NCBI GenBank assembly: GCA_016195805.1
Contig: JACPYT010000004.1
Coordinates: 1 to 64,000, forward strand
Direction: 5' to 3'
DNA: 64,000 bases
Source of the DNA: Hydrogenophilales bacterium
Lineage (GTDB): Bacteria; Pseudomonadota; Gammaproteobacteria; Burkholderiales; Thiobacillaceae
Shown: in pieces, positions 1 through 64,000 of the stretch
Numbering within the stretch: the stretch's first letter is position 1
Layout: every line of letters begins with the position of its first letter
The notes under the pieces: generated by a model
Told to the model about the DNA's origin: nothing
Databases searched by the model: none
Seen by the model: only the letters and a program-made list of their open reading frames with translations
Translations under genes and position numbers: made by a program

Positions 1-78
1 CTTCTCGCCTAAAGCCGCTTGGCGAACCGCCTCAAGCTTGAACTCTCGGCTATACCTTGTGTACGGTTTCCGTTGCAT
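1..78 (-). CDS. IS3-family transposase OrfA, N-terminal fragment
   Basis: The first 26 codons of a minus-strand gene run off the left edge. The start ATG is at 76-78, with a GGGAGGG ribosome binding site about 7 bases upstream. The residues read MQRKPYTRYSREFKLEAVRQ and then AALGEK. This is the usual start of the helix-turn-helix OrfA protein of IS3-family elements, which typically opens with a basic stretch, then EFKLEAV and a LGEK-type end to the first helix. OrfA binds the element ends and is normally joined to OrfB by programmed frameshifting. Whether the element is complete cannot be seen. Confidence 0.75.
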   Translation of the reverse strand, partial: MQRKPYTRYSREFKLEAVRQAALGEK

Positions 79-127
79 GTGACACCCTCCCAGAGCAAGT
101 ATTGCCCTTTCCAGTGTGTCCATCAAA
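1..127 (-). mobile_element. End of an IS3-family insertion sequence (left edge of window)
   Basis: The non-coding lead of the OrfA gene carries a possible terminal repeat beginning TGATGGACACACTGGAAAG, read on the minus strand from about 127. IS3-family ends start with TG and lie about 50 bases before the OrfA start, which fits. The other end, the OrfB gene and any target duplication lie outside the window, so the boundary is an estimate. Confidence 0.55.
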
Positions 128-272
128 CGTGGGTAGGATCACAGCAGCCGTTCAAATGTCCGCTCTGTGGAAGGTCTAAATGTCGGCTTCTGGCCGGATC
201 CAGCCGCACGTGACCGACTCAAACCCGAGCGCTTTCCGCGGTCCCGAGCTCAACCATCCTCAAAGACGCGTC

Positions 273-2147
273 TCAGATCTCAAGCTGCGCACCGAGTTCG
301 ACCACCCGGTTGGCGGGGATCTTGAAGAAGGTCATGGGGCTGGCGGCGTTGCGTGCCATGGCTGCGAAGATGTGCTCGCGCCAGATCATCATGCCCTCGC
401 CGCGGGTGGGGATCAGGTTTTCCCGGCTGAAGAAGAAAGTGGTATCCATCAGGTCGAACTGCATGCCGCAGGGACACTCGGACAGGGCTTTGGGAATATC
501 GATGTCGTCCATGAACCCGTAGCGGATGACGACGTGATAGAAGCCTTCGGCCAGCCTGGTCATTTCCAGCCGCCTGTCGGCGGCGACATACGGTATTTCT
601 GCATAGCGAACATTCAGGATCACCACGCGTTCGTGCAGGACCTTGTTGTGCTTGAGGTTGTGCAGCAGGGCGGACGGCGCCCCGCTCGCATCGGCGGTCA
701 TGAATACGGCGGTACCCGGTACCCGGGCCGGGGGATTCGCCAGCAGACTGTCCACGAAGGGCGCAAGCGGCAACGCCGTCTCGCGCAGGCGCAACAGCAC
801 AATCTCGCGCCCACGCTTCCAGGTCACCAGCAGGGTAAAAATCATCAATGCCACCATCAGCGGGAACCAGCCGCCGTCCGGGATCTTCACTGCATTGGCG
901 CCGAAAAAGGCGAGATCGATGGTGAGAAAGACCAGCAAGCCGGCCGCGGTCGCACCGAGACTGAGATCCCAGCGCACGCGCATGACCATGAACATCAAAA
1001 TGGTGCTGATGGCGAAAGTGCCCGTTACGGCGATGCCGTAGGCCGCAGCCAGATTGCTCGAGTTCCGGAAGCCCAATACCAGCAGGGCGATCCCGATTGC
1101 CAGGGTCCAGTTCACGAAGGGGATGTAGATCTGGCCAACTTCGGTTGCCGAGGTATGGCGAATGATCAGGCGCGGGGCATAGCCCATCTGGATCACCTGG
1201 CGGGTCACCGAGAATGCGCCCGAGATGACGGCCTGGGAGGCGATCACGGTCGCTGCGGTGGCCAGGCCGATCATGGGGTAGAGCACCCATTCCGGGGCAA
1301 GCAGATAAAACGGGTTGCGGAGCGCTTCCGGGTTGGCGAGCAGCAGTGCCCCCTGGCCGAAGTAGTTGAGAACCAGCGCCGGCAGGACATAGGCGAACCA
1401 GACCCGCTGGATGGGCCGGCGCCCAAAATGCCCCATGTCGGCATACAGGGCCTCCGCACCGGTAATCGCCAGCACGACCGCGCCGAGGATGAGGAAACTC
1501 GCCGCACCGTGTGCGGCAAAGAAATCCACGGCGTGGATGGGCAGGAGGGCGGCGAGCACCTGGGGATGCTGGAGGACGCTGAGCGCGCCGAGCAGGCCCA
1601 GCACGCCGAACCAGAGCAGCATGATCGGGCCGAACAGCCTGCCGATGGTGGTCGTGCCTTGACGCTGGATGATGAACAGCCCGACCAGAATCCCGAGTGC
1701 GAGCGGCACGATGAAGGGATGCAGGACGGGCGTTCCCATCTCCAGTCCCTCGATGGCGGAGAGCACGGAAATGGCGTGGGTAATCAGGCTGTCACCGAAA
1801 AAGAACGAGGCTCCAAGGAAGCCTAGCGACATCAGCAGCCAGCGGCTGCGTGACGCCAGCGGGGCTTGCCCCTGAACGAGCGCGAGCAGGGCCAGGATGC
1901 CGCCCTCTCCCTTGTTGTCGGCGCGCATCATGATGAGAACGTACTTCACGGAGACGACCAGAATCAGCTCCCAGAACACCAGGGAAAGAATGCCCAGCAC
2001 GTTGCCCTGGCTGAGTGCCAGGTGATGCCCGCTGAAAACCTCCTTCATGGTGTAGAGAGGGCTGGTGCCGATATCGCCGAAGACGACGCCGAGCGCGCCG
2101 AGGGCGAGGGCGCCGGATGTTTTGTGTGTCTGCTGAGGCTGGTTCAT
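273..2147 (-). CDS. kup: Kup low-affinity potassium uptake transporter
   Basis: This 624-residue inner-membrane protein imports potassium with protons (KUP/HAK/KT family, Kup of E. coli is 622 residues). The family opening GVVFGDIGTSPLYT lies near residue 16, followed by the conserved KGEGGILAL stretch between early helices. About twelve hydrophobic helices fill the first 430 residues and a soluble C-terminal domain follows. The ATG at 2147 was chosen because the frame upstream reads as non-family basic sequence and Kup homology starts right after MNQPQQ. It is transcribed alone; the next upstream gene ends 260 bases away. Confidence 0.95.
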   Translation of the reverse strand: MNQPQQTHKTSGALALGALGVVFGDIGTSPLYTMKEVFSGHHLALSQGNVLGILSLVFWELILVVSVKYVLIMMRADNKGEGGILALLALVQGQAPLASRSRWLLMSLGFLGASFFFGDSLITHAISVLSAIEGLEMGTPVLHPFIVPLALGILVGLFIIQRQGTTTIGRLFGPIMLLWFGVLGLLGALSVLQHPQVLAALLPIHAVDFFAAHGAASFLILGAVVLAITGAEALYADMGHFGRRPIQRVWFAYVLPALVLNYFGQGALLLANPEALRNPFYLLAPEWVLYPMIGLATAATVIASQAVISGAFSVTRQVIQMGYAPRLIIRHTSATEVGQIYIPFVNWTLAIGIALLVLGFRNSSNLAAAYGIAVTGTFAISTILMFMVMRVRWDLSLGATAAGLLVFLTIDLAFFGANAVKIPDGGWFPLMVALMIFTLLVTWKRGREIVLLRLRETALPLAPFVDSLLANPPARVPGTAVFMTADASGAPSALLHNLKHNKVLHERVVILNVRYAEIPYVAADRRLEMTRLAEGFYHVVIRYGFMDDIDIPKALSECPCGMQFDLMDTTFFFSRENLIPTRGEGMMIWREHIFAAMARNAASPMTFFKIPANRVVELGAQLEI

Positions 2148-2407
2148 TGTTTTTTTCTGGCCACAACGCCTTGTCCGAGTTTGTGGGGGATGCCGTACCA
2201 GGTTTGGGTAGCTCGACACGTGTGAAACACGCGTAGACGCAAATGATACGGTACATGCCGCGCTTCAGGCAGCCGCCGGCTGCCGGGCGATTCTTGATGG
2301 CTGCTCCCGCGAGCAGAATGCAGGGGCGGCCAGCCTGAAGCCGGCAGATTGCGAAGGGAGTCCGTTCCGGACAATGGACGGTGGCCCTCAGGGGCTGAGC
2401 TGAAGGT

Positions 2408-3355
2408 TTAGCGGTTGAAGCTCTCGATGCAGCCTTTCAGCGCATCGACGTTCTTCGTATCGAGGGTGCAGTTGCCCGACTTGAGCGGGCGGCTCCTGCG
2501 GCTGTCGCCGGGAGAGCTGTCTGGCACTTCCCGCTGGACGCTGCGCGATCCATCGGCGACGTGCAACGAGGCCAGCTGTTTTTCCGCTGCATCGAGCTGC
2601 CTCTGCTTGTCGGCCATGGACTTCGCGGAGTCGGCGAGTTTTCCCTCGGCCTCGGTGCGCCTGGCCAGTTCCTCCGCCAGTGTTTTCTGCGTTTCGGCGC
2701 TGGATCGGCTTGTGTCTGCCAGCGCCGCTTCCAGGCGCCGGTTTTCCGCAAGCTGTTCGCCGAACAGGCTTTCGAGCCGGGTGTAGGCGCCGGATGTGGA
2801 GGCCGAGTACGCGGCGAGGGACGCCGCCAGCGTCTTCTCCGCGTCGGCGCGCTGGGTCTGCTCGTTATCGAACGCCTTCTGGATTTCGGCACTGGGCCGG
2901 GTTTTCTTCGAGCGCGCCGCTTCCTGGCGCAGGCTGTCGTTGAGCACGCGGTCGAGCTGTTGCTGGTACAGGGTGTAGGCGAGGGCGCCGCCGCCGATGC
3001 CGCCGACCAGCAGCACGCCGACATAAATCAGCAGTGCGCGCAGGCGGCGTTTCGGCTTGGGGGCTTCGGCCGGCGTCTCGACCGGGGCGGCCGATGCGCC
3101 GCGCCGCGCCTCCGACCGGTCCGGCCTGGATCCGCGCCTGTCATCGGTGTCTTCGGCCTTTTCCTGCTCCCCGCCGGCTTTCTTGCGCAGCCGCTGCAAG
3201 AAGGCGATTCCGGTGTCGAGCACGGCCGTCACCCGGGTACGCACCCTGGTGCGCAGCGCGCGCCTGGCGTGCGCGGCCAGGGTTTCTTCCGCAGCCGGCT
3301 CGTCAGTCGGCTCGCGGGAGCGTGGGCTCGCGGCAGGGGCGGGGGAAGCGTTCAA
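2408..3355 (-). CDS. Single-pass membrane protein with periplasmic coiled coil, function unknown
   Basis: I do not recognise a family for these 315 residues. The first 100 residues are charged and low-complexity (Pro/Ala/Glu/Arg), then one membrane helix spans about 106-129. The segment from about 135 to 265 is rich in Ala, Glu, Lys and Gln in a heptad-like pattern and is probably a coiled coil. The last 20 residues contain two cysteines (in NCTLD and KGCIE) that could form a disulfide. The only in-frame start is TTG at 3355, with no clear ribosome binding site, so the N-terminus is uncertain. It lies 82 bases after the ABC exporter gene on the same strand. Confidence 0.6.
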   Translation of the reverse strand: MNASPAPAASPRSREPTDEPAAEETLAAHARRALRTRVRTRVTAVLDTGIAFLQRLRKKAGGEQEKAEDTDDRRGSRPDRSEARRGASAAPVETPAEAPKPKRRLRALLIYVGVLLVGGIGGGALAYTLYQQQLDRVLNDSLRQEAARSKKTRPSAEIQKAFDNEQTQRADAEKTLAASLAAYSASTSGAYTRLESLFGEQLAENRRLEAALADTSRSSAETQKTLAEELARRTEAEGKLADSAKSMADKQRQLDAAEKQLASLHVADGSRSVQREVPDSSPGDSRRSRPLKSGNCTLDTKNVDALKGCIESFNR

Positions 3356-3437
3356 GCGGGTCTCGCATCGGCGTCATTCTTAATTGGGGTATCGGCCCGT
3401 TCTGGAATAACTGAATGCATCGGCCAGGGGCCGCCGG

Positions 3438-5234
3438 TCACTGGTCGAGTTGCAGCGCCGCCAGCCGTGCGTAGAGCCCGCCCTGCTTGCGCAGATCCTG
3501 CGGGGTGCCGGTTTCCACGATCCTGCCGCCGTCCATCACCACGATGCGGTCCACCTTCTGCACCGTGGCCAGCCGGTGCGCGATCACCAGCGTCGTGCGA
3601 TCTTGCATGGCCGCGCCGAGGCCTTGCTGTACCAGGACTTCCGATTCCGCGTCGAGCGCGCTGGTGGCTTCGTCGAGCAGCAGCAGCGGCGCGCCTTTCA
3701 GGATGGCGCGGGCAATCGCGATGCGCTGGCGCTGGCCGCCGGACAGCCGGGTGCCGCGCTCCCCGAGGAAGGTCTGATAGCCCTCGGGCAGGCGCTCGAT
3801 GAACTCGTCCACCTGGGCGGCGCGGGCTGCGTGCAGGACCTCCGCGTCGCTGGCCGTGGTGCGGCCGTAGCGGATGTTGTCCAGGGCGTTGGCCGAGAAG
3901 ATCACCGGGTCCTGCGGCACGATGGCGATGCTCTGGCGCAGGTCGTGCAGGCTCAGTTGGCGAATGTCCTGCCCGTTGAGCCGGATCGTCCCTTCGGACA
4001 CCTCGTAGTAGCGCAGCAGCAGCTGGAACAGCGTGGTCTTGCCGGCGCCGGAGGGGCCCACCAGCGCGACGCTTTCGCCCGGCCGGATGTCCAGGCAGAT
4101 GTCGTCGAGGGCGCGGATGTGCGGGCGGGCCGGATAGTTGAAGCTGACGTGCTCGAAGCGGATCGCCGCCTGGTTTGCCTGTGCGGACGGTTGCGGGCTG
4201 GGTGCCTCGGAGATGGCCGGTTCGGCGTGCAGCAGATCGAGCAGCCGCTCGGTCGCGCCGGCGGCGCGCATCACGTCGCCCCACACTTCCGACAGGGTGC
4301 CGACGCCGCCGGCCACCAGCGCCGCGTAGAGGACGAAGGAGGCCAGCTGGCCGCCGCTCAGGGTGCCGTCGTGTACCTGGCGTGCGCCCACCCAGAGCAC
4401 GAAGATGATCGTTCCCATCACGGCGGTGATGATCAGGGCCGTGAGCGCCGCGCGCACGCGCGTGCGCCGGATCGCGCTGTCGAAGCTGGCTTCCGTGCGC
4501 GCGGCGAAGCGCCGGGCCTCCTGCGGCTCCTGGGTATAGGCCTGCACCGTGGGCATGGCGTTGAGAATCTCCCCCGCCAGCGCCGAGGCGTCGGCGATCC
4601 TGTCCTGCGATTCGCGCGAGAGCTTCTTGACCTTGCGGCCGATGGCGAGGATGGGCAGCGTCAGCAAGGCCATCAGCCCCAGGTTCAGGGAAAACAGGTG
4701 GAGGCTGGTGACGGCCAGCATGATCATGCCGCCGACGAACTGGAACAGGCTGCGCAGGCCCATCGAAATCGAACTGCCGACCACGGTCTGGATCAGCGTC
4801 GTGTCGCCGGTCAGGCGGGACAGCACTTCGCCGGTCTGCAGGGTCTCGAAGAATTGCGGCGACTGCGACAGGACGCGCGCATAGACGGCACTGCGCAGGT
4901 CCGCCGTCGCCCGCTCGCCGATCCACGACACGGTGTAATAGCGCGCCGCCACGGCGAGCGCCCAGACGCCGGCCAGTCCGAACAGGGCGATGAAATGCCC
5001 GTTCAGGCTCAAGGCGCCGAGCAGGCCGCTGCCCGGCTGCGCCGGCTTGCCGAAGCCGAAATCGATGAGGTCGCGGAACGCCAGCGGCACCAGCAGGATG
5101 GTGGCGGAGCCCAGGCACAGCAGGACGAAAGCCAGCGCAATGCGTGCCCGATAGGGCCGCAGGAACGGCCACAGGCCTTTCAATGCCGCCAGCGATCGCG
5201 GGCGGGTGGGGCGGCTTGAGGTGTCCGGAATCAT
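3438..5234 (-). CDS. MsbA-like ABC exporter (fused membrane and ATPase domains)
   Basis: This 598-residue half-transporter has six membrane helices in residues 30-300 and an ATPase domain from about 358. Walker A is GPSGAGKT at 393-400, the signature LSGGQ at 497-501, and Walker B LLLLDE at 517-522, followed by the D-loop ATSALD. All catalytic residues are present. Such proteins work as homodimers, exporting lipids, lipid A precursors or drugs. It is shorter in context than true MsbA, since no lpxK or kdtA lies beside it, so the substrate is unknown. Start ATG at 5234. The gene precedes a coiled-coil membrane protein gene and follows a patatin lipoprotein gene on the same strand. Confidence 0.9.
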   Translation of the reverse strand: MIPDTSSRPTRPRSLAALKGLWPFLRPYRARIALAFVLLCLGSATILLVPLAFRDLIDFGFGKPAQPGSGLLGALSLNGHFIALFGLAGVWALAVAARYYTVSWIGERATADLRSAVYARVLSQSPQFFETLQTGEVLSRLTGDTTLIQTVVGSSISMGLRSLFQFVGGMIMLAVTSLHLFSLNLGLMALLTLPILAIGRKVKKLSRESQDRIADASALAGEILNAMPTVQAYTQEPQEARRFAARTEASFDSAIRRTRVRAALTALIITAVMGTIIFVLWVGARQVHDGTLSGGQLASFVLYAALVAGGVGTLSEVWGDVMRAAGATERLLDLLHAEPAISEAPSPQPSAQANQAAIRFEHVSFNYPARPHIRALDDICLDIRPGESVALVGPSGAGKTTLFQLLLRYYEVSEGTIRLNGQDIRQLSLHDLRQSIAIVPQDPVIFSANALDNIRYGRTTASDAEVLHAARAAQVDEFIERLPEGYQTFLGERGTRLSGGQRQRIAIARAILKGAPLLLLDEATSALDAESEVLVQQGLGAAMQDRTTLVIAHRLATVQKVDRIVVMDGGRIVETGTPQDLRKQGGLYARLAALQLDQ

Positions 5235-5290
5235 CCTAAGGGTCGTTCATTTCGATGCATCCTGCGCGGGCAGACATCGGATGCGCATCA

Positions 5291-6169
5291 TTAGCGCTGC
5301 TGCGCCCGGGCGAGTTTGGCCTTCAGCTCCGGCATGACGGCCGCGGCCGCCTTTTCGCCTTCCAGGATGGCCTGGTTGCGGTCCGCGAAATCGGTGCTGC
5401 TCACCGTGGACGTCCGCGGTCGGATGACGACGTCCGCATCCTCCAGCTGGTGCTGGCTGATGGCATGGCCCATGATGGCGAAGGTCTGCAGCAGCACGTC
5501 CATCGTGCCGGTGAGCCTGTCGCGGCGGTTCACGTTGGAGATGTCCACCGCGATGACGAAGTCCGCGCCCATGGTGCGCGCGGCCTGGGCCGGCACCGGC
5601 GAGGTAAGGCCGCCATCCACGTAATCCCGGCCGCTGATGCTGACCGGCTGGAACACCCCCGGCACGGCGCTGGAGGCGCGCACCGCCATGCCCGTGTCGC
5701 CCCGGCGGAAGAGCACCATCTCGCCGCTCTGCAGGTCGGTGGCCACCACCCCCAGGGGCTTCGGCAGCTTCTGGATGGTCAGGTTGCGCACTTTCTGGTT
5801 GATGAAGTCCTGCAGCGCCTCGCCCTTCAACACGCCGCGGTTGGGCAGCGTCCAGTCCGCCACCATGTCTTCCTGCATCCCCAGCGCCAGCTGCTGCAGC
5901 TCGAAGCCGTTCATGCCCGAGGCATAGAGCGCCCCCACCACGGCACCCGCGCTGGTGCCCACCACCATGCTGGGCACGATGCCCTGGGCCTCCAGCGCCT
6001 TGATCACACCGATATGGGCGAAGCCGCGCGCCGCGCCTCCGCCCAGGACCAGCGCGATCCTGAGCGGCGGTTTGGGCGCGGTCGGCGGGACGGGGGGCGT
6101 GGGTGCAGGCGGAGTGACCGCGCAGGCGGAAAGCAGGGTGGCGAGCAGGAGCAGGGTGAGATGGCGCAT
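5291..6169 (-). CDS. Patatin-like phospholipase lipoprotein
   Basis: This 292-residue protein begins with a lipoprotein signal peptide ending LLSAC (Cys16), then a Pro-rich linker, then a patatin domain. The oxyanion loop GGGAARG is at 43-49, the nucleophile elbow GTSAG at 71-75 (Ser73), and the catalytic Asp in DGG at about 185. The Ser-Asp dyad is therefore intact. It is probably an envelope-anchored lipid acyl hydrolase related to RssA/YchK. The ATG at 6169 was preferred over in-frame starts further upstream because it opens directly on the lipoprotein signal. It lies 56 bases from the ABC exporter start and may share its transcript. Confidence 0.9.
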   Translation of the reverse strand: MRHLTLLLLATLLSACAVTPPAPTPPVPPTAPKPPLRIALVLGGGAARGFAHIGVIKALEAQGIVPSMVVGTSAGAVVGALYASGMNGFELQQLALGMQEDMVADWTLPNRGVLKGEALQDFINQKVRNLTIQKLPKPLGVVATDLQSGEMVLFRRGDTGMAVRASSAVPGVFQPVSISGRDYVDGGLTSPVPAQAARTMGADFVIAVDISNVNRRDRLTGTMDVLLQTFAIMGHAISQHQLEDADVVIRPRTSTVSSTDFADRNQAILEGEKAAAAVMPELKAKLARAQQR

Positions 6170-6429
6170 GAATGAAACCGGAATTTTTGAATACCGGATT
6201 ATGCGGGGAGGCGGTTGAAGCGGGTAGCTCGACGATGTCCCGCGCGTGCCGGAGTCCTGCGTGGGGTCATTCGTGAATCTGCTGGTCACAAACGACCAGG
6301 AACGGACGTTCGGCTTGAAGGAGCGACCGTCTCAAAATCGGCCATAACGAACTGATGCCTATACCAATTTTGCAAATTTGATACTATGCACACGGCCAAA
6401 CACAAACAACATAAAGAGGAGGGAATAAT

Positions 6430-7002
6430 ATGAAGATATTCTTGCAGATAGTAAAAAAAAGCACTTACCCAATTTTGGCGATAACTCTTGTTTCGCTTGT
6501 CGGTTGCGCTGCAGCAGTTAAACAATCATCGAATGGCCCCGAGCCAATAGTTACAAATCCTCAGAAGGGGGCGGGCAGTATTGCTGTAACGCTTACAGCA
6601 TCGTCCGAAGTAAAGAACAATGACGACTGGAAATCTTTCTTTAATGAGTGGCAATCAGCGATTCCTGATGCAGCAACCGATCAGAACGCGACAGCTGTAG
6701 TGGCTGATGACGACACCTCTATTCCATCTTCGGCGAAGATTCTCATTCGCATCAAGGTAAACGAGTTTAGATATGTCTCCACAACCAAGCGGTATCTGTT
6801 CGGCATAATCACTGGAAATGCAGATATGAATATCGAAGCCGATTTTCTTGCCCTTCCTTCGATGCAACTTCTTGGCTCCAAAAATATCAGCACAACATCT
6901 CATACTTTGGAAGGCATCTTCTCCGCCGTTACTCCAAAGCAAGTGGAAACGGTTTCCAAGTTGCTGATCCAAGATGCCCAAGGCTATACCAGCGCCAACT
7001 AA
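6430..7002 (+). CDS. AT-rich putative lipoprotein, DUF4410-like
   Basis: This 190-residue protein has a lipoprotein signal peptide with lipobox LVGC (Cys26) and a good GGAGGG ribosome binding site 7 bases before the ATG. The mature part has an acidic middle and a beta-rich C-terminal half including FGIITGNADMNIEADF. This resembles proteins of the DUF4410 type, which are lipoproteins of unknown role; the match is by eye only. Base composition is much more AT-rich than the neighbours and codon use is less GC-ending, suggesting transfer. The gene stands alone between long AT-rich spacers. Confidence 0.7.
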   Translation: MKIFLQIVKKSTYPILAITLVSLVGCAAAVKQSSNGPEPIVTNPQKGAGSIAVTLTASSEVKNNDDWKSFFNEWQSAIPDAATDQNATAVVADDDTSIPSSAKILIRIKVNEFRYVSTTKRYLFGIITGNADMNIEADFLALPSMQLLGSKNISTTSHTLEGIFSAVTPKQVETVSKLLIQDAQGYTSAN

Positions 7003-7484
7003 ACAAGATCTACAGTGGTGCCGTTCGGTTTGATGGATCCCCGAATCAATCAATGCGCGACAGACCGTAGTTATTTCTCAAGCGTCTGCATTAATCCGAT
7101 AAGCGGTATCTTGGTTCGCCTCCCACAGGGTCCGCCATTCGGCCTTTGAAGCCATTAGCCCCCCGCCGATTGCCGGACACTCGGCAATGACCGCTTTCGA
7201 TATTTCGATCTGCCGCTACTAGAAGACATCGCGGTAACACTATTTACCGTACGCCGGATGCAAGCACCCTTGAATCAAACCGTCGACAAACATCGACCCT
7301 TCAACGTGGGGATATTGCAACACCTTCACCAAGAAAACGGTTCTATTTACGTATCTTGAGCGCGTACTCGATTTTTAGACCGCGCTGTCGTAATAGTATT
7401 CGAGCGCTCCGGTCTGTTATCAGCGCGATAGGTGAATCGGCCCGTTTCCCGCGCCTAGAAAACCCAATCCTCAGGAAAACACAA
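7003..7484 (+). other. Spacer of 480 bases without a convincing gene
   Basis: I see no coding sequence here. The stretch is lower in GC than the surrounding chromosome and has several short phrases typical of decayed betaproteobacterial spacers, for example around 7150-7210 (GGACACTCGGC). The autotransporter frame stays open back to 7356 but lacks a signal-like start there. No terminator or clear promoter could be assigned. Confidence 0.5.
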
Positions 7485-9389
7485 ATGAACAGGCAGCATC
7501 CCGGTAAGACTTTCTCTCACAACATGCGCAACATCAAAAAAACACAGTTGGCGCTCGCCGTCGGACTGGTCCTTGCCGGTATCTCCATAGCACACGCCAC
7601 GGACTACACCATTTCAGGGGCATCCGGACAAATCAGCTTGACTAATGGCGACACCCTGAGTGTGTTGAGTAGCGGCAGCGTTACCGCCCCGGGTGGGGTG
7701 CCCAATAATTGGCCAGTGTACACAGGCGGAGTCATTAGCACCCTAAGCAATGCAGGTTCCATTACAGCTTCCGGTGCTAACCTTTACAATTGGGGTATTA
7801 CCAATGATATAGGCGGCGTCATCACTGATCTGACCAATACAGGCTCTATCTCCGTCTCCGGTGGCACGTATAACTATGGTATTGCGAACTATGGAACCAT
7901 CACCACGTTGACCAATACCGGGTCCATCACTTATTCCGGTGGCACGTTAAACGTTGGTATTGCGAACTTTGGAACCATCACGAGCTTCATCAATGGCCAG
8001 ACCACGCCACTGACGTATTACAGTAATACCCCAAGCTACTACTACACCTACTTCAACACCCCCAGCAGCTACGGCAAGGTCAATTTCACTGGCCTATCTT
8101 CCTACACCTTGCCTAACTACGGACTGCGCATCGCGGCCGGACAGAATTATGCGGCGGGTACCTACACCGGGGTCATGACTTCCGATAGCGCCCTGACAAT
8201 CTCCTCCCTCGCTCCTGTTGCCGGGGTGACTTACCATCTGGTCGACGCCGGCAGCGGCCTGAGCTGGAACCTCGTTATCGACAGCGTGTCCTCTTCCAGG
8301 GTCACCGCTGGCGCCCTCGCCCTGGGCAATACGCCCGCACTCGGCGCCGCCGGCGTGATCGACGCCACGCCCGGCCTGCTGTCGCTGTTCACCGCGCAAA
8401 CCACCAATTCCCAGCTCTCCACGGGCGCCAGCCAGACCCTGCCGCTATTGACCGGCGCTTCGTCACTGGCCGCGTTCGATACGCTGTCCGGCATCAACCA
8501 CGTGATCCAGGCGCGTCAGGACAGCAACCTGGGCTTGTCCGCCGGCGACGACTTCTATGGCGACCGCAAAGTCTGGCTGAAGCCGTTCGGCTCATGGGCC
8601 AGCCAGGACAACAGCAACGCAGCGCCCGGCTTCAGTGCCAACACCTGGGGCGCGGTGCTGGGCTTTGATGCCACGCCCAGCACGACGACCCGGCTGGGCC
8701 TCGCCTTCGCCTATGCCAAAAGCGACATCAACGGCCGTTCGGCGGCGGCGCCGCAAAGCAGCAATGTCGACACCTACCAGCTGATCGGCTACGGCAGCCA
8801 CAGCCTCGATGCAAATACCGAGCTCAACTTCCAGCTCGGCGCGGGGCAGAACCGGAATTCGGGCCAGCGCCTAATCGCGCTGACCAGCAGCGTGGCCGAT
8901 TCGAGCTACGACAGCTATTCGGCCCTTGCGGGCGTCGGTCTTGGCCGCAGCTTCACGCTCAGCGAGACGACCCGCATCACCCCTTCGGTGCGCGCCGACT
9001 ACACCTGGATCAAGGATGCGTCCTACAGCGAAACCGGGGCCGGTACGCTCAACCTGAACGTCGCCAGCCGCAGCGCCGAGCAGCTGATTCTGTCGGTGGA
9101 CGGCAAGCTGACGCATGACCTGGACAGCCGCACCAAGCTGGCCGCCAACCTGGGTGTGGGTTATGACGTGATCAACGACCGGGCGCAGATCACGGCGACG
9201 TTTGCCGGCGCGCCGGGCGCGTCCTTCGTCACCTATGGCATCGACCCCAGCCCGTGGATCGGCCGCGCCGGCCTGGGCATTGTGCACACGCTGCAAAGCG
9301 GGATGGAAGTCTCCGCCCGCTACGATGGGGAGGCGCGCGAGGGCTTCACCAACCAGACGGCTTCGCTCAAGGCACGCTGGGCGTTCTGA
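7485..9389 (+). CDS. Autotransporter (type Va) with short repetitive passenger
   Basis: This 634-residue protein has an extended signal peptide (residues 1 to about 38, ending SIAHA). The passenger is rich in Gly, Ser, Thr and Asn, and three or four imperfect repeats of the type GTITTLTNTGSI suggest a small beta-helix. From about residue 354 (DRKVWLKPFGSW) to the end lies an autotransporter beta-barrel. It ends in ARWAF with the terminal Phe needed for Bam-dependent assembly. The passenger is short, so it is probably a surface-displayed adhesin-like protein rather than an enzyme; no protease or lipase motif is seen. ATG 7485 was chosen because it is followed by the signal peptide and preceded by AGGAAA. 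The repeat-bearing 5' half is AT-richer than the barrel. Confidence 0.88.
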   Translation: MNRQHPGKTFSHNMRNIKKTQLALAVGLVLAGISIAHATDYTISGASGQISLTNGDTLSVLSSGSVTAPGGVPNNWPVYTGGVISTLSNAGSITASGANLYNWGITNDIGGVITDLTNTGSISVSGGTYNYGIANYGTITTLTNTGSITYSGGTLNVGIANFGTITSFINGQTTPLTYYSNTPSYYYTYFNTPSSYGKVNFTGLSSYTLPNYGLRIAAGQNYAAGTYTGVMTSDSALTISSLAPVAGVTYHLVDAGSGLSWNLVIDSVSSSRVTAGALALGNTPALGAAGVIDATPGLLSLFTAQTTNSQLSTGASQTLPLLTGASSLAAFDTLSGINHVIQARQDSNLGLSAGDDFYGDRKVWLKPFGSWASQDNSNAAPGFSANTWGAVLGFDATPSTTTRLGLAFAYAKSDINGRSAAAPQSSNVDTYQLIGYGSHSLDANTELNFQLGAGQNRNSGQRLIALTSSVADSSYDSYSALAGVGLGRSFTLSETTRITPSVRADYTWIKDASYSETGAGTLNLNVASRSAEQLILSVDGKLTHDLDSRTKLAANLGVGYDVINDRAQITATFAGAPGASFVTYGIDPSPWIGRAGLGIVHTLQSGMEVSARYDGEAREGFTNQTASLKARWAF

Positions 9390-9403
9390 TTCGGGCGCGT
9401 CCG

Positions 9404-9436
9404 CAAAACGGCCATGGCATTGCCGTGGCCGTTTTG
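9404..9436 (+). terminator. Rho-independent terminator after the autotransporter
   Basis: A near-perfect hairpin of 16 paired bases (arms CAAAACGGCCATGGCA and TGCCGTGGCCGTTTTG, one G-U type pair) starts 15 bases after the autotransporter stop and ends in a short T-rich run. Confidence 0.8.
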
Positions 9437-9461
9437 TTTGGCGCGGTTCTAAAATATCACC

Positions 9462-10286
9462 ATGAAGACGCTCGTTGTTTTAATGGCCGGCCTGCTCGTG
9501 TCCGCCTGTGCGAGCCTGCCCTCGCCCGCCACGCGACGCGACACGGCCGATGCGCTGGCCGCACGACAGGGCTGGCAGCACATCGACATTCCAGCCCGCT
9601 CATTCGATCTGGCGGCATATGTGCCGCGTGTGCAAGCGTCGGGCGAGATGCTCAGCGTGTACATCGAGGGCGACGGTTTCGCGTGGTTCAGCCCGTCGCA
9701 ACCATCCAGCGACCCGACGCCCATCAACCCGCTCGGTCTCAAGCTCGCCCTGGCGCAACCCGACGGCCCGGCCGCTTATCTTGCACGACCCTGTCAGTTC
9801 GTCGATGCGGAAGCCAGCGGATGCGCGCAACGCTACTGGACACAACAACGCTTCGCACCTGAAGTGATTGCAGCGGAAGACCAGGCACTGGATGCGCTCA
9901 AGGCCCGATTTCATGCCGTGCAACTGACGCTGGTCGGCTATTCCGGTGGCGCTGCGGTGGCGGCCCTGCTGGCCGAGAGACGGCACGATGTGAGCCGGCT
10001 GATCACGGTGGCCGGCAACCTCGACCCTGTCGCCTGGACTCGTTATCACCATGTCGAGCCGCTGACGGGCTCGCTCAACCCGGCCGATGCGCGCGCTGCC
10101 CTGAAAGGGGTCAGGCAATGGCATTTCGTCGGCGGCCAGGACAGGGTCGTACCCCCTGCGTTGGTCGAGTCGTTTGCGGATGGCTTTCCGGCGGCTCAGC
10201 GGCCGACTGTTCGCATCGAGCCTGGATACACTCACGATTGTTGCTGGACCGAAAACTGGCCGCGCCTGATCGAGCAGGTTCACTGA
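9462..10286 (+). CDS. Lipoprotein with alpha/beta-hydrolase fold
   Basis: This 274-residue protein has a lipoprotein signal peptide with lipobox VSAC (Cys16). The nucleophile elbow reads GYSGG, followed by an Ala-rich helix typical of alpha/beta hydrolases. A late Asp (in GGQDRVVP) and a His (in YTHDCCW) could complete the triad. The segment IEGDGFAW near residue 70 probably forms the oxyanion strand. Substrate is unknown. It is separated from the autotransporter by a terminator and has a TAAAAT hexamer 13 bases before its ATG, so it is probably transcribed on its own. Confidence 0.75.
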   Translation: MKTLVVLMAGLLVSACASLPSPATRRDTADALAARQGWQHIDIPARSFDLAAYVPRVQASGEMLSVYIEGDGFAWFSPSQPSSDPTPINPLGLKLALAQPDGPAAYLARPCQFVDAEASGCAQRYWTQQRFAPEVIAAEDQALDALKARFHAVQLTLVGYSGGAAVAALLAERRHDVSRLITVAGNLDPVAWTRYHHVEPLTGSLNPADARAALKGVRQWHFVGGQDRVVPPALVESFADGFPAAQRPTVRIEPGYTHDCCWTENWPRLIEQVH

Positions 10287-10569
10287 TCGTCATCGGCCAC
10301 CTCATGTGCTTTAACCAGGGTTACGGACGTTCATGGATGCAGCAATGACAGGCTCATTCGGGCCGATGCGGATCCAATGAGATGCACCCTAATAACGGAC
10401 ACTCGCTCGAACTGACAGACGCACCATAACCGGCGGCTCTGGCTGACATCCAGACTTACGATGCGGTCAGGTCTGCAATCGATAGCACAGTTATTAAGAG
10501 TCTGCCTGCACCTCGGTTGTTTAGTTGGACGGCAGGCACAGGGTGCCATTCCCGCAGCGGGCCTCGCCC

Positions 10570-11130
10570 CTATTTTTTCTTCCGGTAATACCCCACCAGT
10601 TCGCCTCGCGCCAGGATGTGCCCCTGCATCGCCTTTTCCAGCGCGGCCTTGGTCGCCGGCTGCAATACCGGCAGCAAGGTGTCGAGCGCGTACAGCTTGT
10701 GGACGTAGCGATGGCGGCCGATGGGCGGGCAGGGGCCGCCGTAGCCGGTGCGCTGCCAGTCGTTGAGGCCTTCGCGCGTGCCGGCCGGGAGGGCTGCGGG
10801 CAGCACGCCGGATGCGAAGCCGGCGGTGGCGGGCGGGATGTTGTACAGCACCCAGTGCACCCAGGTCGTCTTCGGCGCGGCCGGGTCGGGGGCGTCGGGG
10901 TCGTCTACGATCAGCGCCAGGCTCTTTGTGCCGGCCGGCAACTCTGACCACGCCAGCGGCGGCGACTGGTCGCGGCCCTCGCAGGTGTACAGGCTGGGGA
11001 TGTCGGCATTGGGGGCGAATGCGCTCGACGTCAGTTCCATGCTCGTGCTCCTTTCCGCGGCATGCGCGACGCCGCCCGCCAGGGCGAGTGCGATGCCTGC
11101 TCCGATCAGTGTGCGTGCTGCATTCCGCAT
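10570..11130 (-). CDS. Periplasmic YbhB/YbcL-type PEBP-fold protein
   Basis: This 186-residue protein has a cleavable signal peptide (to about residue 24, VAHAA) and the phosphatidylethanolamine-binding protein fold. Family landmarks are SPPLAW, VDDPDAP, WVHWVLYNIP and the GYGGPCPP-G-HRY ligand-pocket segment. Bacterial members are called Raf-kinase-inhibitor-like, but their ligand and role are not established. The ATG at 11130 has a GGGAGG site just upstream. It is monocistronic, with about 280 bases of spacer downstream. Confidence 0.9.
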   Translation of the reverse strand: MRNAARTLIGAGIALALAGGVAHAAERSTSMELTSSAFAPNADIPSLYTCEGRDQSPPLAWSELPAGTKSLALIVDDPDAPDPAAPKTTWVHWVLYNIPPATAGFASGVLPAALPAGTREGLNDWQRTGYGGPCPPIGRHRYVHKLYALDTLLPVLQPATKAALEKAMQGHILARGELVGYYRKKK

Positions 11131-11288
11131 GCATCCTCCCTCAGTTCGGCTTGAAATATAGACCTGCCTTGCAGGTCGTGCGCATGAAAGTGGTCCATCG
11201 AAGGCGGGCGTGAGTCATTCAATGATGCTTTTCGACCCCTAAACACAGTACCCCTCCTGTAAGAGGAGCACTGCAAGAGGAGCACTGC

Positions 11289-14102
11289 TCAGTCCTGTTT
11301 CAGTAGGGCCTCAAACTTCTCAATCGGCTGTGGCGTGCCGAACAGATAACCTTGGAAGTGAGTGCAGCCGTTTTTCAGGAGGAGTTGCCGTTGCGCTTCC
11401 GTTTCAACCCCTTCGGCGATGACATCCAGGTTCAGGCTGTGGGCCGTGGCAATGATGGTATGTACGATCGCTTCATCGCTGCTATCGGCGGCAAGTTCGC
11501 GCAGAAACGACTGATCGATCTTGAGTTGATCGAGGGGCAAACGCTTGAGGTATTGCAAGGATGAATAACCGGTGCCGAAGTCATCCAGTGAAAACTGCAC
11601 ACCGATTTCATTCAAGACGCTCATCGTTGCAATGATGTCTTCGATATTCTCCAGCAGCAGACTTTCGGTTATTTCCAGCTTGAGCAGCGCCGGGTCGATG
11701 GCATGCCGCTGCACGGTAGCCTGCACTTGAGCCACGAAATCAACCTGGTGGAATTGCTTGGCGCTCACGTTCACCGCCAGAACCAGATTGCGGGTGAGCG
11801 GTTTTTCCTGCCATGCCCTGATCTGCGCGCAAGCTGTCTCCAGCACCCATTGCCCGATAGGCAGTATCAGCCCGGTTTCTTCTGCCAGTGGAATGAATTG
11901 GTCAGGTGACACCAGGCCGCGTTTGGGGTGTCTCCAACGGATCAATGCCTCTGCCCCAATTGGGTGGAGCGAGCTGTCCACCTGGATTTGGTAATGCAGA
12001 TCGAATTGCTGGTCTTCCAGTCCCTTGCGTATTTCGCCTTCCAGCAAAACACGGGCAGTGATGCTTTTCTGCATCTCCGGGTCGAAGAAGCGCAGGGCGT
12101 TGCGACCCGCTTTCTTGGCCTGATACATGGCGATGTCGGCCTGTTTCATCAGTTCATCTATCGCCTGATGGTTGCCGTTGAACAGGGTGACGCCGATGCT
12201 GGCAGTGCAACGGTATGCATGCGCAGCAAGCTGGTAAGGTTGGCTGAGGGTGGCAAGAATCTTCTCGCCGACGGCCTCCGTCTGCGCTGCGGCTTCCATG
12301 GTCTGCTCACTCAGATCGACCAGCATCAGCACGAACTCGTCACCGCCCAGGCGGGCCAGGGTGTCGCCTTCTCGCACACAAAGCCCAAGACGATGCGCAA
12401 CCTGTTGCAGCAGGATGTCCCCGATGTCATGGCCAAGGGTGTCATTGAGGCTCTTGAAATTGTCCAGATCAATAAACAGCAGCGCACCTGCCCGGCCGAT
12501 TCGCGCACTGGAAACCAGCGCCTGACTGAGCCGATCCAGCAGAAGCAGCCGATTGGGCAAGCGGGTGAGCTGGTCGTGATAGGCAAGATGTTCGATCTTT
12601 GCCGCGGCCTGTTTGATTTCAGTGATGTCCGCTGCCACCCCATGCAGTCCGACAATGACATTCCGCGCGTCCCGTTGCGCCTCCCCGCGTGCCAGCATCC
12701 ACCCATGCTTGCCGTCTGCCCGGACAAATTCGAGTTCCAGTTCGTAGGGAACGCCCGTTTCCAGGGTTCGGGGCAGCGCGGAACTCAATCGCTCCCAGCT
12801 CTCCGGAGTGAACAATCGTTGGTGCTCGGTGTAATCCGGCGGCGGCAACGTCGGGTTCAATCCCAATATGTGGTAAAGCTGATCCGACCAGCTGACACGA
12901 TTGGTCGCTGCGTCCAGCCTCCAGCTCCCCACGTGGGCAATTCGCTGCGCTTCTTGCAGGTCCGCCTGGTTTTTCTGGATTTCCGCCTCGGTTCGCTTGC
13001 GCTCGCTGATGTCTTTCACGGTCGCGATGTAACTGATAACGCTTCCGTTGCTGTCTTCGATGGCTGACGGGCTGACGATCACTGGGAAGCGCTCGCCGCT
13101 CTTGCGCATGAACGTCAATTCAAAATTACTGACTTCGCCTTTCAATGTTTTCTGAAAAGCCACCTGAATATTTCCGTACTCTTCCGGCGGCCAGTAGGGA
13201 AAGGGTGCGCTCGAACCGACGAGTTCTTCACGCGAAAAACCGGTCATACGGCATAAGGCGGGGTTGGCATCCAGGGTGCGGCCGTTCTTGTCCAGCACCG
13301 AAAAACCATCCTGCATGGAACGAACCAGATTATTTGAAAATTCAAGCGAGGCTTCCAAAGCCTGCTGCGCTTCCCTTCTCTCGGTGATGTCGTTGACGAT
13401 CACCGCGAATTGGCCGGTTTTCGGACTGAACGCCCTGACTTGATACCACCGCCCCAGTTCCTTGGAGTAATTTTCATACAATGTCGGCTCTCCGGACAGC
13501 GCGACATGGCCAAAGATCTCTATCCAGTAGGGTTCGGTGCCGGGCAGCACGTCGAGGACGGTACGGCCAATGATGGCGCTCGCCTTGAGGCCGGTTAACT
13601 GTTCGTAGGCGGGATTGACTTCAAGAAAGCGATAGTCGACTGCCCGGCTTTGCGCGTCACAAATCACCTCGTGCAAAGCGAAGCCGGTGGTCATGTTCTC
13701 GAACAACAGACGCCATTTTTCTTCGCTTGCCTGGAATTTCGATTCTGCGCGTTTACGCTCGCGGATATCGCGGACAATGGCGAAAAATGCTTTTCCCCCA
13801 TCCAGTTCTATAGCCCTGTTGCATATTTCCACGGGAAGAACGGAACCATCCTTATTCACGAGCGCCGATTCGTATATCAGATAGCCTTGATTCTCGACCT
13901 TGGTGAGTCTGTTTATCAGCTGGGGGGCAAATTCAGGGGAAATGAAATTCCCGATATGCTTCCCCAGCATCTCGGCCTTCGTATAGCCCATCTGCTCAAA
14001 GGCGATTTGATTGATATCTTCGACGTAACCATCCTGGCTGAGAATGAACATGGCATCCGCCGACAGATCGAATAGCGCACGAAAACTCCCCTCACTAATC
14101 AT
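11289..14102 (-). CDS. Multi-PAS diguanylate cyclase/phosphodiesterase (GGDEF-EAL)
   Basis: This 937-residue signalling protein has about four PAS/PAC sensor domains (roughly 1-130, 130-250, 255-375, 385-500), then GGDEF (about 505-665) and EAL (about 680-930). The cyclase signature GGDEF is intact at about 586, with an RxxD product-inhibition site (REGD) five residues before it. The EAL motif (in GAEALIRW) is at about 718, and later motifs DDFGTGYSSL and the GVE loop are present, so both activities are possible. No membrane helices were seen, so sensing is probably cytoplasmic, for example through a bound cofactor. ATG 14102 was chosen because GGGGGAG precedes it. Confidence 0.93.
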   Translation of the reverse strand: MISEGSFRALFDLSADAMFILSQDGYVEDINQIAFEQMGYTKAEMLGKHIGNFISPEFAPQLINRLTKVENQGYLIYESALVNKDGSVLPVEICNRAIELDGGKAFFAIVRDIRERKRAESKFQASEEKWRLLFENMTTGFALHEVICDAQSRAVDYRFLEVNPAYEQLTGLKASAIIGRTVLDVLPGTEPYWIEIFGHVALSGEPTLYENYSKELGRWYQVRAFSPKTGQFAVIVNDITERREAQQALEASLEFSNNLVRSMQDGFSVLDKNGRTLDANPALCRMTGFSREELVGSSAPFPYWPPEEYGNIQVAFQKTLKGEVSNFELTFMRKSGERFPVIVSPSAIEDSNGSVISYIATVKDISERKRTEAEIQKNQADLQEAQRIAHVGSWRLDAATNRVSWSDQLYHILGLNPTLPPPDYTEHQRLFTPESWERLSSALPRTLETGVPYELELEFVRADGKHGWMLARGEAQRDARNVIVGLHGVAADITEIKQAAAKIEHLAYHDQLTRLPNRLLLLDRLSQALVSSARIGRAGALLFIDLDNFKSLNDTLGHDIGDILLQQVAHRLGLCVREGDTLARLGGDEFVLMLVDLSEQTMEAAAQTEAVGEKILATLSQPYQLAAHAYRCTASIGVTLFNGNHQAIDELMKQADIAMYQAKKAGRNALRFFDPEMQKSITARVLLEGEIRKGLEDQQFDLHYQIQVDSSLHPIGAEALIRWRHPKRGLVSPDQFIPLAEETGLILPIGQWVLETACAQIRAWQEKPLTRNLVLAVNVSAKQFHQVDFVAQVQATVQRHAIDPALLKLEITESLLLENIEDIIATMSVLNEIGVQFSLDDFGTGYSSLQYLKRLPLDQLKIDQSFLRELAADSSDEAIVHTIIATAHSLNLDVIAEGVETEAQRQLLLKNGCTHFQGYLFGTPQPIEKFEALLKQD

Positions 14103-14336
14103 CGCTCCCCCATCGATCTTTATATTTCTAGTGATGCCTATACTGAGACCCGAATAATAATTATTGAGTATTGCTTGCCCATCAAGGTAACACGCTGAGG
14201 TAATGGTGCAAGGGCTGTCTCCGGTTCGAATCCGGATCCCGTATCGATTCAACCGGCCATGGATTCGACGGCCGCTGGGGCCGCGGTCTCTCCGGTGGCA
14301 GGAGGCCGAATGGTCCGGTAATCCACCCCTTGCACG

Positions 14337-16781
14337 CTAGGCTACCGCTGCCGGAACACGCCATTTGATCAGCGCCACTTTCAGGGCGTCGTTCACGACC
14401 AGACAGGCCACCGTGGCATACACGAAAATCGCGAGCGTCTGCCGCCATGGCAGGGGCATCAGCCCCGGCAGGTCCAGGCGCGTCAGGGTGGTGCCGATCA
14501 GCACGACCGCGACGAGGGCCGTCATGAGGGCCTTGCTGGGTCGCGTGGTCCAGAACCCGCGGCGCTCCCGCGCGGAGACGATGGAAAACACCGCCAGGTA
14601 GAGCAGGGTCAGGAAACTGAAGGTATGGAGGGCGTGCTCGTTGGTCGCCAGACCGAAATGCGTCCAGCCGATCCACAGCAGGAGCAGCGATTCGGCGACC
14701 ATCGCGATGCCCAGCATCACCGACACCGTGACGAAGCCGCCGATGTCCCACGTCTCCGGATTTTTGGAGGGGCGCACGTGGTCGGTGGCCAAAGCGATCT
14801 TGGCGAAGTCGGTCATGAACACCAGCAGCAGCATCGCGAAGGCGGAGATGACGAACTTGCCGGTCGCCACGAAGGCGATGGCGACGAAGGCCGCCTTCAG
14901 GAGGGTGCGGCTGATCTTGTTGATTATCCAGGTCAGGATGCGCTGGTAGATGGTCCGCCCCTGCTCGACCAGGGCCACGATGTTGATCAGCCCCGGCTCG
15001 GTCAGGACCACGCTCGCCGCGCCCTTGGCGACGTCGGTCGCGCTGCTGACGGCGATGCCGACTTCGGCCTGGCGCAGCGCGGGGGCGTCGTTGACGCCGT
15101 CTCCGGTCATGCCGGTCACGTGTCCCGCGGCCTGCAGGTGCTGCACCACGATGTATTTGTCCTCCGGATACACCTCGGCGAAACCGTCGGCGTCCGCCAG
15201 CAGGTCGACCGTCGCGTTGCCAGCCTGGGCGGCCGCGGCCTTGAGATCGGCCACGCGCCGGATGTTGGGCAGGCCGACGCCCTGCGCGATCTCGCGCGCG
15301 ACGGCCAGCGCGTCGCCGGTGAGCATCTTCACCGCCACGCCGAGATCGCGCAGGGTGGCGATGAGTTGCGCGGCGTCCGGACGCGGCGGGTCGACCAGGC
15401 TCACCAGCCCGACCAAGGCGGGCGTACCCGTTTCGGGACCGCGCGCGACCGCCAGGGTGCGGTAGCCCTTCAGGGCCGACTCGCTAACCCGCGCCTCCAG
15501 CGCCTCGATGTCCGGCGGCTGCAGTCCGCAGGCGGTGGCGAGGGTGCGCACGGCGCCTTTCATCACGCGCAGCCGCTGGCCGTTCTGTTCGACCACGGCT
15601 TCGGTGCGTCGGGTCTGCGCATCGAACGGGGCGAAGGAGACGGGGGTGACCGCGGCAACGCCGTCGAACACATGCTGCGTATCGGCCGCGGCGAGGAAGG
15701 CCAGGTCGATCGGATCCTGGTTAGCCGCCTGCGATGCCAGCGCACCGGCGAACAGCACGTCGGCTTCCGTCGCGTCCCCCAGCGGGATCACGCCGGTGAC
15801 GGCTAGCTGGTTGAGGGTGATGGTGCCGGTCTTGTCCACGCACAGCACGTCCATCGTCGCGGCATCCTCCGCGGCGCTCAGCCGCGTGACCAGCACGCCG
15901 CGCTTCGCCAGTTCCTTCGAGCCGACCGCCATGCTGACGGTGAACATGACCGGCAGCGCGACCGGCACCGCACTCATCAGCAGCACGAGCAGGAGCGGCA
16001 CCACCTCGACGAGCGGCGCGCCGCGGACCAGGGACAGCAGGAAAACCAGGACCAGCAGCGCGCCGACGATGACGAACAGCCAGCGGACCACGCGGGCCAC
16101 CACCGCCTCGATGTGGAGTTTCGGGCGCGCCGCCTGCACCAGTTCGGTGGTGCGGCCGAAGTAGGTCTGCGCGCCGGTCAGCATGACCACGCCGGTGCCT
16201 TCGCCGCGGCGGACGATGGAGCCCGACGACAGCGCGTCATCGGGCGCCTTGTCGACCTCCTGCGATTCGCCGGTCAGCGCCGACTGGTCGACGCTCAGGG
16301 TGCCGTCGAGGAGCTTCACGTCGGCCGGGACGAGGTCGCCGGGGCGCACGCGGACGATATCGCCTGGCACCAGTTCGCGCGCGGGAAGCAGTTGCCAGCG
16401 GGCTTCGCGCAGCACCCGCGCGCTCACCTGCAGGCGCCGCCGCAGGGTTTCGACCACGCCGGCTGCACGGCGCTCCTGCAGGAAGCCCAGCACGGCATTG
16501 ACGACCAGCAGCGCGCTCACCACGGCGAGATCGGAATATTTTCCGAGCAGTGCCGACAGCACCATGATGAGTTCGAGCATCCACGCCGACACGCCCCAGA
16601 ACTTGGCGAGAAACTGGCGCACCGGGTGCGCCTTCTGTTCGGCCACCTCGTTGTAGCCGTGCGCCTGCCGGCGGGTGTCCACCTCGGCGGCGCTGAGGCC
16701 GGTGGCAGGATTCACCCCGAGCGCCGCGAGCACATCGGGAAGGGTGGCGGCGGCGAGATCAGGCGTCTGGGGCGTGGGCAT
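14337..16781 (-). CDS. P-type ATPase of the plasma-membrane proton-pump type (P3A)
   Basis: This 814-residue pump carries the actuator motif TGES, the phosphorylation motif DKTGT (Asp316), MLTGD and TGDGVNDAPAL, so the full catalytic cycle residues are present. Around ten membrane helices are visible, four before and six after the catalytic core. The N-terminal half, the VDQSALTGES-QEVDK stretch and the lack of heavy-metal CPx or HMA motifs resemble fungal, plant and archaeal proton ATPases. In bacteria such proteins probably extrude protons or another monovalent cation and are linked to acid or energy stress. ATG at 16781 is preferred over a GTG one codon earlier. A UspA gene follows closely upstream on the same strand. 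Confidence 0.9.
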   Translation of the reverse strand: MPTPQTPDLAAATLPDVLAALGVNPATGLSAAEVDTRRQAHGYNEVAEQKAHPVRQFLAKFWGVSAWMLELIMVLSALLGKYSDLAVVSALLVVNAVLGFLQERRAAGVVETLRRRLQVSARVLREARWQLLPARELVPGDIVRVRPGDLVPADVKLLDGTLSVDQSALTGESQEVDKAPDDALSSGSIVRRGEGTGVVMLTGAQTYFGRTTELVQAARPKLHIEAVVARVVRWLFVIVGALLVLVFLLSLVRGAPLVEVVPLLLVLLMSAVPVALPVMFTVSMAVGSKELAKRGVLVTRLSAAEDAATMDVLCVDKTGTITLNQLAVTGVIPLGDATEADVLFAGALASQAANQDPIDLAFLAAADTQHVFDGVAAVTPVSFAPFDAQTRRTEAVVEQNGQRLRVMKGAVRTLATACGLQPPDIEALEARVSESALKGYRTLAVARGPETGTPALVGLVSLVDPPRPDAAQLIATLRDLGVAVKMLTGDALAVAREIAQGVGLPNIRRVADLKAAAAQAGNATVDLLADADGFAEVYPEDKYIVVQHLQAAGHVTGMTGDGVNDAPALRQAEVGIAVSSATDVAKGAASVVLTEPGLINIVALVEQGRTIYQRILTWIINKISRTLLKAAFVAIAFVATGKFVISAFAMLLLVFMTDFAKIALATDHVRPSKNPETWDIGGFVTVSVMLGIAMVAESLLLLWIGWTHFGLATNEHALHTFSFLTLLYLAVFSIVSARERRGFWTTRPSKALMTALVAVVLIGTTLTRLDLPGLMPLPWRQTLAIFVYATVACLVVNDALKVALIKWRVPAAVA

Positions 16782-16842
16782 CACACGGGCAGGAAGGGTT
16801 CGAGGAATGACGCAGCGCGGGCCGGAAGCCGTGACCCGAACG

Positions 16843-16889
16843 GGGTCAGACGCAGTCCGGAGCGCAGCGCATGCTTCGCAGACTGACCC
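16843..16889. repeat. Small palindromic element between two stress genes
   Basis: Outer arms GGGTCAG and CTGACCC (7 of 7 paired) enclose a GC-rich, partly self-complementary centre that includes GCATGC. It sits between the P-type ATPase and UspA genes. It looks like a REP or small interspersed palindrome, which could also stabilise or end mRNA. No second copy was located in this window by eye. Confidence 0.45.
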
Positions 16890-16925
16890 GGGTGGGCGGA
16901 GTCCGTTCCCCGGCGTCGCGCCGTG

Positions 16926-17372
16926 TCACTTTCCGCGGATCAGCAGCACCGGTTTGCTGGCGACGCGCACCACGCCCTCGGCCACGCTGCCCAGCAGCAG
17001 GTGGCTCAGTCCCCGGCGCCCGTGAGTGCCGATGACGATCAGGTCGGCCGGCCAGGTATCGGCGTCGGTCGCGATCATTTCCGGGATGCGGTGGCCGAGC
17101 GTGTCGATCTCGATCAGCCCGGTTTCAGCCGCGACCCCGGCTGCGTTCGCCGCTGCACCGGCTTTGTGGAGGATAGCTTGCCCGCCCTTGAGCATGGCAT
17201 CCCAGATCTCGGACGGATTGGGAAACTCCGCGCTCAGGTTGAGATTGACGTTGTCCACCACATGCACGATCCGCAGCTGGGCTCGGACTTCCCCGGCCAG
17301 CCTGATCGCTTCCTGCAATGCCAGTTCCGCGGTGTGGCTGCCATCCACGGCCACCAGGATACGTTTGAACAT
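16926..17372 (-). CDS. Universal stress protein, UspA family
   Basis: This 148-residue single-domain Usp starts with the family strand ILVAVDGS. It ends with the nucleotide-binding signature [20 protein letters not shown] followed by VLLIRG, matching the G-2x-G-9x-G-S pattern of ATP-binding Usp proteins. It is a cytoplasmic stress factor with no assigned target. An AAGGAGG site lies just before the ATG at 17372. It lies upstream of and on the same strand as the proton-pump-like ATPase, consistent with a stress module. Confidence 0.93.
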
Positions 17373-17486
17373 CGTGCCTCCTTGATCGGGTTGTCTGCGT
17401 CATCTACCCGCTCTTCATCCAAGCATATGACCGGGATGAACGCTAGCGCGAGAACGGCGCCCCCTTGATGGGCAAGGGGATGGCGG

Positions 17487-18107
17487 TCACTTCGCGGCCG
17501 AAGGCGAGCCCGAGGCAGCCAGCAGGGCGGACAGGAAGGTCGGGTCTTCGAACAGCATTTTCATGCCATTCTCGAGTGCCCGATCAAGCGCGAGTTTGGC
17601 GTTATTTCCCGTTGCGAGTTGCGTGTTCGCTTCCTTGCCCTGGGCAATGATCTGCTTCGAGAACAGCAACTGGCCGCTCTTCGATTTCACGGCGACAGAC
17701 ATATTCAGATCGGCCACCGCGTCGCCGGCGAAGAAGCCCATCTTGTGGTCGTTGTAGAAGCGGGTCACGTCGGCGGCGACCTTGACGAGCGCCGCATCCG
17801 AGCCGAGCTGGAAGCCGCGCGCCTTGAGTTCCATCTCGATGGCCTTGCGGACGGTCACGGCCACATCCTCGGTGGCGGTGATGGGCGCCATCTCCATGCC
17901 GAAGCCATTCTTCTTGCTGCTGACCTTGCTCCTGTCCAGCCGCTGGTCGGCGACCTGCACGTTCACGGAAACATTCTCGGCCCCCGCGACCTTGGAAACG
18001 CCCACCTGCGGGGTGTAATTGAGTTCGATCTGCTCGGTGGTGAGCGCGCAGCCCGACAGGCTGGCCATGGCCACGCAGCATGCGAGAGCCAGTGCTTTTA
18101 CTTGCAT
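17487..18107 (-). CDS. YajG-family lipoprotein
   Basis: This 206-residue lipoprotein (lipobox LSGC, Cys20) is similar in length and layout to E. coli YajG. After the lipid anchor comes the beta-strand block IELNYTPQVGV, a DQR segment and a regularly alternating alpha/beta domain. Role unknown; YajG-like proteins are outer-membrane lipoproteins. ATG 18107 was chosen over an upstream in-frame start because it has GGGGGAA in front and opens on the signal peptide. Confidence 0.8.
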   Translation of the reverse strand: MQVKALALACCVAMASLSGCALTTEQIELNYTPQVGVSKVAGAENVSVNVQVADQRLDRSKVSSKKNGFGMEMAPITATEDVAVTVRKAIEMELKARGFQLGSDAALVKVAADVTRFYNDHKMGFFAGDAVADLNMSVAVKSKSGQLLFSKQIIAQGKEANTQLATGNNAKLALDRALENGMKMLFEDPTFLSALLAASGSPSAAK

Positions 18108-18236
18108 TGCTTGTTCCCCCTGGTGAATGAACGGTGCTGGAACTCTTTTCAGCGCGGCCATTATGCTGGGCGGGGTCGCCGGTTCACAAGGGCCAGGGTC
18201 CCCGATCCGGGAGGCACATTTGTCCGGCGCGTTTGT

Positions 18237-18755
18237 TCAGAAGGGCCAAAGCTTGCAGATTACGCACAGGCTCTTGAGCGGTCCTCTGTTGTCGTTCAGG
18301 ATGGCCAGTCCGGCCCCGACGCAGTAGATGACGGCGAATGCCCCTGGCATGATGGGCAGGGCCATGAGAACGAGGAGCCGCTCCTTGGGAACAGCCGGGC
18401 CCGGCTCTCCTTTAAGCTGCTCAACCCGGTAAAGATGCTTGAGATACTGGGCGCCGGCGGCACACACGCTCGCGACGAATGCGGTAATCGATATCCACGC
18501 CAGCACGCCGCCCAGCATGTGGTAAGTCAGGGTATAGGTGCAGACGGGGGGATCGGGCAGCGCATGGAAGATGCCGACGATCACCGAAAGGCAGAAGGCG
18601 ATCAGGCCGATGAGGAAATGGATGGTGGTGCGGTAGGGGTCGTAGCTCTTCTGGTTTGCGTCCAGGATGGCTTTTTGCACGATTTCAGCGAGGGCGCCAC
18701 TGACCTGTGCATCTTTTATGGCCGTTACGACGGCATCGTGGATCCTGTTTGTCAT
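18237..18755 (-). CDS. Small inner-membrane protein of unknown function
   Basis: I do not recognise a family. The 172 residues show three or four membrane helices (about 48-68, 80-105 and 132-155) after a soluble helix-rich N-terminus. A GGGAG site precedes the ATG at 18755. Cysteines occur near several helix ends. It is monocistronic, with the divergent lipoprotein/sigma-factor operon beginning 197 bases away. Confidence 0.65.
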   Translation of the reverse strand: MTNRIHDAVVTAIKDAQVSGALAEIVQKAILDANQKSYDPYRTTIHFLIGLIAFCLSVIVGIFHALPDPPVCTYTLTYHMLGGVLAWISITAFVASVCAAGAQYLKHLYRVEQLKGEPGPAVPKERLLVLMALPIMPGAFAVIYCVGAGLAILNDNRGPLKSLCVICKLWPF

Positions 18756-18952
18756 GGGTTCTCCCTGCGTGTGCTTCCTTGGTATAGCCAAGAATCGCCA
18801 GGATGGGGGCGACTCCTGTTGCGCCGCCGCATAATGGGACGGCCGACAGCACCGGGGGAAATTTTCGGCGCGGGCGGAATAAACCGGGACGCGCCGGTGT
18901 TTACGTCCATGCAGGCTGACTGCGTTCCCTCCATTCACGAAAAGGACATCCC

Positions 18953-19330
18953 ATGAAGATCGCTCTGACCTCCACCCTGGCCGGCCTGGCCCTGCTCGCC
19001 GCCTGTGCCACGCCGTACGCCGCTGCGCCGGTGGCGATGCAATCGGGCGTGCTGACCAATTCCGACGGCATGACGCTGTATGTGTTCGACAAGGATGCCA
19101 CCGGTGCCGGTAAGAGCGCCTGCAATGGCGACTGCGCGACGAACTGGCCGCCGCTGATGGCCGCCGCCGGCGACCAGGCGAGCGGCGACTACAGCATCGT
19201 CACCCGCGACGACGGCAGCCGGCAGTGGGCCTACAAGGGCAAGCCGCTGTATCGCTGGGCCAAGGACCAGAAGCCGGGCGACACCACCGGCGACGGCGTC
19301 AAGAACGTGTGGCATGCGGCCAGGCCCTGA
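18953..19330 (+). CDS. Secreted-repeat lipoprotein (COG4315 type)
   Basis: This 125-residue lipoprotein (lipobox LAAC, Cys18) contains two copies of the short secreted repeat of COG4315. The first includes LTNSDGMTLYVFDKD with NGDCATNWPPL, the second WAYKGKPLYRWAKD and GDGVKNVWHAA. The two cysteines CNGDC could be redox-linked. Function is unknown. Its stop codon directly abuts the start of the ECF sigma gene, so the lipoprotein is the first gene of a three-gene operon and may be the envelope output or sensor of that sigma system. Confidence 0.9.
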   Translation: MKIALTSTLAGLALLAACATPYAAAPVAMQSGVLTNSDGMTLYVFDKDATGAGKSACNGDCATNWPPLMAAAGDQASGDYSIVTRDDGSRQWAYKGKPLYRWAKDQKPGDTTGDGVKNVWHAARP

Positions 19331-19828
19331 GTGCGTGCCCGGCCGGACCTGATCGAACATCTGCCCCGTCTGCGCCGCTACGCCCGGGCGCTGACGGGCG
19401 ATGCCGCGCGCGCCGACGACCTGGTGCAGGACACGCTCGAGCGCGCGCTGGCCAAGCTCGATCTATGGCAGCCGGGCAGCGATCTGCGCGCCTGGCTGTT
19501 CACGCTGATGCACAATCTGTTCGTCAACCAGTTACGGGCGCGCCGCCCGCAGGACACGGCGCTCGACGAGGCGCTGGAGATCCCGGTGAGCGGCGGGCAG
19601 ATGGAGGCACTGGCCGCGCGCGACCTGCACGCGGCGCTGGCGCGGCTGCCCGACGAACAGCGGGCGGTGATCCTGCTGGTGGGGCTGGAACAGTTTTCCT
19701 ATGCCGAGGCCGCCCAGGTGCTGGGCGTGCCGGCCGGCACGGTCATGTCGCGTCTCGCCCGTGCGCGCGAGCGGATGCGGCAGATGCTGGCGGGCGAGCC
19801 CGCCGTACAGTTGAAGGTGGTGAAATGA
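19331..19828 (+). CDS. ECF-type RNA polymerase sigma factor
   Basis: This 165-residue sigma factor has region 2 (residues 8-75, including ADDLVQDTLERAL and the LRAWLFTLMHN core-binding helix) and region 4 (about 105-155, including QRAVILLVGLEQFSYAEAA and the recognition helix GVPAGTVMSRLARARERM). Regions 1 and 3 are missing, as in all ECF proteins. It begins at GTG 19331, immediately after the lipoprotein stop, which implies translational coupling. The 3' end overlaps the anti-sigma gene by four bases (ATGA). Confidence 0.95.
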   Translation: MRARPDLIEHLPRLRRYARALTGDAARADDLVQDTLERALAKLDLWQPGSDLRAWLFTLMHNLFVNQLRARRPQDTALDEALEIPVSGGQMEALAARDLHAALARLPDEQRAVILLVGLEQFSYAEAAQVLGVPAGTVMSRLARARERMRQMLAGEPAVQLKVVK

Positions 19829-20598
19829 CGGAGCCCGTGCGCGAGGACGATTTGCATGCCTATGTGGATGGCGCGCTGGCCGAGGCGCGCCGCCTCGAGG
19901 TCGAGGCCTGGCTGGCCGCCCATCCGGACGACGCCGCGCGGGTGCAGGCGTGGGCCGGACAGAACCAGGCGCTGCATGCGGCCTTCGACGGCGTGCTCAA
20001 CGAACCCTTGCCGATCGATCTGGTGCGCGCCGCCCGCCGGCAACCGGCGCACATGCCCTACAAGGCGGTGGCGGCGGCGCTGGCCCTCGTCGCGAGCGGG
20101 CTGATCGGCTACGGCGTCGGCCAGCGGGCGGACCAGCCGATGCCGGCGCCGCTGCACTTCGCCCGCGATGCGGCGATCGCGCATGCGGTGTTCAGCCCCG
20201 AGGTGCGGCACCCGGTCGAGGTGGACGCGGCCCACGCCGCGCATCTGGTGAGCTGGCTCTCCAAACGCATCGGCACGCAGCTCAAGGCGCCGGATTTCGG
20301 CGCCCTTGGGTTTGAATTGCTTGGCGGACGGCTGCTGTCGGACGAGTCCGGCCCGGTGGCGCAGTTCATGTACCAGGATGCGCGCGAGCGCCGCGTCACG
20401 CTCTACGTACGGCGTGCGGTGGCGGGCAATCGCGAGACGGCGTTCCGCCACGTCACTGAAAACGGCGTCGAGGTGTTCTACTGGATCGACCGCGATTTCG
20501 GCTACGCGCTGTCCGGTCAGATCGCGCATGCGGACATGCAGAGGCTGGGCGATGCTGCCTACCAGCAGTTGGTGGGCAAAGAGGCGGCGGCGGACTGA
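19825..20598 (+). CDS. Membrane anti-sigma factor
   Basis: This 257-residue protein has a cytoplasmic N-terminal domain (about 1-75) with the anti-sigma pattern DDLHAYVDGAL and an Ala-rich helix (WLAAHPDD), then one membrane helix (about 79-98) and a periplasmic domain. This is the usual design of RskA/COG5662-type anti-sigma factors, which hold the partner sigma factor at the membrane. No zinc-binding HxxxCxxC motif is seen, so it is not a ZAS-type redox sensor. Start overlaps the sigma gene stop. Confidence 0.85.
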   Translation: MTEPVREDDLHAYVDGALAEARRLEVEAWLAAHPDDAARVQAWAGQNQALHAAFDGVLNEPLPIDLVRAARRQPAHMPYKAVAAALALVASGLIGYGVGQRADQPMPAPLHFARDAAIAHAVFSPEVRHPVEVDAAHAAHLVSWLSKRIGTQLKAPDFGALGFELLGGRLLSDESGPVAQFMYQDARERRVTLYVRRAVAGNRETAFRHVTENGVEVFYWIDRDFGYALSGQIAHADMQRLGDAAYQQLVGKEAAAD

Positions 20599-20654
20599 AG
20601 ACGATTCAATCCCGACGCGAGGCATTCGCGCCGTCCCGCGTTGTCTGCGAACCG

Positions 20655-20660
20655 TATAAT
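20655..20660 (+). promoter_or_regulatory. -10-like TATAAT before the potassium channel gene
   Basis: A perfect TATAAT lies 66 bases before the channel start and just after the anti-sigma gene. No good -35 hexamer is seen at 16-18 bases, so activity is uncertain. Confidence 0.3.
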
Positions 20661-20726
20661 CGCTCCATAATTTCTTGACCCGGTTCCTGCCCGGTGGGGC
20701 TCGTTCCTGCCTGCCCGCCTTCAAAC

Positions 20727-22337
20727 ATGGCCCTGTCCGACGCCCTGATCCACTTTGCCTACCGGCTGCAGGCCTCGTCGCGCTACGCCGGCACCAAGGG
20801 TTTCTTTCACCGGCTGCTTGCCGACCCCCGCTCCCATCGCCGGGCGTTGTACGACGCCGCCATGATTGTGCTGGTGCTGACCAGCGTGTTCCTGCTGATC
20901 TACGAAGTCCGGCACGAACTGGGGCCATGGTCGAATGCGTTCGAGGCCTTCGTGGTGGCGGTGTTCATCGTCGAATATCTGCTGCGCATGTGGCTGTACA
21001 GCGACAGCCACGCCATCCTGATCGAACACTGGGAGCATGCCGAACTGGCGGGAACGCGGTTTCGCCCGGCCCCGGCGTTATGGGCCGTGGTCAAACGCAA
21101 GCTGGCCTACATGGCGACGCCGATGGCGATCATCGACCTGCTGGCCATCCTGCCCGGCTACCGGCCGCTGCGCTTCCTGCGCATCTTCCTGCTGTTCCGG
21201 CTGCTCAAGCTGTTCCGCTATGCGCGCAACCTGTCCGCCTTCGGCGAGGTGCTGCTGGAAAAGCGCTTCGAGCTCTTCACCCTGTCGATCTTCGTCGGCT
21301 CCATGGTGCTGATCGCTGCGGTGGCGATGTACCTGTTCGAGGCGGAGCAGGCGCATCCGCGGGTGTCGAGCATGATGGACGCCCTGTACTGGGCGGTGAT
21401 CACCATCACCACCGTAGGCTACGGCGACATCGTGCCGCAGACCACCGAAGGGCGCATCGTCGCCATGGTGCTGGTGTTCGCCGGCATCGCCGTGATTTCC
21501 TTCGCCACCTCCATCATCGTCATGGCCTTCCACGAAAAGATGGGCGAACTGCGCGACAACCGTGTGTTCTCCAATGTGGAGCGGCTGTCCGGCGTGACCA
21601 TCGTGTGCGGCTACGGCCGCATCGGGCAGGTGGTGGCGGAACGGCTGGCTGCCGGCAGGGATCCTTTCGTCGTCGTCGACCGCAATCCCGAAGCGGTGAG
21701 TCTGGCGCATCGCCACGGCTATCTGGCGGTGGCGGGCGACGCCACCAACAATACCCTGCTGAGCAACCTCGGGCTGGGCCGCCAGGCCTCGCGCATCCTC
21801 TGCCTCACCCATGACGACGTCAGCAATGTCTACATCACGCTGACGGCACGCCAGGTCTCGCCGGACATCCTGATCGTCTCGCGCGCCAACAAGGCGGAAA
21901 CGGGACGCAAGCTCACCCAGGCGGGAGCCGACCACGTGGTGCGCCCCTACGAGGTGGTCGGCCATATGGCGGCGGAGTTCATCGGCCAGCCGGTGGCCTT
22001 CGAGGCCCTGTACGACGTGATCACCCGCGCCCGGGGCATCCATCTCGAGCCGGTACGCGTCACGCCGGGATCCTGGCTGGATGCGCGCCACGTCGGCGAC
22101 ATCGACTTCGTCGGCCAGCACCTGATGTTGTTCGGCGTGATTCGCCCGCACGCCTCCCCGGAAGCGGCCGGACTGGATCGCTACGAGCTGCGCGACGCCC
22201 ATTTCTACTTCAATCCGGGGGCGGACTTCGCGCTGCATGCCCACGACATCCTAATGGTCGTCGGCCACCAGGCCAGCCTGTTCCGGCTGAAGGAAGCCCT
22301 GGGACAGCGCCGCCCCTTCTGGAAGCCGTCCCGATGA
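20727..22337 (+). CDS. Potassium channel with voltage-sensor-like domain and RCK domain
   Basis: This 536-residue channel has six membrane helices in about residues 45-265. The selectivity filter TTVGYGD is at 228-234, and an Arg-rich helix 4 (FLRIFLLFRLLKLFRYAR) resembles a voltage sensor. A cytoplasmic RCK/TrkA-N domain follows with the nucleotide-binding GYGRIG near residue 295 and the strand VVVDRN. The last 150 residues look like a TrkA-C region. It would conduct potassium under control of membrane voltage and a nucleotide or ion ligand. ATG 20727 is the likely start; another in-frame start lies 11 codons upstream. Overlaps the next RCK gene by four bases. Confidence 0.92.
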   Translation: MALSDALIHFAYRLQASSRYAGTKGFFHRLLADPRSHRRALYDAAMIVLVLTSVFLLIYEVRHELGPWSNAFEAFVVAVFIVEYLLRMWLYSDSHAILIEHWEHAELAGTRFRPAPALWAVVKRKLAYMATPMAIIDLLAILPGYRPLRFLRIFLLFRLLKLFRYARNLSAFGEVLLEKRFELFTLSIFVGSMVLIAAVAMYLFEAEQAHPRVSSMMDALYWAVITITTVGYGDIVPQTTEGRIVAMVLVFAGIAVISFATSIIVMAFHEKMGELRDNRVFSNVERLSGVTIVCGYGRIGQVVAERLAAGRDPFVVVDRNPEAVSLAHRHGYLAVAGDATNNTLLSNLGLGRQASRILCLTHDDVSNVYITLTARQVSPDILIVSRANKAETGRKLTQAGADHVVRPYEVVGHMAAEFIGQPVAFEALYDVITRARGIHLEPVRVTPGSWLDARHVGDIDFVGQHLMLFGVIRPHASPEAAGLDRYELRDAHFYFNPGADFALHAHDILMVVGHQASLFRLKEALGQRRPFWKPSR

Positions 22338-23047
22338 GGCCCCGTTTCGCCCTGTTCGGCTGCAACCCGCTCGCCATCGAAGTGGCGCGGCGCCTGATCA
22401 TGGCCCGCACATCCTTCGTCATGCTGGACAGCGATGCGGCGCTGGTGGAGGCAGCGCACAAGGAAGGCATGCCCGCCCGGCAAATCGACTATACGGACGA
22501 CGATGCCCTGCGCGAGGTCGGAATCGGCAGCCACATCGAGGGCGTGTTCTGCCTGTTCGCGGAGGATTCCGAGAACGTTTTTCTGGCCATCTCGGCCCGC
22601 GCGCTGGATCCGCAATTGCGGATCGTCGCCGTGTGCCAGGCCCCGCAGGCGGCGCCCAAGCTGCTTGCCGCCGGCGCCGACAAGGTGGTCGACCCCTACG
22701 AGATCAGCGGCGCCCGCGTGCACGAACTGATCCAGCGCCCGGAAGTGGTCGAGCTGCTGGAGCAGACTGTGTTCGGGCAGCAAGACCTCAACATCGCCGA
22801 GATCACCATCCCGCATCACTCCTGGCTGCATGGCGTGCGCCTTTCCGGCCTGCGCGAGGTCATGACGCAGAATGTCCTGCTGCTCGGAGTGGTGGATCTG
22901 GAGCGCGGCAAGGATCTCATCTTCAGCACCCGCGGCATCGACCACAGGCTGGACTACGACGATGTGCTGGTGGTGATCGGCGCGCGCAGCGAGATCGATG
23001 CCTTCCGTACGCTGATCGACCGGACGGTACTGCCGCCGAGCGCCTAG
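22334..23047 (+). CDS. Free-standing RCK/TrkA-type regulatory protein
   Basis: This 237-residue soluble protein has the same TrkA-N plus TrkA-C layout as the end of the upstream channel. It has a degenerate nucleotide loop (FGCNPLA in place of GxGxxG), the second strand FVMLDSD, and a C-terminal domain containing GVVDLERG and VLVVIGAR. It is translationally coupled to the channel by an ATGA overlap. I infer that it forms mixed gating rings with the channel's own RCK domain. It is not a transporter itself. Confidence 0.85.
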   Translation: MRPRFALFGCNPLAIEVARRLIMARTSFVMLDSDAALVEAAHKEGMPARQIDYTDDDALREVGIGSHIEGVFCLFAEDSENVFLAISARALDPQLRIVAVCQAPQAAPKLLAAGADKVVDPYEISGARVHELIQRPEVVELLEQTVFGQQDLNIAEITIPHHSWLHGVRLSGLREVMTQNVLLLGVVDLERGKDLIFSTRGIDHRLDYDDVLVVIGARSEIDAFRTLIDRTVLPPSA

Positions 23048-23256
23048 CGCAAACGCTGGTCGGAGGTGGAGGGGGCAGCGTAATAGGCCGGGTTCGGCCA
23101 GACGCGGGAGTTCAGGCTGAGCGGTCTAACCATCTCATTATTCGGCCGCAGGAGACGGTCAGTGGAAAACCATGCGACATGTAGGTATTTGACAGCTTTT
23201 TGTCAGCCTCACAGAGTTAAGATTCTTCCCTCGTTTCCGGAACCCTCCCCTCAAAG

Positions 23257-24783
23257 ATGGTTTACAAGGCTTCTCTCCCTGCCGCGAACGCTTGGCATCG
23301 GGGGCTCGTTTTCATTCTCCTGAATAGTCTGATCTGGTGGGTCGCGTTCAGTGTTTCGCGCCATTATCTGGACGGGGCAGACATGGTGGAGAACTATGCC
23401 TGGGGCATCAACTGGCAATGGGGTTCCAACAAGCATCCGCCCATGTTCGGCTGGGTCGCGGCGGCCTGGTTCACGGTATTTCCTACCGTTGACTGGGCTT
23501 ACTATCTTTTGAACGAACTCAACTTGGGCGCGGCATTTGTTCTGCTGGCTTTGGCCATGCGCCGTGTCCTTTCGTCTCCGCAGGTCTTTGTGGCGTTGGC
23601 GCTGACCGCGCTGGCAACCTGTTTTGGCGCTGACTCGGGTTACAAGTACAACGCCGACACCGGGCAACTTCCCTTCGTCGCCGGCTTCCTTTGGGCAGCC
23701 CTGGCCGGGGTGCAGGAAAAGCGTTCGCGTTATTACCTCCTGGCCGGGGTATTCGCTGGTGCTGCCGTCTTGACCAAATATTACGCTCTGGTATTGCTTC
23801 TTGCAGTGGGGCTGGGTATCTGGATCAGCCTGCGCCCACCGTTCCGAGACATGGTGAAGGGTGGCTTATTAGCCGGGTTCGTCGGTCTTGCCCTGGTGAG
23901 TCCGCACCTGTTTTGGGCAGCGCAGCATGATTGGCCGACGCTTCATTACATGCATGCAGCCCATTGGGTCCAAGCCCCTCAGGGGGGGGCGCATGCTTTG
24001 TCTGATGCTTTGCAGCGAGTCTTCTTGTTCGGTGCAGTTGCATTGGCCACTTGGCGGCTCGCTTTCATCCGTTTGCCAGGTTCAGTCCCCCCGCAGTCAG
24101 AAAGCCGAACTCCGCGTTTGGGGCTCGGAATATTCATGCTAAGTCTGGTTCTGACGCTCCTCGTTTCACGGATGGAAAACCTGGAGTTGAACGCGCCTTG
24201 GTTTATTCCTGCATTTCTGTTCCTGGGATGGGCCCTGGTGGACTTGACTCCTCCAACTATCAATTGGAGGATCTATCAGCGACGCATGCAGGGCACGATG
24301 CTTGTTTGGTGGGGATTGGTCCTGACGGGAGCCGTGGTCTATGAAGCGAGGTACCGGGACTATCCAGCGCCTCCGGCTTATGCGTTACCCCAAAAGGTCG
24401 CCGAAGACGTCACCCGACTGTACCATCGGACTTACCACCAGCCCCTCCGTTACGCAGCAGGCAGTTTCCCCTATCCGTATGTCATGTCGTTCTATTCCCC
24501 CGATCATCCAAGAGGGCTCGCCGGTTTGGATCTTTCCGGCTCACTCTGGATAGATCGTCAGGCGCTCATGCGAGACTCCAAGGTAGTTATTTGCGGCACG
24601 GAACAATTCGACAGACGAGATGTCCTCTCTTGTGAACAGGAGGCCCGACGCGTTTTTGGCATACCGGCATCCACTGTCGTGCTCAACTATCCCGTTTATG
24701 ACCCCAAACATCAGCGATCGGGCATTCAGCATTTCACCGTTCTGGTGTACGCGCCATACAACCCAGATGAGCGCATGACCTGA
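23257..24783 (+). CDS. GT39-family membrane glycosyltransferase (ArnT-like)
   Basis: This 508-residue protein has about ten to twelve membrane helices and a periplasmic C-terminal domain from about residue 390. The first loop carries an acidic DGAD motif followed by a helix and NKHPPMFGW, matching the GT39/PMT_2 pattern. In that pattern a first-loop Asp acts in polyprenyl-phosphate-sugar transfer, and the HPP element is typical of ArnT-like enzymes. It probably adds a sugar from an undecaprenyl carrier to lipid A, a glycan or a protein. Acceptor unknown. The gene stands alone with lower GC than its neighbours. Confidence 0.85.
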   Translation: MVYKASLPAANAWHRGLVFILLNSLIWWVAFSVSRHYLDGADMVENYAWGINWQWGSNKHPPMFGWVAAAWFTVFPTVDWAYYLLNELNLGAAFVLLALAMRRVLSSPQVFVALALTALATCFGADSGYKYNADTGQLPFVAGFLWAALAGVQEKRSRYYLLAGVFAGAAVLTKYYALVLLLAVGLGIWISLRPPFRDMVKGGLLAGFVGLALVSPHLFWAAQHDWPTLHYMHAAHWVQAPQGGAHALSDALQRVFLFGAVALATWRLAFIRLPGSVPPQSESRTPRLGLGIFMLSLVLTLLVSRMENLELNAPWFIPAFLFLGWALVDLTPPTINWRIYQRRMQGTMLVWWGLVLTGAVVYEARYRDYPAPPAYALPQKVAEDVTRLYHRTYHQPLRYAAGSFPYPYVMSFYSPDHPRGLAGLDLSGSLWIDRQALMRDSKVVICGTEQFDRRDVLSCEQEARRVFGIPASTVVLNYPVYDPKHQRSGIQHFTVLVYAPYNPDERMT

Positions 24784-24864
24784 TATTGCTCAGTCCTATG
24801 CAAAGCGCTTGCAAGCTATTGCCCCCACCCCAGGTGTAGCAAACTCTCACAACTGGAGTATTCA

Positions 24865-25674
24865 ATGAAACGACCCACGACGATAGGCCTCATGATGCTC
24901 GCCGCGGCAACGCTTACGAGCCTCCCAGCGTTGGCTGCGGACCCTTCACTGCACCAGGTCTATCAGGCGGCCGAGGCCGGCAATCTGAAGCAGGCGGAAT
25001 CCATGATGGATCAAGTGCTGCGCGACCACCCGGCTAGTGCAAAGGCGCATTTTGTGGAGGCTCAACTTCTCGCAAAAGAAGGCCGCCTGGATTCGGCCAA
25101 GACGGAACTGGCAACGGCAGAGCGTCTGGAGCCGGGGCTGCCTTTCGCCAAGCAGGCATCGGTGCGTGAACTGAAGACACGCCTCGGTACGCCGGCATCC
25201 TCGATCTCGCCCGCCACGCCGGCTCTGCCGACACAAGCGGCTCCGGGCATTCCATGGGGCATGCTGATGGTCGGCGTACTCCTGGTCGCAGCCATTGTTT
25301 TCTTCATCCGTTCGCTGAACCGGCAGCGCGTCATGTCGGCCCCCGGCGCCGGCGTCGCAGCCTACGGTTCTGGCGGCGGGATGGCGCAGCCCTATGGCAT
25401 GGGCGGCGTGGGACCTGTGTCTCCCTCGGGAGGCATGGGGTCGGGCATTCTGGGCGGACTCGCGACGGGTGCAGCGGTCGGCGCCGGGGTCGTGGCAGGC
25501 GAGGCGCTGATGCACCGACTGCTGGATGGGGGTCAGCATGCGGATATGCCGCTGACGTCGCCGGTCAATGATCCCGCGCAGTCCAGCTATGACATGGGAG
25601 GCGCGGATTTTGGCATCGCCGATGACGCATCCTGGGATGATGCGTCGGCTGGCGGCGGCGATGACTGGAGCTAG
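24865..25674 (+). CDS. Membrane-anchored TPR protein with glycine-rich tail
   Basis: This 269-residue protein has a signal peptide (to about residue 24, LPALAA), two or three tetratricopeptide repeats (about 28-110), a membrane helix (about 131-150) and a Gly/Ala/Met-rich segment with a second hydrophobic stretch (LGGLATGAAVGAGVVAGEAL). The tail is acidic (DDASWDDAS, GGGDDWS). This layout suggests a TPR adaptor in the periplasm tethered to the inner membrane. Partner unknown. Good CTGGAG site before the ATG. Confidence 0.7.
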   Translation: MKRPTTIGLMMLAAATLTSLPALAADPSLHQVYQAAEAGNLKQAESMMDQVLRDHPASAKAHFVEAQLLAKEGRLDSAKTELATAERLEPGLPFAKQASVRELKTRLGTPASSISPATPALPTQAAPGIPWGMLMVGVLLVAAIVFFIRSLNRQRVMSAPGAGVAAYGSGGGMAQPYGMGGVGPVSPSGGMGSGILGGLATGAAVGAGVVAGEALMHRLLDGGQHADMPLTSPVNDPAQSSYDMGGADFGIADDASWDDASAGGGDDWS

Positions 25675-26059
25675 CGACCGACGCCAGCCATGTCGACTGG
25701 AACACCCCGCTCGTCATAGGAGGCTTCCTCTCACGTTGAGCTGGTTTATGACAACGCCAGTCTGGCATTCAGACGCCGTTTAGGTGAGGCGGAGCCCATC
25801 CCTTTGCCAAAGAGAAAGCCGAACGGCCGTTCCGCACCGATGAACGGAGCCTAGGCAAGATCAGCCTGTGTGACCGGAAGTGTGTCGTTCCTGATAGCGG
25901 ACACACGTCCCAGTCGGTCTGAATGGCCAATACCGGTCGGACTCTGCTGCTTATTCTCGTTTTAACCGCATTTATCCAATGGTTCCCCCAATGGGCCGAG
26001 TGTGCCGGCGCCGGATTCCTGACCGGCAAACGGCAGGCGCCCTGCGGCGGGGATTGGAT
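25675..26059. other. Spacer of 385 bases without a convincing gene
   Basis: No supported gene. Phrases such as GCCGAACGGCCGTTCCGC (from 25818) and AGCGGACACACGTCCCAGTC (from 25894) recall decayed spacer repeats, also glimpsed at 150-215, 6300 and 10395. A 70-codon open frame at 25923 begins with a hydrophobic stretch but lacks a ribosome binding site and overlaps the next gene. Confidence 0.4.
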
Positions 26060-26938
26060 TCATAGCGCAGCGCCCAGGCTCCAGTCCAGGATGCGCCAGC
26101 GCCGTTCGTTGCTGCCTTCGACGGCGATCTGGTAACCCAGGCGCTGGATGGCGCCGGGGCGGGTGAGGAACGTCTCTTCGCGGAACGGCAGGGTGGAATG
26201 TTCGATCCGCCAGGGATTTGGACCCTTGCGGTAGCCGAAGCTGATTTCGACGTCCAGCCAGTCGAGCAGCTGCGAACGGGCGGGCTGCGTCCAGGCGACG
26301 AGATGGGACAGGTCGGTGGTCGCGGGCAGCGGTTGGGCGCGGCCCCGCACGTAGATGAAGCAGTCGCCGGCGACGAGCAGCCAAGTGGGGCGGGCGGGCG
26401 GTTCGCCGGCCGCCACCGCGAGTTCGAGCGCGGCGGTGCCGCCGCGGCTGGGCGGCAGGCGTTCCCAGATTTCGAGGTAGTCGGCTTCGATGCCAGTTTC
26501 GGTCACGCGCTCGCCGTCGAAGGCCATGCGGCCGATGTCGCGGCTGCCGTTGGCGGGCTGGAAATCCATCTGGCGATGCCAGGTGCAGCGGTCGCCGTCG
26601 ACCTGGGTGACGCCGCAAAACCCCTGCTGGCGCGCCAGCCAGGCCAGCTGGGCGTCGTCGCATTCGGCCAGGCAGCCGACGCCGGAGAAATCGGGCCGCC
26701 CGGCGGGAATTCGCAGGTCGGCGTGCCAGTGCGGGGTCTGCAGCCAGAAGACGTGGCTGCGTTCGTCGCGTTGCCCGGCGGTTTCCAGCAGGCTGCGACG
26801 CCACACGCCGAGATAGGTGCTGGGCACCGGTGCGGGCGACACGGCCGTATCCGGGGAACCGGCAAAGGGTGCGAGGCGCTGCCGGGACAGATCGCGCAAG
26901 GCGTCGGCAAGGGTCGATCCGGTGCGGCACAGGGTCAT
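26060..26938 (-). CDS. Conserved-looking soluble protein of unknown function
   Basis: I cannot assign a family with confidence. The 292 residues are soluble and beta-rich, with many aromatic residues (YLGVWRR, VFWLQTPHWHADLRIP, DYLEIWERL). These suggest a lipocalin-like or duplicated beta-barrel fold. The N-terminal 50 residues are helical. The start ATG at 26938 overlaps the stop of the GGDEF-EAL gene by four bases, so it is translationally coupled and is the last gene of the riboswitch-headed operon. There is no signal peptide. Confidence 0.65.
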   Translation of the reverse strand: MTLCRTGSTLADALRDLSRQRLAPFAGSPDTAVSPAPVPSTYLGVWRRSLLETAGQRDERSHVFWLQTPHWHADLRIPAGRPDFSGVGCLAECDDAQLAWLARQQGFCGVTQVDGDRCTWHRQMDFQPANGSRDIGRMAFDGERVTETGIEADYLEIWERLPPSRGGTAALELAVAAGEPPARPTWLLVAGDCFIYVRGRAQPLPATTDLSHLVAWTQPARSQLLDWLDVEISFGYRKGPNPWRIEHSTLPFREETFLTRPGAIQRLGYQIAVEGSNERRWRILDWSLGAAL

Positions 26939-29088
26939 TCGGCGCGTCCTGATTGGGGGGCGCCGGCGTTGCGCAGCAGGACTTCCATTTCGAGCGCGGG
27001 TACGGGCCGGCTGAAGTAGTAGCCCTGCAGCTCGTCGCAGCCATGCTGGCGCAGGAATTCGAGGTGCGCGCGGGTTTCCACGCCTTCGGCCACCACTTTC
27101 AGGCCGAGCGCGTGGCCTAGGGTGATGATGGCGCGCACGATGGCGGCGTCGTCGGGATCGCTGTCGATGTCGCGCACGAAGCTCTTGTCGACCTTGAGGC
27201 GGTCGACGGGAAAGCGTTTGAGATAGCTCAGGCTGGAATAACCGGTGCCGAAGTCGTCCACTGCAATGTCGACGCCCAGCGCCTTCAGCGACTGCATGGC
27301 GACGTTGATGCGCTCGGCGTCGTGCATGACGAGGGATTCGGTCAGCTCCAGCTCCAGATACGCCGGGTCGAGTTCGGCCAGGGCCAGCGCGGCCGCCACC
27401 GCGTCGACCAGTCCGTCCTGGCGAAACTGGATCGGTGAGAGATTGACCGAGACGCCGATGGGCGGCAGGCCGGCACGCTGCCAGGCGCTGGCCTGGCGGC
27501 AAGCTTCCTGCAGGACCCATTGCCCGATCGGTATGATCAGTCCGCTTTCCTCGGCGATCGAAATGAAGCTGTCCGGCGGGATCAGGCCCTTGCCCGGGCA
27601 GTCCCAGCGGATCAGCGCCTCGGCACTGACGATGCGCCCGCTGGCAACCTCGATGCGCGGCTGGTAGTAGACGTGGAACTCGTTGCGATCGAGCGCATGG
27701 CGCAGGCTGTTTTCCAGCTCGAGCCGCTCGCTGATCGCCCGGTTGAGCTCGCGCGTGTAGAAGTGATAGGTGCCGCGGCCGGATGCCTTGGCCTGGTACA
27801 TGGCGGCATCGGCGCTGCGCAGCAGCGCGTCGGGGTCGGCGCCGTCCTGCGGGTAGCAGCTGATGCCGATGCTGCAACTCAGTCCGTATTCCTGGCCATG
27901 GTGCATCCATGGCTGCGAAATGGATTCCAGCAGGCGACTGACGATGGCGATGATTTCATGGTCGTCGTCCTGCTCGGTAAGCACGATGACGAATTCGTCG
28001 CCGCCCTGGCGCGCCACGCAGTCGTGGCTGCGAATGCAGGACGAGAGCCGTGCCGCAATTTCCAGCAGCAGGCAGTCGCCGACGTGATGGCCGAGGCTGT
28101 CGTTGATCAATTTGAAGTGATCGAGGTCGACGAACACCACCGCCACCAGCTTGCCATCGCGTTGCGCCTTGGCGATGGCCTGGTCGATGCGGTCGCGCAG
28201 CAGCGACCGGTTGGGCAGCCCGGTCAGGCTGTCGTGGCTGGCCTGGTGTTCGAGCTCGGCCTCGTACTGCTTGCGCTCGGTGATGTCGACTACGGTGCCC
28301 TCGAAGAATTGCACGCTGCCGTCGGCATTTTTCACCGCACGCGCATTCTCGGAAATCCAGATGATGCTGCCGTCGTGCCGGTAGACCTGCGACTCGAAGT
28401 TGCGCACCACCCCCTGCGCCTGCATCAGATGCACGAATTCCGCGCGCCGTCCCGGAGACACATAGAGCTGGCGCGTGATGTCCCGCAGATGGATGATCAG
28501 CGCATCCGGCGAGGCATGGCCGTAGATGCGCGCGAGGGCCGGATTGGCATTGAGATAGCGGCCTTCCGGCGTGGTCTGGAAGATGCCTTCGGTGGCGTTC
28601 TCGAAAATGCTGCTGTAGCGGCGAACGGCCTCACGCAGTGCCTCGTTGGTGGCCATGCGCTCGGCGATGTCCTGGATGAAGCCCTCGATCCAGGCCAGCT
28701 GGCCGTACGCATCGCGCAGACCGACGCCGCGCTCCAGCACCCAGCGGATACGGCCGTCGGCACGACGGATGCGGTATTCCACGTCGAAGGATTCGTTGGC
28801 TTCGAGCGCGGCGCGGATCGTGCGGCTGACATGTTCGCGGTCCTCGGGCAGGGTCATCTGGTCGTACGACACGCGGTTGTTGAAGACCAGTTCGTCGGGG
28901 CGGTAGCCAGTGAGCTTGTGGCAGCCCTCGCCGACGAATTCCATGGTCCAGATCGCATCGATGCGGCAGCGGTAGATCATGCCGACCAGGTTGTCGGTGA
29001 TGGTGGTCAGGAGGCGCGTAACGTCGAGCGGCGCGGCGGTGTCCGTCACGTCCGGTTCTGCAAGATGGGCGTGGTGCGGGCTATTCAT
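26935..29088 (-). CDS. PAS-GGDEF-EAL cyclic-di-GMP enzyme
   Basis: This 717-residue cytoplasmic enzyme has two PAS/PAC domains (about 20-145 and 150-275), GGDEF (about 280-450, motif at 362) and EAL (about 465-705, EAL at 490). An RxxD inhibitory site (RSHD) lies five residues before GGDEF. The EAL domain keeps DDFGTGYSSL and AEGVET, so both synthesis and hydrolysis of cyclic di-GMP are possible. The start ATG 29088 overlaps the end of the lactonase-like gene by eight bases and the stop overlaps the following gene. This tight packing implies one operon with the hydrolase. Confidence 0.93.
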   Translation of the reverse strand: MNSPHHAHLAEPDVTDTAAPLDVTRLLTTITDNLVGMIYRCRIDAIWTMEFVGEGCHKLTGYRPDELVFNNRVSYDQMTLPEDREHVSRTIRAALEANESFDVEYRIRRADGRIRWVLERGVGLRDAYGQLAWIEGFIQDIAERMATNEALREAVRRYSSIFENATEGIFQTTPEGRYLNANPALARIYGHASPDALIIHLRDITRQLYVSPGRRAEFVHLMQAQGVVRNFESQVYRHDGSIIWISENARAVKNADGSVQFFEGTVVDITERKQYEAELEHQASHDSLTGLPNRSLLRDRIDQAIAKAQRDGKLVAVVFVDLDHFKLINDSLGHHVGDCLLLEIAARLSSCIRSHDCVARQGGDEFVIVLTEQDDDHEIIAIVSRLLESISQPWMHHGQEYGLSCSIGISCYPQDGADPDALLRSADAAMYQAKASGRGTYHFYTRELNRAISERLELENSLRHALDRNEFHVYYQPRIEVASGRIVSAEALIRWDCPGKGLIPPDSFISIAEESGLIIPIGQWVLQEACRQASAWQRAGLPPIGVSVNLSPIQFRQDGLVDAVAAALALAELDPAYLELELTESLVMHDAERINVAMQSLKALGVDIAVDDFGTGYSSLSYLKRFPVDRLKVDKSFVRDIDSDPDDAAIVRAIITLGHALGLKVVAEGVETRAHLEFLRQHGCDELQGYYFSRPVPALEMEVLLRNAGAPQSGRAE

Positions 29089-29863
29089 GGCATTCCGGGA
29101 AGCGCCGCAGCGTGCGCCAGAAGGCAAGATCGTGGTTGGGCCACAACTCGGCGCGTTCCTGCCGTGCCAGGGATTTGAGCTTGCGGATGCTCGCCAGCGC
29201 CTGGTCCTCGCGGTCCTGCCAGCACAGGCCGGGGGCGATTTCCTGCTCGAGGTTTTCCGCGAGGTCGGCGGCGTCGCCGCACAGGATGAGCGGCGGTCCC
29301 TTCGGCAGTTCGACGAACAGCGACATGTGGCCGGCAGTATGGCCAGGCGTGGCGACGGCGCGCACGCCGGGGAGCAGATCGTATTCGCCCTGCTGCACCG
29401 TCCAGTTTTCGATGCCGGAAAAATCGTCGTCGAACACCGCGATGTCGCGGCCGGAGCGCGCGGCATCGAGCTCGTCCCGCTGCACGTGAACCTCGGCGCC
29501 GCAGACGTCGCAGAGCCCGCCGGCATGGTCGAAATGCAGGTGGCCGACGAACACCACGTCGACGTCGGCAGCGGTCAGCCCCAGGCGCTCCAGGTGATGC
29601 GGGATGCGGTCTTCCTCGCGCATCTCGGGCGGGCCGAAGGGGAAGGTCTCGGGGTCGTAGTAGCGGCGGCGTAGTGTCGGGTCGACGATCTTGGCGTAGT
29701 CGCAGCCGACGTCGTAGAGGATGCGTCCGTTCTTCGTCTCGATCAGGTAGGCGAGGATGGGCGCCTCGATGATCTCGCCGTGGCCGCGGTTGCGCGTCGA
29801 CAGCGATTTGTCGTATTTGTGGAGGCCGGTGAGCAGCGGCCGCATGCGCAATACCTGGGTCAT
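29081..29863 (-). CDS. Metallo-beta-lactamase-fold hydrolase, AHL-lactonase-like
   Basis: This 260-residue protein has the zinc motif HLHFDH at 108-113, a later His in TPGHTAGH (173-179) and the bridging Asp in CGDAAD (Asp198). This is a full dinuclear zinc site. The opening APILAYLIETKNGRILYDVGCD and the length match the AttM/AiiA group of N-acyl-homoserine lactonases better than glyoxalase II or RNase Z. It may open lactone rings of quorum signals or of a metabolic lactone. AGGAAGG precedes the ATG at 29863. First certain gene after the riboswitch; no luxI or luxR lies in the window. Confidence 0.88.
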   Translation of the reverse strand: MTQVLRMRPLLTGLHKYDKSLSTRNRGHGEIIEAPILAYLIETKNGRILYDVGCDYAKIVDPTLRRRYYDPETFPFGPPEMREEDRIPHHLERLGLTAADVDVVFVGHLHFDHAGGLCDVCGAEVHVQRDELDAARSGRDIAVFDDDFSGIENWTVQQGEYDLLPGVRAVATPGHTAGHMSLFVELPKGPPLILCGDAADLAENLEQEIAPGLCWQDREDQALASIRKLKSLARQERAELWPNHDLAFWRTLRRFPECHE

Positions 29864-29882
29864 GGTGTCGCCTTCCTGGATG

Positions 29883-30080
29883 TCAGGCTCGTCGTGCCGC
29901 GGTCAGGACGGACATTGGCATCGCACCGACAACGTCGTCGGCCAGCACGCGCTTCACCCGCTGACGACGGATGGGCAGCGGCAACCTGAGCCGGGCGCAG
30001 CGCAGGCTGGCGGGACGGAGATAGAGGTGGGCCCGCCCGCAGGCCTTGTCGTGTACACGAAGCGGACGGTTCATAAGCAT
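29883..30080 (-). CDS. Possible 65-residue basic protein just after the riboswitch
   Basis: This open frame begins 34 bases after the riboswitch hairpin and ends 19 bases before the hydrolase start, so it would be the first gene of the operon. Third codon positions are strongly GC-rich like true local genes, and a weak GGAA site lies before the ATG. The product is very Arg-rich (about 15 of 65) and resembles nothing I know. It could equally be untranslated leader. Confidence 0.35.
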   Translation of the reverse strand: MLMNRPLRVHDKACGRAHLYLRPASLRCARLRLPLPIRRQRVKRVLADDVVGAMPMSVLTAARRA

Positions 30081-30110
30081 GGTGAATTCCGTGGAGATTG
30101 CAGGTGTATA

Positions 30111-30232
30111 AGTCCCGGGAGCGCGACCCTCGCGTCTCCCGGGCTTTTGTCCCTCCGTGGAGCCCCGCCTGACGGCGGGACCGGCGGCTCTCGGACCAGC
30201 ATCCCCCGCGGGACCGGAACCCTAGCCCTCCT
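30111..30232 (-). promoter_or_regulatory. ykkC-class riboswitch, guanidine-I type
   Basis: The minus strand reads, in order, the highly conserved elements of the guanidine-I aptamer. These are CTAGGGTTCCG at 30225-30215, CTGGTCCGAGAG at 30199-30188, a GC-rich P2-type hairpin (CCCGCC-GTCA-GGCGGG) at about 30182-30167, CACGGAGGGA at 30159-30150, and AAAAGCCCGGGAGA at 30148-30135. The last element enters a very strong hairpin (30143-30114, arms CCCGGGAG and CTCCCGGG) that probably forms the switching part. The family binds guanidinium; close variants bind ppGpp or PRPP, but the AAAAGCCCGGGAGA end is as in guanidine-I. It would control the lactonase/GGDEF-EAL operon downstream. Confidence 0.9.
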
Positions 30233-30576
30233 TCGCGGTACGTGCAGGCGATAACGCGCCGCTTTTCCCGTTGAACTTCTCAAAGCAACCGCTGTGCCAG
30301 CCGTCGCGCGTGGCGGCGAATACCCGACAAGTGCCCGCCGTTTCTGGACACGGCCTGGCGTGGCCTGCATGGTCGGGGGGTGGCGTCGCCGGGGCGTGAC
30401 CGGAATTGGTGCGGCCGTCGCCCGCGTGCGCACCAAAGCGGGGGCTGGCGGGCGCCCTGACCGGTTGGATCTGCTGGAATCTGCCGGCCTGTGCGGTCGC
30501 GGCGTCCAAGAAGCCAAAAACAGACTAAAGTATTCAAATGCAGGCGGGGAAGATCACTTTTTCATAAAGGGAGATT
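30233..30576. other. Divergent spacer upstream of the riboswitch and of the FapF-like gene
   Basis: No gene is supported in these 344 bases. It must hold the promoter of the riboswitch transcript (minus strand) and that of the FapF-like gene (plus strand), but no clear -35/-10 pair or sigma-54 site was found in it. An AAAGGGAG ribosome binding site ends it at about 30567-30574. Confidence 0.5.
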
Positions 30577-31908
30577 ATGTCCAGTGCTTTCATCGATACC
30601 GTGAAGTCATGCCGGATGTGGGCTGCGCCCCGAGTGCTGGCGGCTTTCCTGGCGAAGGCCGGCTTGATTGCTGCCACCCTCGCTCTCCCCGCACCGGCTG
30701 CCGTGGCTGCCGAAGCGCCCCCCGACCCGGGAGAGCTGGCAACGATCAAGCAGCAGCTGGCGGACGAAGCCCGGGCGCTGGCGGCGCAGCAGCGTCAACT
30801 GGCGGAGGACATGAAAAAGCTGGAAGCCCACAAGCGGGCACTGCAGGACAGCCAGCGCCGCCTGAGCCTGCTGCAAAAACAGCTGGGCATGGCGCCGAAC
30901 GAACCGCGGGCGGACGACACCGACCTTCTCGTGTCGGGCGGGCAGGGCGGCGGCAGCGCCCCGGAGAGCCCCCCGGTCGACGTCGGCACGCTGTTCGCGC
31001 AGCCCACCATCCTCACCCCCAAGGGGGCGGTGGTGTTCGAGCCCTCGCTGCAGTATTCCTTCAGCAACTCGGACCGCGTCTCGATCGTCGGCTACAGTAT
31101 TCTGCCCGCGCTGGTGATCGGCCTCATCGACGTGCGCACGGTCAGCCGCAGCACCTGGATCGCCGCGGCCGACGTGCGCTACGGCCTGACCAGCCGGCTG
31201 GAACTCGAGGCCAAGCTTCCCTATGTCTATCGCTACGACGACACGCTCAGTCGTCCGCTCGACCTGAATGGCGGCGCTACTGACCAGTTGTTCAACGCCA
31301 GCGGCAACGGGATCGGCGATATCGAACTGGCTGCGCGCTACCAGCTGAATCTGCCCAAGGGGGACGATCCCTTCTATATTGCCGGCCTGCGCCTGAAAAC
31401 CCGCACCGGCAAGGATCCGTTCGATGTGAGCTATGCGACCGGCTCGACGCTCACCACCTATGGCTCGGTGCAGACGGAACTGCCGACCGGCTCGGGTTTC
31501 TACACCCTGCAGCCCAGCCTGAGTGTGGTCCTGCCGGCCGATCCGGCGGTGTTTTTCGGCGGCATCAGTTACCTGTGGAACATCAAGCGCGATATCAACA
31601 AGAATGTCGGTGGCGTCCAGATTGGACAGGTGGACCCGGGCGACGGCGTCGACATCAACCTGGGCATGGGTCTGGCGCTCAACGAAAGGAGCTCGTTCAG
31701 TGTAGGCTACGAGCACACTTGGCTCGGCAAAAGCACGCTGAACGGCGTCACCCCGCCCACCGAGCTGTCGACGCAATTGGCCAGCCTGCTGGTGGGCTAC
31801 TCCTATCGGCTGAACAAGACCACCAACCTCAACCTGTCGATTGGCGCCGGGCTGACCAACGACACGCCGGATACGCAGATCACCCTGCGCGTGCCGATCC
31901 GCTTCTAG
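30577..31908 (+). CDS. FapF-like outer-membrane amyloid export channel
   Basis: This 443-residue protein has a long signal peptide (to about 44), then a predicted coiled coil (about 52-106, QLADEARALAAQQRQLAEDM), a Gly-rich linker, and a beta-barrel from about 128 to the final Phe (VPIRF). This layout and length match FapF, the trimeric barrel with N-terminal coiled coil that exports Fap amyloid subunits in Pseudomonas. Automated tools often name such barrels phenol-degradation MetA-like. It faces the other fap-like genes convergently instead of ending their operon. A terminator follows. Confidence 0.82.
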   Translation: MSSAFIDTVKSCRMWAAPRVLAAFLAKAGLIAATLALPAPAAVAAEAPPDPGELATIKQQLADEARALAAQQRQLAEDMKKLEAHKRALQDSQRRLSLLQKQLGMAPNEPRADDTDLLVSGGQGGGSAPESPPVDVGTLFAQPTILTPKGAVVFEPSLQYSFSNSDRVSIVGYSILPALVIGLIDVRTVSRSTWIAAADVRYGLTSRLELEAKLPYVYRYDDTLSRPLDLNGGATDQLFNASGNGIGDIELAARYQLNLPKGDDPFYIAGLRLKTRTGKDPFDVSYATGSTLTTYGSVQTELPTGSGFYTLQPSLSVVLPADPAVFFGGISYLWNIKRDINKNVGGVQIGQVDPGDGVDINLGMGLALNERSSFSVGYEHTWLGKSTLNGVTPPTELSTQLASLLVGYSYRLNKTTNLNLSIGAGLTNDTPDTQITLRVPIRF

Positions 31909-31935
31909 GTCGCCATTATCGGCAGCAAATCCGTC

Positions 31936-31960
31936 AAGCCAGGCTTTGCCTGGCTTTTTT
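31936..31960 (+). terminator. Rho-independent terminator after the FapF-like gene
   Basis: Hairpin AAGCCAGGC-TTT-GCCTGGCTT followed by a run of T, 27 bases after the stop codon. The run lies on the plus strand, so it ends the FapF-like transcript. Confidence 0.85.
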
Positions 31961-31966
31961 CCGGAC

Positions 31967-32557
31967 TCAGCGCAGGCCTGCGGCGCTCATCTGGTTGAGC
32001 GCCGCACCGAGGCGCATGGCGGCTGCAGCCTGCTGGATCGACAAGGTGGCGTTCATTACCGTGAGGTTGCGGATGACCTGGTTGTTCACCGTGTTCTGGA
32101 TCACGGTGTTCAGGGCTGCCAGCGATTGTGGCAGGGTGAAGGTATTGCCGGTGCCGTTCTGGACTAAGGTGAGCACGCCCTGGTTGTTGAGCACCTGGGT
32201 GGTCACCGTGGTGGGAGACGTGCTGCTTTGCGCGATCTGCGGCGGCGGGCTGGTGTCAGCCGGCGGGGGAGCGCTGGCCACCGCGCTCGCCGGTGTCGGG
32301 GCCATGGGGCCGAACTGCAGCGGGGTGAGCTTCATGGAGGACACCAGCTCGCCATTGACGTAGGTGAGCTGCTCCAGCGAAAAGGCCAGCGTCAGCTGCA
32401 TGCCGTTGATGTTGAATTCGAATCCCCCACGCATGGCGTCGAGGTCGGCGTCGCTGGCGGCGGCGTAGTCCTCGAAGCCCGGCAACGCGGCGTGTGCCGT
32501 GCTGCCGGCGAACAGGGCTGCCGCCGCCAGCAAGCGGGGAGCGAAATGTGTGTTCAT
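31967..32557 (-). CDS. FapE-like small secreted protein with double-glycine motif
   Basis: This 196-residue secreted protein has a signal peptide (to about residue 23, TAHA), then SDADLDAMRGG (GG at 44-45). The motif resembles the leader end cut by C39 peptidases. A Pro/Ser/Thr linker follows, then a C-terminal part rich in Asn, Gln and Val (TLVQNGTGN, TVIQNTVNNQVIRNLTV). The place beside the C39 gene, the size and the C-terminal style suggest FapE or another minor amyloid subunit. It is the last gene of the minus-strand operon, nine bases after the peptidase gene. Homology to FapE is by pattern, not by search. Confidence 0.7.
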   Translation of the reverse strand: MNTHFAPRLLAAAALFAGSTAHAALPGFEDYAAASDADLDAMRGGFEFNINGMQLTLAFSLEQLTYVNGELVSSMKLTPLQFGPMAPTPASAVASAPPPADTSPPPQIAQSSTSPTTVTTQVLNNQGVLTLVQNGTGNTFTLPQSLAALNTVIQNTVNNQVIRNLTVMNATLSIQQAAAAMRLGAALNQMSAAGLR

Positions 32558-32566
32558 GGTGATCTC

Positions 32567-33247
32567 TCAATAGTCGCCGACCTGCCTGCGCAGCAGGGTC
32601 GCGTTGGCGAGACCGTCGGGGCCGTTAGCCAGGCCCAGCGGCGCTTTTTCCTTCACCCGCCAGTCCTGGGGTTGGTTGAATACGGCCTTCTGGTCGAGGC
32701 CGTTGATGACGAAGAGGATCTTGCTCGCCATCATTTTCTCGAATTGCGGCATTGAATAGATTCTTCCGCCCAGCGAGGGGTCGCCGACGGCGACCAGGCC
32801 GTCACGGATGCCCTTGACGACGACGAAATGGTTGTAGCCGTTTTCGCGGATCAGCACGATGGCCGGGATGCCCACGCTCGCCAGCCGGCTGAGCGGGGCG
32901 GCATAGCCATCGGCGGAATAGCCGCGGCTTTGCAGGAAATGCTTGAGGTCGAGCAGCGAGAAGCCTTCGCGGCGGATCTTCTGGTGATCACCGTTATCCC
33001 ACATGGCCTTGAAGATGGTCGGCTCGTCGACCGGGTCGCCGTAATGATAGGTCAGCAGGGTCGAGAGCGCGGCGGAGCCGCAGCTGAAGTCCAGCTCCTG
33101 GCGAACGGTCTGGCGGAATTGGCGTTCCTTGAGACTCTTGACCTTGACGTTGAAAATGCCGCCGTCCACGCCTTGCACGGGAACCGACCCGGCCCACGCC
33201 GGTGGTGCGAGCAGCAGGGCGAACGCAAGCACGAGCAGAGCGCGCAT
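32567..33247 (-). CDS. FapD-like C39 cysteine peptidase
   Basis: This 226-residue secreted protein (signal peptide to about residue 19) is a lone C39 peptidase domain. The oxyanion Gln (Q50) and nucleophile Cys56 lie in QELDFSCGSAALSTLL, the His is H140 in NHFVVV, and the Asp D156 in GDPSLG. FapD of the Pseudomonas Fap system has this domain and length. Unlike C39 domains of bacteriocin exporters it is not fused to an ABC transporter and would act in the periplasm. Start is one base after the stop of the upstream gene. I infer that it trims the two neighbouring proteins after their GG motif. Confidence 0.88.
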   Translation of the reverse strand: MRALLVLAFALLLAPPAWAGSVPVQGVDGGIFNVKVKSLKERQFRQTVRQELDFSCGSAALSTLLTYHYGDPVDEPTIFKAMWDNGDHQKIRREGFSLLDLKHFLQSRGYSADGYAAPLSRLASVGIPAIVLIRENGYNHFVVVKGIRDGLVAVGDPSLGGRIYSMPQFEKMMASKILFVINGLDQKAVFNQPQDWRVKEKAPLGLANGPDGLANATLLRRQVGDY

Positions 33248-33248
33248 C

Positions 33249-33596
33249 TCACTGCACCTGCAGATTGAGTATCGTGGCGTTCTGGATCAGCACGTTGTTG
33301 CCGGAATTCTGGATCACTGTGGAAAATCCGGAATTGCCAGTCAGCGCGCCATCGGTGACGTAGTTGCTTCCCGTCACGCTGTCGAGGGCGGTGTTGTTGT
33401 AGACCGAGGCGTTGAGGTCGTTGAGGTTGGAGATGGTGGTCGTCCCGCCGCGGTGAGCTGCCAGTTCGGAATCGGGCACGGCCTCAGCGAAGCCGGCAGG
33501 GGCCAGGCTTTTTTGCGCGGCTGCCGGATCGCCCCGTGCCGCCGTCGCAGCCAGGAATGGGGCTGTGGCCAGCAATAGCAGGATTGCGTGTTTCAT
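33249..33596 (-). CDS. Small secreted Fap-like protein with double-glycine motif
   Basis: This 115-residue protein has a signal peptide (to about 20), then PDSELAAHRGG with GG at 50-51. This follows the xSxxELxxxxGG pattern of peptides cut by C39 proteases. The C-terminus GFSTVIQNSGNNVLIQ resembles amyloid repeat units. The start ATG 33596 has GGAAGG nine bases ahead; an ATG three codons earlier would lie on that site. Position and size suggest the FapA or FapB slot. Between the fibre candidate and the C39 peptidase. Confidence 0.7.
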   Translation of the reverse strand: MKHAILLLLATAPFLAATAARGDPAAAQKSLAPAGFAEAVPDSELAAHRGGTTTISNLNDLNASVYNNTALDSVTGSNYVTDGALTGNSGFSTVIQNSGNNVLIQNATILNLQVQ

Positions 33597-33654
33597 GATT
33601 GCCATCCTTCCAGGAAACACCCCGGGGCCGCTGGGCGGTCCCGGGGCATACGGG

Positions 33655-35562
33655 TCAATGCACCGACAGGTTGGCTTGTACGGTCACGCCAATCTGGGTC
33701 AGCGCATTGGCGCCGGTGTTTTGCGACACGGAGATGATGCCGGCGCCATTGGTCAGGCTGCTGCCGATGGTGTTGGAGGCATCGTAGGAGCCGGCGTTGC
33801 CGCCGGCCGAACTTCCACCGTTGCCGCCAATGCCGCCATTGCCCGTGGTGGCCGAAGCCATCGCGCTGCTGGTGGCGCTGCCGCCCATGCCACCGCTGCC
33901 GCCGGGGCCGTTGGCGGTCGCCGTGCCACCGGTGCCGCCTGCGCCACCGGTGCCACCTGTGCCACCGGTCGCGCCGGCACCTGCGACGCCACCTGCACCG
34001 GCACCGCCGGTGCCGGTGGCACCGGCCGCGCCTGCGCCGCCGGTGCTGGTTCCGGCTGCACCCACCGCGCCTGCGCCACCCGCGCCGCCGGTTCCGGTTG
34101 CGCCCACTGCGCCTGCGCCACCCATGCTGGTTCCAGCTGCGCCAGTACCCGCCGCGCCGGTTCCGGTCGCACCTGTTGCGCCATTACCGGCGGTGTTGGT
34201 TCCTGCCGCACCGGTGCCCGCTGCGCCGGTACCGGTTGCGCCTGCGGCATCCGAGCCGCCTGCGCCACCCATGCCGGCAGCTGCCGTGCTGGTGCCGGTA
34301 GACGTGCTTGCGCCGCCGCTGCCTGCCCCTGCCGTATCGGTGCTACTGGTACCGCCACCCGTGGAGCCGCCGCCATTAGCGCTGCCGGTTGTGGCGGTGG
34401 TGGGCCCAGTGGAGCCACTCGCGCCCCCTGTCCCGCCGCCGACTGCTGGTGCTCCTGCTCCACCTGAGGGTCCACCAGTGCCAGTGTTCCCACCAACAGT
34501 GGGACTACCGCCATTGCCACTGGCAGATCCACCGGTATTGCCATTTGCAGTCGAGACAGGCACCCCCGCGCTGACTGCGACAGGAACGCCGCCGTTGGCG
34601 CTGGAGGCGCCGCCACTGCTGCTGCTGCCGCTGTCGCCGCCGATGCCCTTGCCGCCGGCACTGCCCGACAAGGCGGCACTGTCGCCGCCGATGCCCTTGC
34701 CGCCGCTCGCGCCATTGCCGCCGGAGCCGCCTGCACCGAAGCCGCCGACGCCGAGGCCGCCAAGTGCATTGCCATTGCTGCCGCCGGAACCGCCGGAACC
34801 GCCGGAACCCTTGCCGCCGATTCCAAAGCCGCCGAGGGCATCGCCGGAACTGCCGCCGGAACCGCCGGAACCGCCGTAGCCCTTGCCGCCGTTGCCGCCG
34901 TTGCCGCCGGAACCGCCCGTGGCGTTGCCGCTGTTGCCGCCGGAACCGCCGGAGCCGCCATAGCCCTTGCCGCCGATGCCGCCTATGGCACCGCCGCCAT
35001 TGCCGCCGTCGCCGCCATTGCCGGCGTTGCCTGCGGTGGTGTCGCCGCCGATGGCCTTGGCGTAACCGCTGCCGCCGTCACCGCCGTTGGCGCCGTAGGA
35101 CTTGCTGTGGGAATCCTGCGAGGCATTGCCCCCGTTGCCGCCCATGCCGCCATCGCCGGCCTGGCCGCCGCCGTAGGCGGTGTTGCCGCTGGGGAACACG
35201 ACGTTGTCGTGGACTTCGCCGTTCAGCGTGGTGGTTGCCGTGGCATTCACCGTGGCGTTGAAGGAATCGTGATTCTGCGACTGGGCGTTGAAGGAGTCGC
35301 TGTTATTGGAGGAGGTCATCGGGTTGTTCGAGTCCGAGGTATTCACGCTGTTGTCGGTGCTCGTGTTGGTCTGGGTGGCCGTCGAATTTTCGTTGGCGGC
35401 CGCACCGGAAAGCTTTTCCTGTGTGGAGGTGGCCGTCGCGGCCTGGTTGACCGTGCCGTCCTGAGAGGTCGGCGAACTGTTGGTGTTGGTGGGGTTGGCC
35501 CAGGCGTGGCTTCCCATCCCCAGGGCCATGGCGATCGCTGTCGCCAAGAGTGTCTTGTTCAT
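33655..35562 (-). CDS. Large Gly-rich secreted protein, candidate amyloid fibre subunit
   Basis: This 635-residue protein has a signal peptide (cleavage near AWA-N, residue 22). An Asn/Ser/Thr-rich stretch (to about 125, including two SFNA motifs) precedes about 450 residues of Gly-rich repeats. The first half of these is GGxGG with charged spacers (GGNGG, GYGGSGGSGG). The second half is Gly-Ala-Thr (GTGGAGGAGAVG). The last 27 residues (IISVSQNTGANALTQIG and following) share the QN-S/T-G-x-N-x-L-x-Q pattern of the two small neighbours and of curli repeats. I infer it is the main secreted fibre or matrix subunit in the FapC position. AAGGAG precedes ATG 35562. Confidence 0.75.
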   Translation of the reverse strand: MNKTLLATAIAMALGMGSHAWANPTNTNSSPTSQDGTVNQAATATSTQEKLSGAAANENSTATQTNTSTDNSVNTSDSNNPMTSSNNSDSFNAQSQNHDSFNATVNATATTTLNGEVHDNVVFPSGNTAYGGGQAGDGGMGGNGGNASQDSHSKSYGANGGDGGSGYAKAIGGDTTAGNAGNGGDGGNGGGAIGGIGGKGYGGSGGSGGNSGNATGGSGGNGGNGGKGYGGSGGSGGSSGDALGGFGIGGKGSGGSGGSGGSNGNALGGLGVGGFGAGGSGGNGASGGKGIGGDSAALSGSAGGKGIGGDSGSSSSGGASSANGGVPVAVSAGVPVSTANGNTGGSASGNGGSPTVGGNTGTGGPSGGAGAPAVGGGTGGASGSTGPTTATTGSANGGGSTGGGTSSTDTAGAGSGGASTSTGTSTAAAGMGGAGGSDAAGATGTGAAGTGAAGTNTAGNGATGATGTGAAGTGAAGTSMGGAGAVGATGTGGAGGAGAVGAAGTSTGGAGAAGATGTGGAGAGGVAGAGATGGTGGTGGAGGTGGTATANGPGGSGGMGGSATSSAMASATTGNGGIGGNGGSSAGGNAGSYDASNTIGSSLTNGAGIISVSQNTGANALTQIGVTVQANLSVH

Positions 35563-35636
35563 CTTCTTGCTCCTTAAGCTGGTGTTGATACAGACATCAT
35601 CCTGAGCCGTTGAACCCGGGCTCGATGTCTTCATCA

Positions 35637-35651
35637 GCACCTTCCGTGCCA
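35637..35651 (-). promoter_or_regulatory. Sigma-54 (RpoN) promoter before the fibre gene
   Basis: The minus strand carries TGGCACGGAAGGTGC. The -24 element TGGCAC is perfect, the -12 element keeps GC (GTGC against TTGC), and GG and GC are exactly ten bases apart as the family requires. It lies 75 bases before the fibre-gene start, leaving a leader of about 60 bases. A sigma-54 activator gene is encoded divergently 440 bases away. Confidence 0.72.
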
Positions 35652-36088
35652 TCTTCTCAAGCCATTGATAGTTAATTGAAATCTTTTGTGCATCGAACTC
35701 TCCGGCAAGGCGAGCTCGCGAGAAGGTGCATCAAATCCGAGACGGGCGCACAGCCATTTTTCGCCGGTGGCGCATTTTGCGTTGTTGAATCAATCGCTTG
35801 GTTGGATTTGTGGCGACAAGGTCGGAGTGTTCGATTTTTGCGACAGATCCGGGCGCCTGTGGCCCGGCGAGTGTGGCAGCCCCGGGCGGTTCGGCCGCAG
35901 TGACCGGGGCGCGATGCAAAAGACGTGCAAGCTCGAAAAACTTTTCTATAGTGATGCATTGCTTCTACAGCAGTTGTAGTCCAACCGGGTGACAGTGGAC
36001 GGGTGCCGCGCGGCCTCGCTGGCATTGTGGCATCCCGGCGTAGACGGGTGTGCTTTCGCGTCATGGCCGGATGTGATCAGGAGGGGTG
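35652..36088. other. Regulatory spacer between fibre gene and sigma-54 activator gene
   Basis: No gene is supported in these 437 bases, and GC is lower than around it. It lies upstream of the sigma-54 promoter, where enhancer sites for the activator are expected. Candidate sites are the short inverted repeat CTACA-GCAGT-TGTAG at 35965-35979 and GCGACA phrases at about 35812 and 35838. None is proven. Confidence 0.45.
35965..35979. repeat. Inverted repeat, possible activator site
   Basis: CTACAGCAGTTGTAG has five-base perfect arms around a five-base centre. It is about 315 bases upstream of the sigma-54 promoter and 110 bases before the activator gene, a plausible enhancer position. Confidence 0.3.
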
Positions 36089-37474
36089 ATGGCAGAACGT
36101 TATGTGATCGTATATGCCGCTGCGCCGTGGCGAATGCAGATCAATGGCCTGTTGGCTGACGCGGGGTGGCAGCCGCTGGCGGTGGGTGAGTTCGCCGCCC
36201 TGTCGTGCGAACGGCGGCAGGAGGTGCGTGTCGGGGTCGTCAGGCTGGGCCGTGGCGACGAGACCGAAGTCAACGCACTGGACGAACTGATGGCGAGCCG
36301 GCCGGAGGTCGAATGGGTTGCCCTGGTACCGGCTGCGGCTCTTTCGAATTCCGTGGTATGCCGCTTCCTACGACACAGCTGCTTTGACTTCTACACGTTG
36401 CCGATCGACACGACGCACTTCCTCGCCACGCTGGGGCACGCAGAGGGCAAGGCCAGGCTGCCGACCGGGGGCACGGCCGATTGCGAGGCCGCCGGCTGCT
36501 GCGGAATGATTGGGCGGAGCCCGGCGATGCTGGATCTGTATCGCGATATCGGGAAAGCGAGTGGCGTCGATGCGCCGGTGATGATCAGCGGCGAGAGCGG
36601 CACCGGCAAGGAACTGGTGGCGCGCGCGATCCACCGGCTTTCGCCGCGCCGGGACGGGCCTTTCATCGCGGTGAACTGCGCGGCACTGCCGGCGCATCTG
36701 ATCCAGGCCGAACTGTTCGGCCATGAAAAGGGCGCGTTCACCGGCGCGTATCAACGCAAGATCGGGCGTCTGGAAGCCGCCTCGGGCGGCACCATCTTTC
36801 TCGACGAAATCGGCGACCTGCCGCTGGAATTGCAGGTCACCCTGCTGCATGTGTTGCAGGACAAGGTGATCGAGCGCCTCGGTTCCAATCGGGAAATCCG
36901 CCTCGATGTGCGGGTGATCGCTGCCAGCCATGTGGAACTGGAACAGGCCGTGGCGGATGGCCACTTCCGCGCCGATCTGTATTACCGGATCAATGTCCTG
37001 CGGCTCAGGACGCCGCCACTGCGCGAGAGGGAAGAGGATGTGGAGCTGCTGGCGCGCGCCTATTTCGAGCGTTTCCTGCCGGAATCCCGGGGCGTGGCGC
37101 GCGGCTTCAGCCGCCAGGCGATGACGGTGATGGCCAATTACGAATGGCCGGGCAATGTCCGTGAGCTGATCAACCGGGTGCGCCAGGCGGTGGTGCTGAG
37201 CGAGAACCGGCTGCTGACGCCGCGTGATCTGGGGCTGGAAAAGCGGGTGTCCAGCGACGGGTTTCTGACCCTGGTGGAAGCCCGTTCGCGTGCCGAGCAC
37301 GAAACGATTCGCCGGGCGCTGCGGCGCAACCAGAACAACGTCGCGGCAGCAGCCCGCCAGCTTGGCGTGTCCAGGGCGACGCTCTACCGGATGCTGGAAC
37401 GGGTGTCGCATATCGGCGTGATGCCCCATCCGGATTTCGGTCACGCCGTGTCGTTTCAGGCGACACTGGAATAG
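36089..37474 (+). CDS. Sigma-54-dependent activator with VpsR-like N-terminal domain
   Basis: This 461-residue enhancer-binding protein has an N-terminal receiver-like domain (1 to about 125) without a clear phosphorylation pocket, resembling VpsR. An AAA+ domain follows with Walker A GESGTGKE (168-175), the sigma-54 contact loop GAFTGA (215-220) and Walker [10 protein letters not shown] Fis-type helix-turn-helix near the end includes [21 protein letters not shown]. VpsR of Vibrio binds cyclic di-GMP and controls biofilm genes. It is encoded divergently from the Fap-like operon, whose promoter is of the sigma-54 type, so it is its likely activator. ATG 36089 follows AGGAGG. Confidence 0.92.
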
Positions 37475-37571
37475 CGGAGGCGGCAAGGAAAAAGGTCCGT
37501 GGGGGCGCGGATGCTTTTGTATTGGGTGGCTTTTCGGTAGGCTTCGCGCTAATCCACCCAAAACCGACCCC

Positions 37572-38447
37572 ATGCACTTCACCCCCGACTCCTTCCGCGC
37601 CTGGCCGAGCAAGCGGATCACCCTGCTTGGCATGTCCGGCGTCGGCAAGACGCACATCTCCTCCATGCTGCGCGGCCACGACTGGTTCCATTTTTCCGGC
37701 GACTATCGCATCGGCACGCGCTACCTCGACGAACCCATCCTCGATCTGATCAAGCAGCAGGCGATGAGCGTGCCCTTCCTGCGCGAACTGCTGCGCAACG
37801 ACTGGATCGACATCAAGAACAACATCAAGATCCACGACCTCGGGCCGGTGCTGACATTTGTCGGCAAGCTTGGCGGGCCCGAGTGGGGCGGGCTCCCGCT
37901 CGACGAATTTTCGCGCCGTCAGGCCGCCTACCGCGATGCCGAGATCGCCGCCATGCGCGACGTGCCGGCCTTCATCCGCAAGGGCCAGGAAATCTACGGC
38001 TACCCGCACTTCGTCAACGACGTCGGCGGCAGCCTGTGCGAGCTGGACGAACCCGGCGTGGTTGAACTGCTGGCTGAGCATACGCTGATCCTCTACATCC
38101 AGACCACCACGCGCGAGGAGGAGGACACGCTGATCAAGCGTGCGCAGTCCGACCCCAAGCCGCTGTATTTCCGCCCGGCCTTTCTCGCCGAGCATTTGCC
38201 GGTTTATCTGCAGGAAAAAGGTCTCGAGTTCGTCGCCCAGGTTGACCCGAACGACTTCGCGCGCTGGGTGTTCCCGCGTCTGTTTCATTCGCGCATCCCG
38301 CGTTACGAGGCGATCGCCAGGCCGCACGGCTACACCGTGACCTCGCAGGAAGTGGCGCAGGTGCGCGACGAGCGCGATTTCCTTGCGCTGCTGGAAATCG
38401 CCATCGCCCGGAAAGGCGAGGCGTCAGGCGTGAGGCGTGAGGCGTAG
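37572..38447 (+). CDS. P-loop NTPase-like protein paired with metA
   Basis: This 291-residue soluble protein has a clear Walker A motif GMSGVGKT (20-27) near the N-terminus. A kinase or GTPase-like first strand precedes it (KRITLL). No classical Walker B or GTPase NKxD is evident; FVNDVGGSLCELD could supply acidic residues. I do not recognise its function. It ends two bases before metA and so is probably co-transcribed with it. The last nine residues come from a short tandem repeat (38418-38446) and may be a recent extension. No good ribosome binding site was seen before the ATG. Confidence 0.7.
   Translation: MHFTPDSFRAWPSKRITLLGMSGVGKTHISSMLRGHDWFHFSGDYRIGTRYLDEPILDLIKQQAMSVPFLRELLRNDWIDIKNNIKIHDLGPVLTFVGKLGGPEWGGLPLDEFSRRQAAYRDAEIAAMRDVPAFIRKGQEIYGYPHFVNDVGGSLCELDEPGVVELLAEHTLILYIQTTTREEEDTLIKRAQSDPKPLYFRPAFLAEHLPVYLQEKGLEFVAQVDPNDFARWVFPRLFHSRIPRYEAIARPHGYTVTSQEVAQVRDERDFLALLEIAIARKGEASGVRREA
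38418..38446 (+). repeat. Short tandem repeat at a gene junction
   Basis: Four imperfect copies of GAGGCGT (CAG or TGAG variants) run to the stop codon of the P-loop gene and up to the metA start. The array is of the sort that grows or shrinks by slippage. Confidence 0.6.
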
Positions 38448-38449
38448 CC

Positions 38450-39502
38450 ATGCCGCTGGTCGCGCATAACGCCCTGCCCACCTTCGATCGCCTGCGCCGC
38501 GACGGCTTCACGGTGTTATCGACCGAGCGCGCGGCGCAGCAGGAAATCCGTGAATTGCACGTCGGCCTGCTGAACATGATGCCGGACGCGGCGCTGGAGG
38601 CGACCGAACGGCAGTTCTACCGGCTGGTCGGCGAATCCAACCCGATCGCCCAGTTCTACATGCACCCTTTCACGCTGCCGAATCTGCCCCGAGGCGAGAC
38701 GGCGCAGGCGCACATCGCGCAGTTTTACGAAAGCTTCGACGCCATTCGCGAGAAGGGGCTGGACGCGCTCATCATCACCGGCGCCAACGTCAGCCATCCC
38801 AACCTCGCCGACGAGCCATTCTGGCAGCCGCTGATCGAGGTGATCGACTGGGCCTGGGAGCACGTCACCTCGACGCTGTGTTCCTGCCTCGCCACCCATG
38901 CGGTGATGCAGTTCCGCTACGGCCAGACGCGCATCAAGCAGCAGCAGAAGATCTGGGGCGTGTTTGAACACCGCGTGACCGACGGCCGGCATCCATTGGT
39001 GGCCGACGTGAATACCCGTTTCGACGTGCCGCATTCGCGCTGGAACGACGTTTCGCGCACGCAGTTCGATGCGGCCGGGGTCAAGGTTCTGGTCGAAAGC
39101 GCGGAGGCCGGCGTGCACCTGGCAGTTTCTGGCGACGGTTTGCGTACCGTGCTTTTCCAGGGCCACCCGGAGTACGACACGGTATCGCTGCTGAAGGAAT
39201 ACAAGCGCGACCTCTTGCTCGCCGCATCCGGCAAGCTTGCTGCATTCCCGCCGTTTCCGCAGCGCTACTTCAACCGTCAGGCACAGGCGCTGCTGTCCGA
39301 ATTCGGCCGTCGCATGCAGGCCGGCGAGACGCTGGCCTTCCCCGAATCGCAGGTGCTGCCGCTGCTCGACAATACCTGGCACGACACGGCAGAAGCGGTG
39401 GTCGGCAACTGGATCGGCTGCGTCTATCAGGTCACCCACCGCGAGCGCGGCCTGCCTTTCATGCCGGGCATCGATCCCAACGATCCGCTGGGCCTCGCGT
39501 GA
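38450..39502 (+). CDS. metA: Homoserine O-succinyltransferase (MetA/HTS family)
   Basis: This 350-residue enzyme acylates homoserine in the first committed step of methionine synthesis. It belongs to the MetA glutamine-amidotransferase-like fold, with the nucleophile region LCSCLATHA (cysteines at 144 and 146) and the His-Glu pair in GHPEYD (H239, E241). The early motif LLNMMPDAALEATERQF is also typical. Succinyl or acetyl specificity cannot be read with certainty. It follows the P-loop gene by two bases, and its stop overlaps the MlaE start by four bases. Methionine and lipid transport genes thus share a transcript. Confidence 0.9.
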   Translation: MPLVAHNALPTFDRLRRDGFTVLSTERAAQQEIRELHVGLLNMMPDAALEATERQFYRLVGESNPIAQFYMHPFTLPNLPRGETAQAHIAQFYESFDAIREKGLDALIITGANVSHPNLADEPFWQPLIEVIDWAWEHVTSTLCSCLATHAVMQFRYGQTRIKQQQKIWGVFEHRVTDGRHPLVADVNTRFDVPHSRWNDVSRTQFDAAGVKVLVESAEAGVHLAVSGDGLRTVLFQGHPEYDTVSLLKEYKRDLLLAASGKLAAFPPFPQRYFNRQAQALLSEFGRRMQAGETLAFPESQVLPLLDNTWHDTAEAVVGNWIGCVYQVTHRERGLPFMPGIDPNDPLGLA

Positions 39503-40593
39503 CTGAGGCACGAGCGCGCTTCGATGACAGCCAGGGCGCGCTCATTGCGAGCGGCGACTGGCAGGCGGATTCCGTTGCCGCTCTGCCGGACCTTGCCGGC
39601 AAGCAGGTGCGCATCCTCGATGGCACCGGCGTCACCCAGCTCGATACCAACGGCGCGTGGCTGCTGCTGGCGGCTGCACGGCCGCAGGCCGGCGACCCGC
39701 TGCCCGAATTGCGTGCCTTTCAGCCGCAGCATCTGGATGTGCTGAATCTGGTGGCGCAGCACCGCGCCGCCACGGCTGTGCAGTCCGGGCCGCGCCAGGC
39801 GGGCGTGCTCGAACTGATGGGGCGCAGCACCCTGTCGGCGTGGATGCATGTCATCGGCTTGACCGATTTCGTCGGCCGCCTGTTCCTGACGTTGGCGGTG
39901 CTGATCGTCAGGCCGCGCGACTGGCGCTGGCGCGAATTCGGCGCGCAGATGAACGCAGTGTTCGCCGGCGCGATTCCCATCGTGGTCGGCATGCTGTTCC
40001 TGCTCGGCGTGGTGTTCGCCTATCTGCTGGGAGACCAGGCGCAGCAGTATGGCGCCAATATTTTCGTCGTCGATGGCATCATGCTCGCAGTCCTGCGTGA
40101 GGTTTCGCCAGTGATCGTCGCGGTGCTGGTCGCGGGGCGAACCGGCGCCGCCATCACCGCGCAACTCGGCACCATGAAAGTCACCGAAGAGATCGACGCC
40201 ATCACCACGCTCGGGCTGTCGCCGCTGACGGTGCTGGTGATCCCGCGCATGATGGCCCTGCTCATCGCCATGCCGATGCTGGTATTCATCGGCGACATCG
40301 CCGGCCTCGCCGGCGGCATGCTGGTGGCGCAGCAGCAGTTGGATATTTCGGCCCACATGTTCATAGACCGGCTGGTCGACGTAATCCAGCTGAAAACCCT
40401 GGTAGTGGGGCTCGGCAAAGCGCCGGTGTTCGCCATCTTCATCGCGCTGATCGCCTGCCGCATGGGGCTGTCGGTCACCCGCGACGCGCGCAGCGTCGGC
40501 GCCAACACCACCTCGACGGTGGTGCAGAGTCTGGTCGCGATCATCATCCTCAATGCGATCTTCGCCGTCACCTTCGTCAGGCTGGGGATCTGA
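39499..40593 (+). CDS. MlaE-type permease with N-terminal STAS domain
   Basis: This 364-residue protein has a STAS-like N-terminal domain (1 to about 95, with LDGTGVTQLDTNGAWLL) and then a MlaE/YrbE permease domain of five or six helices. The family segment ISPVIVAVLVAGRTGAAITAQ-type is seen as VSPVIVAVLVAGRTGAAI, followed by GTMKVTEEIDAI. It is the membrane part of a phospholipid transporter between inner and outer membranes. In E. coli the STAS part is a separate protein (MlaB), here fused. The start is GTG at 39499, overlapping metA. Confidence 0.9.
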   Translation: MTEARARFDDSQGALIASGDWQADSVAALPDLAGKQVRILDGTGVTQLDTNGAWLLLAAARPQAGDPLPELRAFQPQHLDVLNLVAQHRAATAVQSGPRQAGVLELMGRSTLSAWMHVIGLTDFVGRLFLTLAVLIVRPRDWRWREFGAQMNAVFAGAIPIVVGMLFLLGVVFAYLLGDQAQQYGANIFVVDGIMLAVLREVSPVIVAVLVAGRTGAAITAQLGTMKVTEEIDAITTLGLSPLTVLVIPRMMALLIAMPMLVFIGDIAGLAGGMLVAQQQLDISAHMFIDRLVDVIQLKTLVVGLGKAPVFAIFIALIACRMGLSVTRDARSVGANTTSTVVQSLVAIIILNAIFAVTFVRLGI

Positions 40594-41357
40594 TGGCGGC
40601 CGTGATCGAGGTCCGCGACGTCTCCACCACGCTTGGTGGGCACAAGATCCATCGTGGCCTCAGCCTGTCGGTCGCGCGCGGCGAAGTCGTCGCGCTGATC
40701 GGTGGCAGCGGCACCGGAAAATCGGTGCTGCTACGTGAAATCATCGGCCTGCTGCAGCCGCAGGCGGGGCGGATCGAGCTGTTCGGGCAGTCGGTCTTGG
40801 ACGTGACGCCGGAACAGATGAATGTCTTGCGCCGTCGCTTCGGCGTGCTGTTCCAGGACGGCGCGCTGTTTTCCTCGCTCTCGGTAGAGGATAACGTTGC
40901 CACCCCGCTGTTCGAGCACACCGACCTGCCGCGCGGTACCTGCCGTCAGCTGGCGCGGCTGAAGCTTGCGCTGGCCGGGCTGCCGCCGGATGCTGCGCAG
41001 AAGCGCCCGAGCGAGCTGTCGGGCGGCATGCGCAAGCGCGTGGCACTGGCGCGCGCACTCGCGCTCGACCCTGAGCTGCTGTTTCTCGACGAACCGACCT
41101 CCGGACTCGATCCGATTTCGGCGCGCGCCTTCGATGCGCTGATCCGGCTGCTGGCGGACAGCCTGGGGCTCACCGTATTCCTCGTCACCCACGACTTGGA
41201 TACACTGTTCTCGATCATCGACCGCGTCATTGTGCTGTCGGATGGCCGCGTGCTTGGCAGCGGCACGGTGGCCGAACTGAAACACATCGACGACCCGTGG
41301 CTCAACGATTACTTTGCCGCACGGGCGCCGGACGGAGAGACCCTGCATGGAAACTGA
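40593..41357 (+). CDS. MlaF-type ABC transporter ATPase
   Basis: This 254-residue ATPase has Walker A GGSGTGKS (37-44), signature LSGGM, Walker B LLFLDE with PTSGLD, and the switch His in VTHDL. Length and sequence fit the Mkl/MlaF class that powers MCE lipid transporters. It starts on the last base of the permease stop and its end overlaps the MlaD-like gene by 11 bases. Confidence 0.93.
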   Translation: MAAVIEVRDVSTTLGGHKIHRGLSLSVARGEVVALIGGSGTGKSVLLREIIGLLQPQAGRIELFGQSVLDVTPEQMNVLRRRFGVLFQDGALFSSLSVEDNVATPLFEHTDLPRGTCRQLARLKLALAGLPPDAAQKRPSELSGGMRKRVALARALALDPELLFLDEPTSGLDPISARAFDALIRLLADSLGLTVFLVTHDLDTLFSIIDRVIVLSDGRVLGSGTVAELKHIDDPWLNDYFAARAPDGETLHGN

Positions 41358-42294
41358 AGGTCGCTATACCCTGGTCGGCGCCCTGGTGCTGGTGGTGGTC
41401 GCGCTGATGACACTCGCCATCGCGTGGCTGACCGGCGCGGCCGACACCATCGCCTATCAGACCTACACGATCTATTTCAGGCAGCAGTCGCTGGACGGGC
41501 TGGCCGTCGGCAGCCCGGTGAAAATGCGCGGCATCAAGGTGGGCGTGGTCGACGGCTACCGTTTCTCCAACCGGCAGGAAGAGGCGGTTGCCGTGAGTGC
41601 ACGCATCGACGAGGGGGTGCCGGTGCACGCCGGTGCCGTGGCCTTCATCAAGCGCAACCTGGTGACCGGCATCGCTGCCGTGGAAATCGCCAATGGCCCG
41701 AACGAGCGGCCGCTTCTCATCCAGCCCCCTCCGGGCGAACGCTATCCCGTCATTGCCGAAGGCAGCTCCGACATCGACAAGGTCGCCACCGCCCTCTCGC
41801 GGCTGGCGGTGAGCGGGGCGCAGGTGCTGGAAAAAATGAACACGCTGCTGTCGGACGAGAACCAGCGTGCCATCAGCCAGACGCTGGCCAATCTCAACGA
41901 GCTGTCCGGCCATCTGGCGGCCAACAAGCAGGACCTCACCGTGGCCGTGCGAAGCATCCGTGACGCCTCCGACGAATTCCGCCTTGCCGGAGCCAGCATA
42001 GGCCAGGCTGCCACCCGCGCGGAAGGCAGCATCGCCAGCGTGGGCCAGAACGCCGATACCGCACTGAAGGAAGCCACCGTCGCGATGGAGAAGCTGCAAC
42101 GCGATGCCAGCCTGATTTCCCGGCAGGTCCAGCAACTCAGCGAAGCCGGCACGCTGGAAATGACCAGCGTCAGCCGCGACGTGCGTACCAGTGCCGATGT
42201 GCTCACCACGGCCGGGCAGCGCCTGTCGAATCCCCGTACCATCCTGTTCGGACCCGACAAGAAGCAGCTCGGTCCCGGAGAGAAACTCCCATGA
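41347..42294 (+). CDS. MlaD-type MCE-domain substrate-binding protein
   Basis: This 315-residue protein is anchored by one N-terminal helix (about 9-30) and has an MCE domain (about 38-120, with GLAVGSPVKMRGIKVG). A long helical tail (about 140-300) probably forms a coiled-coil tunnel or contacts partners. It binds lipids in the periplasm for the MlaEF pump. Compared with MlaD of E. coli (about 183 residues) the tail is longer, as in PqiB- or YebT-like and plastid relatives. ATG 41347 lies within the end of the ATPase gene. Confidence 0.9.
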   Translation: METEGRYTLVGALVLVVVALMTLAIAWLTGAADTIAYQTYTIYFRQQSLDGLAVGSPVKMRGIKVGVVDGYRFSNRQEEAVAVSARIDEGVPVHAGAVAFIKRNLVTGIAAVEIANGPNERPLLIQPPPGERYPVIAEGSSDIDKVATALSRLAVSGAQVLEKMNTLLSDENQRAISQTLANLNELSGHLAANKQDLTVAVRSIRDASDEFRLAGASIGQAATRAEGSIASVGQNADTALKEATVAMEKLQRDASLISRQVQQLSEAGTLEMTSVSRDVRTSADVLTTAGQRLSNPRTILFGPDKKQLGPGEKLP

Positions 42295-42893
42295 AAACCG
42301 GTCTTTCCCTGATTGCCCTTGTTCTTGCGCTGGGCGGCTGCGTCAATTTCGGCCAGAGTGGCAACGCGCCCGGCGTGGTGTATTACGTTCTGGACGACGC
42401 CGGGCATGCTGCCACGTCAGCCCCGGCGCCAGCCGACGCGCCGACGCTGCTGGTACTCGATACCACCACCGGCGGTTTTTACGACAGCGACCAGCTCGTC
42501 TTCAGCCGCAGTGCCGGCACCCGCGGCCAGTACCAGTTTGCACGCTGGACCGAGCGCCCAGGTAAGCGCTTTGCCGATCTCCTGCGTGCCCGTCTCGACA
42601 GTCTCGGGCGCTATCGCGTCGCGCCCGCAGGTGGCTACGTGCGTGGCGACCTGATGCTGGATACCCGGCTGGTCGAGTTCTATCACGACGCCACCAGCGA
42701 GCCGGGGCAGGTGCGGCTGGAACTGCGCGCCGAACTGGTGGACCTGAAACAGCGCAGATTGCTGGGCCGCCATACATTTGAACAGAAGGTCCCGCTGACG
42801 ACCTACGATGCTGCCGGTGCCGCCCGGGCCTCCAGCCAGGCGGTCGGCCGCGTGCTGGACGACCTGGGCGCCTGGCTCGCACCCTTCAAATAA
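42291..42893 (+). CDS. ABC transport auxiliary lipoprotein (PqiC-like)
   Basis: This 200-residue lipoprotein (lipobox LGGC, Cys17) has the ABC_trans_aux layout: YYVLDD strand, a conserved DLLRARLDSLGRY helix, and a C-terminal YDAAGAARASSQAVGRVLDDL helix. PqiC-type proteins sit on the outer membrane and receive the MCE tunnel. It takes the place of MlaC/MlaA in this operon, suggesting a Pqi-like arrangement with an Mla-like pump. ATGA overlap with the MCE gene. Confidence 0.88.
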   Translation: MKTGLSLIALVLALGGCVNFGQSGNAPGVVYYVLDDAGHAATSAPAPADAPTLLVLDTTTGGFYDSDQLVFSRSAGTRGQYQFARWTERPGKRFADLLRARLDSLGRYRVAPAGGYVRGDLMLDTRLVEFYHDATSEPGQVRLELRAELVDLKQRRLLGRHTFEQKVPLTTYDAAGAARASSQAVGRVLDDLGAWLAPFK

Positions 42894-42941
42894 GCGCCTA
42901 GAATTCAGACAGCAGCCCCCCACAACAAAAGGAGAGAGACC

Positions 42942-43370
42942 ATGAAGCGCCTGCTAGCCACCCTGTGCCTGTGTTCCGTCGCGGTCGTCGCCCACGCCGA
43001 AATATCGCAAAAATTCGGACCGCTCGAAGTTCATTACAATGCCATCACCACCGACGAGTTGCTGCCCGAAGTCGCCCGCACCTACAAGATCGAGCGCAGC
43101 AAGACGCGCGGCCTGCTGACGATGTCGGTGCTGAAGCAGAACAAGGTCGGCGTGCCCTCCCCCATTCCGGCCAAGATCAGCGTCTACTTCACCAACGTCA
43201 CCCAGCAGCTGGCCAACGTGACCATGCGCGAAATCAAGGAGGGTACCGCGATCTACTACCTGGGCGAATTCCGCGTCGCGCCGCCCGACACCCTGAAATT
43301 CAACGCCACCGTCGAAGTGCCAGGCGAACCGAAGCACGAAATGACCTTCGAGCAGCAGTTCTACAAGTAG
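42942..43370 (+). CDS. DUF4426-type periplasmic protein
   Basis: This 142-residue protein has a signal peptide (to about residue 19, VVAHA). The mature part matches the DUF4426 pattern: KFGPLEVHYNA, ELLPEVARTYKIERSKTRGLLTMSVL and a late EGTAIYYLGEF. Function unknown. Members lie near methionine genes in Pseudomonas, and here metA is five genes upstream on the same strand. Ribosome binding site AAAGGAGAG. A terminator follows, so it ends this run of genes. Confidence 0.85.
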   Translation: MKRLLATLCLCSVAVVAHAEISQKFGPLEVHYNAITTDELLPEVARTYKIERSKTRGLLTMSVLKQNKVGVPSPIPAKISVYFTNVTQQLANVTMREIKEGTAIYYLGEFRVAPPDTLKFNATVEVPGEPKHEMTFEQQFYK

Positions 43371-43384
43371 GCCTGCCCATCCAG

Positions 43385-43406
43385 CAGCCCCGTCCGGGGT
43401 TGTTTT
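43385..43406 (+). terminator. Terminator after the DUF4426 gene
   Basis: A GC-rich hairpin (AGCCCC-GTCC-GGGGTT) is followed by GTTTTC, 15 bases after the stop codon. Confidence 0.6.
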
Positions 43407-43436
43407 CTTGCAGGACTGCGGTAGCGCGGCCTGGGC

Positions 43437-44117
43437 TCAGGCGTTGAAAAATGCGGAATACGCGAGCCGCAGCAGACCCCATACGCCAAAGCCTGCGACC
43501 ATCAGCCCCGCCGCCCGGCGCACCCACCGTTGCTGCATGAACGGCTGCATCTGCCGGGCGAACAGGCCCATGCCCAGCAGGTTCGGCAGCGTCCCGAGGC
43601 CGAAAGCCAGCATCAGCGCCGCGCCCGAGGTGGCGCTGCCGGCCGCCAGCGCCGACACCAGCACCGAATACACCAGCCCGCACGGCAGCCAGCCCCAGGC
43701 CATGCCGGCCAGCAGCGCCTGCGGCAGCGACTTCACCGGCAGCAGCTTCTGGAACAGCGGCTTCACCCGACGCCACACAGACCCGCCGGCGCGCTCGAAT
43801 ACCAGAACCCATTGATTGAACCCGGCCAGATACAGGCCGAGCAGGATCATCACCACCTGCGCCAGCCCATACAGCAGGGTTTGAACCGGCATGAATTCCG
43901 CCAGCTTGAGCGAGGCGCCGAGCGTGCCGGCCAGTGCGCCGAATAGCACATACGACGACACCCGCCCCAGGTTGTAGGCCAGATGCAGCCTGAACGGCGG
44001 CGTGCTGCCGTCGGCGCGGAAGGAAAACGCCGCCACGATGCCGCCGCACATACCGACGCAGTGAACCCCACCGAGCAGGCCGGCGAGCAGGGCGGTGAGC
44101 AGGGAAAATTCGATCAT
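43437..44117 (-). CDS. SafE/UreH-type membrane protein
   Basis: This 226-residue protein has six or seven membrane helices and the signature GGVHCVGMCGGI near residue 18. A second half opens with GMAWGWLPCGLVYS. The pattern with two cysteine-containing helices is that of the sulfite-exporter SafE / urease-accessory UreH transmembrane family, related to DsbD/CcdA. Members move sulfur compounds, metals or electrons; the substrate here is open. ATG at 44117; its first codon overlaps the AmpG stop by four bases, so the two are co-translated. Confidence 0.82.
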   Translation of the reverse strand: MIEFSLLTALLAGLLGGVHCVGMCGGIVAAFSFRADGSTPPFRLHLAYNLGRVSSYVLFGALAGTLGASLKLAEFMPVQTLLYGLAQVVMILLGLYLAGFNQWVLVFERAGGSVWRRVKPLFQKLLPVKSLPQALLAGMAWGWLPCGLVYSVLVSALAAGSATSGAALMLAFGLGTLPNLLGMGLFARQMQPFMQQRWVRRAAGLMVAGFGVWGLLRLAYSAFFNA

Positions 44118-45631
44118 GCCGGACTGGCGCGATCCACGTCGGTTTCGGCCAGACGGGTGATGGCTTTGCGCATGCGCCACACCATATACAGTCCCGGCAA
44201 TCCGAGCACGACCGCCAGCACGAAGAACGCGGGCCAGCCGATGGACTCGGACAGCACGCCCGCCAGCGGGCTGATGTAGATGCGCCCGACAGCCGCCAGC
44301 GCCGACAGCAGCGCGTAATGCGTGGCTGTGTAGCGGTGGTTGCACAGGCTCATCAGCAGCGCCACAAATGCCGCAGTGCCCATGCCGCTGGTGATGTTCT
44401 CGGCGGCGATGGCAAACATCAGCAAGCCGTCGATGTCGGCGGGCTGCTTGAGCGCCACAATGCCCCAGTCGAACGGCGCCAGCGTAAATCCGCCCCAGGC
44501 GCCCTTGCCGGATACGGCCAGCGCCCAGAAACCGAAGTTGGCGAACATCTGAAGCACGCCAAATATCAGCAGCGCGCGATACAGCGTCAGGCGCAACATC
44601 AGCGCGCCGGCGATCAGCGCGCCAAAAATTGTGAGCCAGATGCCGATGATCTTGTTGACGATGCCGACCTCGGCCTGCGTGAATGCCATGCCCTTGATCA
44701 GGAATACCGTGGTCAGGCTGCCGGCGAAGGCGTCGGAGAATTTATACAGCACAATCAGCAGCAGAAATGCCCACGCGCCTGGCTGTGCGAAGTAACTGGT
44801 GAGCGAGCGGTTCAGCGTTTCAAAGCCGGCCTTGTGCGCGGCCCATGCGCCCAGCGGAAGCGCACACATCACCCCCGCCAGAATGAACAGCAGGCGTATC
44901 CATTTGTTCGTATCGTCGGGATCGAGTCCCAATGCCATCAGCGCCCAGCGGCTGACGAAGGCGCCCGCCAGCACGCCCGCCAACAGCGCCAGAAAACCGG
45001 CCAGCTCGCGCAGCGGATTTGAATCCAGCGGCTTCAATATGCCGCTTACCCGTGGCAGCGTCAGCAGCGACACAACTGCCGCCGCCACAAAAATACCCGC
45101 CATCACCCGGTATACCTGTGCCCAGCTGCCCCACTGATCTGCCCAGATCAGGGCGATGCCGCCCGACAGAATCATCGCCAGCCGATAGCCGAATACCGCC
45201 AGCGACGAACCCAGGCCGCGTTCATTGGGAAGCAGCACGTCGGTACGGTACGCGTCGATCACCACATCCTGCGAGGCGGAAAAGAAGGCGACGCTTACCG
45301 CCGCCCCGGCAAACAACAGAGGAGTCGCTGCGGGAGACATGCCGGCCATCCAGTACAACGCGCTGGCCAGCAGGAGCTGCGTGAGCACCAGCCAACCCCG
45401 CCGCCGTCCCAGCAGCGGGAGCTCAAAGCGGTCCATCAGCGGCGCCCACAAAAACTTGAAGGTATACGGCACGCCGACCAGGCCGAGGAATCCGATCGTC
45501 GCGATATCCACGCCCGCCACCGAAAGCCAGGCCTGCATGGCTTGCCCCGTCAGCGCCAGCGGCAGGCCCGAGGCAAAGCCCAGCAACAGGACAGCCAGCA
45601 GGCGATGCGTGGCAGCGAATTTAGAAGGCAT
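44114..45631 (-). CDS. ampG: AmpG-like muropeptide permease (MFS)
   Basis: This 505-residue MFS protein has 12 to 14 helices. AmpG-type landmarks are the opening GFASGLPLALTGQAMQAWL, the first-loop GVPYTFKFLWAPLMDR and SASQDVVIDAYRTD. AmpG brings anhydro-muropeptides from wall turnover into the cytoplasm for recycling and signals beta-lactamase induction in some species. The length of the C-terminal helix region is in the normal range. It fits with the peptidoglycan genes further right, though not in the same operon. Confidence 0.9.
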   Translation of the reverse strand: MPSKFAATHRLLAVLLLGFASGLPLALTGQAMQAWLSVAGVDIATIGFLGLVGVPYTFKFLWAPLMDRFELPLLGRRRGWLVLTQLLLASALYWMAGMSPAATPLLFAGAAVSVAFFSASQDVVIDAYRTDVLLPNERGLGSSLAVFGYRLAMILSGGIALIWADQWGSWAQVYRVMAGIFVAAAVVSLLTLPRVSGILKPLDSNPLRELAGFLALLAGVLAGAFVSRWALMALGLDPDDTNKWIRLLFILAGVMCALPLGAWAAHKAGFETLNRSLTSYFAQPGAWAFLLLIVLYKFSDAFAGSLTTVFLIKGMAFTQAEVGIVNKIIGIWLTIFGALIAGALMLRLTLYRALLIFGVLQMFANFGFWALAVSGKGAWGGFTLAPFDWGIVALKQPADIDGLLMFAIAAENITSGMGTAAFVALLMSLCNHRYTATHYALLSALAAVGRIYISPLAGVLSESIGWPAFFVLAVVLGLPGLYMVWRMRKAITRLAETDVDRASPA

Positions 45632-45710
45632 GGTCAGGATGTAGGCGGTTCTGGGCGTACTGCGACATGATCACGCAGCCATGCGGCCCCGGATGCCTGG
45701 TCGTCGCTCG

Positions 45711-46505
45711 TCATAGTGCGTAATCGTAATCGACGATCAGCGGCGCGTGGTCGGAAAAGCGTTGGTCCTTGTAGACGCTTGCGGAGACGGCCTTGGCGGC
45801 GATGCCGGGGGTGGCGATCTGATAGTCGATGCGCCAGCCGACGTTCTTGGCCCAGGCCTGGCCGCGGTTGCTCCACCATGTGTAGGCCTCGCCGGTGTGA
45901 TCGGGATAGAGACTGCGGTAGACGTCGACCCAGCCGAGCTCGTCGAACAGGCGCGTCATCCAGGCGCGCTCCTCGGGCAGGAAGCCGGAGTTCTTCTGGT
46001 TGGATTTCCAGTTTTTGAGGTCGATCTCGCGATGGGCGATGTTCCAGTCGCCGCAGATGACGATCTCGCGGCCTGACTTGATCAGCGCTTCGAGGTGCGG
46101 GAAGAAGACGTCGAGGAAGCGGAACTTGGCCTGCTGGCGTTCCTCGCTGCTGGAGCCGGACGGCTGGTAGAGCGAGATGACGGCAAGCTTGCCACCGCTT
46201 TGATTATCAAAGCCGGCCTCGATGTAGCGGCCCTCGGCGTCGAATTCGGGCACGTTCAGGCCTTCGACGATGCGTTGCGGGAGTTGGCGGGTATAGACGC
46301 CGACACCGCTGTAGCCTTTCTTCTCGGCGTAGTGGAAGGCGCCGCTCAAACCATCGCACGTCACGAACTCGGGCCTGAGGTCGGCGGCCTGAGCCTTGAG
46401 CTCCTGCACGCAGACGACGTCGGCGTGTTGCGTGGGCAGCCAATCGAAGAAGCCCTTGGTGGTGGCGGAACGGATGCCGTTGAGGTTGGCCGATATAATT
46501 CGCAT
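45711..46505 (-). CDS. xthA: Exodeoxyribonuclease III
   Basis: This 264-residue enzyme of the EEP nuclease family repairs abasic sites and trims 3' blocks. Conserved blocks are NLNGIRSA (Asn), VQELKA (metal Glu), the GVGVYTR stretch, GDWNIAHREIDLKN, RIDYQI and the C-terminal SDHAPL (catalytic His). All are present. The start ATG is 46505, only 27 bases from the divergent pyrE start. The frame is open further upstream but this lies over pyrE and has no family match. Confidence 0.95.
   Translation of the reverse strand: MRIISANLNGIRSATTKGFFDWLPTQHADVVCVQELKAQAADLRPEFVTCDGLSGAFHYAEKKGYSGVGVYTRQLPQRIVEGLNVPEFDAEGRYIEAGFDNQSGGKLAVISLYQPSGSSSEERQQAKFRFLDVFFPHLEALIKSGREIVICGDWNIAHREIDLKNWKSNQKNSGFLPEERAWMTRLFDELGWVDVYRSLYPDHTGEAYTWWSNRGQAWAKNVGWRIDYQIATPGIAAKAVSASVYKDQRFSDHAPLIVDYDYAL
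46494..46499 (+). promoter_or_regulatory. -10 hexamer for pyrE
   Basis: A perfect TATAAT lies 33 bases before the pyrE ATG, within the first codons of the divergent exonuclease gene. No good -35 hexamer is seen, so it would be a weak or assisted promoter. Confidence 0.4.
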
Positions 46506-46532
46506 CAAGATTGATTCAAGAAGTCCAGAAAA

Positions 46533-47171
46533 ATGTCCGATTACAAAGCCGAGTTTGTGGAGTTCGCCATCGCTTCGAACGTATTGTGTTTTGGCGAGTT
46601 CAAGACCAAGGCGGGGCGCATGAGCCCCTACTTTTTTAATGCGGGGCTGTTCAACGACGGCGACAAGCTGAAACGGCTGGGCGAATTTTACGCGAAAGCC
46701 ATCGTCGATTCGGAGATCGCCTTCGACGTGCTGTTCGGGCCGGCCTACAAGGGCATTCCGCTGGCGGCGAGCATAGCGATCGCGCTGGCGGGCATGGGCA
46801 GGAACGTGCCGTACGCCTACAACCGCAAGGAAGCCAAGGATCACGGCGAGGGCGGCACGGTGGTCGGCGCTAGGCTGCAGGGCCGGGTGCTGATCGTCGA
46901 CGATGTGATTTCGGCGGGCACCTCGGTGCGCGAGTCGGTGGACCTGATCCGCAGCGCCGGCGCCGAGCCGGCCGGGGTGGTGATCGCGCTGGACCGTATG
47001 GAACGCGGCACCGGCGACACGTCGGCGGTGCAGGAAGTGCGGGAGCAATATGGCATTCCGGTGGTGGCGGTGGCCACGCTGGACAATCTGGTGGAGTTTC
47101 TGGAACGCGATGCAAACCGACAAACTGAATTGCAGGCCGTGGCAGCTTACCGTGCAACGTACGGCGTTTAG
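46533..47171 (+). CDS. pyrE: Orotate phosphoribosyltransferase
   Basis: This 212-residue cytoplasmic enzyme joins orotate to PRPP to make OMP in pyrimidine synthesis. The PRPP loop [13 protein letters not shown] is at about 120-132, and the flexible loop with Lys/His ([13 protein letters not shown]) at about 93-106 is complete. Length matches E. coli PyrE (213). It is divergent from the exonuclease gene. The following DUF4124 gene starts inside its last codons. Confidence 0.96.
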
Positions 47172-47754
47172 CGCGCTGACTGCCGTCGTGTTGCTGGCCG
47201 CAGGCCCGGCGCAGGCCGGGATGTATCGCTGGGTGGATGGCAATGGCCGCGTGCATTACGGCGACACCCTGCCGCCGACCTACCAGAAGAGCGGCGCCGC
47301 CGAGATGAGCAAGCAGGGCAACATCATCAAGCGCACGCAATCCGAGGCGGAACGCAAGGCCGAGGCCGAGCATCAGGCCGAGCAGAAGCGCATCCAGGCC
47401 GAGCAGCAGAGGCAGGCGCAACTCGATCGCGCATTGACCCAGACCTATACCACCGAAGCGGAGATCGACCTGGCACGCGACCGCGCGCTGGAGAATTACA
47501 AGCTGATGAACCGGGGTGCCGAAATACGGGCCAGTGCGGTCGAGGCCAATCTGGCCGATCTGCGCGGACGCATCGCGAACATACAAAAGGAGGGCCGCAA
47601 GGTTGGACGCAACCTGCAGGAGCAGCTGGATCAGGCCGTCCGGGAAAGCCAGGAACTGCAGCGGACCATCCAGAACAACCAGGCCGCCATGGATCAGGTG
47701 CGCGAGAAATATGCCGCGGACAAGGTGCGCTTCCGCGAGCTGACGGGCAAGTAA
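47110..47754 (+). CDS. Periplasmic DUF4124-type protein with coiled coil
   Basis: This protein has a signal peptide (ending GPAQA), then the DUF4124 motif [20 protein letters not shown] long charged helix follows ([20 protein letters not shown] and on) that is probably a coiled coil. DUF4124 proteins are envelope proteins of unknown role. From ATG 47110 it has 214 residues and overlaps pyrE by 62 bases in another frame. A GTG at 47152 is an alternative start that would shorten the basic lead of the signal peptide. I favour neither strongly. Confidence 0.8.
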
Positions 47755-47797
47755 CAGGCCGCCTGGTGTTCTGGCGGTGCTTCAGGACCCACACCCT

Positions 47798-47826
47798 GCG
47801 CTGACCGGGGCTTGCCCGGCCAGCGC
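47798..47826. terminator. Strong hairpin between convergent DUF4124 and gatB genes
   Basis: Arms GCGCTGACCGGG and CCCGGCCAGCGC pair with one mismatch around a short loop. No T run follows on either strand. It may still act as a two-way stop or mRNA 3' end. Confidence 0.45.
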
Positions 47827-47835
47827 AACGTCCCA

Positions 47836-49361
<1,526 letters not shown>

Positions 49362-49365
<4 letters not shown>

Positions 49366-50819
49366 TTCAGGCCCTCCGGTTGGCGGCTGTGCCAGTCGGT
49401 GGCGCGCTGGTATTGATGGGCGACGTTGAGCATCTTCGCCTCGGAAAAATAATTTCCAACCAGTTGCAGGCCGATCGGCAGACCCTTGGCATCGAAGCCG
49501 CAGGGCAAGCTCATGCCGGGCAGGCCGGCGAGGTTGGCGGGGATGGTGTAGAGATCGTTCAGATACATTTCCACCGGGTCGTCGGACTTCTCGCCCAGCT
49601 TGAACGCGGTGCCGGGCGCGGTGGGGCCGAGGATGACGTCGCAGGACTTGAACGCTTCGTTGAAATCGTCGGCGATCAGGCGGCGGATCTTCTGCGCCTG
49701 CAGGTAATAGGCGTCGTAGTAGCCATGCGACAGCACGTAGGCGCCGATCAGGATGCGGCGCTTCACTTCCGCGCCGAAGCCCTGCGCACGGGTCTTTGAA
49801 TACATGTCGTTCAGGTCGGTGTACTCCGGCGCACGGTAGCCGTAGCGCACGCCGTCGAAGCGCGACAGGTTGGACGAAGCTTCGGCCGGCGCCAGCACGT
49901 AGTAGACGGGAATGGCGAGCTTCGAATTGGCGAGCGAGATTTCGACTGTCGTCGCGCCGAGCTTCTTCAGTTCCTCGACGGCGGCGTCGACCGCAGCCGC
50001 GACTTCATTGTTCAGGCCTTCGGCAAAGAACTCCCTGGGCAGGCCGACGCGCAGGCCGGTCAAAGGCTTGTCGAGGTCGCGCGTGTAATCCTCTTTTTCG
50101 CGGTCGAGACTGGTCGAGTCCTTGGGGTCGAAGCCGGTCATCACGTTCAACAGCAGCGCGCAGTCCTCGGCCGAGGGCGCCATCGGCCCGGCCTGGTCGA
50201 GGCTGGAGGCGAAGGCGATCATGCCGTAGCGCGACACCAGGCCGTAGGTGGGCTTCAGGCCGGTGATGCCGCACAGCGCGGCCGGCTGGCGGATCGAGCC
50301 GCCGGTGTCGGTGCCGGTGGCGGCCGGCGCCATGCGTGCCGCGACGCAGGCCGCGGCGCCACCGGACGAGCCGCCGGGCACGTAGGCGGGGTTCCAGGGA
50401 TTCTTCACCGCGCCAAAGTAGGAGGTTTCGTTCGACGAGCCCATGGCGAACTCGTCCATGTTGGTCTTGCCCAGGCTAGGCATCCCGGCGGCCTTGAAGC
50501 ACTGGATCACGTGGGCGTCGTAGGGCGCGACGAAGTTGTGCAGTATTTTCGAGCCGCAGGTGGTGAGCCAGCCGTCGGTGCAGAAAATGTCCTTGTGGGC
50601 GATCGGCACGCCGGTCAGCGGGCCGGCATTGCCGGCGGCGATGAGAGCGTCGGCGGCGGCGGCTTCAAGCAGCGTGCGTTCAGCGTCCACCGTAATGAAG
50701 GCATTGATGGCCGGGTTCAGCGTGGCGATGCGGTCGAGGTACTGCTGGGCGAGCTCGCGGCTGGAAACCTGTTTGGCCGCCAGCTGCGCGGCGAGCGCGG
50801 AAAGGCTTGCGTCTGGCAT
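49362..50819 (-). CDS. gatA: Aspartyl/glutamyl-tRNA amidotransferase subunit A
   Basis: This 485-residue amidase-signature enzyme releases ammonia from glutamine. The catalytic Lys lies in GVPIAHKD, and the Ser-cis-Ser-Lys site in the GGSSGGAAA and [11 protein letters not shown] stretches. Length is normal. It is the middle gene of gatCAB, two bases after gatC. Confidence 0.97.
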
Positions 50820-50821
50820 GG

Positions 50822-51109
50822 TTATTCGATGACTTTGGGAACGAGATAAAGGCCGTTTTCGACGGCCGGGGCCACGGCCTGGAAGGCGGCATGACGGTCG
50901 GTTTCGGTGACGGCATCTTCGCGCAGGCGCTGATAGACCTCCTGCGCATGCGCCATCGGGGCGATGCCGCGGGTGTCCACCGCCTGCATGGTGGCGATGA
51001 GGCCGAAAATGCTGTTGAGCTGGGCCTGCGTGGCCAGCGCCTCGGCATCGCTGGTTTCTATGCGCGCAAGGCGGGCGATGCGCTTGACGTCGTCCTGGGT
51101 GAGGGACAT
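50822..51109 (-). CDS. gatC: Aspartyl/glutamyl-tRNA amidotransferase subunit C
   Basis: This 95-residue protein stabilises the GatA-GatB complex. The opening [17 protein letters not shown] and the late PKVIE end fit GatC. First gene of gatCAB. It is divergent from mreB, with 104 bases between the two starts. Confidence 0.95.
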
Positions 51110-51128
51110 GGTGGAAGCACCTGAATAC

Positions 51129-52257
<1,129 letters not shown>

Positions 52258-52285
52258 ACGCAGCCGCTGTTGACCGGGGCTGCTG

Positions 52286-53131
52286 ATGGCGATGCCGGGC
52301 CAGCTCATGTTCGCCCGCGGGCTGGGGCCGACGGCACGCCTGCTGATCTGGCTCGTGGTCGGCGTCAGTCTGGTGGTGGTCGATGTCCGCTATCACGCGC
52401 TCGATGGCCTGCGCAGCGGGTTTTCCATGCTGCTGCAGCCGGTGCGCGAAGCCATGCGGGTTCCCGGGGAGGTCGCTACCGAGCTCACGGGCTTTTTTAC
52501 CCGTCACCGTCTCCTGCAAAAAGAACGCGATGCGCTCCTGGCTGAGCGGACGCAGCTGCTGGTGGGCGTGAACAACGCGAAGGAACTGGCGCGCGAAAAT
52601 GCCGAATTGCGGAAGCTGTTGAAGCTGCAAACCCGTCCGGGCCAGCAGGTGGTGCATGCCGCCCTGCTGTACCAGGGACACGACTGGTTTGCCCAGCGCC
52701 TCACGCTTGATCAGGGCGGCGGTGCCGGGCTGCGCACCGGCCTGCCGGTGGTCGATGCCGATGGTTTGGTGGGGCAGGTGACCCGGGTGTACCCGGGATC
52801 GAGCGAGGTCACGCTGGTGAGCAGCGCGGAGCAGCTGACGCCGGTGTTCGTCGAGCGCACCGGCCAGCGCGGGCTCGCCGCCGGGACCGGACACGGCCTG
52901 ATGGAACTGCGCTACATGCCGGCGCAGACCGACCTCCGGCCGGGCGACCGCCTGCTGACCTCGGGCATCGACCGGGTGTATCCCGCCGGCATTCCGGTGG
53001 CGACCGTCAATCGCGTATCCCGTTCGCAATCCAGTCCCTATCTGCGGGTGGACTGCCTGCCGCTGGCGGGGCTCGACCGGTCGCGTGGGGTGCTGGTGCT
53101 GATCGCGGAACCCCAGGTGACGGCGCGATGA
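52286..53131 (+). CDS. mreC: Rod-shape protein MreC
   Basis: This 281-residue protein has one N-terminal membrane helix (about 17-35), a short coiled coil (about 70-110, KERDALLAERTQLL) and the beta-rich MreC domain with GLPVVDADGLVGQV and GLMELRYMP. It activates PBP2-RodA in the periplasm. ATG 52286 is 28 bases after mreB; the end overlaps mreD by four bases. Confidence 0.95.
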   Translation: MAMPGQLMFARGLGPTARLLIWLVVGVSLVVVDVRYHALDGLRSGFSMLLQPVREAMRVPGEVATELTGFFTRHRLLQKERDALLAERTQLLVGVNNAKELARENAELRKLLKLQTRPGQQVVHAALLYQGHDWFAQRLTLDQGGGAGLRTGLPVVDADGLVGQVTRVYPGSSEVTLVSSAEQLTPVFVERTGQRGLAAGTGHGLMELRYMPAQTDLRPGDRLLTSGIDRVYPAGIPVATVNRVSRSQSSPYLRVDCLPLAGLDRSRGVLVLIAEPQVTAR

Positions 53132-53628
53132 ACGTGTCTGCCCAGACTCCCGGCAGCTGGCGCCGCATCCTCGGCACCCTGGCCCTGGCGGTGCTGCTGG
53201 AACAGCTGCCCTGGTCGGGCTGGGCGCTGGTCGTGCGGCCGGACTTCGTACTGGTCGGCGTCCTCTTCTGGACGCTGCATCAACCCGCGCGCATCGGTTT
53301 CGGCACGGCATTCTGTCTCGGCCTGCTGGTCGATTTTCAGGATGGCGCTGTGTTCGGCCAGCACGCCATCGCCTATGTGATCGGCGTCTATCTGGTGCTG
53401 TACCTGCGCCTGCGGCTGCTGCAGTTCGACCCGCATCGGCAGGCCGCCCAAATGTTCCCGATCCTGCTGGGCGTGCAGACGGTAGTGCTACTGGTGGGCT
53501 GGCTGGCGGTCAATCCGCCTGCAGGACTGAGCATCCTGATCCCGGTGCTGGGCAGTACCGTGCTGTGGTACCTGGTCGCCCTGTTCGTGCGTCTGTGGCA
53601 TGGCAAGGGCGCGCAGGATCGGGCGTGA
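53128..53628 (+). CDS. mreD: Rod-shape protein MreD
   Basis: This 166-residue membrane protein has five or six helices, with the family motif PDFVLVGVLFW and GLLVDFQDGAVFGQHA near the middle. It works with MreC in the elongasome. ATGA overlap with mreC, and the stop lies seven bases before mrdA. Confidence 0.93.
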   Translation: MNVSAQTPGSWRRILGTLALAVLLEQLPWSGWALVVRPDFVLVGVLFWTLHQPARIGFGTAFCLGLLVDFQDGAVFGQHAIAYVIGVYLVLYLRLRLLQFDPHRQAAQMFPILLGVQTVVLLVGWLAVNPPAGLSILIPVLGSTVLWYLVALFVRLWHGKGAQDRA

Positions 53629-53635
53629 GCCGGAC

Positions 53636-55528
53636 ATGCCGTTAGCTACGCCGCTGAAAAATCTGGATCGCGAGCTGGCCCGCTTTCACGGACGGCTGAA
53701 AGCGGGCGCGGCCTTCGTGGTGCTGCTCGCGGCGGCGCTGCTGGGGCGCGGGTTTTATCTGCAGATCACGCAGCACGAGTATTACATCCAGCGTGCCGAA
53801 AACAACCGCATTTCGCTGGTGCCCGTTGCGCCCAACCGCGGACTGATCCTGGACCGGAAAGGCCGCATTCTGGCGGAAAACTATTCGGCCTATACGCTCG
53901 AACTGACGCGGGCGCAGCCCCGCGATCTGGAGGCCACGCTGGCCGAAGTGGGCAAGCTGATCAAGATCACGCCGGGGGAGCTGCGGAGCTTCCGGCGTCT
54001 GCTTGCCGAATCGCACGAGTTCGAGACGGTGCCGTTGAAAAGCAAGCTGACCGACGAGGAAGTGGCGATCCTGGCGGCCAACCATTACCGCCTGCCGGGG
54101 GCGGAGGTGAAGGCACGGCTGTTCCGCAACTATCGGGCCGGGTCCGGCATGTCGCATGTGGTCGGATTCATCGGCCGGATCAATGACCGTGACCTCAAGG
54201 CCCTGCGCGAATCCGGGCGCGAGCAGAACTACCGGGGAACGGTCCATATCGGCAAGACCGGGCTGGAGCAGAGTTACGAAACCCTGCTGCATGGCCGCAC
54301 CGGCTTCGATCAGATGGAGACCGACGCAAGCGGCCGTGCGGTGCGCGCGCTGTCGCGGATTCCGCCAGTGGCGGGCAAGGATTTGCGTCTGTATCTCGAC
54401 CGCGATCTGCAGGCGATTGCCGAACAGGCCTTCGGCGATTACACGGGCGGGCTGGTGGCGCTCGATCCCAATACCGGTGGCGTGTTGGCACTAGTGAGCA
54501 AACCGGGGTTCGACCCCAACCTGTTCATCGACGGCATCGATCCGGAAACCTGGAAGGCGCTCAACGATTCGCCCGAACGGCCGATGGTGAATCGCGTGCT
54601 GCGCGGCGTCTACCCGCCGGGCTCGACGATCAAGCCGTTCATGGCGCTGGCCGGACTGGAGCTGGGGGTGCGCAAGCCTGCGGACATCACGGTCGACCCC
54701 GGGTATTTCACTCTGCCCAACAGCAGCCACCAGTTTCGTGACTGGAAACACGGCGGTCACGGGCTCGTCGACATGCGCCGGGCCATCGCGCAATCGTGCG
54801 ACACCTATTTCTACAAACTGGCGTTCGATATGGGAATCGACCGCATGCACGACTATCTGGCGAAATTCGGTTTCGGCGAGAAAACCGGCATCGACCTGGA
54901 GGGCGAGTCGCCCGGCCTGCTGCCTTCGCGCGACTGGAAGCAACGCCGCTGGAAGAAGGAGTGGTATCCCGGTGAGACCGTCATTGCAGGCATCGGCCAG
55001 GGCTATCATCTGACCACCCCGTTGCAGCTGGCGGCCGCGGTCGCCATGATCGCCAACGGCGGCAAGCGGATCGAGCCGCGGTTGGTGCAGGCAGTGCGCG
55101 ACCCGCTCACCCATGTCTGGCAGCCGCAGCCCGTGGCGGTGCGCGGGCAGTTGGCGCTCAAGCCGGAGGATCTCGCGGTGATCCGGCAGGGCATGATGGA
55201 CGCGATGCGGCCGGGCGGCACGGCTGCCGCCGCTGCCGCCGGCGCCCCTTACACCATTGCCGGCAAGACCGGCACCGCGCAGGTGGTCGGCATCAAGCAG
55301 GGGGCCCGCTATGATGCCGGCAGCCTGTCGCGGAAAAATCGCGACCATGCGCTGTTCATCGCCTATGCGCCGGCCGAGAACCCCACCATCGCGGTGGCGG
55401 TGCTGGTGGAGAACGGCGGGCACGGCGGCTCCACCGCGGCGCCGATCGCGCGTGCGGTGTTCGATTATTACCTGACCGGGAAGCGCCCCGGCAACATGAA
55501 ACCGGAAGGGAACGATGCCTCGGACTAG
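53636..55528 (+). CDS. mrdA: Penicillin-binding protein 2 (elongation transpeptidase)
   Basis: This 630-residue class B PBP has one N-terminal membrane helix (about 21-42), a dimerisation/pedestal region beginning NRGLILDRKG, and a transpeptidase domain. The active Ser is S330 in PGSTIKPF (K333), the second motif is SCD (in AQSCDTYFY), and the third KTGT at about 544. All are intact. It cross-links side-wall peptidoglycan with RodA. ATG 53636 was chosen as the start near the conserved helix. It overlaps rodA by 14 bases. Confidence 0.96.
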   Translation: MPLATPLKNLDRELARFHGRLKAGAAFVVLLAAALLGRGFYLQITQHEYYIQRAENNRISLVPVAPNRGLILDRKGRILAENYSAYTLELTRAQPRDLEATLAEVGKLIKITPGELRSFRRLLAESHEFETVPLKSKLTDEEVAILAANHYRLPGAEVKARLFRNYRAGSGMSHVVGFIGRINDRDLKALRESGREQNYRGTVHIGKTGLEQSYETLLHGRTGFDQMETDASGRAVRALSRIPPVAGKDLRLYLDRDLQAIAEQAFGDYTGGLVALDPNTGGVLALVSKPGFDPNLFIDGIDPETWKALNDSPERPMVNRVLRGVYPPGSTIKPFMALAGLELGVRKPADITVDPGYFTLPNSSHQFRDWKHGGHGLVDMRRAIAQSCDTYFYKLAFDMGIDRMHDYLAKFGFGEKTGIDLEGESPGLLPSRDWKQRRWKKEWYPGETVIAGIGQGYHLTTPLQLAAAVAMIANGGKRIEPRLVQAVRDPLTHVWQPQPVAVRGQLALKPEDLAVIRQGMMDAMRPGGTAAAAAAGAPYTIAGKTGTAQVVGIKQGARYDAGSLSRKNRDHALFIAYAPAENPTIAVAVLVENGGHGGSTAAPIARAVFDYYLTGKRPGNMKPEGNDASD

Positions 55529-56612
55529 CCATTGGTTCTTGAACGGCCTGCGCCACGTGGACGGCATCCTGCTGACGCTGGTGGTGCTGGTGCTGGGCAT
55601 CAGCCTGGCGGTGGTGACGAGCGCCTCGGGCCAAAGCGCTGCACGCATCAGCGGCCACCTCGTCAATATAGGACTGGCGCTGGGGGTGATGGTGGTGATT
55701 GCCAACGTGCCGCCGCACCTGCTGTCCAAGGTGGGGCCGCCGCTGTATGTGGCGGGGGTGGTGCTGCTGGTCGGGGTGGCGCTGTTCGGCGAGATCCGCA
55801 ACGGCGCACGGCGCTGGCTGAACCTGGGGTTCGCATTCCAGCCGTCCGAGTTGCTGAAGCTCGCCCTGCCGCTGATGTTGGCCTGGTATTTCCATCGCAA
55901 CGAGGCGGTGCTGCGCGCCAAACACTATCTGGTCGGCGGCGTGCTGCTGGTGGTGCCGTTTCTGCTGATCCTGCGCCAGCCAGACCTGGGCACCGCGATG
56001 ATGCTCGGCGCGTCGGGATTCTATCTGCTGTTCTTTGCCGGCCTGCCGTGGAAGGTGATCCTCGCGGGCGCCACCCTGGGGGCCGCCAGCCTGCCCGTGG
56101 TGTGGGGCCTGATGCACGATTACCAGCAGCGCCGCGTGCTGATGCTGCTCGATCCCTCGTCCGACCCCTTGGGGGCCGGCTACCACATCATCCAGTCGAC
56201 CATCGCCATCGGCTCCGGCGGGCTGTTCGGCAAAGGCTGGATGCAGGGCACGCAAAACCAGCTCGATTTCATTCCCGAGCGCACCACCGATTTCATCTAT
56301 GCCGTGTTCGGCGAGGAATTCGGCTACGCCGGCGCGATCCTGCTGGTGGGGCTGTATCTGGCCATCGTTGCGCGCGGCCTGGTCATCGCCGCGCGGGCGC
56401 CGACGCTGTTCGGGCGGCTGATGGCGGCCACCCTGAGTCTCAATCTGTTCACCTACGTATTCGTCAACATGGGCATGGTGTCGGGCATTCTGCCGGTGGT
56501 CGGCGTGCCGTTGCCGCTGATGAGTTACGGTGGGACGGCGCTCGTCACGCTGCTGCTGGGCGTGGGCATCCTGATGAGCGTGGCGACGCACCGCCAGCTC
56601 AACAAATCGTGA
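55515..56612 (+). CDS. rodA: RodA peptidoglycan glycosyltransferase (SEDS)
   Basis: This 365-residue protein has ten helices. It has the SEDS features NGARRWLNLGF-QPSEL and the conserved loop with LDPSSDPLGAGYH (catalytic Asp region) and QNQLDFIPERTTDFIYAV. It polymerises glycan strands using lipid II, paired with PBP2. Length normal. Confidence 0.96.
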   Translation: MPRTSHWFLNGLRHVDGILLTLVVLVLGISLAVVTSASGQSAARISGHLVNIGLALGVMVVIANVPPHLLSKVGPPLYVAGVVLLVGVALFGEIRNGARRWLNLGFAFQPSELLKLALPLMLAWYFHRNEAVLRAKHYLVGGVLLVVPFLLILRQPDLGTAMMLGASGFYLLFFAGLPWKVILAGATLGAASLPVVWGLMHDYQQRRVLMLLDPSSDPLGAGYHIIQSTIAIGSGGLFGKGWMQGTQNQLDFIPERTTDFIYAVFGEEFGYAGAILLVGLYLAIVARGLVIAARAPTLFGRLMAATLSLNLFTYVFVNMGMVSGILPVVGVPLPLMSYGGTALVTLLLGVGILMSVATHRQLNKS

Positions 56613-56629
56613 CGCGCTAAAATACGGCC

Positions 56630-57457
56630 ATGAAGACGATCTCGTTACTGGGCATCGCTGCCCTCGTGCTGGCCCTCGGCGGCTGCGCGACTGCGCCACC
56701 GGAAAAACAGGCATCCAGCGCGCCCAAGGGTGGCGGCTATTACAAGGATGACGGCCCCGAGGCCCATCCGCCGGCGAATCTGGATGCCGTTCCCGACGCC
56801 GTGCCGCGCAAGGAACCGCTGAATCCCCAGGCCAACCGCTCTTATGTCGCGCTGGGTACCACCTATACGCCGCAGACCACGTTCCAGCCCTACGTCAAGG
56901 AGGGTCTGGCCTCGTGGTATGGCCGCCGCTTCCAGGGCAAGAAAACCTCCTCTGGCGAGCGCTACGACATGTACGCCATGACCGCGGCGCATCCGACCCT
57001 GCCGATCCCGAGTTATGCGCGGGTCACGTCGCTCGACACCGGCAAGTCGGTGGTGGTGCGCATCAACGATCGCGGGCCGTTCCACAGCAAGCGCATCATC
57101 GACCTGTCGTATACCGCCGCCTACAAGCTGGGCTATCTGGGACGGGGCAGCGCCCGGGTGCGGGTGGAAAGCATCGACCCCGACGCCGGGGACGCCCAGG
57201 ACGCCCAGGACAAGGCGCCGCAGGACGGGATCTACCTTCAGGTGGGTGCATTTTCGCGCGCCGACAATGCGCGGCAGCTGCGCGACCGCCTGGAACGCCT
57301 GCTCGACATCGACGCCAGCCAGACGCGCGTGGTGCTCGACGGCCGTCTGCATCGCGTGCAGCTCGGACCGTATGCCAGCGACGACGCCGCGCAGTCGGAT
57401 CGTGCGCGGGTGCGGGAACGCCTCGACCTGAAGGCAGTCCTGGTCAGACGCGACTGA
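56630..57457 (+). CDS. rlpA: RlpA-like lytic transglycosylase lipoprotein with SPOR domain
   Basis: This 275-residue lipoprotein (lipobox LGGC, Cys19) has a double-psi beta-barrel domain. It begins EGLASWYGRRFQGKKTSSGE and contains VVVRINDRGPFH, whose Asp is the key residue. A C-terminal SPOR domain (about 195-275, YLQVGAFSRADNA) follows. RlpA cuts denuded glycan strands. A TAAAAT hexamer lies shortly before the ATG, so it may also have its own promoter. It follows rodA by 17 bases. Confidence 0.94.
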   Translation: MKTISLLGIAALVLALGGCATAPPEKQASSAPKGGGYYKDDGPEAHPPANLDAVPDAVPRKEPLNPQANRSYVALGTTYTPQTTFQPYVKEGLASWYGRRFQGKKTSSGERYDMYAMTAAHPTLPIPSYARVTSLDTGKSVVVRINDRGPFHSKRIIDLSYTAAYKLGYLGRGSARVRVESIDPDAGDAQDAQDKAPQDGIYLQVGAFSRADNARQLRDRLERLLDIDASQTRVVLDGRLHRVQLGPYASDDAAQSDRARVRERLDLKAVLVRRD

Positions 57458-57473
57458 TCGAAAGGCTGAGAGT

Positions 57474-58589
57474 ATGAAAACCTTCTGGCTGGGGCTGGCG
57501 CTCCTGTTTTCTGCAACGGTGTGGGCCGCCCCGCCCGGCATTGCGTCGCGCGCCTGGGTCGTGATCGACCAGACGAGCGGGCGCGAACTGGCCGCCAGCC
57601 AGGCCGATCTGCCGTTGGCACCGGCTTCGCTGACCCAGATGATGACGGCCTACGTCCTCCTGAGCGATATCCGCAGGAACAAGTTGAGCCTGGGCGAGAT
57701 GGTCAGCGTACCGCAGGCCGCCACCGAGGCCGATGGTGCGCGCATCTTCCTCAAGCCGGGCGAGAAAGTGAGCGTCGACGCGCTGCTGCAGGGAATGCTG
57801 GTGGAATCGGCCAGCGACGCTACGCTTACCCTGGTGACGGCGGTCGACGGCAGCGAGGCGGCATTTGTCGAGCGCATGAATCGCGAGGCCAGGCGGATGG
57901 GCATGACGAAAACCCGCTTCATGAACGCGACCGGATTGGCCGCCCCCGGCCATGAATCGAGCGCGCACGATCTGGCTGTGCTCGGGCTTGCCTTGGCGCG
58001 CGATTTCCCGGACCGGCTGGCCTTCTTCAGCCAGAAGGAACTGGCGTTCCAGGGCGTCACGTATTACAACGGCAACCGTCTGCTATGGCGCGACAATACC
58101 GTGACCGGCCTCAAAGTCGGGCACACGCCCCAGGCCGGCTATTGCATGGCGGCCTCGGCGCAGCGTGGCGACCAGCGCCGTATCGCGGTGGTGCTGGGTG
58201 CGCGCTCGGACGCGCAGCGCACGCAGGACGCGCTGAAGCTGCTGAATTACGCCTTCGAGAATTTCGACAGCGTGCCGCTTTATCGCGCCCAGCAAGCCGT
58301 CAAGGTGGTCAACCTCTACCGCGGCGATCGTCCCTCTGTGAGCATGGGCTTCGCGCAGGATTTCCATCTGGTGGTTCCCCGGGGCGCCGCGCCCCGCGTC
58401 AAGGCGGAGGTCATCACCCGGCAGCCCGTCGTGGCACCCGTGAACAAGGGGCAGCGCATGGGCACCCTGCGGCTGACACTCGACGGCAAGCCGCTTGGTG
58501 ACTACCCCCTGGTCGCCCTGCATGATGTTGGCGTGGCCGGCATCTTCGGCCGTGGCTGGGATTCGCTCCGGCTGCTGTTCGCAAAGTGA
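57474..58589 (+). CDS. DacC/PBP5-like DD-carboxypeptidase homologue with broken active site
   Basis: This 371-residue protein has the full PBP5/PBP6 layout: signal peptide (to about 18), penicillin-binding domain, and a C-terminal beta domain with an amphipathic end ([13 protein letters not shown]). All three catalytic motifs differ from active enzymes. SxxK is SLTQ at 52-55 (Lys replaced by Gln, codon CAG), SxN is SAS at 112-114, and KTG is KVG at 214-216. The frame is open and the rest is well kept, so this is probably a conserved non-catalytic protein, not a decaying gene. It lies between rlpA and the D-amino-acid aminotransferase gene, whose start overlaps its stop. Confidence 0.9.
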   Translation: MKTFWLGLALLFSATVWAAPPGIASRAWVVIDQTSGRELAASQADLPLAPASLTQMMTAYVLLSDIRRNKLSLGEMVSVPQAATEADGARIFLKPGEKVSVDALLQGMLVESASDATLTLVTAVDGSEAAFVERMNREARRMGMTKTRFMNATGLAAPGHESSAHDLAVLGLALARDFPDRLAFFSQKELAFQGVTYYNGNRLLWRDNTVTGLKVGHTPQAGYCMAASAQRGDQRRIAVVLGARSDAQRTQDALKLLNYAFENFDSVPLYRAQQAVKVVNLYRGDRPSVSMGFAQDFHLVVPRGAAPRVKAEVITRQPVVAPVNKGQRMGTLRLTLDGKPLGDYPLVALHDVGVAGIFGRGWDSLRLLFAK

Positions 58590-59449
58590 GCGTCTATCTG
58601 AACGGCCGGTTCCTGCCGCTCGCCGCAGCGAAGGTGTCGGTGCTCGACCGCGGCTTCGTCTTCGGCGACGGCGTCTACGAACTGGTGCCGGTGTATTCGA
58701 GGAAACCGTTCCGCCTCGACGACCACCTGCGCCGGCTGCAGGGCAGTCTCGACGGCATCCGCTTGGCGAACCCTCACGGGGTTGCCGCGTGGCGCGACCT
58801 GATCCTGCAGCTGGTCGAATTGCAGGACTTCGACGACCAGTCGATCTACATTCAGGTGACGCGCGGCACGCCCGTCGAGGGACAGCCGCTGCGCGACCAT
58901 GCTTTCCCCAAGGGGGCGCCGCCGACGGTGTTCATGTTCGCGCAGCCGCTGGTGACCGCCACGCCCGTGCAGAAGGCCGCTGGCGTGTGCGCGGTCAGCG
59001 CGGTCGACAACCGCTGGCTGCGCTGCAACATCAAGGCGATCTCGCTGCTGGCCAATCTCCTGCTGCGCCAGCAGGCGGTGGACGCCGATTGCGCCGAAAC
59101 CGTGATGCTGCGCGACGGTTACCTCACCGAGGGCGCGGCGAGCAACATCTTCGTGGTGAAGGACGGCGTGCTGCGGGCGCCGCCACCGTCGAACCTGATG
59201 CTCACCGGCATCACCTACGACGTGGTGCTGGAGCTCGCCGCCGCGCACGGCATTCCGCACGAGGTGCGGGCGATTTCCGAGGCCGAGGTGCGCAGCGCAG
59301 ACGAAGTCTGGATGACGTCGTCCACCCGGGAAGTCATGGCCATCGTGAAGCTGGACGGCGCACCGGTCGGCGCCGGCGTGCCGGGTCCGCTGGCCATGCG
59401 GATGGACGCCTTGTACCAGACCTTCAAACAACAGGTGATGCGGTCATGA
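58586..59449 (+). CDS. dat: D-amino-acid aminotransferase
   Basis: This 287-residue fold-IV PLP enzyme has [13 protein letters not shown] near the start, the PLP Lys150 in [24 protein letters not shown] and a late SSTREVM. It interconverts D-alanine and D-glutamate and so supplies wall precursors. The branched-chain or aminodeoxychorismate-lyase relatives are less likely because of the RCNIK stretch. GTG start at 58586 overlaps the previous stop by four bases. Confidence 0.88.
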
Positions 59450-59712
59450 GCGAACACGAGACGCTGCTGCAATTTCCCACCGATTTTCCCATCAAGATCA
59501 TGGGCGAGCGTCGCGACGACTTTGCGCAGGCAATGGTCGAGCTGGTGCTGCGTCATGCGCCGGATTTCAAGGCCGAGACCGTCGAAATGCGCGTATCCAG
59601 CAGCGGCAACTATCTGTCGGTGACCTGCGTGGTGCGCGCCACCTCGAAAGCCCAGCTCGATGCGTTGTATCGCGAGATCACGTCCCACCCGTGGGTGAAG
59701 ATGGCGCTTTGA
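59446..59712 (+). CDS. ybeD: YbeD/DUF493 regulatory-fold protein
   Basis: This 88-residue protein has the ACT-like fold of DUF493, with [30 protein letters not shown] and a C-terminal HPWVKMAL. In Proteobacteria it lies next to lipB, as here, and its function is unknown. ATGA overlap with dat; stop shares a base with the lipB start. Confidence 0.93.
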
Positions 59713-60350
59713 TGGCGAGCGATGAGCGGCAAGCGGTGTGTGGCGGGGCGATCGTTCGGCACCTGGGGCGGGTCGAATACGAGCCGACTTGGCGGGCGAT
59801 GCAGGACTTCACCGCGCAGCGTACGGCCGACACGCCGGACGAGATATGGCTCGTGGAGCATCCGCCGGTCTACACGCAGGGCCAGGCCGGCAAGGCCGAG
59901 CATCTGATCGCCGCCACTGACATTCCCGTGGTGCCGATCGACCGTGGCGGGCAGATCACCTATCACGGGCCGGGGCAGGTGGTGGCCTATGTGCTGGTCG
60001 ACCTGCGGCGGCGCGGCTACGGCATCCGCGAACTGGTGACGCGCATGGAGCAGGCGGTGATCGACCTGCTGGCGGCGCAGGGCGTGGCCGCCGCGCGGCT
60101 GGCCGGCGCACCCGGCGTCTACGTTGACGGTGCGAAAATCGCGGCGCTCGGCCTGCGCGTCAGGCATGGCTGCACCTACCATGGCCTGGCCTTGAACGTC
60201 GACATGGACCTGAGGCCGTTTGCCGCCATCAACCCCTGCGGCTACGCCGGGATGGTGGTGACGCAGTGCCGCGATCTCGGCGTGAACCTGTCGCTGCCAC
60301 AGGCGGAGCATGCGCTCACTCAGGCCCTGCTGGACACGATCTATTCTTGA
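59712..60350 (+). CDS. lipB: Octanoyltransferase LipB
   Basis: This 212-residue enzyme moves octanoyl from acyl-ACP to lipoate-dependent proteins. The block [12 protein letters not shown], Lys142 in GAKIAALG and Cys176 in NPCGYAGM form the catalytic set. ATG 59712 gives the normal length. A new promoter overlaps its last codons, so the next genes can be expressed independently. Confidence 0.96.
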
Positions 60351-60376
60351 CTGAATTAGTCGGTCATTAGTATTCT
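60347..60376 (+). promoter_or_regulatory. Sigma-70 promoter for the TrpD-like/Rieske pair
   Basis: TTGACT and TATTCT are 18 bases apart. The -35 box begins in the lipB stop region and transcription would start near 60383, giving a short leader before the GGAG site and ATG 60400. Confidence 0.55.
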
Positions 60377-60399
60377 TTCGGCTTCTATTGGAGTTTTTT

Positions 60400-61515
60400 A
60401 TGAGCACCGACATCCTGCCGTCCGACCCCAAGCTGCTGATGCGCTCGATCATCCAGCGCATCGCCACCGGTCCGGACCTGTCCAAGAACATCAGCCGCAC
60501 CGAGGCGCATCTGGGCACCAAGGCCATCATCGACAACGTAATCGACCCGGTGCAGGTGGGCATCTACTTCATCGCGCTGCGCATGAAGCGCGAGACGATG
60601 GATGAAAACCGCGGGGTGCTGGATGCGGTGCTCGAAACCACCCGCCGCGTCACCGCGGAGGTCGACGAAGTGGTCGACATCGGCGATCCCTATGACGGCT
60701 ACAACCGCTGCCTGCCTGCCGCGCCCTTCCTCGGCCCGTTACTGGCCGAATTCGGCGTACACGTGGTGAGCCACGGTCTCGACAAGGTCGGCCCCAAGTA
60801 TGGCGTGACTGCCCGTCACGTGCTGGAAGCTGCCGGCGTACCGGTCAACCTGGCGCCGGCCGAAGCGGCCGCTCGACTGGCCGATCCCGCGCTGGGATGG
60901 ACCTACATCGACCAGGCGCAATCCAATCCCGGCCTGCACAACCTCACCCCGCTGCGCGCGCAGATGATCAAGCGCCAGGTGCTGACCACGGTGGAAGTGC
61001 TGTCCAAACCGATCATGGGCCGCAAGCAGACCCATTTCGTCACCGGTTACGTGCACAAGCCGTATCCGCCGGTGTATGCCGATCTCGCGCGCGAGGCCGG
61101 CTTCGACACCGCCTGCATCGTGCGCGGCGTCGAGGGCGGCGTGATCCCGTCGCTGCGCCAGACCGGCAAGTATTTCCATTACCACGACCGCGGCGCTGAA
61201 ATCGAAGCGACGGTCGACCCGGTCGCGCTCGGCATCGACCAGCCGGTGCGCGCGGTGCCGCTGCCTGGCGCGGTCGCCACCGAAGCGGGCGAGGACGAGA
61301 TCGTCGCCGCGATCGACATCAAGGCCACTGCGCACGCCGCCGCCGAGGCCGGCATCCTGGCGCTGAAGGGAGACAAGGGCGCGACCTACGATTCGCTGGT
61401 GCTAGCCGGGTCGATCATCCTGCACCACGTCGGCAAGGCCGCCAGCGTGGCCGATGCGGCGGCGCAGATCCGTGCCGTGCTCGATTCCGGCAAGGCCGTC
61501 GCAAGGGTCAGATGA
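60400..61515 (+). CDS. TrpD-like phosphoribosyltransferase-fold protein
   Basis: This 371-residue soluble protein has the two-domain fold of anthranilate phosphoribosyltransferase and nucleoside phosphorylases. It has an N-terminal helical bundle (GTKAIIDNVIDPVQVGIYFIALRMKRET), then DPYDGYNRCLPAAPFLGPLLAEFGVHVVSHG and GPKYGVTARHVLEAAG. In TrpD the third segment holds the PRPP loop GTGGD, which is absent here, being DPYDG or similar. It is therefore a TrpD2-type relative with an unknown substrate. It is clearly not the tryptophan-pathway gene, since no trp genes are near. Co-transcribed with a Rieske ferredoxin by ATGA overlap. Confidence 0.75.
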   Translation: MSTDILPSDPKLLMRSIIQRIATGPDLSKNISRTEAHLGTKAIIDNVIDPVQVGIYFIALRMKRETMDENRGVLDAVLETTRRVTAEVDEVVDIGDPYDGYNRCLPAAPFLGPLLAEFGVHVVSHGLDKVGPKYGVTARHVLEAAGVPVNLAPAEAAARLADPALGWTYIDQAQSNPGLHNLTPLRAQMIKRQVLTTVEVLSKPIMGRKQTHFVTGYVHKPYPPVYADLAREAGFDTACIVRGVEGGVIPSLRQTGKYFHYHDRGAEIEATVDPVALGIDQPVRAVPLPGAVATEAGEDEIVAAIDIKATAHAAAEAGILALKGDKGATYDSLVLAGSIILHHVGKAASVADAAAQIRAVLDSGKAVARVR

Positions 61516-61823
61516 TGAGCGAGTTCACCGCCATCGCGTCTGCCGACGAACTCAAGCCCGCCGAGATGAAGCGCGTCGTCGTCGACGGCAAGAAGCTGCT
61601 TCTGTGCAACGCGAACGGCACGCACTACGTCGTCGACGAGATGTGCAGCCACGAGGATTACTCGCTGTACCTGGGTTGCATCAAGGACGGCAAGATCAAG
61701 TGCTCGCTGCACGGCAGCTACTTCGACCTCGCCACCGGTCGGCCCACTTGCGAGCCCGCCGACGAGCCGATCAGGACTTACCCGGTGAAGGTCGAAGCCG
61801 GTCAGGTCTGGGTCAAGGTCTAG
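61512..61823 (+). CDS. Rieske-type [2Fe-2S] ferredoxin
   Basis: This 103-residue soluble protein has the Rieske motif with C45-x-H47 (MCSHED) and C64-x2-H67 (KCSLHGSYFDL). Spacing and the absence of membrane helices or disulfide cysteines match small NirD/BphF-like ferredoxins. It would pass electrons to an oxygenase or reductase. It is coupled to the TrpD-like gene by an ATG overlapping its stop. Its partner enzyme is not evident. Confidence 0.9.
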   Translation: MMSEFTAIASADELKPAEMKRVVVDGKKLLLCNANGTHYVVDEMCSHEDYSLYLGCIKDGKIKCSLHGSYFDLATGRPTCEPADEPIRTYPVKVEAGQVWVKV

Positions 61824-61865
61824 GATTCAGGGAACGAGCGGCCGCTGGCCGCGATATTTCCCCCC

Positions 61866-62161
61866 CTATTTCCTCAGCAGTTCGCGGATCGTCCCGATCA
61901 TGTCGAGGTGGTCGAACTCGTGACCGCCGATGGCGCGGCCGACGCTCATGAAGACGCATTCGTGGGCATAGCATTCCGCGTTGGCGGCAGAAAACCCGCG
62001 TGCCTGGTAAAAGACCGCCTGATCCGGGTCAGCCGCACCTGGATGCCCTCGGTTTCGGTTTGCCAGCTGGCGAGGCCAGTTTCCGCATCCACGCTGGTTT
62101 CGGTCACGGCATGAGCTGCGGCACTCCATACCGCCAGCAGGGTCAGGCTCAATCGGCGCAT
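61866..62161 (-). pseudogene. Frameshifted small secreted-protein gene
   Basis: The minus strand from 62161 reads a good signal peptide (MRRLSLTLLAVWSAAAHA) and then GLASWQTETEGIQVRLT. After about 62030 this frame becomes Arg-rich nonsense. A second frame at that point gives sensible residues DQAVFYQARGFSAANAECYAHECVF and ends at 61866 in GTIRELLRK. A one-base shift near 62030 would join them. Either it is a recently broken gene, or a sequence error splits an intact one. Family unknown. Confidence 0.6.
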
Positions 62162-62199
62162 AGGCTAAAATTCGTTTTCAACGTCGTTCCGAGCACATT

Positions 62200-63126
62200 A
62201 TGGCAGACCCCATCCAGCACAAAGGCGCCGCCAAGACTGCGCGCATCCCGATCAAGATCGTGCCGCAGCCGCGCATGCGACTGCCGTCGTGGATCCGCGC
62301 CAAATCGCCCAACGTACCCAACGTGGCGCGGCTCAAGGGCATCCTGCGCGAGGCGAAGCTGCACACCGTGTGCGAGGAGGCCTCGTGTCCCAACCTGGGT
62401 GAATGCTTCGGCCATGGCACCGCCACCTTCATGATCCTCGGCGACCTGTGTACGCGGCGCTGCCCGTTCTGCGACGTCGGCCACGGCACCCCGCTGCCAC
62501 CGGATTCCGACGAGCCGAGGCATCTCGCCGAGACGATCGCGCGGATGGCGCTGAAATACGTGGTCATCACCAGCGTCGACCGCGACGATCTGCGCGATGG
62601 CGGGGCGGAGCATTTTGCGCAGTGCATCGCGGCGGTGCGCGAGGCCTCGCCGGCCACCCGCATCGAGATTCTCACCCCTGACTTCCGTGGCCGGCTCGAC
62701 AAGGCGCTCGATAGGCTCGACGTGGCGCCGCCCGACGTGATGAACCACAACCTGGAAACCGTGCCGCGCCTGTACAAGGCGGCGCGCCCCGGCGCGGACT
62801 ACGCGCATTCGCTGAAGCTGCTGCAGGATTTCAAGGCGCGTCATCCCGATATCCCGACCAAGTCCGGGCTGATGCTGGGTCTCGGCGAAACGGACGAGGA
62901 AATCCTCAAGGTGCTGCGCGACCTGCGCGCGCACGACGTCGATATGCTGACGCTCGGCCAGTACCTGCAACCGTCGCAGCATCACCTGCCGGTGCTGCGC
63001 TTCGTCACGCCGGAGCGCTTCGCGCAGTTCGAGCAGGAAGCGCTGGCGATGGGATTCAGGCATGCTGCCTGTGGACCGATGGTGCGGTCGAGCTATCACG
63101 CCGACCAGCAGGCCGCCGGCGTTTGA
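62200..63126 (+). CDS. lipA: Lipoyl synthase LipA
   Basis: This 308-residue radical-SAM enzyme inserts two sulfurs into octanoyl chains. The auxiliary cluster cysteines are C58, C63 and C69 ([12 protein letters not shown]) and the radical-SAM cluster cysteines C84, C88 and C91 (CTRRCPFC). The C-terminal motif with Ser (MVRSSYHAD) that caps the auxiliary cluster is present. It completes the lipB pathway but is separated from lipB by two other genes and a pseudogene. Confidence 0.97.
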
Positions 63127-63140
63127 TCGTTCCTGTCTGA

Positions 63141-63926
63141 TTATTTCAGGAGCCGGCGTCGCGTCAGCGCCAGCGCGATGATGTAGCCGAGGCTGCCGTA
63201 GATCAGCAGCGCCATGACATGCAGGGCGACGTTGTCGGGTACGGTGCCGACGACCAGCGGGCGCGCCAGATCGATCGCGTGGGTGAGCGGCAGCCAGGCT
63301 GAAACGCCTTGCACTGCTGCGGGCAGCTGCGACACCGGGAAGAACACGCCGCACAGCAGCACCATCGGCGTGATCACCAGGGTGAAGTAATAGAGGAAGA
63401 AGTCGTAGCTGGGCGACAGCGCATTCATCACCAGCCCCATGCCGCCGAAGCAGAAGCCGACCAGCGCGACGACCGGGACGATCCACAGCGTCATCCAGAA
63501 ATTGCCATACAGGCCCAGCCCCCAGATCACCGCCAGGATCGCCAATCCGGAGAGCAGGCTCTTGGACGCAGCCCAGGTCAGTTCCCCCAGCATCACGTCG
63601 TCGAGCGTGAGCGGCGCGTTGAGGATCGCGTCCCAGGTGCGCTGCACGTGCATGCGCGAGAAACTCGAATACAGCACCTCGAAGGTGGCCGCGTTCATCG
63701 TGCTGTAGGCCACCGTGCCGGCGGCGAGGAAGGTCAGGTAGGGCATGCCGCCCACGTTCGGCAGCAGGCTGCCGAGGCCGTAGCCCAAGCCCAGCATGTA
63801 GAGCATCGGATCGGCCAGGTTGCCGAGTATGGATGGGATCGCGAGCTTCTTCCACACCAGATAGTTGCGCTGCCACACCGGGACGAAGCGCCACGACAGG
63901 CGCGGCAGACGGAAAAAGTGGCTCAT
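63141..63926 (-). CDS. ABC-2 type permease, NodJ-like
   Basis: This 261-residue protein has six membrane helices and the NodJ/ABC-2 features (YLVWKKLAIPSILGNLADPMLYMLGLGYGLG, and late GVFFPVSQLP). Such permeases pair with a NodI-type ATPase to export lipo-oligosaccharides, hopanoids or drugs. The ATPase lies just upstream on the same strand, its 3' end being visible in the last 70 bases of the window. Confidence 0.88.
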   Translation of the reverse strand: MSHFFRLPRLSWRFVPVWQRNYLVWKKLAIPSILGNLADPMLYMLGLGYGLGSLLPNVGGMPYLTFLAAGTVAYSTMNAATFEVLYSSFSRMHVQRTWDAILNAPLTLDDVMLGELTWAASKSLLSGLAILAVIWGLGLYGNFWMTLWIVPVVALVGFCFGGMGLVMNALSPSYDFFLYYFTLVITPMVLLCGVFFPVSQLPAAVQGVSAWLPLTHAIDLARPLVVGTVPDNVALHVMALLIYGSLGYIIALALTRRRLLK

Positions 63927-63930
63927 GGGC

Positions 63931-64000
63931 TCAATCCCTTAAATCGCGCCCGGTGAGCTTGAGGAACACATCTTCAAGATTCGACGGACGGTGCAGGTAG
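63931..64000 (-). CDS. NodI-like ABC ATPase, C-terminal end (cut by window edge)
   Basis: The minus strand from 64000 reads YLHRPSNLEDVFLKLTGRDL and then RD and stop at 63931. The LEDVFLKLTGRDL ending is the standard tail of ABC-2 type ATPases of the NodI group. The stop is four bases before the permease start. The catalytic part lies outside the window. Confidence 0.85.
   Translation of the reverse strand, partial: YLHRPSNLEDVFLKLTGRDLRD

Follow-up and report, generated by a model that had tools for sequence, protein, structure and literature searches.

The stretch of DNA analysed here (the window, 64 kb long; all coordinates are positions in it, and G000 denotes the genome that holds it) carries on its minus strand a guanidine-I riboswitch aptamer, flanked by a sigma-54-like site and an expression-platform hairpin (table 1). 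The order of genes after the aptamer is as initially annotated: an MBL-fold metallo-hydrolase (MBL), a PAS-GGDEF-EAL protein (EAL) and a third protein, described there as unknown, whose predicted structure has an HRI1-like fold.

Table 1. Features of the riboswitch locus in minus-strand order, with the basis of each assignment.
Feature	Positions	Strand	Basis or remark
Sigma-54 (-24/-12) promoter-like site TGGCACAGCGGTTGCT	30284..30299	-	first base lies 63 nt before the aptamer
Guanidine-I (ykkC subtype 1) riboswitch aptamer	30134..30236	-	RF00442 match and conserved columns
Expression-platform hairpin	30110..30146	-	shares the CCCGGGAG strand with aptamer helix P3
Deletion scar	29864..30080	-	lost SBP2 start codon (30080), then collinear DES fragments
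MBL-fold metallo-hydrolase, 260 aa	29081..29863	-	PF00753; belongs to the ancestral riboswitch operon
PAS-PAS-GGDEF-EAL protein	26935..29088	-	Pfam GGDEF, EAL, PAS
HRI1-like (calycin-type) protein	26060..26938	-	start overlaps the EAL stop (ATGA)

In a cmscan (Infernal) search of the 64-kb window, Guanidine-I was the sole Rfam match above threshold: RF00442 aligned over its full length (model positions 1-107 of 107, window positions 30236-30134, minus strand) with 78.5 bits against a gathering threshold of 63 and an E-value of 2.7e-12, which rules out a chance motif as the source of the match. The claim of a guanidine-I aptamer in the initial annotation is thus borne out, and the conserved ykkC blocks that it quoted are all present. 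A permissive Rfam scan of 29800-30600 yielded nothing further except one sub-threshold lncRNA match, and the aptamer is the single guanidine-I copy in G000. Conserved columns were defined on 22 further guanidine-I aptamers from the family, with the window copy left out; several of these head guanidine carboxylase operons. The window aptamer matches all 53 invariant columns and 15 of the 15 nearly invariant ones, while decayed aptamers in G081 and G064 keep 48 and 37 of the 53, respectively. The position that marks the ykkC subtype probably lies within the stretch CCGAGAG, where GAGAG holds no pyrimidine.

Sigma-54 promoters conform to a consensus of the type TGGCAC-N5-TTGC, and such an element precedes the aptamer at a distance that is conserved. 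The site in the window is one of two strict matches on both strands of the whole stretch, and the genome encodes RpoN. A sigma-54-like element lies near 21 of 25 family aptamers; at wider loci, a slightly looser pattern was found at 40 of the 57 aptamers tested compared with 8 of 1140 random 150-mers. No sigma-70-like site was found in 29800-30600. We regard 30299-30284 as a putative sigma-54 promoter. The platform hairpin has a folding energy of -27.2 kcal/mol (z-score -3.59 for the 62-nt stretch folded) and is also predicted for four relatives. For want of a U-run it was not predicted to be an intrinsic terminator; regulation might thus be leaky, depend on Rho or act on translation.

MBL was found in 9 of 100 family genomes, and all nine carry a guanidine-I aptamer. 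The order in relatives is aptamer, SBP2 (an ABC substrate-binding protein), DES (a membrane desaturase/hydroxylase-like protein of the FA_desaturase type), EamA (a transporter), IHL (a biuret-hydrolase-like amidase) and MBL, followed by the PAS-GGDEF-EAL gene, the HRI1-like gene or both. The whole operon is on a single contig in G025, G089, G032 and G029, and is split between two contigs in G093 and G042; IHL is missing in G087. In the EAL tree G093 is sister to G000 (support 100/99), and the genes missing from the window are present in G093 over its two contigs, some truncated by contig ends.

The aptamer and leader of the window are 91% identical to those of G025 (149/164) as far as the SBP2 ATG. 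Beyond this point lie three DES fragments in order (30051-29975, 29988-29934 and 29950-29882), and a 65-codon ORF (30080-29882) is this DES-derived remnant; considered as a possible SMR exporter, the ORF had no Pfam or NCBIfam match and was assigned to the scar. The best DES match in the spacer scores 64.4 bits, against at most 33.7 across 2000 random window segments (0/2000). An earlier control, based on summed weak matches, discriminated poorly: the observed chain score was reached by 2 of 300 random segments, though by none of 300 shuffles. Elsewhere in G000, IHL was not found at 1e-40, DES was not found at 1e-5 (with no positive control in G000, though the query finds DES in relatives) and the SBP2 search gave no orthologue, nothing beyond a 32% SBP paralogue. 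By sequence comparison, the window operon is evidently a deletion derivative that has lost SBP2 to IHL. Of the options raised by the initial annotation, gene loss is the best supported, since SBP2 to IHL are gone and shreds of DES remain in the spacer before MBL. Its suggestion that the riboswitch was orphaned by such loss stands as to the loss, given the missing genes in G093 and the DES remnant, but not as to the orphaning, because MBL and the HRI1-like gene share the same riboswitch operon in relatives. Both are thus founding members of a guanidine operon rather than new targets. That no importer is present is true at the locus, and is explained by the deletion of the importer gene from it.

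Aptamer, hairpin, MBL and EAL are without clear decay, so guanidine and nitrogen limitation probably still control MBL, EAL and the HRI1-like gene. In pairs with G000, dN/dS indicates purifying selection, at 0.115-0.312 for MBL (0.098-0.243 in other pairs) and 0.154-0.196 for EAL; the highest MBL value seen, 0.312, falls in a G000 pair. The aptamer is damaged in G081, in the same operon as an MBL stub, and wrecked in G064, G067 and G079, so the window copy could be a snapshot en route to loss. The switch and MBL might even be a decaying relic of a lost pathway, with only the EAL/HRI1-like tail and its sigma-54 promoter still selected and guanidine control incidental. Consistent with this, relatives that have lost aptamer and MBL still carry a sigma-54-like site ahead of EAL, within 700 nt in 9 of 17, C-terminal stubs of MBL precede EAL in G081, G064, G079, G017 and G088, and junctions and tree suggest separate losses in G000, in the G064/G067/G079 clade and in G081/G056. 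We nevertheless consider a relic unlikely, as the window aptamer retains every invariant column together with its platform hairpin, and its MBL is full length with metal ligands kept and dN/dS well below 1. With good confidence, we read the locus as a real and probably functional guanidine-I riboswitch that now heads the remaining tail of a larger nitrogen-scavenging operon.

The nearest solved structures to MBL are AHL lactonases, and it has their full metal-ligand set (HxHxDH and the remaining ligands); HxHxDH, H175, D197, H244 and D200 are invariant in 29 aligned members, the window protein included. AiiA is the best named profile, at 143.2 bits against an NCBIfam equivalog cut-off of 375. 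Asp200, however, aligns with the lactonase tyrosine (Tyr194/Tyr223), and is Asp in 29 of 29 aligned members; PMC6062542 gives the active-site tyrosine as conserved in known MLLs except AidC. Given this replacement and the low profile score, identity as an AHL lactonase is not supported. These same features make it very improbable that guanidine governs a quorum-quenching lactonase and c-di-GMP together and so sets biofilm state, even with a GGDEF-EAL gene downstream and a Fap-like amyloid cluster adjoining: the genes often found next to MBL are DES, EamA, IHL and guanidine genes, EAL lies within 2.5 kb of MBL in only 7 of 80 loci, and the FapF match is confined to window-derived loci. Action of MBL on a guanidine-related compound is favoured instead, on the grounds of conserved gene order and the invariant Asp in place of the lactonase Tyr.

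The start of EAL and the stop of MBL overlap (CATGAATAG), as they do in relatives. Given this overlap in Thiobacillus-type operons, guanidine control of the c-di-GMP state is possible as a by-product. The AlphaFold2 model of the HRI1-like protein (mean pLDDT 90) has as its best PDB match the yeast protein YLR301w (3rby; E 3.1e-08, TM 0.50/0.58, rmsd 5.8). The HRI1 profile PF16815 had no match in the window protein and scored 21.7 bits, against a cut-off of 27, for its homologue at locus L126.

The module recurs more widely in Beta- and Gammaproteobacteria. Among 80 wider MBL loci, a guanidine-I aptamer was found in 49 (upstream on the same strand in 40), DES in 63 and the HRI1-like gene in 51; 63 have an aptamer or a guanidine-pathway gene. 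The other 17, many of them short contigs, have neither, although the stretches for six such loci (L131, L140, L146, L157, L159 and L160) are about 20 kb long. In the cyanobacterial and Nitrosospira MBL loci inspected, no guanidine riboswitch scored above threshold, and the ORFs examined included no guanidine-pathway gene. G000 encodes a guanidine carboxylase operon on another contig, whose carboxylase gene is preceded by a guanidine-II switch. This distant operon, the sigma-54-like site and the gene scar were absent from the initial annotation. A literature search, which extended to sources other than the gene tables of the founding guanidine-I paper (PMC5360189) and in which broader lists were judged by title and opening of the abstract, found no account of the module and no paper joining a guanidine riboswitch with isochorismatase or biuret; with fatty acid desaturase or RpoN, it gave only papers unrelated by listing. 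Control by a variant ykkC aptamer for ppGpp, PRPP, nucleoside diphosphate or another ligand is barely credible: the downstream genes are unusual, and ykkC subtypes with other ligands are described in PMC6031431, PMC5912903 and PMC7266159, but all family-invariant columns are kept against a reference set that includes carboxylase-operon aptamers, genes downstream of the aptamer in relatives are guanidine-linked, and GAGAG, the probable place of the subtype marker, has no pyrimidine; the marker is, according to PMC6031431, A in guanidine-I and a pyrimidine in ppGpp/PRPP types.

From the aptamer, gene order, scar and conservation observed, we infer sigma-54 use, ligand, regulation and substrates as follows. 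Under nitrogen limitation, sigma-54 RNA polymerase would start approximately 35-40 nt upstream of the aptamer. With guanidine absent, the CCCGGGAG strand would pair with the downstream CUCCCGGG, forming a strong hairpin that halts or attenuates transcription; bound guanidine would keep the CCCGGGAG strand in P3 and permit read-through into MBL and the overlapping PAS-GGDEF-EAL and HRI1-like genes. In full operons, SBP2, DES (as a di-iron hydroxylase/desaturase), EamA, the biuret/guanylurea-hydrolase-like amidase and MBL would most likely import a substituted guanidine and, by oxidation and hydrolysis, liberate guanidine for the carboxylase pathway, making guanidine both product and inducer. 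The window lineage has lost the first four genes and retained the promoter and switch together with MBL, the c-di-GMP enzyme and the HRI1-like protein. More tentatively, we suggest a widespread and apparently undescribed Beta- and Gammaproteobacterial pathway from substituted guanidines to guanidine. It might be induced only when nitrogen limitation, read through sigma-54, coincides with guanidine, read by the guanidine-I switch, with DES (as a membrane di-iron oxygenase) and MBL as its core; the Asp that replaces the lactonase Tyr might bind guanidinium, and some species might add a biuret-hydrolase-like amidase, short-chain dehydrogenases or a creatininase. In Thiobacillus-type bacteria this signal might also drive the c-di-GMP enzyme, and in the window, once the genes for uptake and oxidation had gone, the switch might have been re-dedicated to MBL, the c-di-GMP enzyme and the HRI1-like protein.

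According to PMC12186494, it is an open question where guanidine comes from in nature; the oxygenase, amidase and metallo-hydrolase of this conserved guanidine-riboswitch operon are concrete candidates for enzymes that free it from larger compounds. Given the recurring sigma-54-like site, guanidine switches would act as one input of an AND gate whose other input is nitrogen status. Within one genus the operon has been pruned repeatedly while promoter and c-di-GMP enzyme were kept, which makes a natural series for studying how gene loss gives a riboswitch new targets.

Compared with the guanidine-I class, the window RNA is alike in its full aptamer match and conserved core, and its predicted aptamer/hairpin competition resembles a transcriptional ON switch; it differs in the preceding sigma-54-like site, the hairpin without a U-run and downstream genes other than the carboxylase, Gdx/SugE exporter or ABC importer typical of the class. 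MBL shares the fold, the HLHFDH motif and the other metal ligands with AiiA-type AHL lactonases and 4-pyridoxolactonase, but has Asp200 for the AiiA Tyr, scores far under the family cut-offs and has different gene partners. Among biuret and guanylurea hydrolases (PMC9800807), the nearest to the IHL encoded by complete operons is the biuret hydrolase 6xjm; this IHL keeps a Cys in TTEVCV but scores 265 bits against a BiuH cut-off of 370, and its gene is lost from the window operon; DES had no solved structural relative at 0.001. The carboxylase operon of V. boliviensis, with guanidine-I and guanidine-II switches (PMC12508155), shares the riboswitch class of the window, whose operon has none of its enzymes; in G000 the carboxylase pathway lies elsewhere. 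The same paper describes the methylguanidine demethylation genes MgdH and MgdL, extra genes under guanidine switches that make guanidine from a substituted guanidine. These serve as our working model for the SBP2-DES-EamA-IHL-MBL module, although MgdH is a 2-oxoglutarate dioxygenase, whereas the window-type module combines a protein of the FA_desaturase type with an MBL hydrolase.

The initial annotation placed a guanidine-I riboswitch on the minus strand, ahead of a lactonase-like hydrolase, a PAS-GGDEF-EAL enzyme and an unknown protein. Covariance modelling bears this out: the aptamer is complete, scores 78.5 bits against an Rfam gathering score of 63, and is both the sole Rfam match over threshold within the window and the one guanidine-I aptamer found in its genome (G000). 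It retains all 53 columns that are invariant, and all 15 that are nearly invariant, in 22 other aptamers from the same family (Thiobacillaceae). These are the family's remaining aptamers apart from two decayed copies, which retain 48 (genome G081) and 37 (genome G064) of the 53 columns. The window riboswitch is an ordinary member of its class. The gene order was also given correctly: an MBL-fold metallo-hydrolase (MBL), the PAS-GGDEF-EAL gene (EAL) and the gene for the unknown protein, here called HRI1-like. Their reading frames overlap (CATGAATAG at MBL/EAL, ATGA at the second junction), which suggests that the three genes are translationally coupled. On the upstream side, the aptamer adjoins a Fap-like functional amyloid cluster. 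In G025, G081, G087 and G089 another gene family takes this place, so the amyloid cluster was apparently inserted between the aptamer and its former neighbour.

Features and their coordinates (window positions unless a locus, L, is named)
Feature	Coordinates	Strand	Remark
Sigma-54-like site	30299-30284		TGGCACAGCGGTTGCT
Guanidine-I aptamer	30236-30134	minus
Hairpin	30146-30110
MBL	29863-29081	minus
Fap-like amyloid cluster	30577-35652
FapF-like	30577-31908		best profile, below cut-off
FapD-like C39 peptidase	32567-33247		best profile, below cut-off
Gly/Ser/Ala-rich ORF	33655-35652
Other neighbour family	37572-38447		window copy
Guanidine-II switch	L065:9715-9758		G000, immediately before carboxylase gene
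Guanidine-II switch	L075:8144-8191		G081, immediately before carboxylase gene
Creatininase-family protein (PF02633)	L034:8245-9015		in carboxylase operon
Creatininase-family protein (PF02633)	L126:8611-9378		in DES/MBL module

At E 0.001 or better, guanidine-I matches occur in 18 of 100 family genomes, 17 of them above the cut-off; all nine genomes with MBL fall within these 18, the G081 copy being truncated. On a single contig, G025, G089, G032 and G029 carry the order aptamer, substrate-binding protein (SBP2), FA_desaturase-type protein (DES), EamA transporter, biuret-hydrolase-like amidase (IHL) and MBL. The same genes span two contigs in G093 and G042, some cut by contig ends, and the G087 operon is without IHL. 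In same-genus genomes MBL is followed by EAL, then by the HRI1-like gene where the contig continues; in G032 the latter directly follows MBL. The window aptamer and leader are 91% identical (149/164) to those of G025 as far as the SBP2 start codon, and the next approximately 210 nt before MBL hold three collinear DES fragments, the best scoring 64.4 bits (maximum for 2000 random window segments, 33.7). The EAL tree (18 proteins) joins G000 and G093 as a pair (support 100/99), so on this tree the window operon's gene loss postdates their split.

Different deletions mark further genomes of the genus. A damaged aptamer (65.6 bits) adjoins MBL residue 177 in G081; a wrecked aptamer and SBP2 start are fused to the final MBL codons in G064, G067 and G079; G088 has a longer SBP2 piece at that junction; and in G056 a sigma-54-like site lies 130 nt from EAL. 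The MBL tail before EAL is recognized in G081, G064, G079, G017 and G088, all without whole MBL, and a sigma-54-like site lies no more than 700 nt upstream of 9 of 17 EAL genes. The junctions, read with the tree, suggest at least three separate losses, in G000, the G064/G067/G079 clade and G081/G056; support for the last grouping is 92/95 and 85/64, with 6 of the 15 inner tree branches drawn open and G088 without a settled place. As promoter plus EAL is the shared outcome of the prunings, selection is suggested to retain both. Pairwise dN/dS is that of purifying selection with no clear relaxation: 0.115–0.312 for MBL in pairs with G000 (which include the highest value) and 0.098–0.243 in other pairs, and 0.154–0.196 for EAL in pairs with G000.

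The site before the aptamer fits the sigma-54 −24/−12 consensus; counting both strands, the window holds two strict matches, and G000 encodes RpoN. A sigma-54-like element precedes 21 of 25 family aptamers, starting 25–64 nt upstream (50–64 in 20 of the 21). With a slightly looser pattern, such elements lie within 150 nt of 40/57 aptamers in the wider MBL-relative loci (L085–L164), some heading guanidine carboxylase operons, versus 8/1140 random 150-mers; one of 58 aptamers, its upstream sequence missing, was omitted. Nitrogen-status control may thus be general for proteobacterial guanidine-I switches. The hairpin (−27.2 kcal/mol, z −3.59) uses the 3′ strand of aptamer helix P3 as its 5′ arm, and a like hairpin folds in four relatives (z −2.47 to −5.62). 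The window hairpin has no U-run and a simple terminator scan calls none, so the off state may be Rho-dependent or translational.

On contig C6, G000 has a guanidine carboxylase gene (93% to the G025 copy) together with CgdA, CgdB and allophanate hydrolase; the SBP gene of this operon is preceded by a sigma-54-like site, TGGCACGGGGGTTGCT. Guanidine is therefore probably still metabolized, and it is plausible that guanidine signals to the window operon. At two of four carboxylase operons scanned, in G000 and G081, there is a guanidine-II switch and no guanidine-I aptamer.

The HRI1-like protein (model mean pLDDT 90) matches yeast YLR301w (3rby, E 3.1e-08), the HRI1 protein, in agreement with PF16815; the match reveals no function. 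MBL keeps its metal ligands and has Asp200, invariant in 29 aligned members, at the position of AiiA Tyr194 (numbering partly after PMC6062542). The tyrosine is kept in all known lactonases of its class but AidC, according to PMC6062542. MBL scores 143 against the AiiA model (cut-off 375), and we infer that its substrate would be cationic, of guanidino type. DES has the histidine motifs HEFAH, HMRHH and HNAHH. IHL resembles biuret hydrolase 6xjm most closely, and its superfamily includes guanylurea hydrolases (PMC9800807).

Scanning named genomes for MBL yielded 205 relatives. The counts below cover the 80 best, a choice that biases the sample toward close relatives. Hosts include Thiobacillus, Acidithiobacillus, Sideroxydans, Methylophilaceae, Pseudomonas, Paraburkholderia, Polaromonas and Noviherbaspirillum. 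Among these best 80 of 205 loci, a same-strand aptamer lies within 9 kb upstream of MBL in 40 and an aptamer anywhere in 49; DES occurs in 63 (on the MBL strand in 63, on the opposite strand in 1), EamA in 55, an SBP-like gene in 54 (distant paralogues included), the HRI1-like gene in 51, IHL in 44 and EAL within 2.5 kb in 7. Guanidine carboxylase, CgdAB or allophanate hydrolase is found in 33; 63 have an aptamer or pathway gene, 17 neither. For the 58 loci reaching 6.5 kb or further upstream of MBL, the counts are 37 with an upstream aptamer and 50 with DES. Nodosilinea, Nitrosospira and like loci have no guanidine context within the stretches examined, so MBL may also function outside this module.

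The module varies in content. The Pseudomonas kuykendallii operon (L126) adds two short-chain dehydrogenases, a creatininase-family protein and an ABC permease; a further creatininase-family protein lies in another guanidine-I operon (table). Two loci (L121, L123) hold two DES copies (about 50% identity) and two SBP genes within the module. In Methylophilaceae (L106, L108, L110), DES-MBL-EamA occurs without IHL, and the aptamer lies downstream, before HRI1-like and SBP genes; if the substrate is methylguanidine, methylotrophs could use the formaldehyde.

In the available parts of PMC12186494 and PMC7266159, the guanidine-switch genes named are carboxylases, Gdx/SugE exporters, ABC importers, guanidinase and others; those parts do not name this module's gene set or use the word 'lactamase'. 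We could not find a description of the operon content or the sigma-54 pairing in the papers searched; the founding guanidine-I paper may tabulate these gene associations. Judging from the anatomy, MBL, the c-di-GMP enzyme and the HRI1-like protein would stay under sigma-54 and guanidine control in the window. The nearest precedent is MgdH/MgdL, encoded by two extra genes under guanidine switches, which demethylate methylguanidine; there, guanidine-I is guanidine-specific and guanidine-II non-discriminating (PMC12508155). We propose that the complete module could share this logic, with other enzyme families.
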